Positions 1 through 64,000 of a DNA stretch of 64,000 nt are shown piece by piece (position 1 is the stretch's first letter; every line of letters begins with the position of its first letter). The notes beneath the pieces were generated by a model, which saw nothing but the letters and a program-made list of their open reading frames with translations, ran no database searches and was not told the DNA's origin. The position numbers were made by a program, and so were the translations under genes. This DNA is from Bacteroidetes bacterium SB0662_bin_6 (lineage in GTDB: Bacteria > Bacteroidota > Rhodothermia > Rhodothermales > VXPQ01): positions 1 through 64,000 of the forward strand of contig VXPQ01000035.1 of the NCBI GenBank assembly GCA_009839485.1. The letters are read 5' to 3'.

Positions 1-171
1 CGACGGCAGGGACTCTCCTGTCTGTGCGTCAAGGACCTGTCCGCGTACGATGTGTATGGGCTGTTGGGCATGTACGACCCGGGCGCTGGACACACCCGCG
101 AGCATGGCAATAAAAATCAGTTTGCGGAGCATGGAGGAGTACGAACTAACGAACAGGTTGAAGGTAGCCAT
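1..171 (-). CDS. TonB-dependent receptor, N-terminal fragment (runs off the window)
   Basis: Only the first ~57 codons are present; the gene continues beyond base 1. The translation has a positively charged start (MLRKLIF...), a hydrophobic signal stretch and an Ala-Gln cleavage-like site, then HIVRGQVLDAQTGESLPS. That last stretch is the first strand of the CarboxypepD_reg-like domain found at the N-terminus of SusC/TonB receptors in Bacteroidota. Two in-frame ATGs are possible, at 171 and 132; the one at 132 places the signal peptide right at the N-terminus. It lies 13 bp after the stop of the multihaem lipoprotein on the same strand, so the two are probably co-transcribed. The substrate cannot be told. 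Confidence 0.6.
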   Translation of the reverse strand, partial: MATFNLFVSSYSSMLRKLIFIAMLAGVSSARVVHAQQPIHIVRGQVLDAQTGESLPS

Positions 172-184
172 CCCCTTATAAAAC

Positions 185-2464
185 CTACCGCCCCTGCCCC
201 ACAATCCATGCGCGCCGTTGCAGCAGATCGGGGTTGTCCGGGTATTGTACGAGCAGGCGGTCCGTGTATTCGAGCGCGGCGTCCCATGCTTCCTGTTGGG
301 CGTGGAAAATGCTCAGTGCATTCAGGTAGTCTGCGTGATCCGGAGCAAGGCGAAGCGCATTGGACAGAAGCCGCTCGGCTTGTTCGGCGTTGCCCAGTTG
401 CTGGTGCGCCAGCCCGGCGTTGTACTGCATGCGGGCGTTCGAAGCGTCCAGCGCCGCGGCCTGCCTGAGATGGGTTGCAGCCTCTTCGAGCCCGTCCGGC
501 GTTTCGGCGAGGAACAGGCCCAGCGTGTAATGCACTTCGGCTGCATCCGGCTGCATGCGCACCGCTGCGCGCAGGGAGGTTTCGGCTTCGGCTGCCAGCA
601 TTCCCGCTTCGGCGCCCCCCGCTCCCCGCATGCGGTTAAGCAGCATGGCCAGATTCAGGTGCGCCGGGACGAAGGTGGAGTCGATGCGGACGGCGGTCCG
701 GTAGGCTGCCGCGGCCGAGTCGGACCGGCCCAGGTGCTCGTGGAGAATAGCCAGATTCAGGTGCGAGGCGGCCTGATCGTTCAGGGCGCGCTGTCCGTCG
801 CGGTATTCCTCCAGGGCATTTCGCCAGGCGGCTGCCGTTTCGCTCTCATGGTCCCGGACGTATCGCTCCGGCGCAATCTGCGTGAGCACGCGGGCCGCTT
901 CCATCCGCACCAGCCCCACGGAATCGGTCAGCAGGGGCTCCAGTTCCGGGATGGCCGAGCGGTCGGTTTCGGCGCGATTTTGGTCTCCGAGGCGGCGCAC
1001 GGCGGCGGCCCGCACGAGCGGCGCTTTGTCGCCGAGCGCCTCGATGGCGATCTGCGAAGCACGGACGGTGGGATAGCGATCCAGCAGGGTCAGCGCGGTG
1101 GCGCGCACGATATCCGGGGCGCCAGGGTCCTCCATCAGACGGATCAGTTCCGGCTCGGCCTCGGGATTTCCCTCTCGTCCGCCGGCAAGGGCCGCGGCGA
1201 AAGAGAACGGGCGTTCCGGTCCATGCCAGTCCTCGATTTGTTCGGCAGCCCACTCCGCGGAACGGTCCGCATGGCACCCCTGGCACACATTAGGGGCGCC
1301 GGTCTGGACGGAGAGATCGGGCCGGGGAATCTTGAAACTGTGATCCCGGCGGGGGTCCACCACCATATAGGTCCGCTCAGGCATATGGCAATCGACGCAC
1401 TGCCCCCCTGCCGATTCCTGCGGATGCCGGAGGTGCTCGAACGTGTCGTAGACGGTCACTTCGTGGCATTGTCCGCAGAGCGCATTCCCCTCGAATTTCA
1501 GCCGGGTCGTATGCGGATCGTGGCAATCGGCGCACATCACGCCTTCCGCATACATGCGGCTTTGCAGGAAAGAGCCGTATACGTACACCTCGTCGCGTAT
1601 CTGTCCGTCGGCGAAGTACAGTTCCTCTTCGATCAACTCGGGCTCGTAGTGGTCCAGGAAGGCATTGCCGGCGATATGATCCGGGTAGATGATCCGGCGC
1701 CGGGAATGACACGGCGCGCAGGCTTCCACTTGCTGGTGCGGCGCCGAAAGAGTGGCCGTGAGGCCGGAGGAGGCAGGGGCGTACGTCCCGGATTGCACGT
1801 TTTCCACATGGGTTTCGCCGGGCCCGTGGCATGTCTCGCAGCTCACGTCGATTTCCGAAAAGGAGGTCTCGTAGGCGCCGGCAGTCAGGTTGAAATTGCG
1901 CTGCAGGTTGGTGGAGTGGCAATCCGCGCACATGTAATTCCAGTTCATCCCGTCGCCGGTCCAGTGGAGCCAGTCCGGAGGATCGATGCATTCGTCTTCT
2001 GCGAGGGAGAACCACCGTTCGCCCTGCGTATCCCAGGCCACCGTGAACGCCTGCAGGCGCCCGTTTTCCAGCGGGATGAGATATTGCTGGAGCGGTTCGT
2101 AGCCGAAGGTATAGGCGACGGGCCAGCTTTGCATGGTTCCGTCGGCTCCCTGCGTATGGATGAAGAAGCCGTCTTCTTCCCGGAAAAAGCGCGTTTCGAC
2201 GCCGCAGTGACGAAACACGGTGTCGTTGAAATCCCCGAGCACGGTTTCCGGGATGGCTTCTTCCATGGCCCGGTCATGATCCGATCCTTCCCATGCGAGC
2301 GCGGCTTCCACATGACATCCGGCACAGACTTCGCGGCCCACATACCCCGGGGTGGAAGCGGCAGGGGATGCGCGGTCCGGGCCGCACCCGGCTCCGATAA
2401 AAGCGACCAGGCAGGTCAAGCCAATCAGGCCAATCCGGTTAAGGCCCGCAGAGCTCCGCTGCAT
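185..2464 (-). CDS. Octahaem c-type cytochrome lipoprotein with HEAT-like and TPR repeats
   Basis: This 759-residue protein begins MQRSS and has a hydrophobic signal with a lipobox-type Cys at residue 27, so it should be an exported lipoprotein. Eight CxxCH haem motifs follow (CAGCH at ~47, CADCH ~179, CETCH ~209, CAPCH ~249, then CADCH, CGQCH, CVDCH and CQGCH before ~410). Next come ~100 residues of HEAT-like helices and then TPR-like repeats to the end. By family analogy it is a periplasmic electron carrier or reductase joined to a protein-binding scaffold; the electron acceptor is unknown. In-frame ATGs exist up to 2662, but only the start at 2464 puts the signal peptide first. That ATG lies inside a family B repeat. 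A CcmF cytochrome-assembly gene is present at 51-54 kb. Confidence 0.85.
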   Translation of the reverse strand: MQRSSAGLNRIGLIGLTCLVAFIGAGCGPDRASPAASTPGYVGREVCAGCHVEAALAWEGSDHDRAMEEAIPETVLGDFNDTVFRHCGVETRFFREEDGFFIHTQGADGTMQSWPVAYTFGYEPLQQYLIPLENGRLQAFTVAWDTQGERWFSLAEDECIDPPDWLHWTGDGMNWNYMCADCHSTNLQRNFNLTAGAYETSFSEIDVSCETCHGPGETHVENVQSGTYAPASSGLTATLSAPHQQVEACAPCHSRRRIIYPDHIAGNAFLDHYEPELIEEELYFADGQIRDEVYVYGSFLQSRMYAEGVMCADCHDPHTTRLKFEGNALCGQCHEVTVYDTFEHLRHPQESAGGQCVDCHMPERTYMVVDPRRDHSFKIPRPDLSVQTGAPNVCQGCHADRSAEWAAEQIEDWHGPERPFSFAAALAGGREGNPEAEPELIRLMEDPGAPDIVRATALTLLDRYPTVRASQIAIEALGDKAPLVRAAAVRRLGDQNRAETDRSAIPELEPLLTDSVGLVRMEAARVLTQIAPERYVRDHESETAAAWRNALEEYRDGQRALNDQAASHLNLAILHEHLGRSDSAAAAYRTAVRIDSTFVPAHLNLAMLLNRMRGAGGAEAGMLAAEAETSLRAAVRMQPDAAEVHYTLGLFLAETPDGLEEAATHLRQAAALDASNARMQYNAGLAHQQLGNAEQAERLLSNALRLAPDHADYLNALSIFHAQQEAWDAALEYTDRLLVQYPDNPDLLQRRAWIVGQGR

Positions 2465-2482
2465 AGTGTTGACAGGCCCTGG
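2445..2482 (-). repeat. Family B repeat copy overlapping a start codon
   Basis: Read on the minus strand this is AGGGCCTGTCAACACTATG followed by CAGCGGAGCTCTGCGGG. It matches the left end and core of the B elements at 7260 and 37002. The ATG within the repeat is the best start codon for the octahaem lipoprotein, whose first residues (MQRSSAG) are therefore repeat-encoded. Confidence 0.65.
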
Positions 2483-2682
2483 TATAGTAAATCCGCCTGC
2501 CGCCGCGGGTTCGCTATCGGAAAACAGCCGCCGGATCGCGCCGTATCCGCTGAATCGGCCAGAGGACCGAAATTGGCCGGAGGACCGAACGAACATCCGC
2601 CGGATAAGGCGCGCGGAAACGAACCGCCGCATGAAAAACGAACGAGGATTTTCGGAGGACACAGGCGCTTTCGGAATGCGCG

Positions 2683-2733
2683 GTATACTTATAGTATACT
2701 ATACGGTATATCGAAGTATACTGTGGAGTATAC
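2683..2733. promoter_or_regulatory. Phased array of GTATAC palindromes
   Basis: GTATAC occurs at 2683, 2694, 2716 and 2728, and a one-mismatch copy GTATAT at 2705. The spacings are 11, 11, 11 and 12 bp, close to one DNA turn, so all copies face the same side of the helix. The array lies in the divergent space between the cytochrome lipoprotein (minus) and the sulfatase (plus), where an operator would sit. No regulator gene is adjacent. Confidence 0.5.
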
Positions 2734-2848
2734 CATTCGCCGGGGTTTCATGTCAGGCCGACCGCTATCGCGGACCCGCTCCATCGAACGGATCAAAAGA
2801 CGTTATGTTGTATCCCGATGTCGTATTCTGTACCGGTTCGCGAGCCGT

Positions 2849-2952
2849 GTCATTCCTCATTATGCGGGGCCGCCACACTACACCGCTTCGTCATTCCTTG
2901 CCAGGCGCACCTCTCTCAGCCTCTGAACTTCGCGGACTTAATCAGAGTATCC
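2849..2952 (-). repeat. Family A repeat, copy A1 (one end missing)
   Basis: It begins GTCATTCCTCATTATG and ends CGGACTTAATCAGAGTATCC, i.e. the left end of family A in reverse orientation; the other terminus is absent. It occupies the sulfatase upstream region, ending 41 bp before the sulfatase ATG. The 529-base gene-free space 2465-2993 holds this copy, the GTATAC array and otherwise nothing I recognise. Confidence 0.8.
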
Positions 2953-2993
2953 CTGTAACCATTCCTTCGGATTCCTCGACCTTCTGTAAAACC

Positions 2994-4451
2994 ATGCGTT
3001 TTTTCGTCCATACGTTCCTTGTTTTCGTTCTTGCGTTTGCCGGCGCGTTGTCTGTCCGGGCCCAGTCCGGCGACGCTCCCCGGAACGTCGTGTTTATCCT
3101 GAGCGACGACCACCGGTACGACTTCATGGGGTTCCATGAGCGGGCCCCCGATTTTCTCGAAACCCCGAACATGGACCGCATGGCCCGGGAAGGGCTGCAT
3201 CTGCGCAATGCGTTCGTGACCACGGCGTTGTGTTCGCCCAGCCGCGCCTCCATTCTTACCGGGCAGTATGCGCATAACCATGGCGTGGTGGACAACCAGC
3301 GGCTGGTGCCGGAGGGCACTACGTTTTTCCCGGAATTGCTCCAGGAATCGGGCTACGAGACCGCTTTCGTAGGGAAATGGCACATGGGTTCTTCCACCGA
3401 TGCGCCCCGCCCCGGCTTCGATTACTGGGTGAGTTTCCGGGGGCAGGGCGTCTACATGAATCCCGAACTGAACGTCAACGGGTCGCGCAGCCCGCATCTC
3501 GGTCACACATCGGACCTGCTTACGGATTACGCGCTGCGGTGGCTGGACAGCCGGGATGCGGATCGTCCGTTCTTTCTGTATCTCTCGCACAAGGCCGTGC
3601 ATGCCGAGTTCATTCCTCCGGAGCGGCACGCGGGCCGGTATGCGGACACGCCGCTGGAGTATCCCGTCACCATGGCGAACACGGAGCAGAATTATCTCTC
3701 CAAACCCCGGTGGGTCAAGGAGCAGCGTTATAGCTGGCACGGCGTCGATCACATGTACCACGGCGATCTTGTGTACGACCAGTTCTACCGGCGCTATGCG
3801 GAAACCTTGCTGAGCATTGACGACAGTATCGGGCGCGTCCTGGATTACCTCGAAGAGCATGGCCTTGCGGACGAGACGCTGGTCGTGTACATGGGGGATA
3901 ACGGGTTCCTGTTCGGCGAGCATGGACTGATCGACAAGCGGAATGCCTATGAGGAGTCCATGCGCGTACCGATGCTCGCGTATGCGCCGGGACATATTGC
4001 GCCGGGCGGCGTGCTCGACCAGATGATCCTGAACATAGATGTCGCTCCGACTTTCCTGACGCTGGCCGGCGTGGAGACGCCCGCGAGGATGGATGGACGT
4101 TCGTTTCTGCCGCTCCTTTCCGGCGGATCCATTCCTGACTGGCGGACCGAATTCGTGTACGAATACTTCTGGGAATTTCCCTTTCCCCATACTCCCACGG
4201 TGTATGCGCTCCGGGGCGACCGGTACAAATACATGTTTTACCACGGGGTTTGGGACCTGAATGAATTGTATGATCTCGAACTCGACCCGTTCGAGCAGCA
4301 TAACCTCATAAACAGCCCGGATCACCAGGAACGGATCCTCGAAATGCAAGCCCGGCTTTTCGGAATACTGGAAGCCGACGACGCGGTGGATGTGCAATTC
4401 CGCCGTCCGGGACGGTTCCAGGCTGACGAGCGTCTTCTGGATGCGGAATAG
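2994..4451 (+). CDS. Secreted sulfatase (alkaline-phosphatase superfamily)
   Basis: The 485-residue protein has a clear signal peptide (residues 1-24, ending VRAQ), then the metal-binding ILSDDH motif at ~35-40. The sulfatase signature CSPSRASILTG starts at Cys80, the residue that becomes formylglycine in this family. C-terminal sulfatase features follow (GDNGFLFGEHG, then a basic YKYMFYHGVW segment). It should hydrolyse a sulfate ester, probably on a polysaccharide, in the periplasm or outside. The upstream frame is open to 2352, but the signal peptide fixes the start at 2994. No anaerobic or aerobic formylglycine-generating enzyme is seen nearby, and no polysaccharide-utilisation partners. 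Confidence 0.9.
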   Translation: MRFFVHTFLVFVLAFAGALSVRAQSGDAPRNVVFILSDDHRYDFMGFHERAPDFLETPNMDRMAREGLHLRNAFVTTALCSPSRASILTGQYAHNHGVVDNQRLVPEGTTFFPELLQESGYETAFVGKWHMGSSTDAPRPGFDYWVSFRGQGVYMNPELNVNGSRSPHLGHTSDLLTDYALRWLDSRDADRPFFLYLSHKAVHAEFIPPERHAGRYADTPLEYPVTMANTEQNYLSKPRWVKEQRYSWHGVDHMYHGDLVYDQFYRRYAETLLSIDDSIGRVLDYLEEHGLADETLVVYMGDNGFLFGEHGLIDKRNAYEESMRVPMLAYAPGHIAPGGVLDQMILNIDVAPTFLTLAGVETPARMDGRSFLPLLSGGSIPDWRTEFVYEYFWEFPFPHTPTVYALRGDRYKYMFYHGVWDLNELYDLELDPFEQHNLINSPDHQERILEMQARLFGILEADDAVDVQFRRPGRFQADERLLDAE

Positions 4452-4531
4452 CAGACTGCGTTGTATAAGGGTGGAATGCCGCTGGTTATATTGTAAGGAG
4501 CAAGGAATCTCCTGAACCAATTCCCGTCGCC

Positions 4532-6631
4532 ATGTCGATAAGCCTTCTGGAGCAGGGGGTACAGCACGTGCAGGGGATCACGGGTCGCCGCGTGGATGTG
4601 CTTGCGGATGCAGGGGTGCGGACGGTCCGCGACCTGCTGCACTACTATCCGCGGCGCTACCTTGATCGGTCTTCCATCGTTCCGATTCGGGCGTTGCGCG
4701 GCGACATGCCTTCGATTACGGTGGTGGGCGAGGTTATTCTTGCAGGCACGGCGAGGGGACGAACCGGGCAGCGGTTCGAACTGGTCGTACGGGACGAGGG
4801 CGGTCAGGTCATGAAATGCGTCTGGTTCAAGGGCGTCAAGTGGATACAGGGGCGTTTCTCCAAAGGCGACCGGGTTGCGTTTCATGGGAAGCCCCAGCGC
4901 TATGGGGACATGTTTTCGATGGCGCACCCGGACTTCGACAAACTGGACGCGGAAAGTCAGGCGCTCGATACCGGACGCATCATTGCGTTGTATCCCGGCG
5001 GCGCGGCGCTGACCAAGGTAGGACTGACCAGTCGTACCTTCCGGCGGATCATCCATGATTTCCTTACGCAGTACGGGGCGGAGCTTCCGGAATCGCTGCC
5101 CTCCGATATTTGTGAGGCCGCGCAGTTGATGGGCGGCCCCGCTGCGCTGCGCGCAATCCATTTTCCGGAAGACAGGGACGAACTCGAAGCGGCGCAGCGC
5201 CGGCTGAAGTTCGAGGAACTCTTTTTCATTCAGATCATGCTGGCGCAGTTGCGCCGTCGCCGGATCGTGCACGCGGGCCCCCGGTTCGATGCGCCGGGAG
5301 CGCATATGAGGCAGTTTCTTCAGGAGGGACTGCCCTTCGAATTGACCGGAGCGCAGCGGTCCGCGTTGAAGGACATTGCCCGGGACATGCGGAGCGGCAA
5401 GCAGATGCGCCGCCTTCTGCAAGGCGATGTGGGGAGCGGCAAGACCGTGGTCGCCGTTGCGGCGATGCTTCATGCGCTGGATAGCGGCTACCAGAGCGCG
5501 TTCATGGCGCCTACGGAAATTCTGGCGGAGCAGCATTACGCCAATTTGCGCAAGTATCTCGACCCGCTGGACGTGCGGATACGGCTCCTTGTCGGGGGCT
5601 TGCCCAAGGCGGAACGCGAACAGATTCTGGCGGATATTGCGGAAGGGCGGGCGAGCATTGCGGTCGGTACCCATGCGCTCATCCAGGAAGATGTGGCGTT
5701 CCGGCGGCTGGGTCTGGCGATTGTCGACGAACAACACCGGTTCGGGGTGATGCAGCGCGCCCGCATGTTTGAAATGGGGACGCGCCCGCACATGCTGCTC
5801 ATGACCGCTACGCCGATTCCGCGCTCGCTCGCGATGACGCTCTACGGCGATCTGGATGTATCGATCATGAAGGAAATGCCGGCGGGAAGACGCCCCGTGC
5901 GCACGGCGCTTCGCTACGACAAAAGCCGGGAGCAGGTGTATGCCTTCGTGCGGGACGAGATCGAAAAGGGACGGCAATGCTACATCGTATATCCGTTGGT
6001 GGAAGAGTCCGAAAAAATGGACCTCAAGGACGCCGAATCCGGGCATGCGGAGCTGAAGAAGATATTTGCTCCGCACAAGGTGGGATTGATTCACGGACGG
6101 ATGTCCCGGGGCGAGAAAGAGGATACCATGACCCTCTTTCACCGGGCCGATTTCAAGGTGCTGGTTGCTACGACGGTGATCGAGGTGGGGGTGGACGTGT
6201 CGAACGCCACCATCATGATCGTCGAACATGCCGAACGGTTCGGGCTGAGCCAGTTGCACCAGCTACGAGGCCGGGTCGGCCGGGGCGGGGAGCAGAGTTA
6301 CTGCATTCTCATGGCGGATTACAAGTGTACGCACGAAGCCCGCGAGCGCTTGCAGGTGATGGTGGATACGAACGATGGCTTCCGGATCAGCGAAGCCGAT
6401 CTGAAGATTCGCGGCGCCGGCGATTTTTTCGGCACCAGGCAGAGCGGCTTGCCGGAGTTGAAAATTGCCGAGTTGCCGGGCGATGTCGAGCTCCTCACGC
6501 AGGCTCGCGACATGGCTTTTGAACTGGTTACCCGCGATCCGGACCTGACGGAATCCGGGCACGCGGCGGTGCGGGAACACCTTTACGCCGTGTATGGGGA
6601 CCGGGGGATGGGGCTTTCCCGTGTCGGTTGA
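4532..6631 (+). CDS. recG: ATP-dependent DNA helicase RecG
   Basis: The 699-residue protein has the expected RecG order. An N-terminal wedge/OB domain (LHYYPRRYLDRS near 35-47) is followed by a superfamily 2 helicase core with Walker A GDVGSGKT at ~298-305, the DEQHRFG motif II near 395, MTATPIPRSL, and the C-terminal GRVGRG arginine-finger motif. RecG reverses stalled replication forks and branch-migrates Holliday junctions in the cytoplasm. Length matches the family. The start at 4532 follows 80 bp of spacer after the sulfatase gene. Confidence 0.96.
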   Translation: MSISLLEQGVQHVQGITGRRVDVLADAGVRTVRDLLHYYPRRYLDRSSIVPIRALRGDMPSITVVGEVILAGTARGRTGQRFELVVRDEGGQVMKCVWFKGVKWIQGRFSKGDRVAFHGKPQRYGDMFSMAHPDFDKLDAESQALDTGRIIALYPGGAALTKVGLTSRTFRRIIHDFLTQYGAELPESLPSDICEAAQLMGGPAALRAIHFPEDRDELEAAQRRLKFEELFFIQIMLAQLRRRRIVHAGPRFDAPGAHMRQFLQEGLPFELTGAQRSALKDIARDMRSGKQMRRLLQGDVGSGKTVVAVAAMLHALDSGYQSAFMAPTEILAEQHYANLRKYLDPLDVRIRLLVGGLPKAEREQILADIAEGRASIAVGTHALIQEDVAFRRLGLAIVDEQHRFGVMQRARMFEMGTRPHMLLMTATPIPRSLAMTLYGDLDVSIMKEMPAGRRPVRTALRYDKSREQVYAFVRDEIEKGRQCYIVYPLVEESEKMDLKDAESGHAELKKIFAPHKVGLIHGRMSRGEKEDTMTLFHRADFKVLVATTVIEVGVDVSNATIMIVEHAERFGLSQLHQLRGRVGRGGEQSYCILMADYKCTHEARERLQVMVDTNDGFRISEADLKIRGAGDFFGTRQSGLPELKIAELPGDVELLTQARDMAFELVTRDPDLTESGHAAVREHLYAVYGDRGMGLSRVG

Positions 6632-6648
6632 ACGCGGGGGCGGTTCGG

Positions 6649-7242
6649 CTACGGGGCGCGCCTGATATTGCCCGGAAGCGGGGGTGCGGCGCTTGCTTTT
6701 TTGGCGGCGGCCGGCCGGGATATCTCTCGCGGTTTTCTCCACAGCGGGACGGACGAACAGGGCTCGCCGTACATCAATTTGGCGGCCACCTGCTGCAATT
6801 TTGTCGTGGCCAGCAGGTAGGCGGCGGGCGGCACGACGCCGCTGCCGCATCCCTTGACGACCACGGGCTTTCCTTCGTAGGAGGACCAGTCTGTGGATTC
6901 GAGCGCCCGCGCGAAATGATCCCGGATCAGGTCATGCGCCCGTCCCAGAGCTACGGACCGGGCGACGGATTCCAGTTTTGATGCCGCGAGCATCCATGCC
7001 CAGGTGGGAATGATCGCATCCACTGAGCAGAAGACCGCCACGTGATGGTCTGTGTACTGCGCCCAGTCATGCGTTTTCATGGCGGTCCGGAAGTCCTTCT
7101 CACGCAGGATCATCTCCTGAAACAGGAAAGGGGCGATATCGAATTCCGTGACAGGCCGGTTATCCCACAGGTCTTCCAGATTGAACACGACCAGGTCGCT
7201 CTGGGCCACACGATTGGTGATTTCCCCCTGAATCGGTTCCAT
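6649..7242 (-). CDS. DUF2480-like conserved protein
   Basis: This 197-residue protein opens MEPIQGEITNRVAQSDL and continues with VFNLEDLWDNRPVTEFDIAPFLF, a pattern I associate with the DUF2480 family of Bacteroidota. No enzyme motif, signal peptide or membrane segment is visible. The last ~35 residues are rich in Pro, Ala, Lys and Arg and look disordered. It converges with recG with 17 bp between stops. Its function is unknown. Confidence 0.75.
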   Translation of the reverse strand: MEPIQGEITNRVAQSDLVVFNLEDLWDNRPVTEFDIAPFLFQEMILREKDFRTAMKTHDWAQYTDHHVAVFCSVDAIIPTWAWMLAASKLESVARSVALGRAHDLIRDHFARALESTDWSSYEGKPVVVKGCGSGVVPPAAYLLATTKLQQVAAKLMYGEPCSSVPLWRKPREISRPAAAKKASAAPPLPGNIRRAP

Positions 7243-7258
7243 GTCGAATAAGGATGGG

Positions 7259-7308
7259 TTAGGGCCTGTTAAAACTATGCAGCGGCGCTCTGCGGGGTCT
7301 ATTTTCCC
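7259..7308 (+). repeat. Family B repeat copy
   Basis: TAGGGCCTGTTAAAACTATG followed by CAGCGGCGCTCTGCGGGGTC. The left terminal repeat and GC-rich core are intact and the right end is degenerate. It lies between the stop of the cysteine desulfurase gene and the start of the DUF2480-like gene, both on the minus strand. Confidence 0.7.
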
Positions 7309-7314
7309 GCCAGG

Positions 7315-8475
7315 TCAGGCGGAAGCCAATGCCGTTTGCTTGGCGTTCCGGACGCACTGCCCGATCTGATCGGCGGTGCGTTCCACTTCGTCTTCGGTAG
7401 TGAATCGTCCGAGGCTGAGACGCAGCGTGGACAGGGCTTGTTCGCTCGACAGGCCCATGGCCCGGAGCACATGGCTCGGTTCGCCGCTGCCGCTGGAACA
7501 GGCGCTCCCGGCGGAAAAGGCGAGGTTGCGGCATGCCGTAATCATATGAGCGCCCCCGATGCCTTCGAATCGGATGCTGGACGTTTGCGGGAGGCGAGGG
7601 ACCTGTGGCGGCACATTCAACCGCGCGCCGGAAAGCTGGAGCAGGCGACTTTCCAGGCGGTTCTGCAGATGCTCCATACGCTCCCTGAAGTCTTCCATTT
7701 CCCGGCAGGCGATTTCGGCGGCTTCCCCCATGCCCACGATGCCCGGCACATTCAGCGTTCCCGAACGGCGGCCGTTTTCGTGACCGCCCCCGTCCAGAAG
7801 CGGTGCGATGCGCACCCGGGGATCGCGCCGGCGCACATACAAGGCGCCGACTCCCTTCGGGCCATAGAACTTGTGCGCCGAGCAGACAAGCAGGTCCGCC
7901 ACTCCGGCCTGGACAGGTACTTTCCCCACGGCCTGGGTGGCGTCCGTCATAAAGAGCACGCCCCGGGAGCGGGCTATTTCCGATACGCGTTCTACGGGCT
8001 GGATCGTGCCCGCCTCGTTGTTCGCCCACATCACGGAAACGAGAATCGTGTCGTCGCGGAGGGCGCTCTCCAATGCATCGAGATCGAGTAGCCCGTGCGC
8101 ATCCACGGGCAGGTAGGTGACCTCGTACCCTTTTCGTTCAAGCGCCCGGTGCGTATTGAGCACTGCCCGGTGTTCGGTCTGTACCGTAACGAGGTGGCGT
8201 CCTCTGGACGCGTACATCTCCGCTACCCCCTTGATGGCCGCATTGGCCCCCTCCGTAGCCCCGGAGGTGAACACGATCTCCCCCGGTTCCGCCGCAACGG
8301 CGGCGGCCACCTGCTCCCGGGCTTGTTCGCAGGCCTCCTCCGCGGCCCAGCCCATGGGATGTCCTTTGCTGGAGGGGTTGCCGTATTGCCCGCAAAACCA
8401 GGGCAGCATGGCCTGCAGGACGCGTTCGTCCACCGGCGTGGACGCATTGTAATCAAGGTAGACGATACCCTTCAT
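7315..8475 (-). CDS. Cysteine desulfurase (NifS/IscS class)
   Basis: The 386-residue PLP enzyme starts MKGIVYLDYNASTPVD. It carries the PLP-lysine motif CSAHKFYGPKG near residue 197 and the short catalytic-Cys loop SAGSACSSGSGEPSHVL near 323. It should take sulfur from cysteine as a persulfide for Fe-S clusters or thiolated tRNA. The loop length is of the NifS/IscS type, not SufS. No iscU, thiI or mnmA lies next to it, so the exact pathway is open. The frame stays open upstream to 8613, but the family N-terminus fits 8475. Confidence 0.92.
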   Translation of the reverse strand: MKGIVYLDYNASTPVDERVLQAMLPWFCGQYGNPSSKGHPMGWAAEEACEQAREQVAAAVAAEPGEIVFTSGATEGANAAIKGVAEMYASRGRHLVTVQTEHRAVLNTHRALERKGYEVTYLPVDAHGLLDLDALESALRDDTILVSVMWANNEAGTIQPVERVSEIARSRGVLFMTDATQAVGKVPVQAGVADLLVCSAHKFYGPKGVGALYVRRRDPRVRIAPLLDGGGHENGRRSGTLNVPGIVGMGEAAEIACREMEDFRERMEHLQNRLESRLLQLSGARLNVPPQVPRLPQTSSIRFEGIGGAHMITACRNLAFSAGSACSSGSGEPSHVLRAMGLSSEQALSTLRLSLGRFTTEDEVERTADQIGQCVRNAKQTALASA

Positions 8476-8590
8476 GACCGTGATGGGCGGGTCGCCGGCC
8501 GCAGACGGGCGATTACCGCACAGAGGATGGATGTGGGGGATCGAACAGGAACAATATACTATAACGCACGCAACGGGGGATATATCCCTT

Positions 8591-8782
8591 GCAGCCCCCG
8601 AAGGGTGCGTCATGTCCGCGATGCCCCGAATCCGAAGCGTTTCCCGCTAAGGATAGTCTGATTAAGTCCGCGAAGTTCAGAGGCTGAGAGAGGGGCGCTG
8701 GCAAGGAATGACGATGCAATTATGATATCCTGTCCGCGCGAACGTGACGTGCTGAGCGCAGTGGTTTTGATCAGAGTGTCTT
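8591..8782 (+). repeat. Family A repeat, copy A2 (composite)
   Basis: An outer fragment (GAAGGGTGCGTCATGTCCGC ... CCGCTAA) is interrupted at 8650 by an inserted left-end module (GGATAGTCTGATTAAGTCCG ... CAAGGAATGA). The outer sequence then resumes (CGATGCAATTATGATATCCTG ...) and ends GTTTTGATCAGAGTGTC. Comparison with copy A6 shows the interruption. With its flanks it fills the 370-base space between the cysteine desulfurase and the AAA ATPase. Confidence 0.7.
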
Positions 8783-8845
8783 ATACTGTATCTGCCGGAT
8801 CGCATGCAGGATGCGACGGTGTGAAACCGGAAGCACAGGGATGCC

Positions 8846-10111
8846 ATGCTTAAGCGCGTTCACATCAAAGGCTACAAATCTCTTCTCGATGTCGAGGCGT
8901 ATATCGAGCCGCTAACCGTGCTGTTCGGCCCGAATGCCGCCGGAAAAAGCAATGTGCTCGATGCGTTGCAATTATTGTCCAGGCTAGGCACCAGCAAAAC
9001 GCTGAAGGACGCTTTTGATGCGCCGTACAGGGGGAAACCCCTCGAATCGTTCACGATGCGGGAAGGGGGGCTCAAGGAGCTGCGTGCCCGGGAGCACCTG
9101 ACGTTTTCCTTCGAAGCCGATCTGCGGCTTTCGGATGCGGTCGTGCACGCGGTCAATCAGGAAATACGGGACATGCGTCGTCCGAGCGGCGCCGTATCAC
9201 CCCCCGAAAACGGCAAGGAGCGGCTTCCGCAAGTGCATGAACGCGACCTGCGTTACCGCATCGAAATCGAAATGCTGCCCGGGTCCGGCATTCTGCGCGT
9301 GGCGGACGAATCCCTGGCCGCCCTGAACAGGAAGGGCAATCCTACAGGTAAGCGCAAGCCGTTTTTCGGACGAGAAGGCGAAAGGATCCATTTGCGGCTT
9401 GACGGGCAGGCGCATCCCACCTATTACGACCGGTATCTGGATCGCAGTATCCTTTCCATGCCCCATTATCTGCCGTATTATCCGCATGTTGCGGCGGCGC
9501 GGCGCGAACTGGAAAGCTGGCGATTTTTCTGTTTTGACCCGCGCGAGCGCATGCGCACCGCCGCCCCGCTCAGGGAAGTGTCCCATATCGGCCCGATGGG
9601 TGAAGACCTGGCCGCTTTTCTGAATACGCTCAAGGCCACGGATCCGGATCGGCTTCAGGATATGGAGAAAGCCTTGCACGCGCTTCTGCCGGATATCGAT
9701 GGGATCGATGTGCAGGTGAACGAATTCGGCGAGGCCGAACTGTGCCTGATAGAGGGCAGTGCGGCCATGTCTGCCCGGATGCTTTCGGACGGTACGCTTC
9801 GGATGCTGGGATTGCTGGCCCTGATCGGGGCACGGGAAGCCCCCGGCCTCGTGGGGCTCGAAGAGCCGGAAAACGGCATCCACCCGCGTCATATCCAATG
9901 CATTGCGGACCTGCTGAAAACGCAGCAGGCCCTGCAACAGACCCAGTGCATCGTCACCACCCATTCACCGCTCTTGTCCGATGTACTTCCGGACGAGTCC
10001 TTGTTTGCGGTGAGCCGGAGCGGAGGGGCTACCCGGATAGATACTTTCTCGACGTGGGGGACGTTGGGACGGGGAAGGGATATTGACCGGGTTCTTTCGG
10101 ACGAATACTAA
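8846..10111 (+). CDS. Orphan AAA ATPase of the RecF/OLD-like (AAA_21) class
   Basis: The 421-residue protein has the ABC-type ATPase set: Walker A GPNAAGKSN at 28-36, signature LSDGTLR at ~313, Walker B LEEPENGIHP at ~338 and an H-loop TTHSPLL at ~371. Between them is a ~270-residue insert, where a coiled coil or arm lies in relatives. There is no TOPRIM domain after the ATPase, so it is not a full OLD nuclease. Such ATPases often act in DNA repair or phage defence with a nuclease partner, but no partner is adjacent here. It is flanked by repeat A2 and a 180-bp spacer. Confidence 0.75.
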   Translation: MLKRVHIKGYKSLLDVEAYIEPLTVLFGPNAAGKSNVLDALQLLSRLGTSKTLKDAFDAPYRGKPLESFTMREGGLKELRAREHLTFSFEADLRLSDAVVHAVNQEIRDMRRPSGAVSPPENGKERLPQVHERDLRYRIEIEMLPGSGILRVADESLAALNRKGNPTGKRKPFFGREGERIHLRLDGQAHPTYYDRYLDRSILSMPHYLPYYPHVAAARRELESWRFFCFDPRERMRTAAPLREVSHIGPMGEDLAAFLNTLKATDPDRLQDMEKALHALLPDIDGIDVQVNEFGEAELCLIEGSAAMSARMLSDGTLRMLGLLALIGAREAPGLVGLEEPENGIHPRHIQCIADLLKTQQALQQTQCIVTTHSPLLSDVLPDESLFAVSRSGGATRIDTFSTWGTLGRGRDIDRVLSDEY

Positions 10112-10293
10112 TAAGGCCATTCGAGGGACACACCCTGTCCAACCACAGCATGTTGTTTCTAAGCCGGATCGGGTAATCCTGGCTTTGCGAACGCGCAGGT
10201 AGTTTGTCGATGTAGCTTAGGTTGTCCTTTCCTCAGATTTGTTTATCTTTTTTTGCCTTTGCAGTTCTCCCGAACAAAACTCTGTACAGAACC

Positions 10294-10437
10294 ATGAAGG
10301 CTGAATTATCCGTGTTTTTGGTGTGCTTGCCGGTATTCGCAGGCATATTCTCCGGTGTACGCCCTGCCTTTGCACAGGCGGACGAAGTCTGTCCGCGGCC
10401 GGCTGATCTTGCGGGCGCCGGACACCCCCTGCTGTGA
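10294..10437 (+). CDS. Small secreted peptide or gene remnant (47 aa)
   Basis: It starts MKAELSVFLVCLPVFAG, has a convincing signal sequence ending PAFAQ, and is followed by only ~19 residues containing one Cys before TGA. It lies 28 bp upstream of the decarboxylase. It could be a small exported peptide, or the signal-peptide stump of a deleted gene. I do not recognise the mature part. Confidence 0.35.
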   Translation: MKAELSVFLVCLPVFAGIFSGVRPAFAQADEVCPRPADLAGAGHPLL

Positions 10438-10465
10438 TATATCCTGCGGTTACCGGAAGAATCCG

Positions 10466-11929
10466 ATGGGACAAGTGAGTGACAAAAGAACGGTTGCAGA
10501 CGCATCGAGCGAAGTGCGCGACGATCTGAGGATGTCGCCCGAGGTGATGCTGGATCTTGCGCGCCGCGTGGCGGAGCTTTTGGTCGAGCGGATGGAGCGC
10601 CTTCCTGAAGAGAATGCCTGGGATGGAGAGTTCAGGGAGGAGCTCGTAGGCCAGTTGGCGGAGGCTCCGCCCGAGGAGGGTCGGCCTGCATTGGAGGTGA
10701 TCGAGCAGGCTGCCCGTGATATTCTGCCTATCGCGGCCCGGAACGACCATCCCCGCTTCTTCGGGTTTATCCCTTCGTCGCCCACCTGGCCGGGGATACT
10801 GGCGGACTTCATGGTAGCCGGACACCAGGTGAACCAGTGTACGTGGCTGACTTCAAGCGGTCCGAGCGAGCTCGAGCTGGTGGTCGTCGACTGGATTCGT
10901 AGCTGGCTGGGCTATCCGGAGAGCGCCGGAGGCCTTTTGACGAGCGGGGGTTCGGCGGCCAGTCTCAATGCGTTCGTGGCGGCGCGGGAGGCGGCTGGAG
11001 ATCCTGATCGCGCGACCGTGTACATGAGCGACCAGAGTCACAGTGCGCAGGTGCGCGCGGCCCGCATCATCGGTGTTCGTGCGGAGTGCATCCGAAAGAT
11101 CGCCTGCGATGATCGCTTCCGTCTGGACGTGGAGGCGCTCGCCCGCGCCGTGGCTGCGGACCGCGCTTCGGGGTTTACTCCCATTGCGGTGTGTGCGAAT
11201 GCCGGGGCAGGCAGTACGGGCGCCATCGATCCGCTTGAGGAGATGGCGGACTATTGCGAGGCGGAAGACATCTGGCTGCACGTCGATGCGGCGTACGGCG
11301 GCTTTGGCGCGGTGACCGAGCGCGGCAAGGAGCTTCTGCGCGGGATCGAGCGGTCCGATTCGATCGTGATCGATGCCCACAAGTGGTTTTTCCAGCCGTA
11401 CGAGGCGGGCTGTTTGCTGGTGAAGGATGTAAAGACGCTCACGAACGCTTTCGTGATACCGCACGATATGCTTCAGGACACTATTTGGGGGGCGAACCAT
11501 CCGAACTTTTCGGATCGGGGTTTGCAACTGAGCCGTTCGGTCCGTGCGTTGAAGATATGGATGTCGGTTCAGACGTTCGGGATGGCGGCGTTCCGTCGGG
11601 CGGTGTCGAAGGGGATGGAGTTGGCCGCGCAGGCCGAGGAGTACATTCGGGAGAGTGCGACGATGGAGGTGTTGAATCCTGCGTCGCTGGGGATCGTGTG
11701 TTTCCGGTTCAACCCTCAGGACACGGACCTTGACGAAGAGGCTCTGGAGGAGATCAACAGGAATGTGCTCGCCCGCGTGTTTTGGGAGGAGCGTGCGTTC
11801 ATGTCATCGACGAAGCTCGCCGGGAAGTTTTCGCTCAGGCTCTGCATCGTGAATCACACGACGACCTGGGACGATGTGCGCGAGACGCTGGAGGCCATCG
11901 AGCAATTCGGGATGGAGGCCTTGGGATAA
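10466..11929 (+). CDS. PLP-dependent group II decarboxylase (aromatic-L-amino-acid decarboxylase-like)
   Basis: This 487-residue protein has the fold-type I decarboxylase layout. It contains NDHPRFFGFIPSSPTW in the N-terminal part, a substrate/PLP region TSGGSAASL, and HVDAAYGG with the PLP-contacting Asp. The PLP lysine is in DAHKWFFQPYEAG near residue 304. It should decarboxylate an aromatic or related amino acid to an amine; the substrate cannot be read from sequence. The start at 10466 is the first ATG that gives the family N-terminus. The frame upstream overlaps the small secreted ORF. Confidence 0.9.
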   Translation: MGQVSDKRTVADASSEVRDDLRMSPEVMLDLARRVAELLVERMERLPEENAWDGEFREELVGQLAEAPPEEGRPALEVIEQAARDILPIAARNDHPRFFGFIPSSPTWPGILADFMVAGHQVNQCTWLTSSGPSELELVVVDWIRSWLGYPESAGGLLTSGGSAASLNAFVAAREAAGDPDRATVYMSDQSHSAQVRAARIIGVRAECIRKIACDDRFRLDVEALARAVAADRASGFTPIAVCANAGAGSTGAIDPLEEMADYCEAEDIWLHVDAAYGGFGAVTERGKELLRGIERSDSIVIDAHKWFFQPYEAGCLLVKDVKTLTNAFVIPHDMLQDTIWGANHPNFSDRGLQLSRSVRALKIWMSVQTFGMAAFRRAVSKGMELAAQAEEYIRESATMEVLNPASLGIVCFRFNPQDTDLDEEALEEINRNVLARVFWEERAFMSSTKLAGKFSLRLCIVNHTTTWDDVRETLEAIEQFGMEALG

Positions 11930-11968
11930 AGGCGAATAGGGCCGTCGCGTCGCCGACAGGTCAACATA

Positions 11969-12457
11969 ATGGATCCTATGAGTGGATTTTCCACTGGTGA
12001 AATGACTGTGCGCATCGCGTACAGGCATAGCAAGGAATGGGAAGCCGTGAAAGCCATTCGCACGCAGGTTTTTATCGAAGAACAACACTGCCCGTACGAG
12101 CTGGAGTGGGACAAGTATGAGGAGATCAGTCGCCATGTGCTTGGCTCGGTAGACGGCGAGCCGATGGCGGCGGCAAGGTGGCGTATGCTGGCGTATAAGC
12201 AGCGTCCCGCTGCCAGACTGGAACGATTTTCCGTGCTGCGGGACTACCGCGGGAAAGGGTACGGAAAGGCCCTGGTATCCTGGGTTATAGAGGATGCTCG
12301 CCGGACCGGCCTTGGGGAATACATTCTCCATGCCCAGTTACATCTTGAGGACTTCTACCGATCGTTCGGTTTCCAATCCGTCGGCGATCCGTTCGAAGAA
12401 GTCGGGATCCCGCACATCGGGATGGTCCGCTGCGACCGGGGGCCCTGCAAGGAATGA
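11969..12457 (+). CDS. GNAT-family N-acetyltransferase
   Basis: The 162-residue protein has the GNAT acetyl-CoA motif RDYRGKGYGKALV at ~91-103, preceded by RLERFSVL and followed by LHAQLHLEDFYRSFGF. This order resembles ElaA-type acetyltransferases. A second possible start is ATG 12002. The last residues (GPCKE) and the stop codon come from the edge of family A repeat copy A3, so the native C-terminus may have been replaced. The substrate is unknown. Confidence 0.85.
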   Translation: MDPMSGFSTGEMTVRIAYRHSKEWEAVKAIRTQVFIEEQHCPYELEWDKYEEISRHVLGSVDGEPMAAARWRMLAYKQRPAARLERFSVLRDYRGKGYGKALVSWVIEDARRTGLGEYILHAQLHLEDFYRSFGFQSVGDPFEEVGIPHIGMVRCDRGPCKE

Positions 12458-12582
12458 CGAAGCAATGTGGCAGGCCCCGCATAATGAGGAATGACGTAGC
12501 CAGCGCACCCCTCTCAGCCTCCCGAAGGGCGCTTCACGTTCGTACGTGAAGCGCTGATCGAAGCGGTTTTGATCAGAGTATC
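12445..12582 (+). repeat. Family A repeat, copy A3 (left end truncated)
   Basis: It runs from CTGCAAGGAATGACGAAGC to GGTTTTGATCAGAGTATCC. It contains a perfect hairpin GCGCTTCACG-ttcgta-CGTGAAGCGC at 12530-12555. It fills the space between two convergent genes: its first bases are inside the GNAT coding region, and its last base abuts the stop codon of the PpiC gene at 12583. It may act as a bidirectional terminator. Confidence 0.85.
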
Positions 12583-13647
12583 CTATTCTTCGGGTGCGTT
12601 CAGATCGACGTCCACCACATCCGGGTTGACATGCACGGTTACACTTGCGCGGAGCCGGTCGATTTCGTTCTGAACCGCATCACGCTGTCGTTCCCGGAGA
12701 ATCATCTGGCGCGCCTCGGAGGAGTCCATCAGGGTAGCGGTCCGCCGTCCGGTCAATTTGATGAGGTGATACCCGAAGCTCGTTTCGATCGGTTCTTGCG
12801 TAACATCTCCCGAATCTCTCAAGGCGTAGGTGGCTTGCTCGAAGGGCTCCACCATGTCTCCCCGGCTGAAGAAACCGAGATCCCCGCCACCGGGCCCGGA
12901 AGGCCCTTGCGAGTGCCGTTGCGCCATTTCTGCGAAGTCTGCGCCCGTCCGGATGCTGTCGAGCACCGCTACGGCCCTGTTTAGTGTGGAGTCCTTCTGT
13001 TCGGCAGTTGCCGACGGAGGGGGAATGAACAAGATGTGCGAAGCGCGCACTTCCTCGGCCCGCGATTCGCTGAACGCCACGATTTCATCCGGTTCGGGTT
13101 CCTCGGCATTCGCCGCAAAATGGTCGAGCATGGCCCGCTGCGTGATGTCGTTGCCGATCTGCTCGCGGAGACCCTCTTCGGTCAGGTTATCTCCCGCGAG
13201 GGCTTGTCTGAACGTTTCCTCGTCGGGGAATTGCGCCACGATTTGCCGCATTCGCTCCTCTACGGATTCATCGGTGGCGGTAAGGCCGAGGCGATCCGCT
13301 TCGCCAAAGACCAGATGCTCCAACAGCACAAATTCTTCCACCAGACTTTTTCGGAGTCTGCGGGTTTCTTCCGCATTGCCCAGGATACCGAATTGCGTCG
13401 CAGCAAACAGGACCTGCTCCTCGAAAGTTTGCGTGGAGAGGGTGTCGGCTCCGAATTCGGAGGTTACGACGACCGCAAGCGAGGCATCCGACAACGGTTC
13501 CCCCATGGCATATTGCACGTCGTCGGTTTGCTCGGATGTTTCTTCGTCGGATCCGCATGCCGCAAGCAGAAGCAGCAGACAAAGCGCGGTACCGGCGCGG
13601 ACAGGCGCGGAAAAAGATCGGATGAAAGACTGGACAGAAGTGTTCAT
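12583..13647 (-). CDS. Lipoprotein peptidyl-prolyl isomerase of the SurA/PpiC class
   Basis: The 354-residue protein starts MNTSVQSF and has a signal with lipobox LLLLLAAC. A SurA-like helical N-domain follows (EEFVLLEHLVFGEADRLGL), then a parvulin PpiC domain (VRASHILFIPPP ... GGDLGFFSRGDMVEPFEQ ... SFGYHLIKLTGR) at ~190-290. It should help fold outer-membrane proteins in the periplasm. An upstream ATG at 13677 adds 10 residues before the signal and is less likely. Confidence 0.9.
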   Translation of the reverse strand: MNTSVQSFIRSFSAPVRAGTALCLLLLLAACGSDEETSEQTDDVQYAMGEPLSDASLAVVVTSEFGADTLSTQTFEEQVLFAATQFGILGNAEETRRLRKSLVEEFVLLEHLVFGEADRLGLTATDESVEERMRQIVAQFPDEETFRQALAGDNLTEEGLREQIGNDITQRAMLDHFAANAEEPEPDEIVAFSESRAEEVRASHILFIPPPSATAEQKDSTLNRAVAVLDSIRTGADFAEMAQRHSQGPSGPGGGDLGFFSRGDMVEPFEQATYALRDSGDVTQEPIETSFGYHLIKLTGRRTATLMDSSEARQMILRERQRDAVQNEIDRLRASVTVHVNPDVVDVDLNAPEE

Positions 13648-13806
13648 GGATGGTATGGTTATCACCGGATGCGACATGCGGGATGCAGAGGTCTGGATGC
13701 CGTTTTCTGAAACTCTTCAGAGAGATTTGCGTTGCAAAGTGTCAGGGTGCGGTCGTTTAATCGTATGTTGTTTATACGGTTTGTTGCTGGCTGCTTCCGT
13801 CGATCC

Positions 13807-13879
13807 GCCGCGTTCGTCTAGGGGTTCAGGACGCCAGCCTCTCACGCTGGTAACACGGGTTCGAATCCCGTACGCGGTA
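13807..13879 (+). tRNA. tRNA-Glu (CTC anticodon)
   Basis: A complete 73-nt cloverleaf can be drawn. The acceptor stem is GCCGCGT with ACGCGGT (one G-U pair) and the D-arm is GTCTAGGGGTTCAGGAC. The anticodon arm CCAGC-CTCTCAC-GCTGG has CTC at its centre, and the T-arm is ACGGG-TTCGAAT-CCCGT. The discriminator is A and CCA is not encoded. CTC reads GAG codons. Repeat A4 begins 7 bases after its end. Confidence 0.95.
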
Positions 13880-13886
13880 CTATTAA

Positions 13887-14070
13887 GGATACTCTGATCA
13901 AAACCACATCGCTCAGCGCTTCACGATTGTGAAGCGCCCTTCGGGAGGCTGCGAAGAGCACGCTGGCTGCGTCATTCCTCATTATGTGGGGGCCTGCCAC
14001 ATTGCTTCGTCATTTCTTGCCAGCGCACCCCTCTCAGCCTCTGAGCTTTGCGGACTTAATCCGAGTATCC
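13887..14070 (-). repeat. Family A repeat, copy A4 (complete, 184 bp)
   Basis: Both termini are present: GGATACTCTGATCAAAACCAC on the left and GGACTTAATCCGAGTATCC on the right, so the element is in minus orientation relative to A6. It includes the hairpin GCGCTTCACG-att-GTGAAGCGC and the central palindromic module. It separates tRNA-Glu from the convergent clpP. Confidence 0.9.
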
Positions 14071-14109
14071 TTATATGATCTTCATATGATTTAGCAGAGG
14101 TTCTCTTAC

Positions 14110-14802
14110 CTACATCTCCGGTTCCTCCTCTGCTTTTTGCTGGTGGTTCAGCACATTGTCCACGATGCCGTAGTCTTTGGCTTCCTGGGCGCTGAGCCAG
14201 TAGTCGCGGTCCGCGTCGCTCTCGATTTGTTCGATCGTCTTGTCCGTGTGCCGGGCAAGGATTTCGTACAATACCTGCTTGAGGCGAATAATCTCTTTTG
14301 CCTGGATTTCGATATCCGATGCCTGCCCCTGTGTGCCGCCCAGCGGCTGATGCAGCATGATGCGGGAGTTGGGCAGCGCGCCGCGTTTGCCCGCGGCGCC
14401 TGCCGCAAGCAGAATCGAGCCCATCGAGGCGGCGAGCCCCACGCAGGTGGTGGCGATCGGGGCGCTGACCCATTGCATGGTGTCGTATACCGCCAGGCCG
14501 CTGTATATGATGCCCCCCGGCGAGTTGATGTACATATTGATATCCCGCTCGGAATCCTCGCTCGTCAGATACAGAAGTTGCGCCACCGCGAGGTTCGCAA
14601 TCTGATCGTTCACGGGAGTTCCCAGAATGACGATGCGCTCCTTCAGCAGACGGCTGAAGATGTCGTAGGCGCGTTCGCCCCGGTTCGTTTGTTCGACGAC
14701 CATCGGTACGAGTGTGGCGATGGATTCCTCGCGGGAAGGGCCGCTGTAGATGCTGCTCGGGACAGAGAGGTCCCGCGAGAATTTGACAAAATCGTCTACC
14801 AT
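14110..14802 (-). CDS. clpP: ATP-dependent Clp protease proteolytic subunit
   Basis: This 230-residue serine protease has the catalytic triad in the usual places: Ser126 in GLAASMGS, His151 in MLHQPLGG and Asp near 200 in DADRDYWLS. The oligomer-forming YINSPGG motif is at ~91-97. It assembles as a 14-mer with a ClpX/ClpA unfoldase. The N-terminal ~30 residues may be a propeptide. It lies 98 bp downstream of tig on the same strand, the common tig-clpP order, but clpX does not follow. Confidence 0.96.
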
Positions 14803-14900
14803 GTGCGGCGGAAAGAATACGTGATGTTCGAAGGGGATGATGCTACCGTATCCCCGGAAGGGAGTTCCGCCGTCTCCGTGCCTGGTACGGATGCTCCTGA

Positions 14901-16241
14901 TCAGGCAGGGATCACGATGGAGGAATCCGAGGAAGCATTTTCATCGAGCAGCGCCTGGAAGGCTTCCGGATCCTTGTCTTCTATCTCGAAGGCGTCAGTG
15001 AGGCGGGCGAACACCTTGCGGCTCATCAGGCGCTCCCGGATCTCGTCCATGGCGCCTGTGCGTTCGTAGTACCGGCGCAACGTTTCGGGGGCCAGTTCAT
15101 CGTTATCCCCGGTAGCCTTATCGAACCAGGCGTCGAGATCGTCCTCGGTTACCTCCAGTTGCTCGTGTTCGATATAGGCGTCGCGAAGCAGTTTCCACTT
15201 GGCATGCCGTCCCGCCATGCTGCGGCGCTCTTCCCGGAAAGCCTGCTCGTCGAAATCCTCCGGTTCCTTGCCGTTGTTACGTTTTTTCACGTCATCGACA
15301 AAACCGTCCAGATACATTTCCACCGCGGATTCGGGAACGGGAATGTCGTGCAAGGCCATCATGCGATCGACGATGCGGTCGACAAGCAATTCCTGGGTGC
15401 GCTCTTCCCAAAGCGCATTCAGTTGGCGGCGGATGACGCTTTTCCATTCCTCCAGATCGCTTACTTTTCCGTCTGTAACCTCCTCGGCAAACGTATCGTC
15501 GAGATCGGGCAGGTCCCGGCGTTTTGCTTCCTTGACCGTGGCCTGATACCGGCGTACGGGTCCCTTGACGTCGTTGTCAGGAGGGATTTCCACGGGGAAT
15601 GTTTCTCCTGCCCGTTTGCCGAGCACGCCTTCCCGGATGGTTTCGTGCAGATCCTCGTCGTCGACAAAGAAAGTTATTCCTTCTTCTTTCTCTCCGATGA
15701 CGGGCGTGCCGGTTTTGTCGTCGAGACGCTGCATGTCCATGATCACCTGAAAATCTTCCGTGATTTCATCCGTCTCAACAGGGACCAGCGTGGCGCGGCT
15801 TCTGCGGATGCGCTCCAGATGTTCCGCTACATCCTCGTCTGTGACGTCGCGCTTGAGACGCGGGATTTTTTCGCCGGAGAGGTCCTTTAGCGTGATTTCG
15901 GGCCGGATTCCGAACCGGATCACCGCCCGCAAATCCCCATCCATTTCGTAGTCGAGCGTGGTGAGCACGGGTCGGCCCACCACATCGTACTGCTTGCTTT
16001 CAATCACTTCCTTGCGGAATGCTTCCTGCACCTTTTCGTGGGCAAGCATGTAAGCGATTTCTTCTCCATGGATTCTTTTGACGAGACCCACCGGGACCTT
16101 GCCGGGACGGAAGCCTTTCATTTCCGTGCGCGTCCGTTGCCGTTGCAGGGCGGCTTTGAAATCGGACGCAAGTTCTTCCGCTGCGGCCTCGATTTCAAGG
16201 TCGCAGGTTACGTCGCTGATCCGGTTAATGTGGGTTTGCAT
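14901..16241 (-). CDS. tig: Trigger factor, ribosome-associated chaperone
   Basis: The 446-residue protein has an N-terminal ribosome-binding domain (FRPGKVP near residue 46 corresponds to the GFRxGKxP ribosome-contact signature). A central FKBP-type domain and a long helical C-terminal arm follow, ending in an acidic, Ser-rich tail. It binds nascent chains at the exit tunnel. The start codon at 16241 is one base from the end of family A copy A5, so the native upstream region has been altered or replaced by the repeat. Confidence 0.93.
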
Positions 16242-16242
16242 G

Positions 16243-16332
16243 GGATACTCTGATTAGTGTTGACAGGCCCTAAGTCCGCAGGGCTCACAGGCCGAAAGGG
16301 GTGCGCCGGCAAGGAATGACGAAGCAGTGTGG
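16243..16332 (+). repeat. Family A repeat, copy A5, carrying a nested family B end
   Basis: GGATACTCTGAT is followed by TA-GTGTTGACAGGCCC-TA, and the A sequence then continues as AGTCCGCAGGGCTC ... GAAGCAGTGTGG. Uninterrupted A copies read GATTAAGTCC at this point. The inserted 14 bases are a family B terminal repeat with TA on both sides. The right half of A is missing. Confidence 0.8.
16255..16272. mobile_element. Family B terminal repeat inserted in family A, flanked by TA
   Basis: TAGTGTTGACAGGCCCTA reads on the minus strand as TAGGGCCTGTCAACACTA, the same as the left end of the B copy at 2482. The TA on each side looks like a target duplication of the Tc1/mariner/IS630 type. Confidence 0.6.
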
Positions 16333-16394
16333 TGTTTGCGCACAAGCGATGGCCGCTGTCGTTCGGGAACGGCGCCCCGCGGTCCGTACGTGTG

Positions 16395-16664
16395 CTATAT
16401 CGCCGCCAGTCTGTGGTGGGAAATCGGAATGAGGTAATTGTGTTCGAGTACATCTTCGTGTACGCCGAACTCGCCGGTGCCGCGAAAATCCACAGCTACG
16501 TACGATCCTACAATCTGTTTTACCTCTCCGATTCCGTAATAGGGCGGATGTGGACCATAATAGACCAGTTGACCTTCCCGAAAGGCCTTCTTGTACCGGG
16601 CGCGCCGGTGAAACGAGGGGATCACCGGGAGCAGGTCCAGTCGATATGGCAGGGATTTGTTCAA
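16395..16664 (-). CDS. Small conserved-looking protein with a DUF3553-like segment
   Basis: The 89-residue ORF has FREGQLVYYGPHPPYYGIGEV followed by a strand-rich stretch (VAVDFRGTGEFGVHED), which resembles the small beta-barrel of the DUF3553 family. It lies between tig and ruvC on the same strand. No signal or membrane segment is visible. The family match is by eye and weak; the first ~28 residues may not be translated. Confidence 0.5.
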   Translation of the reverse strand: MNKSLPYRLDLLPVIPSFHRRARYKKAFREGQLVYYGPHPPYYGIGEVKQIVGSYVAVDFRGTGEFGVHEDVLEHNYLIPISHHRLAAI

Positions 16665-16917
16665 GGGTCGTTTGTCAAATCATTTTCCAGAAAGGTATGG
16701 TATGCGCAGGACCTCCGCCACCTATTGATAAAAGTTCACGACCGCCGGAATCCGCCTGTCGCGGGAAACGGAATACGGTCCCGGCTTGGTTGTGGTCCCG
16801 GCATTCGTTATTATTGCGGTCCCGACGGAGGGTATTCCGGGCGAAGAGTTTGCTTGCGGACTCCTTGTGCCGCGCGCCCGTTCCGGATTTATCAGACATG
16901 ATGCAATTCATATCGGC

Positions 16918-17205
16918 ATGAGTTCCACCGACTTCGACACGAAAATGGTTGATCGCCAGGTCGGCCGCAATGCAGAGTTGTTTGCACGGGCCATCAACGA
17001 TCTGGATACCGCGGAGCAACGGTATCCCTATCTGCGCATTCTTGTCAGCATTGTGGAGCAGGCCCACCCGGAGTGGAATCAGGCGCCGCAAAAGGATCGT
17101 CAGATTTCCCGCCTCATCCAGCAAATGGGGGCACGCGTCGACGAGGCCGAACTTGCCGAGGTCGTTCGCGTCCGGGATGAGGAACGAGGCTATTTCTACG
17201 ATTGA
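16918..17205 (+). CDS. DUF4290-like small protein
   Basis: The 95-residue protein contains RQVGRNAELFARAINDLD and YPYLRILVSIVEQAHPEW, which resemble the conserved helical core of DUF4290, a family confined largely to Bacteroidota. It ends in an acidic/aromatic tail. ATG 16918 is chosen because the upstream codons (open to 16786) look non-coding. It converges with ruvC with 12 bp between stops. Its function is unknown. Confidence 0.55.
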   Translation: MSSTDFDTKMVDRQVGRNAELFARAINDLDTAEQRYPYLRILVSIVEQAHPEWNQAPQKDRQISRLIQQMGARVDEAELAEVVRVRDEERGYFYD

Positions 17206-17217
17206 ACGGGCTGCCGC

Positions 17218-17769
17218 TTATTCAATGACGATATGCGGATTCGCTCGCAGGAAGCTTTTCCAACTGGCGGGTCCTCGGGTTTCGCCTTTCGCGCGGCGGT
17301 GCGCATGACATAACCCGACGGCGAGGGCGTCGGACGCATCGGCTTCCATGGCCTTGCCGTCGTTCTCGTCCTTGATCGAGAGAATAGCGCGCACCATATA
17401 GCGGACCTGTTCCTTCGAGGCGTTGCCCCGCCCGGTGACGGCTTTCTTGACTTGCTTCGGGGTGTACTCGGTTACCGGAATTTCCCGGTTCAGCATGGCG
17501 ATCATGGCCGCCGCCTGGGCGCGCCCGAGTTTCAACATGGATTGGGGGTTGCTTCCGTATACGGGCATCTCGATGGCGCATTCGTCCGGGCAAACGCGTG
17601 CGGCGATCGCCGTGATCTCGTCGTAAATCTTTTTGAGGCGAAGCGGGTGCTCGTCGTACCGGTCAAGGCGCAGCACGCCATATTCCAGTGCGCGCTCCCC
17701 GGAGCCATCGCAGGTGATGACGCCGTACCCTGTGTATTGCGACCCGGGGTCGATGCCAAGTACGATCAT
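17218..17769 (-). CDS. ruvC: Holliday junction resolvase RuvC
   Basis: The 183-residue endonuclease starts MIVLGIDPGSQYTGYG, with the catalytic Asp at residue 7. A second acidic residue is in CAIEMPVYG near 68, and the C-terminal pair is in EADASDALAVG. It cuts Holliday junctions with RuvAB, neither of which is adjacent. The start codon lies one base from the end of repeat A6, which separates it from yebC upstream. Confidence 0.95.
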   Translation of the reverse strand: MIVLGIDPGSQYTGYGVITCDGSGERALEYGVLRLDRYDEHPLRLKKIYDEITAIAARVCPDECAIEMPVYGSNPQSMLKLGRAQAAAMIAMLNREIPVTEYTPKQVKKAVTGRGNASKEQVRYMVRAILSIKDENDGKAMEADASDALAVGLCHAHRRAKGETRGPASWKSFLRANPHIVIE

Positions 17770-17770
17770 T

Positions 17771-18023
17771 GGATACTCTGATTAAGTCCGCGAAGCTCAG
17801 AGGCTGAGAGGGGTGCGCTGGCAAGGAATGACGAAGCAGTGTGGCAGGCCCCACACAATGAGGAATGACGCGGCCAGCGCACCCCTCTCAGCCTCCCGAA
17901 GGGCACGTCACGTCCGCGATGCCCCGAATCCACAGTGTTTTTCGCTAATTTCAACGATGGAATCATGATGTCTGTATTTGCGAACGTGACGTGCTGAGCG
18001 AGATGGTTTTGATCAGAGTATCC
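17771..18023 (+). repeat. Family A repeat, copy A6 (complete, 253 bp)
   Basis: This is the longest full copy. Termini are GGATACTCTGATTAAGTCCG and TGGTTTTGATCAGAGTATCC. A perfect 23-bp inverted repeat lies at 17800-17822 and 17873-17895, with an inner GTGTGG/CCCACAC hairpin. A second 11-bp inverted repeat (GCACGTCACGT / ACGTGACGTGC) lies at 17903-17913 and 17984-17994 and encloses a ~70-bp module missing from copies A3 and A4. It fills the space between yebC and ruvC. Confidence 0.92.
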
Positions 18024-18046
18024 AACTGTATGCCCTTGAAGATTTG

Positions 18047-18802
18047 TCAGAAGGATAGGGCAGCGAGGGTTTCCTCGTTCATATCCAGCGTGGTGAAGAC
18101 TGCCTGTACATCCTGGTGGTCGTCGATGTGCCCGATGAGGCGCAATACCTTCCGGGCATCATCTCCGGAAAGGGCCACGGTCGTTGAGGGTTCCCGGATC
18201 AATTGGGCCTCGCCGATTTCCACGCCGGCGCGTTCGAGCGCCCTGCGTACGTCTTCCAGCAGGTCGGGCGGCGTGACGATCAGATACGCATCCCCCTCCT
18301 GTTGCATGTCCTCGGCGCCTGCTTCCGCAACGATTTCGAACAGGGCCAGTTCATCATGCGGTTGTCCGGAGGAGGAGGTTTCTATGACGCCCTTGCGTTC
18401 GAACAGGTATGCCACCGATCCGGACTTGCCGAGGCTTCCGCCCCCTTTACTGAAAAGATGGCGCAAGTCGGCTACCGTCCGGTTTCGGTTGTCCGTCAGC
18501 GTTTCCACGAACACCGCTACGCCATGCGGTCCATAGCCCTCGTAGGTAACCTCTTCGTAATCTTCGCCCTGAATTTCCCCGGTGCCGCGCTTGATGGCCC
18601 GCTCGATATTATCCTTCGGCATGTTTTCGGCCTTTGCCTTTTCGACCGCCAGCGCCAGCGAAGCGTTCATACCGGGATCACCCCCTGCTTCCCGGGCGGC
18701 TACCGTGATGTCGCGGGAAATCCGCGCCCAGATTTTCGATCTGCGCTGGTCGGTTTTGGCCTTATGCCGCTTGATCTTGGACCACTTGTTATGACCGGCC
18801 AT
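18047..18802 (-). CDS. yebC: YebC/PmpR-family protein
   Basis: The 251-residue protein begins with the family signature MAGHNKWSKIKRHKAK. It keeps the acidic NMPKDNIERAIKRGTG motif near 75-90 and the YEGYGPHGVAVFVE segment. Members act as transcription regulators or, as shown more recently for YebC, assist ribosomes at polyproline stretches. In many genomes yebC sits with ruvC, as it does here, but repeat A6 now separates the two. Confidence 0.95.
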   Translation of the reverse strand: MAGHNKWSKIKRHKAKTDQRRSKIWARISRDITVAAREAGGDPGMNASLALAVEKAKAENMPKDNIERAIKRGTGEIQGEDYEEVTYEGYGPHGVAVFVETLTDNRNRTVADLRHLFSKGGGSLGKSGSVAYLFERKGVIETSSSGQPHDELALFEIVAEAGAEDMQQEGDAYLIVTPPDLLEDVRRALERAGVEIGEAQLIREPSTTVALSGDDARKVLRLIGHIDDHQDVQAVFTTLDMNEETLAALSF

Positions 18803-19070
18803 GGCGAACGGTACACCCTATAGCATCGTGAGAATCAGGGGGATGAAACTAAATCTACGCGCTCCGGCGCTAACATGGTATTCTCCGGAGGGTTCTTCAC
18901 ATCTTTCACAGGGTATAGGGGCGAAACGGCGCAAATAGGTCGGGTAATGGCTATCTTCGTACATCTTCGGTTGCATCGCGGCGGCGGATATTTCCGGCAT
19001 TGCCCGGCGTCCGCTTCATGCCGTCAGACACGGAAAGTTCTCCGGAACGGGTGAAACGGCCTGTTCGGTC

Positions 19071-19682
19071 ATGCCTGAAAAGAAGCCCCAAACGATCCCT
19101 TCTGAATCTGCCGAACAGGACAAGCGGTGCGTGGCGCGCGCGCTCGCCGGCGACGAGACGGCCTACTCCGAATTGCTCGACAAGTACCGGAATGCGCTTC
19201 ACCAGCACATCCGGAAAATCGCCCGGGATCGGATGGAGGTCGACGATCTGGTCCAGGACAGTTTCGTCAAGGCATTCGCGGCGCTTCCGTCGTATTCTCC
19301 CGAGTATGCCTTTTCCACCTGGCTGTACAAGATTGCGACGAATCATGCGATCGACTACGTCCGCAAGAAAAAACTCCCCACGCTGTCCATTGACCAGCCC
19401 ATCAAGACGGATGAAGGAGAAATGTCGGTGGAGTTGCCGGACACTACGTACCGGCCGGATCGGCACATCGTGGAAGACGAACGCAAAACCCTGATTCAGG
19501 AAGCCATCGATGCGCTTCCCCCGAAATACCACCGCGTGATCGTGTTGCGCCACCAACAGGAAAAAAGTTATGAAGAGATTGCGCAGGAACTCGATTTGCC
19601 GTTGGGCACCGTGAAGGCGCATATATTCCGGGCGCGCGAGTTGCTCAACAAATACCTGCGTGACCAGCGCCATCTGCTTTAG
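19071..19682 (+). CDS. ECF-type RNA polymerase sigma factor
   Basis: The 203-residue protein has region 2 (VARALAGDETAYSELLDKYRN ... DDLVQDSFVKAFAALPSY ... FSTWLYKIATNHAIDYVRKKK) and region 4 (ALPPKYHRVIVLRHQQ ... SYEEIAQELDLPLGTVKAHIFRAR). It should direct RNA polymerase to a stress or envelope regulon. No anti-sigma gene is adjacent, and purB follows 37 bp later. The 268-bp upstream region shows no feature I can name. Confidence 0.93.
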   Translation: MPEKKPQTIPSESAEQDKRCVARALAGDETAYSELLDKYRNALHQHIRKIARDRMEVDDLVQDSFVKAFAALPSYSPEYAFSTWLYKIATNHAIDYVRKKKLPTLSIDQPIKTDEGEMSVELPDTTYRPDRHIVEDERKTLIQEAIDALPPKYHRVIVLRHQQEKSYEEIAQELDLPLGTVKAHIFRARELLNKYLRDQRHLL

Positions 19683-19700
19683 GGTCTGTTACCACTATCC
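19681..19700 (+). repeat. Solo family B terminal repeat
   Basis: TAGGGTCTGTTACCACTAT matches the left end of the complete B copy at 35041 with one change. Its TA overlaps the TAG stop of the sigma factor gene, so it supplies the stop codon; purB starts 20 bp later. Confidence 0.6.
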
Positions 19701-19719
19701 TCCGCATCCGTTCTGAACA

Positions 19720-21018
19720 ATGATACCCCGATACACCCGCCCCGAAATGGGGGAAATATGGAGCGAACAGAGCCGGTTCCAGTCCTGGCTCGATGTCGAG
19801 TTGGCCGCGTGTGACGCGTGGTCGAAGCTGGGCGTCATACCTTCGGAGGATGTTGCCCTGCTCTACGAACAGGCCTCATTCGATGTGGAGCGCATTCATG
19901 AGATCGAGAAGACGACGCGGCATGATGTGGTGGCCTTTACGCGCGCGGTAAGCGAATCGCTGGGGCCGGAGAAAAAATGGGTGCATTACGGCCTTACGTC
20001 TTCCGATGTGGTCGATACGGCGCTGATGGTCCAGCTCAAAAAGGCGAACGATCTTCTGCTGACGGCCATCGACCGGATGCTGGACGTGCTGGCGGACAAG
20101 GCCCGCGAGCACCGGTATACCCTTATGATGGGCCGCACGCACGGCGTCCATGCCGAGCCGACGACATGGGGTTTGAAAATGGCGCTGTATCATGCCGAGA
20201 TGATGCGCAACCGCCGCCGGTTCGCGGCTGCGGCCGAGGATATGGCCGTGGGGAAATTGTCGGGGGCCGTAGGCACCTTTGCGCACATTCCGCCCGAGAT
20301 CGAACAGATGGTGTGCGAGAAGCTGGGTTTACGGCCTGCGGCCGTTTCGACGCAGGTTCTCCAGCGGGACCGGCATGCACACTATCTGTCCGTGCTTTCG
20401 CTCATCGGCGCTTCGCTCGAAAAGATGGCGGTGGAAGTGCGGGGGCTTCAAAAAAACGAGGTCCGGGAGGTCGAGGAAGCCTTCGGGAAAGGGCAAAAGG
20501 GGTCGTCCGCCATGCCGCACAAACGGAACCCGGTGGGCTCGGAGAATATCACGGGCTGCGCCCGGCTCCTTCGCGGCTACATGGTGTCGGCCTGTGAAAA
20601 TGTGGCGCTCTGGCATGAACGCGACATTTCTCATTCGTCCGTGGAAAGAGTCATCATTCCCGACGCCACGACGATTCTTCACTATGCGCTGCACCGGTTT
20701 GCGGGCATCATGGACACGCTGGTCGTATATCCCGAGGCGATGCGGGCAAATATGGAAGGGACCTATGGACTGTATCACAGCCAGCGCCTCATGCTTATGC
20801 TGATCGACAAGGGGATGTCCCGGGAGGCGGCCTACGATCTGGTCCAACCGGCGGCGATGCGGGCATGGGAAGAAAAACGCCCGTTCAGGGAGATTGTCGC
20901 CGGGGACGCTGCCCTCATGGAGCATTTGTCGCCGGAAGAGGTGGAACTGGCCTTCGATCTATCGTACCATCTTCGCCGGATCGACTTTATTTTCGAGCGG
21001 GCCGGCCTTGGCCGTTGA
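19720..21018 (+). CDS. purB: Adenylosuccinate lyase
   Basis: The 432-residue enzyme starts [14 protein letters not shown] and carries the fumarase/aspartase-superfamily signature [11 protein letters not shown] near residue 261. It also has [14 protein letters not shown] near 138 and TSSDVVDTA near 91. It acts twice in purine synthesis, releasing fumarate from SAICAR and from adenylosuccinate. Length is normal. Confidence 0.96.
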
Positions 21019-21081
21019 TGCTCCGCCAGCGCGTGCCGGACACCCGCTCCCGATCATTTTCACGGGTCGCCGGTATATTTC

Positions 21082-21110
21082 TTGACAGTTTCGGTAGGGA
21101 GACATATTTA
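21082..21110 (+). promoter_or_regulatory. Putative sigma70-type promoter for the TonB receptor
   Basis: TTGACA (21082-21087), a 17-base spacer and TATTTA (21105-21110). It lies ~98 bp ahead of the receptor start, in a 189-bp spacer after purB. Confidence 0.45.
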
Positions 21111-21207
21111 TATTTAATCGGGCGTTATTCGCACTGGGATATGCAGGTCGGATATGATCTCTTGAGAACCCTTGTTTGAACAGGTTCATTGCTTTCCCCA
21201 TTTTATC

Positions 21208-24024
21208 ATGAACGCCATGCTGCGCTATCTGCTCGCTACCTCCCTGTTCTGCTTTCTTGCATTCGGTGCGTTCGCGCCCCGATCGGCGCAGGCGCAAGCC
21301 GACGTATCGGTTCACGGCGTGGTTACGGACGCGTCGTCGGAGGCGCCTCTGCAAGACGCCAATGTGGTGTTGCTGGTGGATGGTGTCGTGATTGCAGGCG
21401 CTGCCTCGGACGCCGACGGATCGTATGAGATTTCCGGAATTCCTCCGGGCGATTACGTGCTTTCGGTGCGTTTTGTGGGATACGAGCAGGAAGAGATGCA
21501 GATATCCTTGCAGCCCGGCGAATCCCTCACGGCGGACGTAGCTTTGCGCCCGACGGGTTTCGATCTCAATGCCGTGGTCGTGAGTGCATCGCGCGCCTCC
21601 GAGAAGGTGCTGGACGCCCCGGCTTCGATCTCCGTCCTGGATACAAGAGAAATCGAAAGCGTGGCCCTGCCGTCCTCCGCCATGTTGCTTCGGAATGTAA
21701 CCGGGGTGGATATGGCGCAGACGGGCGTCAACCGGTATGAGGTCGTGCTGCGAGGGTTCAATAACGTCTTCACCGGAGCCACGTATGTCATGACGGATTA
21801 CCGGCGGGCGGCCGTGGCGTCTCTGGGCCTGAACGATTACAGCCTGATGCCGATCAGCCAGATCGATCTGGAGCGCATCGAAGTGGTCCGGGGTCCGGGA
21901 TCGGCACTCTTCGGCGCCGGGGTCGATGCAGGCGTGATCCACTTCATCAGCAAGGATCCGTTTACGCATCCGGGTACGACGGTACGCGTGGGTGGAGGCT
22001 TGCGCAATGCACTGACGGCCTCCCTGCGCCATGCGGGGGTTGCGGGCGGCAAACTGGGTTACAAGGTCGTCGCCGATTTTCAGCGCGCCAACGACTTTGC
22101 CTTCGATCCGGAGGATCCCCTGGATGCCATACAACTCGGCACGTTCAGAGAGGAGGCGCTTCCCGTCGATTACAATAACCATAACTATACCCTGTCGGGT
22201 CTGCTTTCCTGGCAGCCTCGCTCGAACGTCACGCTGACGGCCAATGGCGGATTTTCGGCGGTCAAGACCATCGGGCTTTCATCGATCGGTACGATTCAGG
22301 GCGAAGGGTTCGGATATACGTACGGGCAGCTTCGCCTCGACGCCGGAAGGTTTTTCGCCCAGGCCTATGCGAATTTCAACGATGCGGGCGATTCCTTTGT
22401 CTATCGGGAGGGATCGGTCGATGACGTAGTGGACAACTCGACCGAGATCAATGTACAGGGGCAGTACGACTTCGATATTCTGGACGAGCGGTTCCGTTTT
22501 GTGCTCGGCGCGGAATACGAACTGACCAATCCGGTTACGAAGTCCACGGTCTTTGGCCGCAACGAAGATCGTGACCGATTCGCCGAGACAGGCGCTTATC
22601 TTCAGAGCGTCGTTCGGCTGAGTCCAATGTTGAATGCGACCCTCGCCGTGCGCGCGGACCGGCACGATTTGTTCGACGGGGTGCAGTTTTCTCCCCGGGC
22701 CGCCCTCGTTTTCAAACCGGATCCCGCACACAGCATTCGCGCCACGTTCAACCGGGCATTCGCTTCGCCCGGCACGCATAACCTTTTTCTGGACTTCAAT
22801 GCGGGCGCGGCCGGACCGCTTACGATCCAGGCCCGGGGATCACTGGACGGATTTCATTTCCAGCGCGATGCACAGGGCGGCCTGATCGCCTCCAGTATGT
22901 TTCCGGATATTTTCGGAGCGCCCGTGCCCGTAGGCGTCCCTCTCGGTTTGCTCTATAGTGAGATGTACGGAGCGCTTTCGAGTATTCCGGTGTCTGATTT
23001 GCAAGGATTGCTTGCGGCGCAGGGCTTAAACATACCGGCGGTGCTCATTGACCAGTTTATCGGCCTGCTCAGTCCGGACGGGGGCATCACCGTGACGGGC
23101 CTGACGCCGGCCAATATCGGATATGTGGATTTGAACACATTCGATATCGATCCGAACAGTATAGCCCAGGATGTGGTGGATGTCCCTTCCCTGGAATACA
23201 CGTCCAGCGAGATCTTCGAAATAGGATACAAGGGGTTGTTAGGGGAGCGGCTGCTGGTTGCCGTGGACGGGTATTACACCCGGCGGAAGAATTTCGTCAG
23301 CCCGTTGCGGGTAGAGACGCCCTTCGTGCTGGTGCCCAATCATGACTTGTTGTTCGGCGACCTGCAAGCGGCGCTCGCCGACGGAATCGCGGGCAATGAG
23401 ACCCTGCATGCGGCCTTGCAGGCGGTAGGATTCTCGGCAGACGACATATCGTCGCTCATCGTGGAGCTTGCCCGGCCCGACTTTGCGGCGTTTCTTCCGG
23501 AGAATACGCCCATTGCCATCGTGCAGCCTGTGGAAAACATGGTACCCGGCCAGCTTCTGATGACCTATCGGAGCATGGGGGAGATCGAATACTACGGCAT
23601 GGACGTGTCCACCGAGTTGCTGCTTGGCGACCGGCTGCGCGTTTTCGGAAACCTGTCCTGGGTCAGCGACAATTTTTTTGACGCCGGCGAGCTTGGCGAA
23701 GAGGAAGAAACGCTGGAACTGTCCATGAATGCCCCTGCTACGAAGGTCAAGGGCGGATTTGCCTACGAATCTTCCGGCAACTGGAGCGTCCATGCATCCG
23801 TGCGGCATACCGGGGGCTTCGAGGTTCGATCGGGTTTGTACACAGGGCCCGTGCCGGAGCATACGCTGCTGGATGTCGGCGCCGGATACGATCTCGGCGA
23901 CTATGTGTCCGGATTGCGCATGAATCTGTCCCTGTTCAATGTGCTGGATCAACGGCACCGCGAGTTCGTCGGCTCGCCGGAGATAGGGCGGATGGGGCTT
24001 GTACAGATGACCCTGGAAATATAG
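21208..24024 (+). CDS. TonB-dependent receptor with CarboxypepD_reg-like domain
   Basis: The 938-residue outer-membrane protein starts MNAMLRYLL and has a signal peptide ending AQAQA. A carboxypeptidase-regulatory-like domain follows (HGVVTDASSEAPLQDANVVL) at ~34-110. The plug comes next, with AVVVSASRASEKVLDAPASISV and a long barrel behind it. The plug segment LERIEVVRGPGSALFGAGVDAGVI is typical of receptors. The C-terminus ends in an aromatic-poor strand (GLVQMTLEI). It imports an unknown ligand with TonB-ExbBD. The frame is open to 21172, but the signal peptide fixes the start at 21208. Confidence 0.92.
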   Translation: MNAMLRYLLATSLFCFLAFGAFAPRSAQAQADVSVHGVVTDASSEAPLQDANVVLLVDGVVIAGAASDADGSYEISGIPPGDYVLSVRFVGYEQEEMQISLQPGESLTADVALRPTGFDLNAVVVSASRASEKVLDAPASISVLDTREIESVALPSSAMLLRNVTGVDMAQTGVNRYEVVLRGFNNVFTGATYVMTDYRRAAVASLGLNDYSLMPISQIDLERIEVVRGPGSALFGAGVDAGVIHFISKDPFTHPGTTVRVGGGLRNALTASLRHAGVAGGKLGYKVVADFQRANDFAFDPEDPLDAIQLGTFREEALPVDYNNHNYTLSGLLSWQPRSNVTLTANGGFSAVKTIGLSSIGTIQGEGFGYTYGQLRLDAGRFFAQAYANFNDAGDSFVYREGSVDDVVDNSTEINVQGQYDFDILDERFRFVLGAEYELTNPVTKSTVFGRNEDRDRFAETGAYLQSVVRLSPMLNATLAVRADRHDLFDGVQFSPRAALVFKPDPAHSIRATFNRAFASPGTHNLFLDFNAGAAGPLTIQARGSLDGFHFQRDAQGGLIASSMFPDIFGAPVPVGVPLGLLYSEMYGALSSIPVSDLQGLLAAQGLNIPAVLIDQFIGLLSPDGGITVTGLTPANIGYVDLNTFDIDPNSIAQDVVDVPSLEYTSSEIFEIGYKGLLGERLLVAVDGYYTRRKNFVSPLRVETPFVLVPNHDLLFGDLQAALADGIAGNETLHAALQAVGFSADDISSLIVELARPDFAAFLPENTPIAIVQPVENMVPGQLLMTYRSMGEIEYYGMDVSTELLLGDRLRVFGNLSWVSDNFFDAGELGEEEETLELSMNAPATKVKGGFAYESSGNWSVHASVRHTGGFEVRSGLYTGPVPEHTLLDVGAGYDLGDYVSGLRMNLSLFNVLDQRHREFVGSPEIGRMGLVQMTLEI

Positions 24025-24026
24025 AA

Positions 24027-24060
24027 GGATAGGCTGATTCCGTACCCTGTAGCCCTATCC
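24027..24060 (+). repeat. Family A repeat, copy A14 (minimal, degenerate)
   Basis: It begins GGATAGGCTGATTCC and ends AGCCCTATCC, two bases after the stop codon of the TonB receptor. The two ends are inverted repeats (GGATAGGCT / AGCCCTATCC), so it can fold and could end transcription. Confidence 0.5.
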
Positions 24061-24095
24061 ATTCTCCTTGACGGGATATTCATGGCCGTTTCGCG

Positions 24096-24124
24096 TTGAT
24101 TGACCTGCTTACGTGGGGTATTTT
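24096..24124 (+). promoter_or_regulatory. Putative promoter of the nuo operon
   Basis: TTGATT, a 17-base spacer, then TATTTT, 134 bp ahead of nuoA. The fit to consensus is moderate; no other candidate in the 233-bp spacer is better. Confidence 0.35.
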
Positions 24125-24257
24125 GCCCATGCTACGCGTTTACATCCGGTTCTCCGGGGCTCTTTTACGGACGGAGGCGCTGTACAGGCGTGGTGCCGCC
24201 TGTTTTGTTCCTCTGGCGCATAGTCTATCATAGTCGTATCCACTGTCTGCACGAACT

Positions 24258-24629
24258 ATGCCTGCGGATTTCGTTCCCCTGCTTATTATGATGGCGCTTG
24301 CGTCGGGGATGGCGTTGACGCTCCTGAAGGGCGCCGACTGGCTCGGGCCGCGCCGGCGTAATCTGATCAAGCAGAGCAGCTACGAGAGCGGGATGGATCC
24401 TGTGGGCACGGCCCATGAACGCTACTCGGTGAAATTTTACCTGGTGGCGATGATCTTCATCGTGTTCGATGTGGAAGTCGTCTTTTTGTATCCGTGGGCC
24501 GTAAGTTTCCACGAGTTCATGGATGCGGGGGTTGCCCTTGGAGCCCTTGCGGTTGTTTGCCTGTTTATCCTTATTCTTGGCGTCGGTCTGCTGTACGATG
24601 TCAAAAAGGGCGGGCTGGAGTTCGATTGA
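24258..24629 (+). CDS. nuoA: NADH-quinone oxidoreductase subunit A
   Basis: This 123-residue membrane protein has three hydrophobic helices and the subunit A motifs YESGMDPVG and [21 protein letters not shown], where the acidic residues lie near the quinone channel. It is the first gene of an eight-gene nuo run on the plus strand. Confidence 0.95.
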
Positions 24630-24672
24630 CCCTGCGTGTTTCGTTTTCCGAAGACCCATCATACTGAATACC

Positions 24673-25203
24673 ATGGTTTCGCAAGGCCCCCGGAACGAGG
24701 GATTTCTTACCACCAGAGTGGATGCCGTATTGAATTGGGCGCGCTCCAATTCACTTATGCCGATGCCCATGGGGCTTGCCTGCTGCGCTATTGAAATGAT
24801 GGCCTTTGCAGGTCCCAAGTACGATGCAGCCCGTTTTGGAAGCGAAGCTATGCGCTTTTCACCGCGCCAGGCCGATCTGATGATTGTGGCCGGCTGGGTA
24901 TCGTACAAGATGGCGCATGCCATCCGCCGGGTATGGGATCAGATGGCTGACCCGAAATGGTGTATCGCCATGGGGGCTTGCGCCTCGACGGGCGGGATGC
25001 ACCGTTGCTACGGGGTGGTGCAGGGGTGCGATAATTTTCTGCCGGTAGATGTGTATATCCCCGGATGTCCGCCTCGTCCGGAAGCTCTTTTACATGCTCT
25101 GATGGATATCCAGGAGAAGATCCGTAACGAGTATTCCGTTACGCAGGATTACGTGCAGGGACATGCACTTCCGGCAGGGCAGACGGGTAACGGTATTGGT
25201 TGA
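24673..25203 (+). CDS. nuoB: NADH-quinone oxidoreductase subunit B
   Basis: The 176-residue subunit carries cluster N2, the last Fe-S centre before quinone. Its ligands are visible: the tandem CC in [11 protein letters not shown], Cys in MGACASTGG and Cys in [10 protein letters not shown]. The start at 24673 follows nuoA by 43 bp. The frame is open further upstream inside nuoA, but those residues do not look like NuoB. Confidence 0.95.
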
Positions 25204-25204
25204 G

Positions 25205-25915
25205 ATGTCCACGGACGCCGAACATAGCCCCCCGGCGGAAGAAGGCATGCCGTCTCACCGGGTGCTTGATTTCTTTTTTACGCCCGAAGACGCGGCGACT
25301 CCCGGCGGGGACAACCCGCTTTCCCAGCCCACTACGCACGTCTCTGAGATCATTGAGGCGTTATGCGCCCGGTTCGACAAGGCCATTCTGGGTGTCGAGG
25401 AGTATGCCGGGGAGCAGACCGTTCTGGTCGAGGCACGGCGCATAGCGGATGTATGCCGTTTTCTGAAGGACGAACAGGGCTTCCTGTATCTGTCGGATGT
25501 AGGCGGCGCGGATCGGTTCGTGGAAGAGGACCGGTTTGAGGTGTTCTATAACCTCGTATCGTTTGAAAAGGGAAAACGTATCCGCCTGAAGGTTCGGGTG
25601 GACGAGGCCGCCTTGACGGTGCCTACGGTAACGGATGTATATCGCGCCGCCAACTGGAACGAGCGCGAGGTGTACGATATGCTGGGCATTCGCTTCGAGG
25701 GGCATCCGGATATGCGCCGGATGTTCATGCCGGAAGATTTCGAATACTATCCGCAGCGGAAAGAATTTCCCCAGTTGGGTATTCCCGGATCGCTGCCGCT
25801 GCCCCCCCGGACCCCTGAGGGACCCCTCCAGTACGACCCGTTTCCGACGGCCCATGAGGGCCCGACGCCGAAGAGTTACCAGGAACCCCCGTCACAGATT
25901 ACCGAGGAAGAATGA
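25205..25915 (+). CDS. nuoC: NADH-quinone oxidoreductase subunit C (30 kDa)
   Basis: The 236-residue protein contains the 30-kDa subunit signature (ANWNEREVYDMLGIRFEGHPDMRRM) near 155-180 and ends in a Pro-rich tail. The first ~40 residues are acidic and of low complexity. It starts one base after the nuoB stop and overlaps nuoD by 4 bp (ATGA), so translation is probably coupled. It is not fused to NuoD. Confidence 0.94.
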   Translation: MSTDAEHSPPAEEGMPSHRVLDFFFTPEDAATPGGDNPLSQPTTHVSEIIEALCARFDKAILGVEEYAGEQTVLVEARRIADVCRFLKDEQGFLYLSDVGGADRFVEEDRFEVFYNLVSFEKGKRIRLKVRVDEAALTVPTVTDVYRAANWNEREVYDMLGIRFEGHPDMRRMFMPEDFEYYPQRKEFPQLGIPGSLPLPPRTPEGPLQYDPFPTAHEGPTPKSYQEPPSQITEEE

Positions 25916-27231
25916 GCGCCGCATCGGGTTTCCGGACATCAGGAGAGGAATCGGTTTTCCGGTTCTGGCCCCGGCATAACGAGGCGATCTACGAGCGCCT
26001 CGAAAGCAAGCATGTGTGGCTGGAGCAGGCGCAGCGCAACGAGGCGAACGAGGGGGATCCGCTCGAGCATGAGATGATCCTCAACATCGGGCCGCAGCAC
26101 CCGGCCACCCACGGCGTCCTCCGGTGCGTGGTCAAAATGGATGGCGAAACCATTGAGAAATCGGTGCTCGACATCGGTTATCTGCACCGCGGCATCGAGA
26201 AACTTGCCGAACACAAGACCTATCAGGAATTCATGCCCTACACGGATCGCATGGATTACCTTGCGCCGTATGCCAACAATGTGGCATGGTGCCTGGCCGT
26301 GGAGAAACTTGCTGCTATCGAGGTACCCGAACGAGCGCAGTGGCTTCGTATGATTATGTGCGAACTGGCGCGCATTTCGTCGCATTTGCTCTGGCTGGGG
26401 GTCGGATTGATGGATGCCGGCGCCGTGTCCGTTTTTCTGTGGACCTTCAAGGGGCGCGAGGATCTCTACCGTATTTTTGACGAAGTGGCGGGCGCCCGAT
26501 TCACCGTATCGCACAGCCGCATCGGCGGACTGTTTTCGGACCTGACGCCGGAAGCCTTCCGCCTGATCCACCAGTTTGTGGACGATTTCGGTCAGGAGAT
26601 AGCAGGCTGGGAAGCCTTGCTCAACCGGAACCGTATATGGATCGACAGAAACCGCGATGTGGGCACGCTTACCCGCCAGGAAGCCGTGGAGATCGGGCTT
26701 ACGGGGCCGAATCTGCGGGCCAGCGGCGAACCGTATGACATTCGCCGTTTCGAACCATATATGTTTTACGGGGAAGTGGATTTCGATGTCCCGACCCGTG
26801 AAGCGGGGGATTCCCTCGCGCGGTATTTTGTGCGGCTCGAAGAGATGAAAGAAAGTCTTCGGATTATTCGGCAATGTCTGGATCGCTTGCCTGACGGCCC
26901 CATTCGCGCCGACGACGCCAAGCGGGCCTATCCGTCGAAGGACGAGGTGTATTACTCCATGGAGGGCATGATCCACGATTTTCTGTATACCGATGTAGGG
27001 GTCGCGCCGCCGAAAGGCGCCGCCTGTTATCAGGCGATCGAATCGCCGAAGGGGGAACTGGGGTGGTACCTCCAGTCCGACGGTACGGGCAATCCCTGGC
27101 GGGCGAAGGTCAACGCGCCTTCCTTTACGAATTTACAAGGACTCGAACACATGCTGGAAGGGTCTCTGGTGGCCGATGCGGTCATTCTCATCGGCTCCAT
27201 TGATCCGGTCATGGGAGAAGCCGACAAATAA
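25912..27231 (+). CDS. nuoD: NADH-quinone oxidoreductase subunit D (49 kDa)
   Basis: The 439-residue subunit has the 49-kDa motifs NIGPQHPATHGVLR near 56-70 and DIGYLHRGIEKLAE. The quinone-site residues His and Tyr are in these regions. The C-terminus ends SIDPVMGEADK, typical of NuoD. The N-terminal ~35 residues are an extension. Confidence 0.96.
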   Translation: MSAASGFRTSGEESVFRFWPRHNEAIYERLESKHVWLEQAQRNEANEGDPLEHEMILNIGPQHPATHGVLRCVVKMDGETIEKSVLDIGYLHRGIEKLAEHKTYQEFMPYTDRMDYLAPYANNVAWCLAVEKLAAIEVPERAQWLRMIMCELARISSHLLWLGVGLMDAGAVSVFLWTFKGREDLYRIFDEVAGARFTVSHSRIGGLFSDLTPEAFRLIHQFVDDFGQEIAGWEALLNRNRIWIDRNRDVGTLTRQEAVEIGLTGPNLRASGEPYDIRRFEPYMFYGEVDFDVPTREAGDSLARYFVRLEEMKESLRIIRQCLDRLPDGPIRADDAKRAYPSKDEVYYSMEGMIHDFLYTDVGVAPPKGAACYQAIESPKGELGWYLQSDGTGNPWRAKVNAPSFTNLQGLEHMLEGSLVADAVILIGSIDPVMGEADK

Positions 27232-27238
27232 GCCGACC

Positions 27239-27913
27239 GTGAGCGATTTTATCAAACATCCTGTCGTCCCGTTACCGGATCGCCTCCCGGAACCTGTCTT
27301 TTCCGAAAAAGATCTGGTGTTCACGGATGCGGAAAAGGAGCAGATCGAGGAATTTCGGGGGCAGTATCCCACGCCTGAAGGCGCCGTAATGAAAACGCTC
27401 TGGCTCGCTCAGGAGAAATTCGGGTTTTTGCCTCCCGAGGTGATTCGTCTCGTGGCCGATACGATCGAGATTCCTTTTTCGCTTGCATACGGTGTGGCGA
27501 CGTTCTATACGCAGTATTACAAGGCGAAGAAAGGGTCCCACGTGCTGGACGTATGCACGTGCTTCAGCTGTCAATTGTGCGGTGGATACGACATGCTGCA
27601 CTACCTTGAAGAAAAACTTGGCGTTCGGGAGGGAGAGACGACCGAAGACGGGTTGTTCACAATTCAGGGCGTGGAATGCCTCGGAGCCTGTGGCACGGCG
27701 CCGATGCTACAGGTTACGAACGGACCGTACGTACATAATCTTTCAAGGGAAAAACTGGATGCGCTGATCGATGCGCTGAAGGATGGAGATATGCCCCCGT
27801 TCGTATCCGTCACATTGCCGCAGGACGAAGACGCGTTGGACGGAAACCGGCGGTCGGATGCGGAGGCGACGGATACAGGCCGGACCCCGCCCATTGCCGA
27901 AACACTCGAATAA
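27239..27913 (+). CDS. nuoE: NADH-quinone oxidoreductase subunit E (24 kDa, 2Fe-2S)
   Basis: The 224-residue protein holds cluster N1a. Its four ligands are in CTCFSC (near 100-105) and in ECLGACGTAP (near 142-150). A GTG at 27239, 7 bp after the nuoD stop, is the best start; an ATG at 27176 lies inside nuoD and gives an unrelated N-terminus. The last ~45 residues are an acidic tail not needed by the family. Confidence 0.94.
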   Translation: MSDFIKHPVVPLPDRLPEPVFSEKDLVFTDAEKEQIEEFRGQYPTPEGAVMKTLWLAQEKFGFLPPEVIRLVADTIEIPFSLAYGVATFYTQYYKAKKGSHVLDVCTCFSCQLCGGYDMLHYLEEKLGVREGETTEDGLFTIQGVECLGACGTAPMLQVTNGPYVHNLSREKLDALIDALKDGDMPPFVSVTLPQDEDALDGNRRSDAEATDTGRTPPIAETLE

Positions 27914-27952
27914 CGTATCCGGAGGACCTGCATCGCGCCCGGACTACCACGT

Positions 27953-29281
27953 ATGAAAATGCCTTCACCCAGCAGAAACGGAGCTACCAAAGCCGGCGAC
28001 TGGCGCAACTACGAGCGCGTACTCCTGCCTCCGGTTCGTGATTTGCACCGGTTCGAGGTGTATGTAAAACATGGGGGCTACGAGGCGTTGCGCGCGGTAT
28101 TGACCCATAGTAAAAAATGGGCGCCGGACAAGGTGACCGAGGCGGTTAAGGCAAGCGGCCTGCGCGGTCGGGGCGGCGCAGGATTCTCGACCGGGCTGAA
28201 ATGGAGTTTCATGCCGCCGGTCGATCCCGGAACGCCCCGCTATATCGCCTGCAACGGCGACGAAAGCGAGCCGGGGACCTTCAAGGACCGGCAGCTCATG
28301 GAATACAACCCCCACCTCATTTTCGAGGGGATCCTGATTGCGGCCCGGGCCATGCAGATCGACGCGACCTATCTCTACATCCGCGGGGAGTATGTCGACT
28401 GGATTCGCCATATGGAACATGAACTGGCGAAGCTTTATGCAGAAGGCTATGTCGGCAAACGGATTCTGGGGACGGATTTTTCCAGCGAGATCATTATCCA
28501 CAAGGGAGCGGGCGCGTACATCTGCGGGGAAGAGACCAGCCTGCTCGAGTCCGTCGAAGGCAAGCGCGCCTATCCGCGCATCAAGCCGCCGTTTCCCGCG
28601 CAAAAGGGACTCTGGGGCTGTCCGACCACGGTCAATAACGTGGAGACCCTGGCCTGCGCGCCCCTTATCATTAACCGGGGCGCCGAATGGTTTGCGGGCA
28701 TCGGCGCGGAAAAACACCCCGGCCCCGTGCTCTACGGCCTATCCGGGCATGTCGAGCGCCCCGGCGTGTACGAGTATCCGACAGGTATGCTGATCACGGA
28801 TCTGATCGAAGAAGTCGCCGGGGGGATGCGCGGCGGCAAGAAGCTCAAGGCGATCGTGCCGGGCGGCGCCTCGGTGCCGGTCCTGCGCGCCGACATGATC
28901 GATGGCGTAACGATGGATACCGAATCGCTGCGCGAAGCGGGTTCCATGATGGGAACGGCCGGAATGCTGGTGATGGACGAGGACACGGACATGGTCAAGT
29001 TTCTTCGCCGGGTCACCCGGTTTTATCATCACGAGAGCTGCGGGCAGTGTACGCCATGCCGGGAAGGGACCGGATGGATCGAGAACCTCGTTACCCGCAT
29101 CGACGAGGGGGAAGGGACCCTGCGCGACCTGGATATCCTGATGGACCTTTGCGATCAGATGGAAGGCCGAACGGTGTGCGCTCTTGCCGATGCGGCAGCC
29201 TGGCCCGTCCGCAATACCATCCAGCGTTTCCGGGAAGAATTTGAAGCCAAATGCCGGCAAAGCATATACGCCATGGCGTGA
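27953..29281 (+). CDS. nuoF: NADH-quinone oxidoreductase subunit F (51 kDa, FMN)
   Basis: The 442-residue subunit binds NADH, FMN and cluster N3. Visible motifs are GLRGRGGAGFSTGLKW, NGDESEPGTFKDR, GAGAYICGEETSL, and the 4Fe-4S ligands in ESCGQCTPCREGT near 362-374 with a distant Cys further on. Confidence 0.96.
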   Translation: MKMPSPSRNGATKAGDWRNYERVLLPPVRDLHRFEVYVKHGGYEALRAVLTHSKKWAPDKVTEAVKASGLRGRGGAGFSTGLKWSFMPPVDPGTPRYIACNGDESEPGTFKDRQLMEYNPHLIFEGILIAARAMQIDATYLYIRGEYVDWIRHMEHELAKLYAEGYVGKRILGTDFSSEIIIHKGAGAYICGEETSLLESVEGKRAYPRIKPPFPAQKGLWGCPTTVNNVETLACAPLIINRGAEWFAGIGAEKHPGPVLYGLSGHVERPGVYEYPTGMLITDLIEEVAGGMRGGKKLKAIVPGGASVPVLRADMIDGVTMDTESLREAGSMMGTAGMLVMDEDTDMVKFLRRVTRFYHHESCGQCTPCREGTGWIENLVTRIDEGEGTLRDLDILMDLCDQMEGRTVCALADAAAWPVRNTIQRFREEFEAKCRQSIYAMA

Positions 29282-29306
29282 TATGCCGGCGACGTACGTT
29301 CCAATC

Positions 29307-31037
29307 ATGCCGACCATTACGATAGACAACAAGGAGTATGCATTTCAGGGGCAGCCGAAGCTGCTCCAGTTTTGCCTGGATCTTGGTGTGGAGCTGCCGC
29401 ATTTCTGTTATCATCCGGCGCTTTCGATTCCCGCCAATTGCCGGCAGTGCCTTGTGGAAGTGGGCATGCCGGTTCGGGACAGGGAGACCGGCGAGATCAC
29501 ACGGAATGACGACGGGGAGCCCGTGATCCGGTGGATGCCGAAGATGACCACGAGTTGCTCCGTGGATATGGCGGACGGCATGGTGGTCCGGACGCATCGG
29601 ACCAGCGAACAGGTCGAGCGGGCTCAGAAAGACAACCTCGAGTTCCTGCTCATCAACCATCCGCTTGATTGTCCGATTTGCGATCAGGCCGGTCACTGTC
29701 CGCTGCAAAACCAGACCTACAAGTACGGTCCCGAAGGGTCCCGTTTCGAATTTCTCAAGGTCCAGAAGCCCAAGAAGGTGGTGTTGGGCCCCCGGGTGAT
29801 GCTGGACGGCGAGCGCTGCATCAACTGCACGCGGTGCACGCGATTTACGGACGAGGTGTCGAAGAGCCACCAGTTGACTATCATCGAACGGGGCGTAAAA
29901 AATTATCCGATGACCGCGCCGGGCGAAGTGTTCGACGAACCCTACTCGATGAACGTCATTGACATCTGTCCGGTGGGCGCGCTCACATCCATCGACTTCC
30001 GGTTCCGCGCCCGGATATGGGAGATGAGTTCGGCGCCGTCCATCACGGTCACCAATGCAAAGGGGGCCAATTGTTCCTACTGGGTGCGCGACAATCTGGT
30101 GCTGCGCATCACGCCCCGTACGAACCTGGATATCAACGAGTACTGGTTACCGGACGAGGATCGCGCGGTCTGGCCGCGGTTCAATGAACATCGCCCGGAA
30201 GGGTCTCAGGTTCGCATGGCCGGGGCGTTGAAGTCCGTCGACTGGGAAGCTGCGTACGCCCGTGTGTCCGAATTGCTCGGTTCGGTGGAGGGATCGAATA
30301 TTCTCTTTCTGGGATCGCCGTATGCAACCGTGGAGGACAACTACCTTCTTGGCAAGCTGGCTGCTTCCCTGGGCGCTTCCGCCCCGGCGTACATTCCCCA
30401 TGTCGAACCGGGCGCCGGCGACGGGTGGCTGATCACGGATGACAAAACGCCGAATGCCGAGGGATGCCGGCGGCTCGGTATCCATCCGGTCGATCCGGAA
30501 CTCGTGCGCGCCCGGCTCGAGGCAGGCGAGATCGCGGCCGTATATGTTCTGGAAGACGATCCGGTAGCCAGCGGGCTTTTCCAGGCCGCTGACGTGCAGG
30601 ACATTCCGGTCATTCTGCATACCTATCACACCACGAACGAAACCATTGCCGCCGCCGATGTGGTGTTGCCGGCTGCGATGGTCGTGGAGACCGTGGGCAC
30701 GTATGTGAGCGTGGACGGATACGCACAGCGGGTGTGGCCGGCCAAGGCCATCAGGGGCGTCAACCGGACGCTCCGCATGGAAATGGGCATCAGCCGTCCG
30801 GATTCGCATGGTACGCCGTTCGACCGCTGGCATAATGAATCGAATCAGGTAAATTGCAAACCGAGTTGGGAAATGCTGCCTGCGATTGCGCGCAGCATGG
30901 GCCTGCAGGAGGAGGATGCCTCCCCGAAAGCGATTATGCAGGAAGTCGCGCAGACGATCGGAAGTTTCGAGGGCGCTGACTACGAAAGCATGGGGGCGCA
31001 CGGGGTTCGTCTGGCGGAGATCGGAGCCACCGTGTAA
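29307..31037 (+). CDS. nuoG: NADH-quinone oxidoreductase subunit G (75 kDa), short form
   Basis: The 576-residue subunit begins MPTITIDNKEY. It shows the N1b ligands (ELPHFCYHP, CRQC), the His-Cys N5 region (DCPICDQAGHCPLQ) and N4 ligands (CINCTRCTRF ... DICPVGALTS). The molybdopterin-like C-terminal part is present but short; many NuoG proteins are 700-900 residues. A second ATG at 29283, two bases after the nuoF stop, would add 8 residues. Confidence 0.92.
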   Translation: MPTITIDNKEYAFQGQPKLLQFCLDLGVELPHFCYHPALSIPANCRQCLVEVGMPVRDRETGEITRNDDGEPVIRWMPKMTTSCSVDMADGMVVRTHRTSEQVERAQKDNLEFLLINHPLDCPICDQAGHCPLQNQTYKYGPEGSRFEFLKVQKPKKVVLGPRVMLDGERCINCTRCTRFTDEVSKSHQLTIIERGVKNYPMTAPGEVFDEPYSMNVIDICPVGALTSIDFRFRARIWEMSSAPSITVTNAKGANCSYWVRDNLVLRITPRTNLDINEYWLPDEDRAVWPRFNEHRPEGSQVRMAGALKSVDWEAAYARVSELLGSVEGSNILFLGSPYATVEDNYLLGKLAASLGASAPAYIPHVEPGAGDGWLITDDKTPNAEGCRRLGIHPVDPELVRARLEAGEIAAVYVLEDDPVASGLFQAADVQDIPVILHTYHTTNETIAAADVVLPAAMVVETVGTYVSVDGYAQRVWPAKAIRGVNRTLRMEMGISRPDSHGTPFDRWHNESNQVNCKPSWEMLPAIARSMGLQEEDASPKAIMQEVAQTIGSFEGADYESMGAHGVRLAEIGATV

Positions 31038-31075
31038 CCGGCGCCGCGCACGGAAATTTTTTTAGAAAACCACGC

Positions 31076-32110
31076 ATGGATATACCTCTTTACTGGACGG
31101 CGATCGTGGCGTTCGTCGTGCTGAATCTGATGATGCTCTCGGCTTCCGTGCTCGTGTACGCCGAGCGCAAGGTGTCCGGGTATATCCAGCTCCGGCCCGG
31201 TCCCGACCGCGTGGGGCCCAGAGGATTTTTCCAGCCGTTCGCCGATGTGCTCAAGCTGCTTTTCAAGGAAGATATCCGACCCGCTTCGGCGAACCCCTTT
31301 ATCCATTCGCTGGCCCCGGTAGTCATGGTCGTCATAGCCATGTCCGTCCCCGCCGTGATTCCCTTTGCGCGCGGGGTGGTTATTGCCGATGTGGGGCCGG
31401 GCGTCCTTATCATTCTTGCGCTTACGTCCATCAGCGTCTACGGTATTACCCTGGCGGGATGGAGTTCGAACAGCAAATACTCCCTGCTGGGCGGGCTGCG
31501 TTCGGCGGCGCAGATGATTTCGTACGAATTGACGATGGGACTGGCTGTCGTGTCCGTGATTCTGCTTGCGGGGACGCTCAATGTCACGGGTATTGTCGAG
31601 GATCAGGCGGGGGGATGGGCGATTCTGGGTTGGAATGTGTTTCGCAATCCGATCGGAGCGGTTCTTTTCGTGGTTACGGCGTTTGCCGAAACGAATCGCG
31701 CCCCGTTCGATTTGCCGGAGGCGGAGCAGGAACTGGTCGGCGGGTACCACACGGAATACAGCGGCATGAAATTCGGTATGTTTTTTCTTGCCGAGTACGT
31801 CAACTGGTGGGTTGCGTCGTTCGTCATTGTAACCCTCTTCTTCGGGGGGTATCTGGTGCCGTTCGAGCCCCTGTTGATAGAGGCTTTTCCGGAACTCGCC
31901 GGCAGTATACTTCTTGGAGCGCTCCAGGTATTGTCCCTGCTTGCCAAGGTGGCGTTTTTCGCCTTTCTGTTTATTTGGGTGCGATGGACGCTGCCCCGAT
32001 TCAAATACAACCAGCTCATGCAGTTGGGCTGGAAGGTCCTGCTTCCGATCGCCCTGATTAATGTCGTGGCGGTAGCCCTCGGCATGATCTTTTTCCGCGC
32101 GGTTTTTTGA
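31076..32110 (+). CDS. nuoH: NADH-quinone oxidoreductase subunit H
   Basis: The 344-residue membrane subunit has about eight hydrophobic helices. It carries the family signatures YAERKVSGYIQLRPGPDRVG and AFAETNRAPFDLPEAEQELVGGYHTEYSG, which form part of the quinone chamber. It is the last nuo gene of this run: nuoIJKLMN do not follow, so the rest of complex I must be encoded elsewhere. Confidence 0.96.
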   Translation: MDIPLYWTAIVAFVVLNLMMLSASVLVYAERKVSGYIQLRPGPDRVGPRGFFQPFADVLKLLFKEDIRPASANPFIHSLAPVVMVVIAMSVPAVIPFARGVVIADVGPGVLIILALTSISVYGITLAGWSSNSKYSLLGGLRSAAQMISYELTMGLAVVSVILLAGTLNVTGIVEDQAGGWAILGWNVFRNPIGAVLFVVTAFAETNRAPFDLPEAEQELVGGYHTEYSGMKFGMFFLAEYVNWWVASFVIVTLFFGGYLVPFEPLLIEAFPELAGSILLGALQVLSLLAKVAFFAFLFIWVRWTLPRFKYNQLMQLGWKVLLPIALINVVAVALGMIFFRAVF

Positions 32111-32775
32111 TACTGTCTTCTTCCATCATTGCCTCGGATGCCGCGCGCCTTGGAGATCAGGCGCGGGAAGCGCTGGATGCCGGCGTCGACTGGCTCCATA
32201 TCGATGTGATGGACGGACGGTTCGTGCCGAACATTACGGTGGGCCCCTTTGTGGTGGAAGCGCTTCGGCCTTTGGCCGACGAAACGGGAGCCAAACTGGA
32301 TGTACATCTGATGATCGAGGAGCCCCGCCGGTATCTGGACGATTTCATCGACGCGGGCGCCGACCTCGTTACGGTGCATGTGGAAACCTGTACGCATCTG
32401 CACCGCGTCCTGACGCATATCCGGTCTCGCGGAGCCATGGCCGGCGTCACCCTCAATCCGGGCACTTCGCTTTCCGCGATCGCGGAGGTGCTTCCCGATG
32501 TGGACATGGCGCTGGTCATGTCGGTCGATCCCGGCTTCAGCGGCCAGAAATACATCCCCGAATCGACAGAGAGAATCCGCCGGCTCCGAGGCATGCTCAA
32601 TCAGATCGCCTCCCGCGCCTGGTTGCAGGTCGATGGGGGGGTTTATGCGGGCAATATCCGCGAGGTGGTCCGGGCCGGGGCCACGGTCGTGGTAGCGGGC
32701 AATGCGGTGTTCGGCGGCGCTTCCATAGCCGACAATGTGCAGGCGCTTCGGGATGCGGCTGCTCTTGAAGCCTGA
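32107..32775 (+). CDS. rpe: Ribulose-phosphate 3-epimerase
   Basis: The 222-residue TIM-barrel enzyme has the signatures LHIDVMDGRFVPNITVGP, DVHLMIEEP, VMSVDPGFSGQKYIP and LQVDGGV. It interconverts ribulose 5-phosphate and xylulose 5-phosphate. Translation seems to start at TTG 32107, which overlaps the nuoH stop (TTGA), suggesting coupling to the complex I operon. No ATG lies near enough to replace it. Confidence 0.93.
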   Translation: MILSSSIIASDAARLGDQAREALDAGVDWLHIDVMDGRFVPNITVGPFVVEALRPLADETGAKLDVHLMIEEPRRYLDDFIDAGADLVTVHVETCTHLHRVLTHIRSRGAMAGVTLNPGTSLSAIAEVLPDVDMALVMSVDPGFSGQKYIPESTERIRRLRGMLNQIASRAWLQVDGGVYAGNIREVVRAGATVVVAGNAVFGGASIADNVQALRDAAALEA

Positions 32776-32779
32776 TCGC

Positions 32780-35026
32780 ATGTTTGCCGAGGTGGCGTTT
32801 CCCCTTCCGCTTCCCAAGTTCTTTATCTACCGCGTTCCTCCGGGGATGTCCGGCGTGGACGTCGGCGCTCGGGTGCTTGCGCCGTTCGGCCCGCGCCGTA
32901 TGACGGGCATCGTTACGGACCTGCGCCGGGATGCCGCCGGGGTCGGGCAAACGAAAGACCTGCTCGCGGCGCTGGATACGTTGCCTTCGGTTTCCGCCGA
33001 ACTGTTTGATCTCGTCCGGTGGATGGCGGACTACTATGTCTGTTCCTGGGGGGAGGTGTTCCGGGTCATGATGCCGGCGGGAATGCTTTCGGGCAATCCG
33101 GCCAAAACCCGGGTCGAACGGCGCGTACGATTCGCTCCTGCGTGGCGGCATGCAAAGGCTGTGGACGCCTTGCGCGCCGACTTGCGCGGCCCCAGGCAGA
33201 TAGCGGTCATCGAATCCCTGGCCGGATATGCCGCCGAAGGCTTGCAGGATCCGCGGCAGGCTGATTTACTGGCCCGTGCAGGCGCTGCTTTTCCTACACT
33301 CCGGAGTCTTGTGCAGCGCGGCGTCCTCGAGATTGTAGAGGCGGAAGCGGTTCGCGCCGGGGTCATAGATGCAGGGAAGGCCGAGGCGCTCCCGGATCGT
33401 ACGTTGCATCCTGCGCAGGCCGAAGCCCTGCATGCCGTTTCCGCATGTATCGACGCCGGGCGGTTTCACCCCTTTCTGCTGCATGGGGTAACGGGCAGCG
33501 GCAAGACGGAAGTGTACATCGAAGCCCTGAAGCAAACGATCGGGCGCGGCCGTACCGGCATCGTGCTGGTACCCGAGATTGCGCTCACCCCGCAAATCGT
33601 ACGCCGCTTCCGGGCGCATTTCGGAAGCCGCATCGCCGTATTTCATTCCGGCATGAGTGCAGGCGAGCGATTCGATACCTGGCGGCTCTTGCGGGCGGGC
33701 CGGTTCGACGCCGTCGTCGGGCCGAGATCTGCGGTCCTTGCGCCCCTGTCGAACCTGGGCTTGCTTGTCGTGGACGAGGAGCATGGCCAGTCCTACAAGC
33801 AGCAGAATCCGGCGCCGCGCTATCATGCCCGCGATGTGGCCGTCATGCGGGCGCGCATGAACGACGCCGTGTGCATTCTCGGATCGGCCACGCCCAGCCT
33901 GGAGAGTCACTACAATGCCCACCGCGGCAAGTATACGTTGCTGTCCCTGCCCGAACGGGCGAGGCGCTCTGCGGACAAGCCGGTCTCTTTGCCGGACGTG
34001 CGCATTATAGATCTGCGGGGCACGCCCTCCTCCACCTCGTTGTCGCCCTGGCTCGAAAAGGCTATCGGGGAACGACTTGCCCGATCCGAACAGATTATTC
34101 TGCTTCAGAACCGGAGGGGCTATGCCCCGCTGCCCGAATGCGTGCGTTGCGGCTGGTCTCCGGAGTGCGAGGATTGCTCGATCACCATGGTTTTCCACAA
34201 GAGCGGCAATCGCCTGCGGTGTCATTATTGCGGGCGCACGGCGCCGTTGCACGCACGCTGTTCTAATTGCGGCGAGACGTCCATGGAGGGGTTTGGAACC
34301 GGCACGCAGCGCGTCGAGGAGGAACTGGAAACGCGTTTTCCGGAAGCGCGCATCATACGTATGGACCTGGACACCACTTCCGCGAAAGATGCACACGAAT
34401 TGCTGCTCCGGCGCTTCGAGGAAGGACATGCGGACATTCTGGTGGGCACGCAAATGGTTGCGAAAGGCTTTGATTTCGAGCGCGTAACGCTGGTCGGGGT
34501 AATCAATGCGGATATCGGCTTGCTGCTGCCCGACTTTCGCGCCGAAGAGCGCACATACCAGTTGCTTTCGCAGGTGGCCGGGCGGGCCGGACGCGCTTCC
34601 CTGCCCGGCGAAGTCGTGATACAGACACGGAATCCCGATCGCCCTGTTCTGCGCTATGCCCGCGATCATGACTACGAAACGTTCGCCGCGCGCCAGTTAG
34701 CGGAACGCCGGGCGCTTTTTTATCCGCCGTTCGGGCGCATGGCGGGCATCGCGTTCAGGGGACCCCGCGCCCGGGATGTGGCCGATCTGGCCCGGCGCTG
34801 GACGGATGCGCTCAGAAAAGAAGCAGCCGGCGCCCAGGTGATGGGCCCGGAAGAGGCCTTCATAAGCCGGGTAAAGAAGCAGTACCGGTATCATTCCATT
34901 GTGAAGTGCCGTCGCGGCGACCGCATCTCCTTACAGGAGGCCCTGCGGACGGTGGAGGAGAGAATGGGTTCGCTTCCGGCCGGTTGCCGCGTCAACATCG
35001 ACATAGACCCGGTCGGCTTTTTCTGA
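32780..35026 (+). CDS. priA: Primosomal protein N' (replication restart helicase PriA)
   Basis: The 748-residue protein has the PriA order: a DNA-binding N-domain (FAEVAFPLPLPKFFIY), Walker A GVTGSGKTE near 238, motif II VVDEEHGQSYKQ, then a zinc-binding insertion. The insertion has paired Cys (CVRCGWSPECEDC ... CHYCGR ... CSNCGE). The C-terminal helicase motifs GTQMVAKGFDF and QVAGRAGR follow. It starts 4 bp after rpe. An alternative start at 32753 overlaps rpe. Confidence 0.95.
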   Translation: MFAEVAFPLPLPKFFIYRVPPGMSGVDVGARVLAPFGPRRMTGIVTDLRRDAAGVGQTKDLLAALDTLPSVSAELFDLVRWMADYYVCSWGEVFRVMMPAGMLSGNPAKTRVERRVRFAPAWRHAKAVDALRADLRGPRQIAVIESLAGYAAEGLQDPRQADLLARAGAAFPTLRSLVQRGVLEIVEAEAVRAGVIDAGKAEALPDRTLHPAQAEALHAVSACIDAGRFHPFLLHGVTGSGKTEVYIEALKQTIGRGRTGIVLVPEIALTPQIVRRFRAHFGSRIAVFHSGMSAGERFDTWRLLRAGRFDAVVGPRSAVLAPLSNLGLLVVDEEHGQSYKQQNPAPRYHARDVAVMRARMNDAVCILGSATPSLESHYNAHRGKYTLLSLPERARRSADKPVSLPDVRIIDLRGTPSSTSLSPWLEKAIGERLARSEQIILLQNRRGYAPLPECVRCGWSPECEDCSITMVFHKSGNRLRCHYCGRTAPLHARCSNCGETSMEGFGTGTQRVEEELETRFPEARIIRMDLDTTSAKDAHELLLRRFEEGHADILVGTQMVAKGFDFERVTLVGVINADIGLLLPDFRAEERTYQLLSQVAGRAGRASLPGEVVIQTRNPDRPVLRYARDHDYETFAARQLAERRALFYPPFGRMAGIAFRGPRARDVADLARRWTDALRKEAAGAQVMGPEEAFISRVKKQYRYHSIVKCRRGDRISLQEALRTVEERMGSLPAGCRVNIDIDPVGFF

Positions 35027-35040
35027 CCGTCGGAGTGCGT

Positions 35041-35098
35041 TAGGGCCTGTTACCACTATGCCCCGCAGAGCGCCGCTGTATAGTGTTAACAGACCCTA
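35041..35098. mobile_element. Family B element, complete copy (58 bp with flanking TA)
   Basis: TA-GGGCCTGTTACCACTAT, a GC-rich core (gccccgcagagcgccgctgt), then ATAGTGTTAACAGACCC-TA. The 17-bp ends match as inverted repeats at 15 of 17 positions. The flanking TA dinucleotides suggest a Tc1/mariner/IS630-type target duplication. It sits between priA and the SRP RNA. Confidence 0.8.
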
Positions 35099-35148
35099 CG
35101 TCGCCGTCTTCCGCCGGAACCCTGCCGACCTGTGCGGGTTTCTTCGTC

Positions 35149-35257
35149 AAGGGCAAGTTCCGCACGGTCTGCTCCCTGTGAATCCTGTCAGGGCCGGAAG
35201 GCAGCAGCAGTAAATAGGTTGAAGCGACGCGATACGGGTAGCTTGCCCCTCTTTTTT
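35149..35257 (+). ncRNA. ffs: Signal recognition particle RNA (small bacterial type)
   Basis: The SRP apical hairpin is unmistakable: CCTGTCAGGGCCGGAAGGCAG followed by CAGCAG, with the GGAA tetraloop, at ~35183-35211. The closing stem GGGCAAG (35151-35157) pairs with CTTGCCC (35242-35248), followed by a run of T at 35252-35257 that would end transcription. At ~100 nt it is the short form without an Alu domain. yajC, another secretion gene, follows. Confidence 0.9.
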
Positions 35258-35285
35258 GACTCCGACACCATACGCAACCTTGCTC

Positions 35286-35603
35286 ATGCCTTTATACGTA
35301 TACGAGACGTTGTTGATGGGAGGACCGGCCAACGGCGATGCGAACCCGATGGCCATGTTCCTGCCGTTGATCCTGATTTTTGTCGTTTTCTACTTTTTCA
35401 TTATCCGCCCCCAGAAGAAAAAGGAAACCGAGCGTAAGCAGATGATCGCAGCCGTCCGCAAGGGGGACAAGGTCATTACGCTTGGCGGCGTGCATGGCGC
35501 GGTGACCCAGGTGGATGAAACCAGCGTGCTCGTTCAGGCGGATACGAACGTCAAACTGCGTATCGAAAAAAGCGCTATTGCGAGCGTGGATACGAAGGGG
35601 TAA
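35286..35603 (+). CDS. yajC: Preprotein translocase subunit YajC
   Basis: The 105-residue protein has one transmembrane helix (MFLPLILIFVVFYFFIIRPQ) followed by the family motif PQKKKETERKQM and a small beta domain (GDKVITLGGVHGAV). It joins SecDF at the translocon; secDF are not adjacent. It begins 28 bp after the SRP RNA T-run. Confidence 0.95.
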   Translation: MPLYVYETLLMGGPANGDANPMAMFLPLILIFVVFYFFIIRPQKKKETERKQMIAAVRKGDKVITLGGVHGAVTQVDETSVLVQADTNVKLRIEKSAIASVDTKG

Positions 35604-35700
35604 TCCGTACTCGCCCGGAAGCGGGGCATTTCCTGTTTCCGGCGGTTTATTTTGCCGAAAGACCCATCGATTCGGCATGCATGACATGGAGTAAAGCGTT

Positions 35701-36978
35701 ATGGGAAAGACACCCGACACGGACTGGATGAAGCGGTCTTTCGACACGATCGAAGACGCTGTTCGGGAATTGGCGGAGGGGCGGCTCGTCATCGTGGTCG
35801 ATGACGAGGATCGCGAAAACGAGGGGGACTTCGTAGGCGTTGCGGACAAGGTTACCCCCGAGACCGTCAACTTCATGGCGACGCATGGCCGCGGGCTCAT
35901 CTGTGCGGCGCTTACCCGGGAGCGGGCGGCGGCTCTGAACCTCGACATGATGGTCGACGCCAATACCTCGCTCTACAACACCCCGTTTACGGTATCGGTG
36001 GATTTCAAGACCGGCACCACGACGGGCATTTCGGCCCCGGACCGCGCCCGGACCTTCCGTGCCCTTGCCGATCCGGCAAGCAGTCCATCGGATTTTGCGC
36101 GTCCGGGCCATGTCTTCCCTCTTCGATCCCGGAAAGGCGGCGTACTGCGCCGCGCCGGACATACCGAGGCTGCGGTGGATCTGGCCCGCATGGCCGGGTG
36201 CGCTCCGGTGGGGGTGCTTGTGGAAATCATGACCGAGGAGGGCATGATGGCGCGTACCCCCGAGTTGATGGAGATGGCGGACCGGTTCGGCCTGCGCATT
36301 ATTACGATCAAGGACCTCATTGCGCACCGGATGATGACGGAATGTCTCGTACGGCGCGTCGTGGAGGTGGATTTACCCACGCTGTACGGTGATTTCAGGC
36401 TGGTTGCCTACCAGGATATCCTTAGCGAGGAAGTCCACCTCGCTTTGGTCAAGGGGAACTGGACGGAAGAAGAACCGGTGCTCGTACGCGTACACTCGCA
36501 ATGCGTCAGCGGAGATATTTTCGGTTCGCTGCGGTGCGATTGCGGGGAGCAACTCGCCATGGCGATGCAGCAGGTGGAAGCGGAAGGGTGCGGCGCCGTG
36601 TTGTATATGAAGCAGGAGGGGCGCGGTATCGGCCTGCTTAACAAACTGCGCGCCTACAAATTGCAGCAGGAGGAGGGAATGGATACGGTGGAGGCCAACG
36701 AGGCGCTCGGATTCAGGATGGATCATCGGGATTATGGCATCGGGTGCCAGATTCTGCGCGATCTGGGGATCCGAAAGCTCCGTCTCCTGACGAACAATCC
36801 GACGAAACGGGTCGGGCTGGCCGGCTACGGACTTGAAATCGTGGAACGTCTTCCCATCGAGACCTCTCCGAACACGGTAAACCACCACTATCTCAAGACC
36901 AAGCGGGACCGCATGGGCCACCTGATTCTGGGTGAGGTGGACGAGCATGACCGCGCCATGCTCAGAAAGGTGCTGTAG
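35701..36978 (+). CDS. ribBA: Bifunctional DHBP synthase / GTP cyclohydrolase II
   Basis: The 425-residue protein joins two riboflavin-pathway enzymes. Residues ~8-215 are 3,4-dihydroxy-2-butanone-4-phosphate synthase ([31 protein letters not shown]). Residues ~220-425 are GTP cyclohydrolase II, with zinc ligands in [17 protein letters not shown] and the KQEGRGIGL motif. The stop codon TAG overlaps the first base of repeat A7. No FMN riboswitch is visible in the 97-bp upstream spacer. Confidence 0.96.
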
Positions 36979-37002
36979 GATACTCTGAGCTTTGTAAACT
37001 CA
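36978..37002 (+). repeat. Family A repeat, copy A7 (left end only)
   Basis: GGATACTCTGAGCTTTGTAA begins on the last base of the ribBA stop codon and runs directly into a family B copy. The rest of A is missing. Confidence 0.6.
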
Positions 37003-37057
37003 GGGCCTGTTAAGCACTATGCAGCGGCGCTCTGCGGGGCCTGTTTTCCTGTTAGGG
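37002..37057 (+). repeat. Family B repeat copy joined to A7
   Basis: AGGGCCTGTTAAGCACTATG followed by CAGCGGCGCTCTGCGGGGCC, then a degenerate right side (TGTTTTCCTGTTAGG). It lies between ribBA and coaE, which converge. Confidence 0.6.
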
Positions 37058-37064
37058 AAGCCGA

Positions 37065-37661
37065 TCACCGGGAGGTCATATCCCGGTACAACCGTTCCAC
37101 CTTGCGCCGCAGTTGTTCCGGGTCCCCGTCGTTCGCGAGCACGATGTCGGCCCGTTCCCGCAGGACGGAGGGATCGGCCTGATGCGTCATTCTGGCGGCC
37201 ACCTCTTCCTGCGAGACCCCGTCTCTTGCGCACACCCGCTCGATCCGCACCTGAAGAGGGGCTTCCACCACCGCCACGATGTCCAGCTGGCGATCTGCTC
37301 CCGCTTCGAAGATCAGGGCGGCCTCCTTGACCATGAGCGGCGCCCCCTCGCGCTGCGCCTGTTGCGCCGCTTCTTCGAACCGCCTCAGCACCGGCGGATG
37401 CACCGCCGCATTGAGCCGGTCGAGCAGGGTTTTGTCGGCAAACGCCATCCGGGCAATGAAGCGCCGGTTCGGGCTGCCGTCGGGCAGGTAGCTTTCCGGC
37501 CCGAAAAGGTCGATCACGTTCCGGCGTATCGAGGCATCGCTTGCGAGCAGCCGTTTCGCTTCGTCGTCCGCGTAGAACACCTGCGCGCCGAGCTCCTCCA
37601 GCATACGGCATACGGTCGTTTTGCCGCTTCCGATTCCGCCCGTAACGCCGAGTCGCTTCAT
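37065..37661 (-). CDS. coaE: Dephospho-CoA kinase
   Basis: The 198-residue P-loop kinase begins MKRLGVTGGIGSGKTT (Walker A at 8-15). It keeps VFYADDEAKRLL and the LID-type RMTHQAD segment. It phosphorylates dephospho-CoA in the last step of CoA synthesis. The frame extends to 37808, but homologues start at this Met. It lies 13 bp after the gene for a putative outer-membrane protein on the same strand. Confidence 0.95.
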   Translation of the reverse strand: MKRLGVTGGIGSGKTTVCRMLEELGAQVFYADDEAKRLLASDASIRRNVIDLFGPESYLPDGSPNRRFIARMAFADKTLLDRLNAAVHPPVLRRFEEAAQQAQREGAPLMVKEAALIFEAGADRQLDIVAVVEAPLQVRIERVCARDGVSQEEVAARMTHQADPSVLRERADIVLANDGDPEQLRRKVERLYRDMTSR

Positions 37662-37674
37662 GGTTTCGGGGTGA

Positions 37675-39771
37675 TTACAATCTCCAGGACGCGACCATGG
37701 AAATGTTCGGAATGACTTTGCGATCTCCGGACCGCGCCGCTTGCCGGATATGATCGGCCCGTGCTTCAGGGAGCATCCCGAAAAGGCGCCGCCGGACGTG
37801 CTGCACATTCAACCAGCCGTTCAGCCGGAGCACCGACCGGCCCGGCATCGGCCAGGAAATCGAACAAATTGGACCCATTTGTTCAATGATGGTTCGTCCC
37901 GGCCGCGTGATCCTTGCCGTGACCGGTTTTCCGGCATTGTCCAGTCGTCGTGAGCCGTCTTCGTTCCGGATGTCGTACCGTACCGTGGCGGCCCGCTCAA
38001 AGTCGCTGCGAATGAAGAGGCGCATCCCGATAGCGGCGGTAATGCCCTGCCGCGTACGCACCTGCAGGCGCACCCGCGCGCTATACGTGCGCAAGGTGTC
38101 GAACGGGATTTCCGCGAAGCGATCCCAAACAAGATTTCCGAGGCGCAGATCGCTGAAGCTGCCGTCGGCATAGATGGCGGGTCCGCTCCGGAAACGGTGC
38201 TCCCCGTCCAGTTCGTACCGCAGTTCCCGCGCAGACTGATCGATGGCTCTCCGGCCCGGGAGCACGAAATCGTGCACGGTATAGGTGGCGCGGATTTCCG
38301 TTCCCATGCGCAGGCGCGTACGGCTTCCGGGGGTCCATGTGAAGGCGGGGCGCAGACGCAGGGAGCGCCGGACATTGTTTTCCACCGAGCGGGCGGCGTT
38401 CAGGTAGACGGTGTGGTACCAGGTGCCCAGCAAACGCATCTCCGTGCTCAACCTCCGGTTTATCGCAATGCGCGCTGCCATCTGACCGTTATGGTACAAT
38501 TCGTCCCGGTCGTCCAGATTCGATTCCGGCGTATCGTGGCGAAGGATGCTGCTGCTGCCGTCGAAGGTCAGGGTGAGCCGCCCGAGCCCGGCTCGCCCGC
38601 GCGCTTGCAGGGCGAACAGGCCCTGGTCGTAATCCGCCTGCTGGAGCAGGTTCGCTTTTTGCGCTATCTGGGCCTGGGGGAGATCCTCCCGGTTCGTCAG
38701 CCGCCGCCGTTCCACTTCGGCGCCGGCCCGGGCCGAAAGGTTCAGCATGAAACGCCCGGCGTTCTGTACTCCGTATCCGATGCCGATCTGACCGTCCACC
38801 AGACGCCGGTTGAATGCCGTATCGAAGAAGAGCGCATTCTCCGGAGCGCCCAGCGTTCGGATCCGGCGGTTGTTCGTTCCTGCATCCATACGTCCTGTCA
38901 GCCGTACGGATCGGTAGATCGGGGCTTCGATTTCCATGCTCACATTCAGCGTATCTCCGGCGGTGGCCTCCACGGTTTCCGAGACGCGATCTTCCGTGGT
39001 TCGATTCAAAAACGAGACGGACTGATAGGCGTCGCGGCGGTAGTTGCTGTACTGCACATCCGTCGTGAGGCGCAGATTTTCGAACGAGCGGATCGCGTTC
39101 CCCTCCATGCGTACCGCGCGACCCCGCCGCGGATCGATGAACTGGTACGCTGCATCCCCTGCTACCTGGATGCGGTAGGCGTTCATGGGTGCGGGAGACC
39201 ATGCCACGCCGAGGGCGTACGCGGGCCCGATATCCATGCGCAGCGGAGGCTCGCCGGGGCCGCTTCCGATCCCTGGACGGCGATCCCATGCCAGGCCGGC
39301 AGCCGGCTCGATACGAAGATTTCGCCTCGGCTGGAACCGCATGCCGGAGTACACTTCCTGCGAAAACACGCGGCTTTGCGTGTACCATAGGGAACGTCCC
39401 CGCGCCTGTACTCCCCAGCGCGTGCCCAGCGGTCGACCGATGTGCCAGTTGAGGAGATTTTCGTCCCGAAAACTCAGCCGGTCCCCGAAAAGGACGAATG
39501 CGTCCGAACGGAACCGGTTGTCGAGCGTGGCGCTCCATTTCCCGATGTCCTGGGACAGCAGGGTTCTGGCGGTCCAGCGATACCGGTTGATGTCCCGTTC
39601 GAAGCCGGTTTCGAGCAGTTGGCTTTCAGCGCCGGTTTGCGGTACGATTTGCGCGGGCGCCTGCACCTGCGCTTGTGCCGTTCCAAAAACTGCCAGCATG
39701 CCTGCCAGCATGCCCGCCAGTGCGACATGTCCGGCGCCGGTACGAAAGGCCATTCGAAGGAATGCACGCAT
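37675..39771 (-). CDS. Putative outer-membrane beta-barrel protein, family not recognised
   Basis: The 698-residue protein starts MRAFLRMAFRTGAG with a signal peptide ending GTAQAQ. The rest is rich in alternating amphipathic strands with many Arg and aromatic residues (e.g. RFRSDAFVLFGDRLSF, LRIEPAAGLAWDRRPG). This suggests a large beta-barrel of the kind that fills the outer membrane. No plug, TonB box or OmpA domain is visible. The frame is open to 40032, but the signal peptide fixes the start. It may share a transcript with coaE. Confidence 0.6.
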   Translation of the reverse strand: MRAFLRMAFRTGAGHVALAGMLAGMLAVFGTAQAQVQAPAQIVPQTGAESQLLETGFERDINRYRWTARTLLSQDIGKWSATLDNRFRSDAFVLFGDRLSFRDENLLNWHIGRPLGTRWGVQARGRSLWYTQSRVFSQEVYSGMRFQPRRNLRIEPAAGLAWDRRPGIGSGPGEPPLRMDIGPAYALGVAWSPAPMNAYRIQVAGDAAYQFIDPRRGRAVRMEGNAIRSFENLRLTTDVQYSNYRRDAYQSVSFLNRTTEDRVSETVEATAGDTLNVSMEIEAPIYRSVRLTGRMDAGTNNRRIRTLGAPENALFFDTAFNRRLVDGQIGIGYGVQNAGRFMLNLSARAGAEVERRRLTNREDLPQAQIAQKANLLQQADYDQGLFALQARGRAGLGRLTLTFDGSSSILRHDTPESNLDDRDELYHNGQMAARIAINRRLSTEMRLLGTWYHTVYLNAARSVENNVRRSLRLRPAFTWTPGSRTRLRMGTEIRATYTVHDFVLPGRRAIDQSARELRYELDGEHRFRSGPAIYADGSFSDLRLGNLVWDRFAEIPFDTLRTYSARVRLQVRTRQGITAAIGMRLFIRSDFERAATVRYDIRNEDGSRRLDNAGKPVTARITRPGRTIIEQMGPICSISWPMPGRSVLRLNGWLNVQHVRRRLFGMLPEARADHIRQAARSGDRKVIPNISMVASWRL

Positions 39772-39859
39772 GGCGAGACCTACGGAAACAGCGATACAGG
39801 ACCGGGAAGACGGAAGTTTTCGCCCGCGCCTTTTCGAAAAATGCACGGGGGCTTCGACG

Positions 39860-40207
39860 TTAGCCCGGCGGCCAGCCCAGGGATCGCCCGCCCAGAAGGT
39901 GCAGGTGGATATGATCCACGGATTGTCCGGCTGCCGGTCCACAATTGAATACCGTCCTGTACCCCTCGGCAAGTCCTTCCTGAGCGGCCAACCTCCGCGC
40001 CACCGTGAAAAGGTGTCCGACCAGTTGTTCATCCGCTTCGGTGAGATCGTTCAGCTCCGGAATGGGTTTCCGGGGGACGATCAGGATATGTACGGGCGCT
40101 TGCGGAGCAATATCCCGGAATGCGAAACACTGTTCGTCCTCATACACCATATCGGACGGAATGTCTCCATCCGCGATTTTTTGAAAAAGCGTTCTTGTAT
40201 CGGCCAT
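39860..40207 (-). CDS. HIT-family nucleotide hydrolase (HINT/PKCI type)
   Basis: The 115-residue protein has the HINT-type N-terminus (TLFQKIADGDIPSDMVYEDE). The catalytic histidine triad DHIHLHLLGG near the C-terminus follows the HxHxH pattern. Relatives hydrolyse AMP-linked phosphoramidates. Length is normal for bacterial HinT. Confidence 0.93.
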   Translation of the reverse strand: MADTRTLFQKIADGDIPSDMVYEDEQCFAFRDIAPQAPVHILIVPRKPIPELNDLTEADEQLVGHLFTVARRLAAQEGLAEGYRTVFNCGPAAGQSVDHIHLHLLGGRSLGWPPG

Positions 40208-40302
40208 GTCGCGTGGAAACGTGGGATCGCCCGGAATATCTTCTGCAGGCGGCTGTTTTTTCCGTGCACCGGTGTTTGGTCGTGCCTGCCTGATTGAATA
40301 TA

Positions 40303-40365
40303 GGGTACTTTGATTAAGTCCGCGAAGTTCAGAGGCTGAGCGAAGTGGTTTTGCTCAGAGTATTT
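40303..40365 (+). repeat. Family A repeat, copy A8 (63 bp, internally deleted)
   Basis: GGGTACTTTGATTAAGTCCG ... CAGAGGCTGAGCGAAGTGG ... TTGCTCAGAGTAT. Both ends are present and the palindromic middle is gone. It sits directly 5' of the candidate riboswitch ahead of queD. Confidence 0.75.
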
Positions 40366-40369
40366 TTGT

Positions 40370-40480
40370 AAACGAACATCGGACAGGCTTCAACGTGAAA
40401 GGGAAACCGGGGCCTGTCCGGGGCTGTGCCTGCGCTATGTCCCCGGTTCTTGTATCCGCCGGCATGACGTCCGATTTCCT
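40370..40480 (+). promoter_or_regulatory. Candidate cobalamin riboswitch upstream of queD
   Basis: The order AAAGGGAAACCGG (40398-40410), CCGGGGCTG (40418-40426), CCTGCGCTATG (40429-40439) and GACGTCCGAT..CCT (40466-40480) follows the core of cobalamin riboswitches, including a B12-box-like end beside the start codon. An inverted repeat GGACAGGC (40381-40388) / GCCTGTCC (40412-40419) can form an alternative stem. Recognition is by eye; no covariance model was run. Confidence 0.5.
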
Positions 40481-40894
40481 ATGGCGCTTGTTTACGTAAC
40501 CCGTACGGTGCATTTCAACGCGGCGCACCGGCTGCACAATCCGGAAAAGTCCGACGACTGGAATCGCAGCACGTACGGTCGGTGCAATAACCCGAACGGG
40601 CATGGGCACAATTACGTGCTGGAGGTGACCGTGGCCGGCGAACCCGATAAGGACACCGGGTACGTCCTTGATTTGTCCGACCTGAAGCGTATCGTGCAGA
40701 AGAAAATCGTGGACAAGTGCGACCATGCCCACCTGAATCTGGACGTGGATTTCATGCAGGGCATTTTGCCCTCTACCGAGCAGTTCGCCATGGCTATCTG
40801 GCGCGAGCTGGAAGATGCCCTTCCCGCGGGCGCCTTGCATAAGGTCCGGCTCGCGGAAACGAACAACAATTCGGTGGAATACTTCGGTGAGTAA
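40481..40894 (+). CDS. queD: 6-carboxytetrahydropterin synthase / 6-pyruvoyl-tetrahydropterin synthase family (QueD)
   Basis: The 137-residue protein has the zinc histidines in FNAAHRLHN and GHGHNY, the catalytic Cys in GRCNNPNGHGH, and HAHLNLD. The Cys spacing fits QueD. It acts after GTP cyclohydrolase I, encoded next (21 bp downstream), on the route to queuosine; a pterin role cannot be excluded. The start codon is immediately after the B12-box-like sequence. Confidence 0.9.
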   Translation: MALVYVTRTVHFNAAHRLHNPEKSDDWNRSTYGRCNNPNGHGHNYVLEVTVAGEPDKDTGYVLDLSDLKRIVQKKIVDKCDHAHLNLDVDFMQGILPSTEQFAMAIWRELEDALPAGALHKVRLAETNNNSVEYFGE

Positions 40895-40915
40895 CCCCTA
40901 CCCATTCGTACGACA

Positions 40916-41578
40916 ATGCCTATACACTCCTTGAAAGATCGGGAAACGAAGCAAACAGTCTCATACGCCTCTGACGAGCATGCCCACGGCCGCTACCAGA
41001 GGCAGGATATCTACGACGAGGCGGTGACAGAGACCATCTCCGGGTATGTAGCAGACATGCTTCCCCTGCTGAATGAAGACCCTGCCCGCGAGGGGCTTTT
41101 CAAAACCCCTGAACGCGTGGCCCGTTCGCTCCAATTCCTTACGCAAGGGTACGGGATGGACCCGGAAGCCATTCTGAAATCCGCGCTGTTCGAAGAGGAT
41201 TACAGCGAGATGATTCTGGTGAAGGAGATCGAGATATTTTCCTTGTGCGAGCACCATATGCTTCCCTTTCACGGGCGCGCCCATGTGGCCTACATCCCGA
41301 ACGGTAAAATTGTGGGTTTGAGCAAGATCCCGCGTGTGGTGGAGGTGTTCGCCCGCCGCCTTCAGGTGCAGGAACGGCTTACCTTGCAGATACGGGATGT
41401 CCTGTCCGACGTGCTGAAACCGCTTGGGGTGGCTGTCGTGATCGAAGCGATCCATTTATGCATGATGATGCGGGGCGCTGAGAAGCAAAATGCGGTGACG
41501 ACGACCAGCGCGATGAGCGGCGAGTTTATGAAAACGCCGACGCGTGCCGAATTCATGCGGCTGATCCACAAAGATTGA
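40916..41578 (+). CDS. folE: GTP cyclohydrolase I
   Basis: The 220-residue enzyme contains the zinc and active-site motif [21 protein letters not shown] near 100-120, and [21 protein letters not shown] near the C-terminus, as in the bacterial FolE family. It makes dihydroneopterin triphosphate for folate and queuosine. It pairs with queD as an operon. Confidence 0.96.
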
Positions 41579-41612
41579 TGGGACGCTGCCTGTTTACAAA
41601 GCACGATAATCC

Positions 41613-42314
41613 ATGCCGACCATACTGATAACCGGAGCAAGCCAGGGAATGGGCCGCGCGGCGGCCGAGGCGTTTGCGGCGCTGCCCGACGCCCGTCTTG
41701 CGCTTGTGGCGCGCAACGAGGAGCGCCTGCAGGAAACCTGCGATCTGTCTCGCGCACACGGTGCGGAAGCCCGGGCTTTTCCGTGCGATGTGACGGACGA
41801 GGCGGCTGTCGAGGAGATGGCGGCCTCTGTGCATGCCGCATTCGGCACGCCGGATATTGTTCTGAATAATGCAGGGCTTTTCGAAACGGGCGCCGTGGTC
41901 GATATGACGGTCGAGACCTTTAATCGTCAGGTGGCGGTGAATCTGACGAGTGCGTTTATGGTCACCCGGGTTTTTCTCCGGGAGATGCTGGAGCGGGGCA
42001 GCGGCCATCTCTTCTACGTATGCTCTGTGGCTTCCTTGAAGGCCTATCCCGGCGCGGTCGCCTATTGCGCCGCCAAACACGGGGTGCTTGGATTGGCGCG
42101 CGCCATGCGGGAAGAGACGCGGGCGCACGGCCTGCGCGTGACGGCGGTCTTGCCCGGCGCCACCTGGACGCCCAGCTGGTATGGAAGCGACGTACCTGAA
42201 GAACGTCTCATACCCCCCGAAGACATTGCGCAGGCGATGCTCGATGTCTGGCGTCTGAGCGATCGCACCGTGGTGGAAGAATTGCTGCTCCGTCCTCAGG
42301 AGGGAGACGTTTAA
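41613..42314 (+). CDS. Short-chain dehydrogenase/reductase
   Basis: The 233-residue protein has the SDR cofactor motif TGASQGMGR at 7-15, NNAG near 88, and the catalytic YCAAK near 150. An Arg after the first glycine motif (LVARNEERL) suggests NADP(H). The substrate is unknown; being next to queD-folE, a pterin reductase role is possible but not shown. Its stop codon overlaps repeat A9. Confidence 0.88.
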   Translation: MPTILITGASQGMGRAAAEAFAALPDARLALVARNEERLQETCDLSRAHGAEARAFPCDVTDEAAVEEMAASVHAAFGTPDIVLNNAGLFETGAVVDMTVETFNRQVAVNLTSAFMVTRVFLREMLERGSGHLFYVCSVASLKAYPGAVAYCAAKHGVLGLARAMREETRAHGLRVTAVLPGATWTPSWYGSDVPEERLIPPEDIAQAMLDVWRLSDRTVVEELLLRPQEGDV

Positions 42315-42350
42315 GATACTCTGAGATTTGCGGACGTAATCAGCGTATCC
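42314..42350 (-). repeat. Family A repeat, copy A9 (37 bp)
   Basis: AGATACTCTGAGATTTGCGG ... CGTAATCAGCGTATCC. It starts on the last base of the SDR stop codon. Only the two ends remain, in minus orientation. Confidence 0.7.
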
Positions 42351-42390
42351 TTTAGGGTACCGAATACACTTGGACAAGACTGCTTTCCTC

Positions 42391-43446
42391 ATGCGCCGCA
42401 AGGTCCTCATTGCGCAGATCGTTCTTGTCCTGACGGCAGGGGGTATGGCGCTGCTGGGAGTGGCAGCATGGGTTACGGTCTGGTCCAACACCCCCGATTT
42501 CGAGGGCAGCCGCACGGTCCGCATTCCGCCCGGCTCCGAATTCGAAGCTGTCGTCGATTCCCTGCACGCGAACGGCATTCTCCGGCGGGCCGGCACGCTT
42601 CGCCTCATGGCGCGCGCTACGGGCTGGGGCGATCAGGTCAAGGCGGGCCATTACACCTTCCCTGCCGGCGTTTCCAACTATGATATGCTGAGCGTGCTGC
42701 GGCGCGGACTGCAGGAGCCGGTCCGCCTGACGATTCCGCCCGGCGTGCGCCCCGAGGTGGCCGCCGCGGTTGCAGCCCGCAACATGTTCTTTTCCCCGGA
42801 CGATTTTTCCGCAGCCCTCGCCGATACGCAACTCGCCGCCGCGTTCGGCACCGACGCCGCCGGCCTCTTCGGCTACATGCTGCCGGAAACGTACCATTTC
42901 TACTGGCTTTCCGGTGCGGAACGCGCAGTCCGCACCATCACGGAAACGTTCGATGCGTTCTTCGAGCGTGAACTGCGGGCTGGAGCGGACAGTCTGGGCC
43001 TGTCGAAACGGGATGTGGCGACCCTGGCCAGCATTATCGAATGGGAAGCCCTGCGCCCCGAGGAAAAACCCATGATAGCAGGGGTCTACCACAACCGGTT
43101 GCGCATCGGCATGAAACTGGACGCCGACCCCACCATACAGTACATCATCCTGCAGCGGGAGGGAAGCAAGCGGCGCCTGCTCTACAGCGATTACCGCATT
43201 CCACACCCTTTCAATACGTATCTGCACGGGGGATTGCCGCCGGCGCCGCTCAACAATCCGTCTGCTTCCTCCCTGCGGGCCGCCGTGGCCCCTGTCCGCC
43301 ATGATTTTCTCTATTTCGTGGCGACCGGCGACGGTACTCACCATTTCAGCAGAACTCTTACGGAGCATCTCCGGGCCGCTCGCCGCTACCATGCGCTCAT
43401 GCGCCAGCGCCGCGCTGAACAGGCGGCAGCGGAAGGGGAAGGATAA
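42391..43446 (+). CDS. mltG: Endolytic murein transglycosylase MltG
   Basis: The 351-residue membrane-anchored protein has an N-terminal helix (IAQIVLVLTAGGMALLGVAAW). A LysM-like region follows, then the YceG domain with the catalytic Glu in LASIIEWEAL and the motif GVYHNRLRIGMKLDADPTIQY. NPSASSLRAAV and FYFVAT-like LYFVATGDGTHHFS close the domain. It cuts nascent glycan strands. A TTG at 42370 would add 7 residues. Confidence 0.94.
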   Translation: MRRKVLIAQIVLVLTAGGMALLGVAAWVTVWSNTPDFEGSRTVRIPPGSEFEAVVDSLHANGILRRAGTLRLMARATGWGDQVKAGHYTFPAGVSNYDMLSVLRRGLQEPVRLTIPPGVRPEVAAAVAARNMFFSPDDFSAALADTQLAAAFGTDAAGLFGYMLPETYHFYWLSGAERAVRTITETFDAFFERELRAGADSLGLSKRDVATLASIIEWEALRPEEKPMIAGVYHNRLRIGMKLDADPTIQYIILQREGSKRRLLYSDYRIPHPFNTYLHGGLPPAPLNNPSASSLRAAVAPVRHDFLYFVATGDGTHHFSRTLTEHLRAARRYHALMRQRRAEQAAAEGEG

Positions 43447-43557
43447 GGGCTTCGGCTGTCAGGAAACCGCACAACCGTTGCGGGCCTGATTCCAACAGGG
43501 GTTGTCTGCAAGGGAACACCTCCCCGCAAACCCTGCAAACCCGTTCCGTGAAATGTC

Positions 43558-45111
43558 TCAGAACCCTATGCGCACGCCCAGCAGGAACCGGTTCTGCGTG
43601 ACGCTTTCCTCGACGAGAGGCGGCTCGTCCACATCGGCATACGGGGTGTATTCGTCGTCGAATTTCATGCGCGTCCATCCCGCATCGAGATAAAAATTCT
43701 GCGCGAAGCGGTACGACACTCCGGCGGAGACGAAGCGCCGGTCGCGATCGGCTTCGTCGCCGCCCCTCGACACGTTCCGGTCGAATGGATCAGGATAGGT
43801 GGCCACGCCTCCCCGCACCGTGAAGTTTCCGAATTCATACGCGCCGCCGATACGCATATTCCAGACCGGGTCCATGGTGTCCCGGATTTCCCTGTTCAAA
43901 TCCCTGAACAGGTTATCGTCCGACGCATCCCCGTCAAACTCCATCTGGGACCAGTCTACATATTCCAGGTCTCCCGCCAGAAGAAAGCCCCCGATTTCCC
44001 AGGACGCGCCTGCCCCGATGCGCCAGGGGGTGCGCAACTCGTATTCGTAGTCGCCATGGGTGTTAGCGTCCAGGGAGCCTCCCTCGTCGAACCAGGTGGT
44101 AAGCTCCCGGTAAAAATTTTCCCTGACTTCGTAAAAGGTAGGGGTCTCCAGCACCGCACCCACGCGCAACCCGCTCGCAAGCGTTGTCGTCGACACTCCG
44201 CCGCGCACGTTGAACCCGCTCAGATCTGACTCGAACCCTTCTTCGTACAGCAATCTGTTAAATCCGAACAGGGAGCCGTCGGACAGCGCGACTTCATAGT
44301 CTTCCGGAGTGTTTTCGTTGTAGGCGTCCGCTTCCTCATAAATACTTTCGAAGTTGTACGAACCGAAGGCGAAGTTAGCCGAAATGCCGATCATTACATC
44401 CTGGCTTGCTTCCCACGCACCGCCGAGGTTCAATTCGTTGATCCGTCCTTTTTCGAGCACGTCTCCCAACTGGTCGACTCGGGTGCCCGGCGCAACGGCT
44501 TCATAGAAAAGCCCGTTGTTCGTTCCCACGTTTTCGAACAAAAATTCGATCGCTCCCCCATCATAGGCCAGTTCGGGGATATCGCTGAAAAAGCTCGGGA
44601 AAGGTCCATTGGCGTCCTCTTCCACAGTGAATTCGTCCGCATAGGGCAGGAACGACGTACTGATGGAACTGGTGGCGTTCGTGCCTCCGAAAACGAGATT
44701 ACGGTCGAACGTATTGATCTGGTTGAATGCGAGGCCCAGCACGAACGATCCTTGCGATGTCGGAAGCTTCTGTATGTAGGCCAGGTTGCTGAGGCGGGTG
44801 GCGCGCACATCGGCTTCCGCGGCGGACGATGTACGGATGCCGGTAAAATATTGTGCGTCCTCCGTAGCCGACAAGGTATGCAGGGAACCGCCGATTTCCG
44901 AGTTGCTGAAATAGCCCAGACCGGCCGGGTTCGTACGCAATGCGCCGTAGTCCGCTACGCCGGCAATGCCGACCCCCGCCATGCCCATCATGCGCGGACC
45001 AGTCGCAGGGGAGCGTGCAGCGAAGATATAGGCGTCGTTGGGCGTCTGTGCGTACGTGGAAGACACCGCGAACAAGGCAAGGGCAAATACCGGTAAGAAG
45101 CGCCTTTTCAT
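43558..45111 (-). CDS. FadL/OMPP1-like outer-membrane transport protein
   Basis: The 517-residue protein has a signal peptide ending TYAQ. It also has the family hallmark near the N-terminus: GMAGVGIAGVADYGALRTNPAGLGYF, where NPAGL is typical of the FadL/TodX family. Amphipathic strands run to a C-terminal Phe (LLGVRIGF), the usual outer-membrane insertion signal. It should pass hydrophobic molecules across the outer membrane. It could also be a PorV-like barrel. It converges with mltG across 111 bp. Confidence 0.8.
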   Translation of the reverse strand: MKRRFLPVFALALFAVSSTYAQTPNDAYIFAARSPATGPRMMGMAGVGIAGVADYGALRTNPAGLGYFSNSEIGGSLHTLSATEDAQYFTGIRTSSAAEADVRATRLSNLAYIQKLPTSQGSFVLGLAFNQINTFDRNLVFGGTNATSSISTSFLPYADEFTVEEDANGPFPSFFSDIPELAYDGGAIEFLFENVGTNNGLFYEAVAPGTRVDQLGDVLEKGRINELNLGGAWEASQDVMIGISANFAFGSYNFESIYEEADAYNENTPEDYEVALSDGSLFGFNRLLYEEGFESDLSGFNVRGGVSTTTLASGLRVGAVLETPTFYEVRENFYRELTTWFDEGGSLDANTHGDYEYELRTPWRIGAGASWEIGGFLLAGDLEYVDWSQMEFDGDASDDNLFRDLNREIRDTMDPVWNMRIGGAYEFGNFTVRGGVATYPDPFDRNVSRGGDEADRDRRFVSAGVSYRFAQNFYLDAGWTRMKFDDEYTPYADVDEPPLVEESVTQNRFLLGVRIGF

Positions 45112-45271
45112 GGGAGTATCTGTCTGGTTTTCTGAGTTGCGAACAGGTTGGGAGCCTATCCGGTGATTCGCATGGGTACAGGTAGGGTTAGGGATCGTAT
45201 GAAAAGCCCGATCCTGACAACACTTCCAGGGTAGATTGCAACGCCGTGGTTAGCTGGTTGCTGCGGTGCGC

Positions 45272-46468
45272 TTATCGATTGCGGGAACGACCCGAAGAGG
45301 ACGAGGACCGGCCCGAAGACCGCCCGCTGCTGCCCGACGAAGACCGGGGCGGCGGGGACGAACGGACGGTGCGTCCGCTGGACCCGCTACTGCGCGACGA
45401 GGGCGCCGAACGAACGGTGCGGCCGCTTGATCCACTGCTGCCTCGCGAGGAGGGCGCTGAACGGACAGTGCGGCCGCTGGACCCGCTGCTGCGCGAGGAG
45501 GATCCGGTGGAGCGCACAGTGCGCCCACTTGATCCACTGCTTCCGCGCGAAGAGGGCGTCGAACCGACGGTGCGGCCGCTCGATCCGCTGCTGCGCGAGG
45601 AAGGCGTCGATCCGACGGTGCGTCCACTGGACCCGGTGCTGCGCGTGGTGGTTGTCCGGCGCGTATCGCGGACAGTAGTTCCCGTCGATCTGCCCGTTCC
45701 CGAGCGATTGCCCTGCACGGTCGACGATCTCCCGGAACGCGCCGAGCGCTCTCCGGAAACGGTCGAGGCGCCGCGCGTCTTTCCGGCGGAAACGCTTCCT
45801 GCGGTACCTACCTCACGAATCCCGCTGCCCCCGAAGTCGCCTGCATATCCGCCGCGGGCTCCTGCACCGCGCCCCATTGAGGCGCCGCGCGGGCCCCATT
45901 GTCCGCCTCTCGAGCGAATCGTTCCCGGATAATCGTACCGCCACCCGCCGTAATAGGGATTCCAGGTATGCGCGTAGCCCGGGTAATATCCACGGTAACG
46001 GTAGGGGCTGTAATAATAGGGATATCCGCCCCAGCCCCAACCCGGACCGAGCGAAATGCCTGCGTAAAAGCTGCTGTATCCGTATCCCCAGGGATTGTAT
46101 CCCCAGTAATCATACCCCCAGGGGTCATATCCCCAGGGATCGTACCAGGAAGGCCCGTAAAACGAGCCATAGGACCAGTACGGGTCCCGGTAGTACCGCG
46201 GGCTCCACCCGTAATCGAACCGGTGGAAGTACCGGCGGTAGCTGTAGGGTCCGCTGTAGAAATACCGGTCGTTGTAGTAGCGTTCCGTGACGACGGTGTC
46301 CTCGGCGCTTTGCACCACCTCGACGTAATCCGGAATCCGTTCGTACTGTACGGTGCCCAACTGGGTGTAACAACCGGCCAGCAGCACCACAAGCAGTCCG
46401 GCGGCGAAGGGCGCCGCGCGCAAGGCGAAGGGAGAGGTTCCCCGCTCGTGTAATGTCGATTGTTCCAT
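45272..46468 (-). CDS. Repetitive Gly/Ser/Arg/Tyr-rich lipoprotein
   Basis: The 398-residue protein has a signal with lipobox VVLLAGC near residue 32. A Tyr/Trp/Gly-rich region comes next (repeats of YDPWGYDPWGY at ~115-145). From ~255 to the end is a low-complexity tail of 16-17-residue repeats based on SSGSSGRTVRSAPSSR, at least six copies. The tail is strongly basic (Arg) with no acidic residues. It looks like an unfolded surface or extracellular protein. The repeat number could vary between strains. The function is unknown. Confidence 0.75.
   Translation of the reverse strand: MEQSTLHERGTSPFALRAAPFAAGLLVVLLAGCYTQLGTVQYERIPDYVEVVQSAEDTVVTERYYNDRYFYSGPYSYRRYFHRFDYGWSPRYYRDPYWSYGSFYGPSWYDPWGYDPWGYDYWGYNPWGYGYSSFYAGISLGPGWGWGGYPYYYSPYRYRGYYPGYAHTWNPYYGGWRYDYPGTIRSRGGQWGPRGASMGRGAGARGGYAGDFGGSGIREVGTAGSVSAGKTRGASTVSGERSARSGRSSTVQGNRSGTGRSTGTTVRDTRRTTTTRSTGSSGRTVGSTPSSRSSGSSGRTVGSTPSSRGSSGSSGRTVRSTGSSSRSSGSSGRTVRSAPSSRGSSGSSGRTVRSAPSSRSSGSSGRTVRSSPPPRSSSGSSGRSSGRSSSSSGRSRNR
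45370..45640 (-). repeat. Tandem ~48-51-bp coding repeats
   Basis: The DNA behind the SSGSSGRTVRS repeats shows near-identical units (CGGACGGTGCGTCCGCTGG-type) about every 48-51 bp. The unit length keeps the frame. Slippage here would change only tail length. Confidence 0.7.
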
Positions 46469-46782
46469 GATGGCACCCGGTTTGTTGAAAACTTGGCGAC
46501 AGTGGTCCCGTTACAGTGTATACAGGTTATGATGCACAAGCGCCGGATTAGTTGCAAGTAAACGACGGAACTTATTGCTCTCCCCGAAGAAAGAACGACG
46601 TCTATCCGGCTCCAACGGCTTTGGTACGGCATAACGCAAACATCGGGCCATTCCCGGATACTCCACGAAATATCTGGTCTTCCCTCCTGTGATATCGTCG
46701 GAATCCGCTCCGGGCCGCCTTCGTTTTTCCGCCGCATTCCTCCTGTAGTGTATTAAATAAACGACACCCACTGTGCGATATT
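46469..46782. other. Gene-free divergent spacer (314 bp)
   Basis: The spacer is between the repetitive lipoprotein (minus) and proS (plus). It is more AT-rich near proS (GTATTAAATAAACG). I see no repeat of family A or B, no RNA gene and no convincing ORF; both genes' promoters should lie here. Confidence 0.5.
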
Positions 46783-48258
46783 ATGGCCGATGTAATCACA
46801 AGCCGCGAGAAAGATTATGCGCAATGGTATCTGGACATTGTGCAGCATGCGAAGCTGGCCGATTATTCGGCGGTGCGCGGGTGCATGGTCATTCGTCCGA
46901 ACGGCTGTGCGCTGTGGGAGAACATGCAGCGGGCGCTCGATGACATGTTCCGGGAGACGGGGCACGAGAATGCCTATTTCCCCTTGTTCATCCCCCAATC
47001 CTTTCTGGCGCGGGAGGCCGAGCATGTAGAGGGGTTCGCCAAGGAGTGCGCCGTGGTCACCCACTCGCGCCTTATGGAAGACCCGTCCGGGGACGGGCTG
47101 TTGCCCGATCCCGATTCCAAGCTGGAGGAAAATCTGATCGTCCGCCCCACCAGCGAAACGATCATCTGGGACGCCTACCGGAGCTGGATCCAATCCTGGC
47201 GCGACCTGCCCATTCTCGTCAATCAGTGGGCGAACGTCGTGCGCTGGGAAATGCGTACGAGGTTGTTTCTGCGCACGATGGAATTTCTCTGGCAGGAAGG
47301 GCACACGGCCCACGAAACGAAAGAGGAAGCCATCGAGGAAACGCGGCGCATGCTGGAAGTATACGCCACGTTCGCCGAGGAATGGATGGCCATGCCGGTG
47401 ATCCGGGGCGTGAAAACGGCCAGCGAACGTTTTGCGGGCGCGGTGGACACGTACTGTATCGAGGCCATGATGCAGGATGGCAAGGCCCTGCAGGCCGGCA
47501 CCAGTCATTTCCTCGGCCAGAACTTCGCCAAAGCGTTCGACTGCCAATTCCAGAACCGCGAAAACCAGCTCGAATATGTGTGGGCTACTTCCTGGGGGGT
47601 TTCGACCCGGCTGATCGGGGCGCTCATCATGACGCATTCGGATGACCGGGGACTGGTCCTGCCGCCCCGCCTCGCTCCCGTACAGGTTGTGATCGTGCCC
47701 ATTTTCCGGAAAGACGAGGAGCGGACCGCTGTGCTCGAGGCAGCCGACCGCATCCAGGCAGCGCTGCGCGCCGCGGGCGTTCGCGTCAAGGTGGATGCCC
47801 GCGAGACGCACCGCCCCGGCTGGAAATTCAACGAATACGAAGTGCAGGGGGTGCCGATCCGCCTCGCCATCGGTCCCCGCGACGTCAAAAATAACAAGGT
47901 GGAATTGGCGCGCCGCGACCAGCCCGGGAAGGAAATCGTTTCGCAGGAGGGGCTTGCGGACCGGATCGGGGCCGTGCTCGAAGATATTCAGCAGCACTTG
48001 TTCGACCGGGCGCTGGAAATGCGCGAAGCCTCCACCCGGCGCGTCGACGACTACGATGCGTTCAAGAACACCCTGGACCGGCATGGCGGGTTCGTGCTGG
48101 CGCACTGGGACGGCACGCCGGAAACCGAGGCCCGCATCAAACAGGAAACGAAAGCGACCATTCGGTGTATCCCGATGAATGGGGACAAGGAAGCGGGCAA
48201 GGATATGCTGACCGGTAACCCGTCGGAGCGCCGCGTTGTTTTCGCCAGGGCTTATTAA
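46783..48258 (+). CDS. proS: Prolyl-tRNA synthetase, archaeal/eukaryotic-type short form
   Basis: The 491-residue class II synthetase starts [16 protein letters not shown]. It shows [10 protein letters not shown] (motif 2 region), [24 protein letters not shown] and a C-terminal anticodon domain with [15 protein letters not shown]. It lacks the ~180-residue editing insertion of the long bacterial form. Length and motifs fit the short ProS found in many Bacteroidota. It ends directly at repeat A10. Confidence 0.95.
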
Positions 48259-48295
48259 GGATAGGCTGAACTTCGCGGACTTGATCAGGGTATCC
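48259..48295 (-). repeat. Family A repeat, copy A10 (37 bp)
   Basis: GGATAGGCTGAACTTCGCGG ... ACTTGATCAGGGTATCC. It starts on the base after the proS stop codon. Only the two ends are left, in minus orientation. Confidence 0.75.
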
Positions 48296-48404
48296 TTTAG
48301 CGGAAGCACGTCTTTACAGGAGAACACATCCATCGGACTGCCCATCGACCGACGGCTACATCGATTCATCCGGCCATGAATTCAAACCGGGAGCGTAACG
48401 TCTC

Positions 48405-50843
48405 GTGCGCACTGCCTTCGCTCTTCTCGCCGTCGCAGCCGCCTTGTGGCCTTCCTGCATCCTTGCCCAGGAATGGGGCATGGTATCCGGGCACGTCCTG
48501 TCCGCAGAGGAGAATTTTCCTGTACCTAACGTCAGCATCCTCGTAAGCGATACCGAATTCGGCACCGCGAGCAAGGAGGACGGGACCTACACGCTCCGCC
48601 TGCCCTCGGGCGAGCACCTGTTGCAGTTCTCGGCAGTGGGGTTCGAGACGGCGCAGCACCGCATAGCAGTTCAGCCCGGCGAAACGACGGTCCTGAATGT
48701 TCGCCTCGATGTGTCGGTCGTACAGATGCAGGATGTCGTGGTGGAAGACGAGTTGTTCTTCCCCGAACCCGGGGTGTATGCACTGGAGCCCGAAGTCGCC
48801 CGCAACCTGCCCTCTCCTTTCAAGGGGTTCCAGGCGCTGAGCGTACTCCCGGGCGTCGCCGCCAACAACGAACTCTCCAACCAGTACTCGGTACACGGCG
48901 GGGGCTTTCACGAAAACCTTATTTTCGTCAACGGCTTCGAGGTTTACATGCCGTTGCGTCCGAGGCAGGGGGAGCAGGAGGGGCTCGGCCTGCTTAACCC
49001 GGAGTTGGCGGACCGGCTCGTGCTGTACACGGGGGGATTTCCGGCGAAGTACGGGGGGAAACTGTCGTCCGTGCTGGAAACCAGCTACCACCGCCCGGAC
49101 GGCGAATCCATGCGCGGGTCCGCGACGGCCTCCCTTCTCGATGCAGGCCTCTCGCACCGGGGCGCGGTTGCGGGGGGGCGTTTCGGGTGGAATGCCGGTT
49201 TCCGAAAAGCGCGCGCCCGCCACTTCTTCCGCACGCAAGAAAAAAAGGGGGATTATCGCCCCGACTACACGGATGTGCAGGGGCTGGCGACCTGGCGCTT
49301 CGCACCGGGACATGAAATCGAAGCGCTGGGTATTTACGCCAACCACGTATTCCGCTTCGACCCGGAGAGCCGCAAGACCTATTTCGGCATTGTGAGCGCC
49401 GACCCCAACAGGCCGTCGGACCTGCGTTCCTTCTGGACCCGCTATGAGGGCGACGAAAACGACGGATATAAAACGCGGTTCGCCGGCGTGCGCCTGATCA
49501 ACCGGGTCAGTGCTTCCTGGTCCGTGGAACACGACGCGGCCTACTTCAGCATTTCGGAGACGGAACGCTTCGATATCCAGGGGGCTTCCATCGTGTTTCG
49601 CGTCAATCCGAATAGCGACCCCGCTACCGGTGCGGGGCACATTCCCACCGGCAACGTCACCGAAGAGGAATTTGCCGATAATCTCATAGAAAGCGCCGCA
49701 TGGACCGGACAGGGCCGGTACCGGTTCCAGGCCAGCCGGCATGTCATGGAGGCGGGCTGGAGCGTGCGCGCCTTTTCTTTTTCCGACCGCATCGACGAGC
49801 ACTCCATTCTGTACGGCAGGAACACGAGCGGCGAATCCGTTCGCATCGAAGCGAACCGCCTCTCCGACGAAGCCACGCTTTCCGCATGGAAAACCGGCGT
49901 GTACCTGCAGGACACGATCCAGCGGGGTGGGTTGCTCGTCACGGGCGGCATGCGGGCGGACCGGTTCTCTTTCAACGGCGCATGGACGGTCGCCCCCAGA
50001 ATCTCGGCGCGGTACGTCGTCAGCGAGCGCATCACGACTTCCGGCTCGTGGGGCTACTACCACCAGACCCCGACCTACCGCGAATTCCGCGGCAAACCCG
50101 TGCCGGGCGAAACGATTCTTGGGGCCCTCAATCGGGATATCCGGTCCCAGCGGTCGGTACAGTATGTGTTGGGCGGGGAATATTTCCTGCCTTCGAGGCG
50201 GCTGTACGTACGCGCTACGGCTTTTTACAAGGATATGGACCGCCTCATATCGTACGACGTGCGGAACGTGCGCCTCCTGTATTCCGGGGAAAACGACGCG
50301 GAGGGAGAGGCGTTCGGGCTGGATGTGCATCTGTACGGCGAACTCGTACCTGGGCTCGAAAGCCGGCTGAATTACGCGTACCTGAATGCCGTCGAGACTT
50401 TTCTGCCGGAGTACCGGTCGGAGGTGCTGGAAGGAACGATCCCGCGCCCCTCGGACCAGCGTCACACCATTTCGCTCTTTGTGCAGGATTATATCCCGGG
50501 GGATGACACATGGAGAGTGCATCTGCGCGGCCTCTTCGGGAGCGGCTTCCCGTACACGCCGCCCGTTCCCGACCGTCAGATAGGCAGATTCGTGATTCAG
50601 GTGCCCGGCGAAAGAAATTCGGCCCGCTATCCCCCGTACCGGCGCGTGGATCTCGGCCTGACGAAAATCGTGGGCGTCGGGGCCGGAATGCACCTGGAAT
50701 TGACCGCGGAACTGCTCAATGCGTTCAATATGACGAACACGGTCACGTATACCTGGACGCCCGACAATGCCGGTATCTGGGAGCGGATTCCCACGCGCCT
50801 GACCCCCCGCACCTTCAACGTCCGGTTCCGCCTGGAGTGGTGA
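48405..50843 (+). CDS. TonB-dependent receptor with CarboxypepD_reg-like domain
   Basis: The 812-residue outer-membrane protein begins at GTG 48405 with a signal peptide ending CILAQE. A regulatory-like domain follows (SGHVLSAEENFPVPNVSILV ... DGTYTLRLPSGEH). The plug has LPSPFKGFQALSVLPGVAANNELSNQYSVHGGGFHENL, then a barrel whose last strand is NVRFRLEW, ending in an aromatic residue. It is shorter than SusC proteins. The ligand is unknown. The only nearby ATG (48376) is out of frame, so the GTG start is favoured. Confidence 0.9.
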   Translation: MRTAFALLAVAAALWPSCILAQEWGMVSGHVLSAEENFPVPNVSILVSDTEFGTASKEDGTYTLRLPSGEHLLQFSAVGFETAQHRIAVQPGETTVLNVRLDVSVVQMQDVVVEDELFFPEPGVYALEPEVARNLPSPFKGFQALSVLPGVAANNELSNQYSVHGGGFHENLIFVNGFEVYMPLRPRQGEQEGLGLLNPELADRLVLYTGGFPAKYGGKLSSVLETSYHRPDGESMRGSATASLLDAGLSHRGAVAGGRFGWNAGFRKARARHFFRTQEKKGDYRPDYTDVQGLATWRFAPGHEIEALGIYANHVFRFDPESRKTYFGIVSADPNRPSDLRSFWTRYEGDENDGYKTRFAGVRLINRVSASWSVEHDAAYFSISETERFDIQGASIVFRVNPNSDPATGAGHIPTGNVTEEEFADNLIESAAWTGQGRYRFQASRHVMEAGWSVRAFSFSDRIDEHSILYGRNTSGESVRIEANRLSDEATLSAWKTGVYLQDTIQRGGLLVTGGMRADRFSFNGAWTVAPRISARYVVSERITTSGSWGYYHQTPTYREFRGKPVPGETILGALNRDIRSQRSVQYVLGGEYFLPSRRLYVRATAFYKDMDRLISYDVRNVRLLYSGENDAEGEAFGLDVHLYGELVPGLESRLNYAYLNAVETFLPEYRSEVLEGTIPRPSDQRHTISLFVQDYIPGDDTWRVHLRGLFGSGFPYTPPVPDRQIGRFVIQVPGERNSARYPPYRRVDLGLTKIVGVGAGMHLELTAELLNAFNMTNTVTYTWTPDNAGIWERIPTRLTPRTFNVRFRLEW

Positions 50844-50849
50844 GCGGAC

Positions 50850-50909
50850 ATTTCAAAAACTCCTATAACCGGGGTCCGGGCCAGCCCCAGACATTTCAAA
50901 AACTTCTAC
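50850..50909 (+). repeat. Pair of 20-bp direct repeats after the TonB receptor
   Basis: GACATTTCAAAAACTCCTATA (50850-) and GACATTTCAAAAACTTCTACA (50890-) differ at two positions and are 40 bp apart. They lie just after the receptor stop codon. I see no other copy in the window. Confidence 0.55.
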
Positions 50910-51019
50910 ACCCCGCCCGCAGGGAACAGACGACCCCCTTGCCGTTAAAAATGTTGTTCGTGTCCGTAAAGGGACGCGGATATCGCGCACCTGGTGCGGA
51001 TGCATATAAGAACCTGACA

Positions 51020-51256
51020 AGGATATCTTCAGGGAGTTAGTCTTCACATTCGGACGGCAGGCCCACCCTCCTTGTGCAAACAAGCGAGGTCCTTTCTCCG
51101 GAAAGGCAGGGACGATCGAAAGAATGCGAGCGACTCCCGCTCATGTAAGGTAGAGGTTCTTCTATCCACCGCTCGGGAGCGCGCCCTTTTCGGGAGCCGC
51201 CCCGGCGCCGATTTCGGGCGCTTCGTTGCGCCTGACCGGGCCGGGGCGTTTCTTTA
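51020..51256 (+). ncRNA. Structured leader or small RNA candidate upstream of ccmF
   Basis: This stretch has several perfect hairpins. CCTTTC-tccg-GAAAGG is near 51101, GAGCG-actcc-CGCTC near 51128, and a strong terminal stem is at 51198-51248. It has no convincing ORF. It may be a small RNA or a cis-acting leader of ccmF; I match it to no known family. It forms most of the 497-base gene-free space 50844-51340. Confidence 0.35.
51198..51256 (+). terminator. Intrinsic terminator-like stem ahead of ccmF
   Basis: CGCCCCGGC (51198-51206) pairs with GCCGGGGCG (51240-51248). It encloses a second hairpin GGCGC-ttcgtt-GCGCC (51217-51232) and is followed by TTTCTTTA. It lies directly upstream of ccmF, so it either ends an upstream RNA or acts as an attenuator. 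Confidence 0.5.
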
Positions 51257-51340
51257 TATCAACGACAGGGTGTGCATACGCCCCTGTTTATCGCGGCCGC
51301 TGCCGCGGCCGGCGTCGATTCGTACGTAAAACAGATTCTC

Positions 51341-53875
51341 ATGTCCGGCGTCATTGGACAAATTCTGGTCCTTTTCGGCTTTGTAGTCTGCGCGCTTGCG
51401 GGCTACGCCTATCTTCAGGCCGCGCGCACCGGCAATTCGGAATGGCGGTGGATCGGACGGGCTGCCTGGGGCGCCATGACCGCAAGCCTTGCGGCGGCGG
51501 CAGTGATCCTGATGGTCCTGCTTCTGACACACCAGTTCCAGTATTCCTACGTCTATCAGCAAACGTCCCGCGCGCTGCCGACCCATTTTCTGGTTTCCTC
51601 TTTCTGGGCCGGTCAGGAAGGATCGTTTCTGCTCTGGATCCTCCTGATGAGCGCCCTCGGGCTGGTCCTGATGCGCACGAAACGCGCGTGGGAAGCTCCG
51701 GTCATGGCGATCGTAGCGGGGTCGCAGTGGTTCCTTATTTCCATGATCTCAGGGCTGCAACTGGGGCCGCTGCGCATCGGCGCCTCGCCCTTCGCCACAC
51801 TTGCCGAGAAATTCCCGGACGCCCCCATGCTGCAGATCCCCGGTTTCATACCGGCGGACGGGTCCGGGCTCAACGACCTGCTCCAGAATTACTGGATGGT
51901 CATTCACCCCCCTACGCTTTTTCTGGGGTTCACCCTGATGGCCGTTCCGTTCGCCTTCGCCGTCGCGGCGCTATGGAAACGCCGGTATACCGAGTGGATT
52001 CCGCAGGCGCTGCCGTGGGCGCTGGTTGCCACCGCGGTGCTGGGCGTCGGCATTACGATGGGCGGGTACTGGGCGTACGAAACCCTCTCGTTCGGCGGCT
52101 ACTGGGCATGGGACCCCGTGGAAAATTCCTCGCTGGTGCCCTGGCTTACGGGGATCGCCGCGGTACACACCATGATTATCCGGAAGAGAAGCGGGAGAGG
52201 CCATAAATCCACCTTCCTCTTCTGCATTCTTTCGTACATGCTGGTCATTTACTCCACCTTCCTGACGCGGAGCGGGATACTTGGCGATATATCGGTGCAT
52301 TCCTTCGTCGATCTGGGGATGATGAACCAGCTCCTGCTCTGGATCCTGGCTATGGGCGTCGTCGGGTTCGGCCTTTTCGCGTACCGCTACCGGGAGCTTC
52401 CCGCGCCTGATCGCGAGCCCCACCTGCTCTCGCGCGAGTTCATGACGTTTTGCGGCGCGCTGCTCTTGGCCTGTCTGGCGGCGGTCGTTACCGTAGGCAC
52501 CAGTTCTCCGATTCTGGGGAAACTGTTCCGCGAAGCGCCCTCCACCGTGCCGATCGACTTCTACAACAAGTGGACGCTCCCGATTTCCATCCTGCTTGTG
52601 TTCCTGGCGGGTCTGGGGCAGCTTTTCTGGTGGCACAGAATGGATGTCGAGCAGGTGAACCGGGTGCTCATCAAGCCGATTGCGGGGGCCGTGGCCAGCA
52701 CGGTCGCGGTGCTGATCTTTACTCCGTTCGTGGCGGAAACCGTCCAGCGGCCTGATTTTTCGGCATCGGGCCTTTCGCCAGCGGGCCCGGCGCAGGATGT
52801 TTCCCAGGCGGGATTCGGGGCCGGCGGCGGATTCCTTGAAGGTATCCAACATTTCGGGGAGGTCTACGGAACGGGGATTCTCCTGCTGCTGCTCGTGTTC
52901 ATGGCGTTCTTCGCCCTGTACGGGAACGGCATGGTGCTCTGGAAGGTCGGCCGGGGCAATCCGCGCATGGCGGGCGGCGCGACGGCGCATGTGGGTTTCG
53001 CCATTATGGTCCTTGCCATTGTAGCGTCAAGCGGGTTCAGCAAGCCGATCGGCGCCGTACGCGGCGTGCCCATCGAAGATGGCCGCGACAGTTTTGTCCT
53101 CGAGCGCGGCCAAACGCGCATGATCGGCGGGTACCAGGTGACCTATTCGGGGCGCGAGCGCACGGCGCGCAACCGGCCCGTGTACGTGCTGGATTTCATC
53201 GATCCGAACGGGCGGGAATTCACGGTCAGGCCGGTCGTGTATAAAAGCGATCAGGCCCAGTGGATCCAGCACCCCGACCACGAAATGTATCCGGACAAGG
53301 ACATCTTCGTGGCGGTGTCGCCGAGGGTGATGCAGGAGGACGCCAGGGCATCCGGCGACGATCCGGCCAATCCCGTAGCCCGGCAGGGCGAACTCACGAT
53401 CTCACGCGGCGATTCCACCGTGGTGGGCGACGACGAATTCGCCATACAGTTCATCAATTACCAGACGGATCTTGCCGATCTGCCCGATTCCACGGAGATC
53501 GGCGTAGCGGCCCTGCTGGACGTAACCCACCTCGAAACCGGCGAAACCCGCCGTTTGAGCCCGGTCTACCTGATCATGCAGGATCGCACCCAGCAATACA
53601 TTCAGAATCGCGTGAGCGATTGGGGCCTGACCGTCACGTTTACGGGGATGAACGTGGATACCGGCTCCATCCGCCTCTTTCTGGAAGGCGTTGCCGTAGA
53701 GGCCGACGACTGGCTCATCGTGCAGGCCTACGAGAAGCCGCTCATCAACTTCCTGTGGTTCGGGTTCCTGCTCCTTACCGGCGGCTTCGGATTCGCGGCG
53801 TACCGGCGCTATGCGGATAACCGCCACAGTGCACGGCGGGCAGCACGCACATCCGGCGCCGGAGACGCGTCGTAA
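51341..53875 (+). CDS. ccmF: Cytochrome c-type biogenesis protein CcmF
   Basis: The 844-residue membrane protein has many hydrophobic helices. It carries the haem-handling WWD-type motif GGYWAWDPVENSSLVPWL near 250, flanked by conserved His residues (MVIHPPTLFLGF, AAVHTM). It should attach haem to apocytochrome c outside the membrane. ATG 51341 matches the usual N-terminus (MSGVIGQILVLFG); a GTG at 51272 would add 23 residues. The window contains an octahaem client at 0.2-2.5 kb, but no other ccm gene. Confidence 0.92.
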   Translation: MSGVIGQILVLFGFVVCALAGYAYLQAARTGNSEWRWIGRAAWGAMTASLAAAAVILMVLLLTHQFQYSYVYQQTSRALPTHFLVSSFWAGQEGSFLLWILLMSALGLVLMRTKRAWEAPVMAIVAGSQWFLISMISGLQLGPLRIGASPFATLAEKFPDAPMLQIPGFIPADGSGLNDLLQNYWMVIHPPTLFLGFTLMAVPFAFAVAALWKRRYTEWIPQALPWALVATAVLGVGITMGGYWAYETLSFGGYWAWDPVENSSLVPWLTGIAAVHTMIIRKRSGRGHKSTFLFCILSYMLVIYSTFLTRSGILGDISVHSFVDLGMMNQLLLWILAMGVVGFGLFAYRYRELPAPDREPHLLSREFMTFCGALLLACLAAVVTVGTSSPILGKLFREAPSTVPIDFYNKWTLPISILLVFLAGLGQLFWWHRMDVEQVNRVLIKPIAGAVASTVAVLIFTPFVAETVQRPDFSASGLSPAGPAQDVSQAGFGAGGGFLEGIQHFGEVYGTGILLLLLVFMAFFALYGNGMVLWKVGRGNPRMAGGATAHVGFAIMVLAIVASSGFSKPIGAVRGVPIEDGRDSFVLERGQTRMIGGYQVTYSGRERTARNRPVYVLDFIDPNGREFTVRPVVYKSDQAQWIQHPDHEMYPDKDIFVAVSPRVMQEDARASGDDPANPVARQGELTISRGDSTVVGDDEFAIQFINYQTDLADLPDSTEIGVAALLDVTHLETGETRRLSPVYLIMQDRTQQYIQNRVSDWGLTVTFTGMNVDTGSIRLFLEGVAVEADDWLIVQAYEKPLINFLWFGFLLLTGGFGFAAYRRYADNRHSARRAARTSGAGDAS

Positions 53876-53880
53876 TCAAA

Positions 53881-53978
53881 GGATACTCCGATTAAGACCG
53901 CACTTCTCTCAGCCTCCCGAAGAGCGCATCACGCATGAACGTGACGTGCTGAGCGAAGCGATTTTGATCAGCGTATCC
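53881..53978 (+). repeat. Family A repeat, copy A11 (98 bp)
   Basis: GGATACTCCGATTAAGACCG ... CCTCCCGAAGAGCGCATCACG ... ACGTGACGTGCTGAGCG ... TTTTGATCAGCGTATCC. Both ends and the right hairpin are kept; the left palindrome is lost. It fills the space between two convergent genes, ending one base before the permease stop codon. Confidence 0.88.
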
Positions 53979-53979
53979 T

Positions 53980-55095
53980 TTACAGGTTCTCGATCGCCTC
54001 GGAAGCTGCCTCGCGGCCCCGGGGGGTCAGCACCAGCATATCGTCATCGACCTGCCGCACCAGTCCGTTCGACTGCGCCCTGCGGACGACCCGCCGCGCA
54101 AAGTCCCGTTCCCAGGCGAGGTGTTCCTCGAGATGCCCGATACGATGTTCTATGTCCGCCTCGGGCAGTCCTTCGTGGTTGAACAGGTGGATGGCGAGCA
54201 TCTTTTCCGCGAACTCCCACTTCTGCCGGATGCGCCGCTGCCGTCCCGCAAGGATGCCGTACCGGGGAGCGCCCAGCCAGACGCTTAGGAACACGATGCC
54301 CGATACGGTGGCCATCGCGCCGGCAATGGATACGTCGAAAAGGCGGGCCATCTGAAATCCGCCCACGGCGGAGGCCGCCCCGAGGGCCACGCTCAGCAGG
54401 ATCATGTCGCGGAGCCGGTCGGTGAGCAGGTAGGCCGCCGCGGACGGCGCCACCATCATGGCCACGACCAGGATCGATCCCACCGCGTCGAACGCCGCCA
54501 CCGCCGTGATGGACACGAAGGTCATCAGGCCGTAATGAATAAGCACCGGCCCGAAACCCAGCGCGGCCGCCAGCCCGGCGTCGAACGTGGCGATCTTCAG
54601 TTCCTTGTAGAAGAGCGCGATGAAGGCGACATTCGCCAGCCCGACGCCGCTCATTACGTACAGGGCGCGTGGTCCGATATCCCTGCCCCCGACGATCAGC
54701 CGGTCGAAGGGCGCAAAGGCCGGTTCGCCCAGCAGCACCGCATCGGTGTCGAGGTGTACGTCGCCGGCATAGCGGGCAATAAGGATAATGCCGATGCTGA
54801 ACAGCACGGGAAATGTCAGCCCGATGGCCGCATCTTCCCGGACCAGTCGGGTGGACATGAGGAGTTCGACCAGCATCACGGTGAGCACGCCCGTGGCGGC
54901 TGCGGCCAGAATCAGCAGGGGGGAGTTGAGGTTGTGGGTCAGGAAGAAGGCAATTACAATGCCCGGCAGGATCGCATGGCTGATGGCGTCGCTCATCATG
55001 GCCATCTGGCGCAGCACGAGAAACGTGCCCGGCAGCGCGCACGCCGCGGCCACCACCACCGCGAGGAGTTGAATTTCAATCTCGCCCTGGGTCAT
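53980..55095 (-). CDS. Metal ABC transporter permease with C-terminal winged-helix-like tail
   Basis: The 371-residue protein is an ABC-3 family permease over residues ~1-275, with helices such as LLILAAAATGVLTVMLVELL and the conserved region AFDAVGSILVVAMMVAPSAAAYLL. After the last helix, ~90 cytoplasmic residues follow. They contain EHRIGHLEEHLAWERDFARRVVRRAQSNGLVRQVDDDMLVLTPRGREAA, a pattern like a DtxR/MarR-type winged helix. Its ATG overlaps the previous permease gene by 4 bp. It is the last gene of the SBP-ATPase-permease-permease operon. The metal (Mn, Zn or Fe) is not known. Confidence 0.85.
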   Translation of the reverse strand: MTQGEIEIQLLAVVVAAACALPGTFLVLRQMAMMSDAISHAILPGIVIAFFLTHNLNSPLLILAAAATGVLTVMLVELLMSTRLVREDAAIGLTFPVLFSIGIILIARYAGDVHLDTDAVLLGEPAFAPFDRLIVGGRDIGPRALYVMSGVGLANVAFIALFYKELKIATFDAGLAAALGFGPVLIHYGLMTFVSITAVAAFDAVGSILVVAMMVAPSAAAYLLTDRLRDMILLSVALGAASAVGGFQMARLFDVSIAGAMATVSGIVFLSVWLGAPRYGILAGRQRRIRQKWEFAEKMLAIHLFNHEGLPEADIEHRIGHLEEHLAWERDFARRVVRRAQSNGLVRQVDDDMLVLTPRGREAASEAIENL

Positions 55096-56198
55096 GTCCG
55101 CTCCTCTTTCAGGGTTTCCACGTTGTGCAGGCCGGCGTCGGTGAGCGCCCACCCGTTTCTGGCTCGACGGACAAGGCCGTCCTTTTCAAGACGCCCCAGC
55201 AGGCGCTCCACAGGGACCTCGTTCGCGCGCATGGCCTGCACGGCCCCCTTCGGGTGGGGGCGCAGCGGATCGTTGTGCTGCATGCCGAGGGCATAGAGAT
55301 CCAGCAGCACGGTTTCCAGTTGGAAACGCCCCGTGCTCCGGCGGGCCCGAAGGTATCGCGCCGCCAAACCGCGATTGGGCGCGAACAATAGCGACAGGAC
55401 CATGATGACGCCCATGCAGAGCACGATCAGCGGGCCGGTGGGCAGGCCGGTCTCCGCGCTGCTGAGCACCGCGCCGGTTACGCCGGCCGCCGCGCCGAAC
55501 CCGGCGGACAGCAGTACCATTTTCCACAGCGTATCCGTCCATTGCCGTCCGGCCGCCGCAGGCGCCACGATCATGGCGCTCATCAGCACGACACCGACGG
55601 TCTGCAACCCGATCACGATCGCCACGACGAGCAGCGCCGTCAGAAAAAGATCCACGCGGCGCATGGGGAGGCCCATCGTACGCCCGAACTCCGGGTCGAA
55701 GGCCAGCAGTTTCAGTTCTTTCCAGAAGAGGGTCATCAGGAGGAGTGCTCCACCCCCCGGAATGGCCATCGTAATGACATCGCGCCGGACGAGGGAGGAG
55801 GCCTGCCCGAACAAAAACGTGTCGAGGCCGGCCTGTGCGGCTCCGCCCCGCTGCCGGATATAGGTCAATAGCACCAGGCCCACGCCAAAGAATACGGACA
55901 GGGTCAGGGCGAGCATGCTGTCGTACTTGATCCGGGTGGTTCCGGTGACAGACATGATCCAGAGCGTCGAAAGCCATCCCGCCAGCGCCGCGCCGATCAT
56001 CAGCGCAAGGGGCGCCTTGCTTCCCGTCAGCAGAAACGCGATCGCAATGCCGGGCAGTGCCGCATGGGAAATGGCGTCGCCCAGCAGGCTTTGCCCGCGC
56101 AATACGGCGTAGCTCCCCAGTCCGCCGCTTACGATGCCCAGTACGGCGGAGCCCAGCGCCACCATCCGCAGCGTATAATCGCTGAACAGTTGCTCCAT
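55092..56198 (-). CDS. Metal ABC transporter permease with C-terminal winged-helix-like tail
   Basis: The 368-residue ABC-3 permease has the family segments GLGSYAVLRGQSLLGDAISHAALPGIA near 26-52 and GLQTVGVVLMSAMIVAPAAAGRQ near 200. Residues ~285-368 form a soluble tail (GAVQAMRANEVPVERLLGRLEKDGLVRRARNGWALTDAG) that looks like a winged helix. Chlamydial YtgC is a known permease fused to a DtxR-like repressor (YtgR), so a similar regulator fusion is possible. It follows the ATPase gene after 81 bp and overlaps the next permease by 4 bp. Confidence 0.85.
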   Translation of the reverse strand: MEQLFSDYTLRMVALGSAVLGIVSGGLGSYAVLRGQSLLGDAISHAALPGIAIAFLLTGSKAPLALMIGAALAGWLSTLWIMSVTGTTRIKYDSMLALTLSVFFGVGLVLLTYIRQRGGAAQAGLDTFLFGQASSLVRRDVITMAIPGGGALLLMTLFWKELKLLAFDPEFGRTMGLPMRRVDLFLTALLVVAIVIGLQTVGVVLMSAMIVAPAAAGRQWTDTLWKMVLLSAGFGAAAGVTGAVLSSAETGLPTGPLIVLCMGVIMVLSLLFAPNRGLAARYLRARRSTGRFQLETVLLDLYALGMQHNDPLRPHPKGAVQAMRANEVPVERLLGRLEKDGLVRRARNGWALTDAGLHNVETLKEERT

Positions 56199-56210
56199 CG
56201 GCGTTTCCCG

Positions 56211-56275
56211 GGGAATGTTTCGGGCAGGGTTTACGGGGGAATGTTTCGGACGTGTTTCGGGGAATGTCCTGAGGA
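56211..56275. repeat. Three degenerate tandem repeats between ATPase and permease genes
   Basis: GGGGAATGTTTCGGG (56213), GGGGAATGTTTCGGA (56238) and GGGGAATGTCCTGAG (56259) occur about every 21-25 bp. They fill the only untranslated gap inside the metal-transport operon. Confidence 0.6.
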
Positions 56276-56279
56276 ATAT

Positions 56280-57071
56280 CTACGGGGCGATAACGTCCGC
56301 GGGGCCACTCCCTCCGGCGGCGTCCGCACTCCGCAGAAAGGCGATGCGTCCGCCGTACGCAAGGCGCAGGTTGTCCGGCGTAAACGCTTCGTCCACCGGA
56401 CCGGAAGCGATCCGCCGCACATTCAGCAGCATCACATGATCGAAGTACTCCGTGACGGTTTGCAGGTCGTGGTGTACGACCAGTAGCGTGCGCCCCCTTT
56501 CCCGCAGGTCGCGCAGCAGGTCGATAATGGCGCGTTCGGTGACGGCGTCGACCCCCTGCAACGGTTCGTCCATCAGGTAGACCCGGGCATCCTGCACCAG
56601 TGCGCGCGCCAGAAAAACGCGCTGCTGCTGCCCGCCGGACAGTTGCCGGATCTGCCGGGAGGCGAAATCTTCCATCCCCACCCTTCGCAGGGCTTCCCGG
56701 GCGCGTTCGCGCTCGCGTCTGCCCGGCCTTCGGATCCACCCCAACTCTCCGTACCGCCCCATCATCACCACGTCGAGTACGCTGGTCGGGAAATCCCAAT
56801 CCACGCTGCCCCGTTGCGGCACATAGGCGATCTGCTGCCGGCATGCCTCGTACGGGGATCCGAAGAAGCGGATGCGCCCGGCGGATATCTTCAGGAGGTC
56901 CAGCAGGGCCTTGATGAAGGTGGTTTTTCCGGCGCCGTTAGGACCCACGACCGCCATGAGCACGCCGGAGGGCACGGTAAGGTCGATGTCCCACAGGACA
57001 GGCCGGTCCCGGTAGGCGACCGTCAGGTCGCGCACTTCTATGGCCGCCGTGTCGTTCACGCGGATATTCAC
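56280..57071 (-). CDS. Metal ABC transporter ATP-binding protein
   Basis: The 263-residue ATPase has Walker A GPNGAGKTT near 42, the Q-loop YVPQRGSVDWDFPTSVLDVV typical of Mn/Zn ABC ATPases, signature LSGGQQQR near 145 and Walker B VYLMDEP. It powers the two permeases downstream. Its start overlaps the binding-protein gene by 4 bp. Confidence 0.93.
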   Translation of the reverse strand: MNIRVNDTAAIEVRDLTVAYRDRPVLWDIDLTVPSGVLMAVVGPNGAGKTTFIKALLDLLKISAGRIRFFGSPYEACRQQIAYVPQRGSVDWDFPTSVLDVVMMGRYGELGWIRRPGRRERERAREALRRVGMEDFASRQIRQLSGGQQQRVFLARALVQDARVYLMDEPLQGVDAVTERAIIDLLRDLRERGRTLLVVHHDLQTVTEYFDHVMLLNVRRIASGPVDEAFTPDNLRLAYGGRIAFLRSADAAGGSGPADVIAP

Positions 57072-58015
57072 ACCGGGTCCCCGGCAAGGGCGGCCACGAT
57101 GGTGTCGATGTTCTGGCGCATCATGCCGAGGTAAGTCCCCGCCTGCGAATCGGGATCTCCGAGGGCATCGCCGTAGAGCGTTCCTCCGATCCCTACTTCG
57201 AAACCCCGCGCCCGCACCGCTTCCTGCACGGCCTCTATGCCGCGCGGAGAAATGGAGGATTCGACGAACATGGCCGGAATCCTGCGGGCGGCCACCAGAT
57301 CGGCCAGTTGCTGCACATCCGCCGTGCCGGCTTCCGCCGCCGTGCTGATGCCTTGCAGCCCATGCACCTCGAATCCGTACGCCCTGCCGAAATACCCGAA
57401 CGCGTCATGCGACGTGACGATCACGCGTCGGTCCGCCGGAACCGCGGCGGTCCGTTCCCGGACGTACGCATGCGTGCGGTCCATCTCGGCAAGGTAGCTG
57501 GCGAGACGTTCCCGGTAGGCTGCGGCACGGAGCGGATCGGCTTCCGCAAGAATCTCCTGTACGCGCCGCGCCGCACCCTGCCAAAGGGGCACGTCGAACC
57601 AGATATGGGGGTCGTAGTTGCCCTGAAACAGGTCCGAATCGATCAGGTCTTCCCCGGTCACGCTTTCTTCGGCCACGGCGAATACGGGGATCCCGCGCTG
57701 GCGCATCCGCTCGAACACGTCGGCCATTTTCCCTTCCAGATGCAACCCGTTGTACAGGATCACGTCGGCCCCGCTCAGGCGGGTCACGTCCCCGGCGCTG
57801 GCCTTGTACAGGTGCGGGTCCACGCCCGGGCCCATAAGGCCGGTCACCGATACGTGTTCGCCGCCTATCTGCGTCGCCAGATCGGCGATCATACTGGTGG
57901 TGGCGACGACACTGAGCCGGTCCGGAAGGGCCGTGTCGTTGCCGCGCGTTTGCCCGCATGAAGTGACCATGCCGGCGGAGAGCAGGACTGCGAGGAGGAA
58001 GGCGTACGATCGCAT
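57068..58015 (-). CDS. Metal ABC transporter substrate-binding lipoprotein
   Basis: The 315-residue protein has a signal with lipobox AGMVTSC near residue 19. It carries the cluster A-I metal-binding residues: His in GVDPHLYK, His in YDPHIWFDVP, His in TSHDAFGYFGRAYG and an acidic residue near the C-terminus (GTLYGDALGDP). It captures Zn, Mn or Fe for the importer. The start at 58015 is set by the signal peptide; the frame is open to 58078. Confidence 0.93.
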   Translation of the reverse strand: MRSYAFLLAVLLSAGMVTSCGQTRGNDTALPDRLSVVATTSMIADLATQIGGEHVSVTGLMGPGVDPHLYKASAGDVTRLSGADVILYNGLHLEGKMADVFERMRQRGIPVFAVAEESVTGEDLIDSDLFQGNYDPHIWFDVPLWQGAARRVQEILAEADPLRAAAYRERLASYLAEMDRTHAYVRERTAAVPADRRVIVTSHDAFGYFGRAYGFEVHGLQGISTAAEAGTADVQQLADLVAARRIPAMFVESSISPRGIEAVQEAVRARGFEVGIGGTLYGDALGDPDSQAGTYLGMMRQNIDTIVAALAGDPV

Positions 58016-58124
58016 AGGGGGCGCCTGTTTGGGATGTCTGTCAGAGACGGCTGGGATAGATGCCTGTCGGGGCCGCATGGCGAATGCCCATTAGAGAAAC
58101 ATGGCGCAGAAACGCCGGACTATG

Positions 58125-58212
58125 CCGTTACTATACCAGCCGTTACTATACCATTACTGTCCACCATTACTATCTCAATACAAGTTAAATATACTTTTAG
58201 TTTCGGCTAAAT
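58125..58212. promoter_or_regulatory. Operator-like repeats in the metal-operon promoter region
   Basis: CCGTTACTATACCA occurs twice (58125-58138 and 58140-58153). Two related CCATTACTRT motifs (58152 and 58164) come next. A dyad TTTAG-tttcgg-CTAAA follows at 58196-58211. These lie ~110-200 bp upstream of the binding-protein start, in the 364-base divergent space 58016-58379 shared with the MsbA-like gene. No separate regulator gene is nearby. Confidence 0.45.
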
Positions 58213-58247
58213 TTCAAGGAGGGCCTCCGATTTTTCTCTTTCCGTAT

Positions 58248-58304
58248 TTCTTGCCAGCCCGCCCCTCGCAGCCTCTGAACTTCGCGGAATTGATCAGAGC
58301 ATCC
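58248..58304 (-). repeat. Family A repeat, copy A12 (truncated)
   Basis: TTTCTTGCCAGCCCGCCCCTC ... CAGCCTCTGAACTTCGCGG ... TTGATCAGAGCATCC. It is the left end of A in minus orientation; the rest is missing. It lies 76 bp upstream of the MsbA-like gene. Confidence 0.75.
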
Positions 58305-58379
58305 TCAAGAACATGGAAAGGATTCGGGAATTAAAGGTCAGTCTGTCTTTTCGTTCGGCGATCCGTCCGATACCCCGCC

Positions 58380-60182
58380 ATGTCCAAGCCCAAAGAGGAT
58401 ACCCAAGGCTTCGACGGTCGCCTGCTGCGCCGCATCGTGCGCTATCTGGCTCCCTACAAGTGGTGGGTGCTGGCGGCGTTCGTGCTGACGGCAGGCGCTT
58501 CTTTTCTGGGGCCGCTCCGCCCCCGGCTGGTGCAGGAGGCCATCGACAGTTATATCGTGCCGGGGGATCTGGAAGGGTTGCAGGGGATCGTGCTTCTTCT
58601 GGTGGGCGCCCTGGTCGGCGAGGGCATTTTTTCGCTCATGCAGGGGTATCTGACGCAGTGGATCGGGCAGAATGCGATCTACGACCTGCGCACGAAGGTT
58701 TTTCGCCATATCCAGCGGCAGCCGCTTCGTTTTTTCGACCGCACGCCCGTCGGCCGGCTGATCACGCGGACGACGAGCGACGTGGAGGCGCTCAGCGACG
58801 TGTTGTCAGCGGGCGTGGTCGTCATTCTGGGCAACCTGTTCCGGATCGCCTTCATCCTGTATTTCATGTTCTCCCTGAACTGGGTGCTGGCGCTGGTCGT
58901 GCTGGCCGTGATGCCCGCCATGGCGTACGGGGTCTTCCAGTTTCGCCGCAAGGTGCGCGTACAGTACCGGGAAACCCGCAAGCAGGTGGCGCGGCTCAAT
59001 TCGTTCCTGCAGGAGCACATTTCGGGGATGCACATCGTGCAGGCGTTCAACCGGGAACGGGAGGAGATGAAGCGGTTCAGCGGCATCAATCACGAGCACC
59101 GCGCCGCGCAGATCAAGACCATCTTCTACTTTGCGCTCTTCTGGCCGATGGTGGACATCGTGGCGTCCACGGCGCTGGGTCTGGTCATCTGGTTCGGGGG
59201 GCTGCAGGCCATGGCCGGGACGCTCACGATCGGCGTGCTCATCGCCTTTATCCAGTTTTCCCGGCAGTTTTTCGAACCCATCCGCAATCTTTCGGACCAG
59301 TACAACACGTTGCAGAGCGCGATGGCCGGCGCGGAGCGCATTTTCGGGCTGCTCGATGAGGACGCTTCGCTTGCCGAAAAAGAGACGCCTGTCGTGCTCG
59401 ACCGCGTGCAGGGGCGCATCGAGTTCCGGAATGTCTGGTTTTCGTATCGCCCGGAAGACGAGAACGGCGAACGGGAAACGGACTGGATTCTGCGCGACGT
59501 GTCGTTTGTGGTGGAGCCGGGGCAGCAGGTGGCTATTGTGGGGGCGACGGGGGCCGGGAAGACGACGATCATCAACACGCTCCTGCGTTTCTACGATATT
59601 CAGCGGGGCGGTATTTTCATCGACGGGGTGGATATCCGGGACCTGCGTCTTGCCGAACTGCGCCGCCGCGTGGGGCTCGTCCTGCAGGACGTGTTCCTGT
59701 TTTCCGGTTCCATTTCCCACAACCTGACGCTGAACGATCCGGGCATTACCGAGGCGGACATGCGGCGGGCTTCCGAACTGGTGGGCGCCGACGCCTTCAT
59801 CCGCAAACTCCCCGACGGGTACGGGCAGGACGTGCGCGAACGGGGCGCCTCGCTTTCACACGGACAGCGGCAGTTGCTTTCGTTCGTGCGGGCCCTCGTG
59901 TACGATCCCGAGTTTCTTGTGCTGGACGAGGCGACGTCCAGTGTGGATACCGAAACCGAACGCCTCATCGAGCTGGCCTTGGAGAAACTGATGGCGGGCC
60001 GTACGTCTCTTGTGGTCGCGCACCGGCTGTCCACCATCCAGCATTCCGATCGGATCCTCGTCATGCACAAGGGCCAGATCCGCGAGCAGGGCGCGCATCA
60101 GGAATTGCTGGCGATGGACGGCCTGTACCGCCGGTTGTACGAGTTGCAATATGCAGAACAGGAAGGGCAGCAGGCCGCCTGA
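58380..60182 (+). CDS. MsbA-like ABC exporter (permease-ATPase fusion)
   Basis: The 600-residue half-transporter has six N-terminal helices (~25-310, with the TRTTSDVEALSD coupling region). A nucleotide-binding domain follows, with Walker A GATGAGKTT near 384, signature LSHGQRQ near 492 and Walker B FLVLDEATSSVD near 515. It should export a lipid, drug or peptide as a dimer. A partner half-transporter is not adjacent, so a homodimer is likely. Confidence 0.92.
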   Translation: MSKPKEDTQGFDGRLLRRIVRYLAPYKWWVLAAFVLTAGASFLGPLRPRLVQEAIDSYIVPGDLEGLQGIVLLLVGALVGEGIFSLMQGYLTQWIGQNAIYDLRTKVFRHIQRQPLRFFDRTPVGRLITRTTSDVEALSDVLSAGVVVILGNLFRIAFILYFMFSLNWVLALVVLAVMPAMAYGVFQFRRKVRVQYRETRKQVARLNSFLQEHISGMHIVQAFNREREEMKRFSGINHEHRAAQIKTIFYFALFWPMVDIVASTALGLVIWFGGLQAMAGTLTIGVLIAFIQFSRQFFEPIRNLSDQYNTLQSAMAGAERIFGLLDEDASLAEKETPVVLDRVQGRIEFRNVWFSYRPEDENGERETDWILRDVSFVVEPGQQVAIVGATGAGKTTIINTLLRFYDIQRGGIFIDGVDIRDLRLAELRRRVGLVLQDVFLFSGSISHNLTLNDPGITEADMRRASELVGADAFIRKLPDGYGQDVRERGASLSHGQRQLLSFVRALVYDPEFLVLDEATSSVDTETERLIELALEKLMAGRTSLVVAHRLSTIQHSDRILVMHKGQIREQGAHQELLAMDGLYRRLYELQYAEQEGQQAA

Positions 60183-60250
60183 GGGGTTAATATGCTACCG
60201 CTTTTTTCGATCCGATTCCCCCACTTCATTTATCCGATAGACTGCACGCC

Positions 60251-60583
60251 ATGACCGCCTATTACGAATCGCACCACCTGTCCCGCTTCGGCGATATCGG
60301 GAAGGGGAACAAGGAGTTGGCCGATCTTTTCTTTGCCTGGTACGGAAAAGTGTTCGAGGAAGGCGCCCTCACGGTGCGCGAAAAGGCGCTGATCGCGCTG
60401 GCCGTGGCGCATACCGTACAGTGCCCCTATTGTATCGACGCCTACACGGACGAGTGCCTCGGGAAGGGGGCGGACCTCGAGCAGATGACGGAGGCCGTGC
60501 ATGTGGCGAGCGCCATTCGGGGCGGGGCTTCGCTGGTGCACGGCATACAGATGCTGGAGCAGGCCGAAGCACAAACAATGTAA
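60251..60583 (+). CDS. AhpD/carboxymuconolactone decarboxylase-family protein
   Basis: The 110-residue protein contains the CMD/AhpD motif HTVQCPYCIDAYTDECLGKG, with the redox pair CPYC near 60, and the following helix EQMTEAVHVASAIRGG. It lies 72 bp before an ArsS-like radical SAM gene. A CMD-type protein of this kind accompanies ArsS in arsenosugar loci. It may work with that enzyme or as a peroxidase. Confidence 0.85.
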   Translation: MTAYYESHHLSRFGDIGKGNKELADLFFAWYGKVFEEGALTVREKALIALAVAHTVQCPYCIDAYTDECLGKGADLEQMTEAVHVASAIRGGASLVHGIQMLEQAEAQTM

Positions 60584-60588
60584 ACATG

Positions 60589-60602
60589 TAATCAGAGGAT
60601 CC
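60589..60602 (-). repeat. Family A solo end, copy A13
   Basis: TAATCAGAGGATCC is the reverse of GGATCCTCTGATTA, one mismatch from the A terminus. It lies 5 bp after the stop codon of the AhpD-like gene. Confidence 0.4.
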
Positions 60603-60655
60603 TTAATTCCATGTAATTTCGTTGATCCGTTCGGGCCGGGGGGCGTTGTATCTAT

Positions 60656-61801
60656 ATGGAAGTGTCCACTGAATTCATTGCGTTGACGCAGCTCCCCAGC
60701 GGGGATGGCAGCTCGCTCGAGATCGAGGGGCCAAGGGTTACCACCAGTCTCCGGTACCGGCGCGAGCCGCTTGCCCGGCCGGAAGAGCAGTTACGTGTGC
60801 TGAACGCGGTCGAAATCGACGCAGGCCCCTCGAAAACGGGGGATTTCGACAGGGATCTGGCGGTTTCGGGGTGGGGGCGTCTGGCGCCTGCGAGGCTGGA
60901 TGTGTTCCAGATCAATGTCGGCAAGCTGTGCAACATGACCTGCCGGCATTGCCATGTCGATTCGGGGCCGGACCGGACGGAGGAGAACATGGACCGGGAA
61001 ACGGTGGACGCCTGTCTGCGGGCGATCGATCTGTCCGGGGCGCATACGGTCGATCTGACGGGCGGCGCGCCGGAACTGAATCCTCATTTCAGGTACCTCG
61101 TGGACGAGTGCGTCCGGCGCGGAAAGCATGTCATCGACCGGTGTAACCTGACCATTCTGATGACGCGGCGCTTTGCCGATCTGCCGGAGTGGATGGCCGA
61201 GCGGGGGGTGGAGGTCGTATGTTCGCTGCCGCATTACCGGCAGTCGGGCACGGACGCGCAGCGGGGGGAGGGGACGTATGAGCGGAGCATTGCCGCGATC
61301 CGCAAGCTGAATGCCGCGGGATACGGCCAGGGGGATGCGGACCGGATATTGACGCTGGTGACGAATCCGGTCGGGGCGTTTCTTGCGGCCAGCCAGCAGT
61401 CGCTCGAAAGGGAATGGAAGGAGGCGCTGGCGCGGAATCACGGGATCGCGTTCGACCGCCTGATTGCGCTCAACAATATGCCGATGTCCCGGTATCTCGA
61501 ATGGCTGGCGGACAGGGGGCTTGTCGAGGAATATATGCACCGGATCGTGCAGGCCTTCAATCCGGCGGCCATTCCGGGGTTGATGTGCCGCAATACGCTG
61601 TCGGTATCCTGGGACGGGTATTTGTACGATTGCGATTTCAACCAGCAACTCGATATGCGGCTCGATCTGCCTGGCGGTCTGCGCCCGCATGTGAGGGATT
61701 TCGATCTGGAGGCGTGGCGCCGGCATGCGGTGCGGACGGCGCGGCACTGTTACGGATGCACGGCAGGGGCCGGGAGTTCGTGTGGCGGGCAGATGGTGTA
61801 G
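60656..61801 (+). CDS. Radical SAM protein, ArsS-like (arsenosugar biosynthesis class)
   Basis: The 381-residue enzyme has the radical SAM cluster motif CNMTCRHC near 96-103, in the ArsS-like setting INVGKLCNMTCRHCHVDSGPDRTEENM. It carries DLTGGAPELNPHF for SAM binding. The C-terminal region is Cys-rich (CRNTLSVSWDGYLYDCDFNQQL, CYGCTAGAGSSCGG), as in DUF3641. Arsenic-methyltransferase and other arsenosugar genes are absent here, so the product is inferred only from the family. Confidence 0.82.
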   Translation: MEVSTEFIALTQLPSGDGSSLEIEGPRVTTSLRYRREPLARPEEQLRVLNAVEIDAGPSKTGDFDRDLAVSGWGRLAPARLDVFQINVGKLCNMTCRHCHVDSGPDRTEENMDRETVDACLRAIDLSGAHTVDLTGGAPELNPHFRYLVDECVRRGKHVIDRCNLTILMTRRFADLPEWMAERGVEVVCSLPHYRQSGTDAQRGEGTYERSIAAIRKLNAAGYGQGDADRILTLVTNPVGAFLAASQQSLEREWKEALARNHGIAFDRLIALNNMPMSRYLEWLADRGLVEEYMHRIVQAFNPAAIPGLMCRNTLSVSWDGYLYDCDFNQQLDMRLDLPGGLRPHVRDFDLEAWRRHAVRTARHCYGCTAGAGSSCGGQMV

Positions 61802-62017
61802 GGGGGTATCCGGGGCGCCTTGCTCTTTATGCGTGGTAGATCAGTAGGAAACTGATTTAGGTCGAGTTGGGGGTGGGAGGGACAGCCTTCAACGAGGAAC
61901 ATTCCGCGGGAGCTTGAAGACCAAACGCCCGGCAACGTATTTTAGCCAAGAAACTAGCTTGTCAAAGTGGCATAACCCAACCCGACAGTATACTTTATGT
62001 TATAGAACTGTTCATTC

Positions 62018-63223
62018 ATGAAAGATTTGGTTCTCAAGTTCCTGCCACGTGATTGGCAAGTGCGTGCGCTCGAAAAATGGAAGCCGGAGCGGCGCGGGAT
62101 AGTCAAGGTCGTTACCGGAGGCGGGAAAACGGTCTTTGCTCAGATGTGCCTGCAGGTGTTCTTCGAGGAGGCGAAGAACGGTCAGGCATTGATAATAGTC
62201 CCAACCGTTTCGCTGCTTGATCAATGGTGGGTCGCACTCCAGGAAGAGGCCGGTGTTTCACCTGATGATATTGGTCTGATCAGCGGGCAGGAGACCTGCG
62301 GGGGAAACGAGCCTATCATGATATCGGTGATCAATTCTGCGAGGAGCTTCACCGAAGAGTTCTCAAAAGATCGCACCTTGTTCCTGATTGTCGATGAGTG
62401 TCACCGGGCCGGGTCGCCCGCCAATGCAAAGGCGCTGTTGGGAAAATTTGTAGCAACACTTGGTCTTTCTGCCACACCCGAGCGTGAATACGACGAGGGC
62501 TTTGAGGAGTACATCGCACCGCGTCTCGGTCCGATCATTCATGAATACACTTACGTTGACGCATCCCGCGACGGGGTGATTAGTCCCTTTTCTCTGACCA
62601 ATGTACGGATTGATCTTCTCCCCGATGAGGAAGAGAAATATCGCAAGTACTCCCGTTCAATTGCGAGTGTACTACGCGCCGGATCGGGTGATGATGCTGA
62701 TGATAAATTAAAACGTTTGCTACAACTGCGTGCAGCAGTATCTACCAATGCCACGCGTCGCATCCCTGTAGCAGTTAAACTCGTCGAATTTCACAAGGGT
62801 GAGCGAGCGGTTGTCTTTCACGAACGGATTGGTGCGGCAAACCACATTCTTTCGGTTCTAATAGATAGGGGGCACCGGGCGACAATCTACCACACCAAAA
62901 TCGGTCCCGCAGTACGGCGCGATAATCTGAGACTTTTCCGAAAAGGGCTGTTCGACGTGCTGGTTTGCTGCCGGGCGCTTGATGAGGGGATTAACGTACC
63001 GGAGGCTAGCGTTGCGGTAGTGGCTAGTTCGACAGCAAGTCATCGTCAGAGGATTCAGAGACTCGGGAGGATATTGCGGGCAGCTAAGGGCAAAGATATG
63101 GCGTCGGTTTATACGATTTTCGCAACTGAGGAAGAGAGGAAGCGCCTTGAAGAAGAAGAGGAAAACCTCGAAGGGATCACCTCTGTTTCGTGGCACCAAG
63201 GACAGACTGAAACCGATGCCTAG
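62018..63223 (+). CDS. Superfamily 2 DEAD/DEAH-box helicase (XPB/DISARM-like)
   Basis: The 401-residue protein carries all SF2 motifs: RDWQVRALEKW (Q-like), VTGGGKTVFA (Walker A near 35), IVPTVSLLDQW, VDECHRAG (motif II near 127) and GLSATPER (III). The second RecA domain has AVVFHERIGAAN, ALDEGINVPEASV and HRQRIQRLGRILR (VI). Its codon use is visibly AT-richer than the neighbouring genes, suggesting transfer. The nuclease gene overlaps its last 8 bp. It lacks extra domains, so it is small for a stand-alone defence helicase. Confidence 0.9.
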   Translation: MKDLVLKFLPRDWQVRALEKWKPERRGIVKVVTGGGKTVFAQMCLQVFFEEAKNGQALIIVPTVSLLDQWWVALQEEAGVSPDDIGLISGQETCGGNEPIMISVINSARSFTEEFSKDRTLFLIVDECHRAGSPANAKALLGKFVATLGLSATPEREYDEGFEEYIAPRLGPIIHEYTYVDASRDGVISPFSLTNVRIDLLPDEEEKYRKYSRSIASVLRAGSGDDADDKLKRLLQLRAAVSTNATRRIPVAVKLVEFHKGERAVVFHERIGAANHILSVLIDRGHRATIYHTKIGPAVRRDNLRLFRKGLFDVLVCCRALDEGINVPEASVAVVASSTASHRQRIQRLGRILRAAKGKDMASVYTIFATEEERKRLEEEEENLEGITSVSWHQGQTETDA

Positions 63224-63992
63224 ACTCTACTACCAAGGCGAACGGTTTGACGAAATCTCTCCGAATGCTCTGATGGAGACTGAATTCGAGGCCCTTCTCA
63301 TTCAGAACGCCGGTATTATCCGGAAGGACACAGTAATCGTTCCGTTCAAGAAAACCGTCTATTCACCTGAAGGATCAGCACGTGCAGACCTAGCTATGAT
63401 CTCTACCGACTATCGCGATTGGGTTGTGATAGAAGTCGAGATGTCCCAGCATGATCTCTACAGACATGTGATTCCGCAAGTCCGCAAGCTTCAGGAAGCA
63501 AGATACACCCAGGAGCACGTCACCTATATTCACGATAAGTGCCCTGTGCTCGATAAGGCGAAGTTAAGCGACATGATGCGGGGTGATCCACCTGATATTT
63601 TGGTCATCGTGAATAAGCCCAATGCCGAATGGCGGAAAGAAATGCGACGTTACGGTGCCCATATGATGGTTTTCGAGATTTTCCGCTCCGATCTCAATAA
63701 GACAATCTTCGTTATTGACGGAGAGGCCCCTAAGCTCGCACACAGATTCCTCTCCAAGCTCTCTTTTGGAATGCTGCCCCGCTGTCTCATGCTCAGCTCG
63801 CCGGCAGCGCTTCCCGTCGAACCCGGCGTGCGGTTTCCAGTCCTGATAGAAGAACAGATCACCTACTGGGAACGCTTCCACACATCCACGTGTGTATACC
63901 TGACCCCAGTCGGCAAGATGCCCATCGATCCCGGACGAGAGTATGCGCTTATCCGGTTCGATAGTGGAGAGTATTCAATCCGCCCCCAGTAA
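63216..63992 (+). CDS. Predicted PD-(D/E)XK-like nuclease
   Basis: The 258-residue protein begins MPRLYYQGERFDEISPNALMETEFEAL. A restriction-endonuclease-like core follows: a helix with MEXEFEALL, then ARADLAMIS with the acidic residue, then DWVVIEVEMSQ (D...ExE in place of ExK) and HVIPQVRKLQEAR. The C-terminal half is beta-rich. I infer a nuclease; the ExE variant is unusual. Its ATG overlaps the helicase stop by 8 bp, so the two are translated together. An in-frame TTG at 63147 is less likely. The stop is 8 bases from the window end, so further genes of the module may be missing. Confidence 0.6.
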   Translation: MPRLYYQGERFDEISPNALMETEFEALLIQNAGIIRKDTVIVPFKKTVYSPEGSARADLAMISTDYRDWVVIEVEMSQHDLYRHVIPQVRKLQEARYTQEHVTYIHDKCPVLDKAKLSDMMRGDPPDILVIVNKPNAEWRKEMRRYGAHMMVFEIFRSDLNKTIFVIDGEAPKLAHRFLSKLSFGMLPRCLMLSSPAALPVEPGVRFPVLIEEQITYWERFHTSTCVYLTPVGKMPIDPGREYALIRFDSGEYSIRPQ

Positions 63993-64000
63993 GAAGGAAA

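Follow-up and report, generated by a model that had tools for sequence, protein, structure and literature searches.

In Iyer et al. (2008; PMC2292703), operons combining a MORC ATPase, a Rad25-like helicase, a nuclease of the restriction endonuclease (RE) fold and a methyltransferase (MTase) are predicted to be restriction-modification systems. In these operons, according to the same study, the Rad25-like helicase commonly shares a polypeptide with a nuclease of the RE-fold or HKD type, the linked DNA methyltransferase is frequent, not universal and mostly of the cytosine type, and the motif GhXhhpXXRhl is found in no family other than MORC. The MORC silencing ATPases of eukaryotes have been proposed to descend from prokaryotic MORC proteins; the literature searched contained no experimental work on a bacterial MORC. 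In the CglI and NgoAVII systems cutting by the separate nuclease requires ATP hydrolysis by its SF2 ATPase partner (PMC4267653). In VcSduA, a Shedu protein with a GHKL domain, the GHKL ATPase and the PD-(D/E)XK nuclease are both needed for protection against phages (PMC12137116).

The locus compared here with these systems begins within the analyzed window, i.e. positions 1-64000 (64,000 nucleotides) of the 95,385-bp contig C35 of Bacteroidetes bacterium SB0662_bin_6, and continues beyond it. Its features and those of its surroundings are as follows (contig positions are marked C35, with the corresponding L002 positions in parentheses).

61808..64000, no strand: window portion of the genomic island carrying the cassette, delimited by blastn against same-genus genomes; the island reaches 72483
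62018..63223, plus strand: XPB/Rad25-like SF2 helicase, 401 aa (Pfam, PADLOC and PDB matches, motifs)
63216..63223, plus strand: 8-bp overlap of the helicase and nuclease genes, equal in length in all four homologous loci
63216..63992, plus strand: predicted PD-(D/E)XK nuclease, ExE variant, 258 aa (residue conservation)
63993..64000, plus strand: first part of the 15-bp gap between the nuclease and MORC genes, the latter lying wholly beyond the window
C35:64008-65543 (L002:4008-5543), plus strand: GHKL ATPase with MORC S5 motif, 511 aa (HATPase_c_3, 2e-20)
C35:65574-66268 (L002:5574-6268): 202-aa protein sharing 49% identity with an MTase's partner in locus L004
C35:66569-68058 (L002:6569-8058), minus strand: N6/N4 methyltransferase (278 aa) overlapping a 219-aa protein, in the island
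C35:69461-72426 (L002:9461-12426): CBASS operon (patatin-like phospholipase effector, CD-NTase, E2-like protein), in the island
C35:74540-77012 (L002:14540-17012), minus strand: DUF488 protein, a second protein matching the PADLOC candidate PDC-M41A (8e-124), and a neighbouring ORF

An earlier note had proposed the helicase and nuclease genes as a compact defence pair of foreign-looking composition. Its coordinates, protein lengths (401 and 258 aa), ATG at 63216, 8-bp overlap and 216-bp spacer were all exact on recheck; the spacer (61802-62017) separates a radical-SAM/DUF3641 gene from the helicase start. The composition is indeed AT-richer: the GC content of the pair is 0.521 (52.1%), against about 60% in the rest of the window, and none of 300 sampled 1975-bp windows (positions 1-61801) was as low (mean 0.603, SD 0.021, minimum 0.566). 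Homologues in three other genomes share 66-83% identity with the helicase and 59-77% with the nuclease, and the dN/dS values against L004, the closest of them, are about 0.06 (helicase) and 0.15 (nuclease). Given these homologues, the retained length of the overlap and the low dN/dS values, the two ORFs are real, maintained genes and not chance ORFs. Their overlap suggests translational coupling.

The identification of the first gene product as an SF2 helicase was confirmed by a complete set of motifs (Walker A GGGKT at residues 34-38, DECH at 126-129, SATP at 151-154 and motif VI QRIQRLGR at 344-351) and by similarity to the Pfam families ResIII (3e-21), Helicase_C (1e-17) and ERCC3_RAD25_C (PF16203; 2e-8). 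Among solved structures, those closest to it are archaeal XPB/RAD25 chains (PDB, 6e-31). The best PADLOC family is PbeA (3e-70), which matches in its helicase half only (profile positions 251-645 of 672).

The suspicion that the module extends beyond the window proved correct, as a MORC gene begins at contig position 64008, on the same strand and 15 bp 3′ of the nuclease gene. It escaped the first reading because it sits past the window edge. The encoded protein carries the three GHKL motifs and the S5 signature GFSILHADRVV (residues 255-265), which fits the MORC motif quoted above, and a profile built from this protein and its relatives matched MutL and human MORC3 in the PDB at E of about 0.02. 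The helicase and nuclease genes are therefore the opening two of a three-gene helicase-nuclease-MORC cassette. Thus, both members of the proposed pair are present, but the unit is the three-gene cassette, joined in relatives by an N4/N6 methyltransferase. We consider it likely that the two genes belong to an ATP-dependent, restriction-type cassette directed against phages or plasmids, of which they make up two-thirds and in which the MTase marks host DNA in the intact relatives. Behind this reading stand the set of genes, the fact that it recurs in distant genomes, the conserved catalytic motifs, purifying selection, the acquired island and the defence neighbours.

No family in Pfam, NCBIfam, PADLOC or PHROGs was matched by the nuclease, in agreement with its initial description as an ExE variant without a named family. 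Eight residues (E21, E25, K45, D58, E73, E75, H84 and Q88) are invariant in 12 nuclease relatives, down to 15-20% identity, and include the ExE motif itself, E73-V-E75. The resulting E - D - ExE - Q layout would fit a PD-(D/E)XK enzyme with Glu at the Lys position, a replacement known from BamHI. The C-terminal ~100 aa have no recognised fold. AlphaFold models of the full-length protein and of residues 1-165 were of low confidence (mean pLDDT 45-47); the first showed the alpha-beta-beta-beta-alpha-beta order of elements expected for a PD-(D/E)XK core. In Foldseek searches this model was placed closest to Bax1 from XPB-Bax1 complexes and to other REase-like folds, at non-significant values (E ≥ 0.07), while the second model retrieved unrelated folds and lost the Bax1 match. 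HHalign comparison with ordinary PD-(D/E)XK neighbours, made with single sequences only, was uninformative. Since the AlphaFold models are poor and the Foldseek results of the two models disagree, we infer the PD-(D/E)XK-like fold, already suggested in the earlier note, only from residue conservation and the predicted order of secondary structure elements; the structure searches are weak.

The proximity of the helicase to archaeal XPB and the non-significant Bax1 matches speak for an XPB-Bax1-like repair pair without a role in defence, whose helicase would open damaged sites for incision by the nuclease. We regard this explanation as very unlikely. Because the nuclease has no Pfam match, it has no recognisable Bax1 family, and the structural match (E 0.07) disappeared with the second model. 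XPB-like helicases are common to many restriction and defence systems. Nor do the MORC ATPase, the MTase of the relatives, the patchy occurrence or the location in a defence island look like repair.

Distant relatives of the nuclease also occur in other contexts. Of two viewed with their neighbours, one (L028) lies beside type III mod/res genes and the other (L027) beside a type IIG-like methyltransferase. The ExE nuclease core is fused to a C-terminal RAMA domain in two proteins (L011:844-1770 and L021:777-1652), which are candidate modification-reading nucleases, and to a C-terminal DUF5655 domain in three others (L023, L024 and L025). An ExE nuclease family without a matching model in Pfam, NCBIfam, PADLOC or PHROGs recurs beside restriction systems.

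In a species-wide genome scan, relatives of the pair were found only in a gammaproteobacterial MAG (L004), Bauldia (L005) and Nitrospirillum amazonense (L006). The neighbourhood analysis proposed in the earlier note showed that the helicase and nuclease genes recur together in all three, with an MTase gene adjoining. The helicase-nuclease-MORC order is the same in the window genome, Bauldia and Nitrospirillum; the helicase and MORC proteins of the latter two share 66-76% identity with those of the window genome, and the nucleases 59-61%. In both the full order is MTase-helicase-nuclease-MORC, the MTase gene overlapping the helicase start by 8 bp in Bauldia and 4 bp in Nitrospirillum; in Nitrospirillum amazonense BR 12005 the four genes occupy L006:7649-12335. 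These MTases, 74% identical to each other, are N4/N6 amino-methyltransferases (PF01555, 1.7e-39 for the Bauldia protein; PADLOC MTase_II, 1e-112). In the gammaproteobacterial locus the MTase has an internal deletion and no AdoMet-binding motif, and an IS1595-type transposase and another MTase follow the nuclease, where the MORC gene would be. A fifth full-length, distant nuclease homologue (27% identity) is encoded in a genome of the same phylum as the window genome (L026), within one operon (L026:2757-8587) composed of genes for a 751-aa GHKL-like protein, an MTase, the ExE nuclease and a MORC protein (38% identity), with no helicase gene. Among 394 genomes of the phylum, full-length nuclease matches occur in two only, and full-length MORC matches in the same two only; the sample for co-occurrence is small (five full-length loci). 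The module is rare, since no more nuclease homologues were found in the Nitrospirillum order (82 genomes) or the Bauldia order (397 genomes). Searches by tblastn in phages and plasmids returned nothing, and viral contigs contained no nuclease or MORC relatives. The cassette is small (three or four genes) and has a cultured carrier, Nitrospirillum amazonense, so the role of a bacterial MORC is directly testable.

The linked MTase is intact in L005, L006 and L026. At the window locus no linked cognate MTase is present, and tblastn detected no MTase remnant upstream or in the 216-bp spacer. This absence, together with the loss of the AdoMet-binding motif in L004, counts against the restriction reading, and the trigger in the window genome may instead be independent of methylation. 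The nearest homologue of the cassette MTase in the window genome (49-50% identity) is encoded on contig C33 (L030, 3288 bp) and might protect this genome in trans. The C33 gene lies downstream of one encoding a HEAT-repeat-like protein. More generally, the cassette could be an MTase-independent or type IV-like defence that recognises a feature of invader DNA (modified bases, ends or topology), the MTase being an optional addition. Two of the four helicase loci have no working linked MTase, yet in both the helicase and the nuclease every catalytic motif is intact and under purifying selection, and distant nuclease relatives bear RAMA domains. We nevertheless judge this explanation unlikely: in L005 and L006 an intact MTase gene runs into the helicase gene, protection in trans by the related MTase is conceivable, and the loss of the MTase may be recent.

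Comparison by blastn with two genomes of the same genus (G243 and G244; 89-91% identity in the flanks) showed that homology ends at 61802-61807, directly after the radical-SAM stop codon, and restarts at 72484. The intervening 10.7-kb island is absent at this site from the close relatives and was horizontally acquired. The site is a variable integration site with defence content. In same-genus genomes it is occupied by a gene encoding a 563-aa ankyrin-repeat protein (at L044:2228-3919 and at the corresponding position in L045), and in two further members of the genus (L046 and L047) DNA homology also breaks off there. The island also carries the CBASS operon, whose components were matched at 4e-97 (patatin), 7e-112 (CD-NTase) and 4e-75 (E2). 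The 278-aa MTase and the overlapping 219-aa protein, which shows a weak REase_II match (E 0.004), are a probable separate type II restriction-modification pair. The DUF488/PDC-M41A cluster just outside the island is possibly a further defence-related cluster. The proposal of a defence module is supported by the MORC-type gene set and the CBASS-bearing island, but the module is probably a MORC-type restriction cassette and not a simple pair.

The gene for the 202-aa protein downstream of the cassette looks like a restriction gene stripped of its methyltransferase. This ORF is preceded by a short stretch similar to the 3′-terminal part of an MTase gene (identity of 74% over 19 aa and 86% over 36 bp). 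The cassette itself could be a decaying remnant, a restriction part that outlived its MTase and has ceased to be expressed or to work: the linked MTase has been lost at the window locus, and downstream of the cassette there are just the 202-aa ORF and a piece of a different MTase gene. This is highly improbable, as all three ORFs are full length, their motifs are conserved and dN/dS is low.

For the preferred restriction-type cassette we propose a mechanism by analogy with CglI/NgoAVII (PMC4267653) and VcSduA (PMC12137116). The nuclease, a MORC dimer or both would engage incoming unmarked DNA, on which the XPB/Rad25-like helicase would translocate using ATP. The MORC ATPase would then close as an ATP-driven clamp, remodelling or trapping the DNA and licensing the nuclease to cut it; the adjacent N4/N6 MTase would provide the self mark on host DNA in the intact relatives. 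The proteins would accordingly act as a complex, with an active nuclease of the predicted fold and DNA cleavage as the outcome. A bolder version, which we put forward tentatively and consider rather unlikely, is a MORC-licensed helicase-nuclease machine in which the MORC clamp or the C-terminal domain of the nuclease senses a feature of the invader without a linked MTase. The ExE nuclease would then represent a new family with swappable C-terminal domains (RAMA, DUF5655 and the domain found here) serving several restriction systems.

Systems in which helicases and nucleases are coupled were compared with the cassette. Hachiman, Gabija and DISARM were ruled out, in line with the earlier note, since PbeA is the best PADLOC match, HamB matched the helicase at 1e-5 only, and the nuclease and MORC proteins match none of the HamA, HamB, GajA, GajB, DrmA, DrmB or associated MTase proteins of these systems. 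PbeA of DndCDEA-PbeABCD is the nearest PADLOC family to the helicase domain; however, it has an N-terminal HKD/PLD nuclease, whereas the 401-aa cassette helicase has no N-terminal domain, and the cassette contains neither of the PbeA partners, which are the ABC ATPase PbeC and a protein resembling DndE. Assignment to PbeABCD was rejected, given the lack of an HKD domain and of any DndC (TIGR03183) match in the window genome, which is 96% complete. XPB-Bax1 likewise joins an XPB-type helicase to a partner nuclease, but it is an archaeal repair pair without MORC or methyltransferase, and the cassette nuclease is unrecognisable as Bax1 by sequence.

CglI/NgoAVII share with the cassette an MTase, a separate nuclease and an SF2 ATPase, but they are three-gene sets without MORC, with a PLD nuclease bearing a B3 domain and a Z1 helicase. 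VcSduA similarly joins a GHKL ATPase with a PD-(D/E)XK nuclease; it differs in being a single fused protein with a DUF4263 nuclease that has a catalytic lysine, and in having no helicase. The same four roles as in the cassette are found in the Dcm-MORC-Z1 helicase-PD-(D/E)XK operons of the type present on Rathayibacter plasmid NZ_CP047182 (G097), whose MORC protein is 29% identical over its length to that of the cassette. These operons differ in their Z1 helicase, 5mC methyltransferase and nuclease.

The closest correspondence is with group 1 of Iyer et al. (2008), which unites a MORC ATPase, a Rad25-like helicase, an RE-like nuclease and an MTase in one neighbourhood. Here, too, a GHKL ATPase bearing the MORC S5 motif shares an operon with a Rad25-like helicase. 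The cassette differs in its separate nuclease gene, which belongs to an unnamed ExE family, and in its N4/N6 MTase, the described ones being mostly of the cytosine type. The earlier note had held that membership of a known type III restriction or mobile-element gene set would speak against its proposal; this partly applies, because MORC and the MTase place the cassette among the predicted MORC-type restriction-modification operons (PMC2292703). The exact helicase-nuclease-MORC set was not found described in the literature searched, in which coverage of subscription papers is thin. Operons of this general kind were predicted in 2008; having the nuclease as a gene of its own, and one from an ExE family without a name, sets the cassette apart from them.
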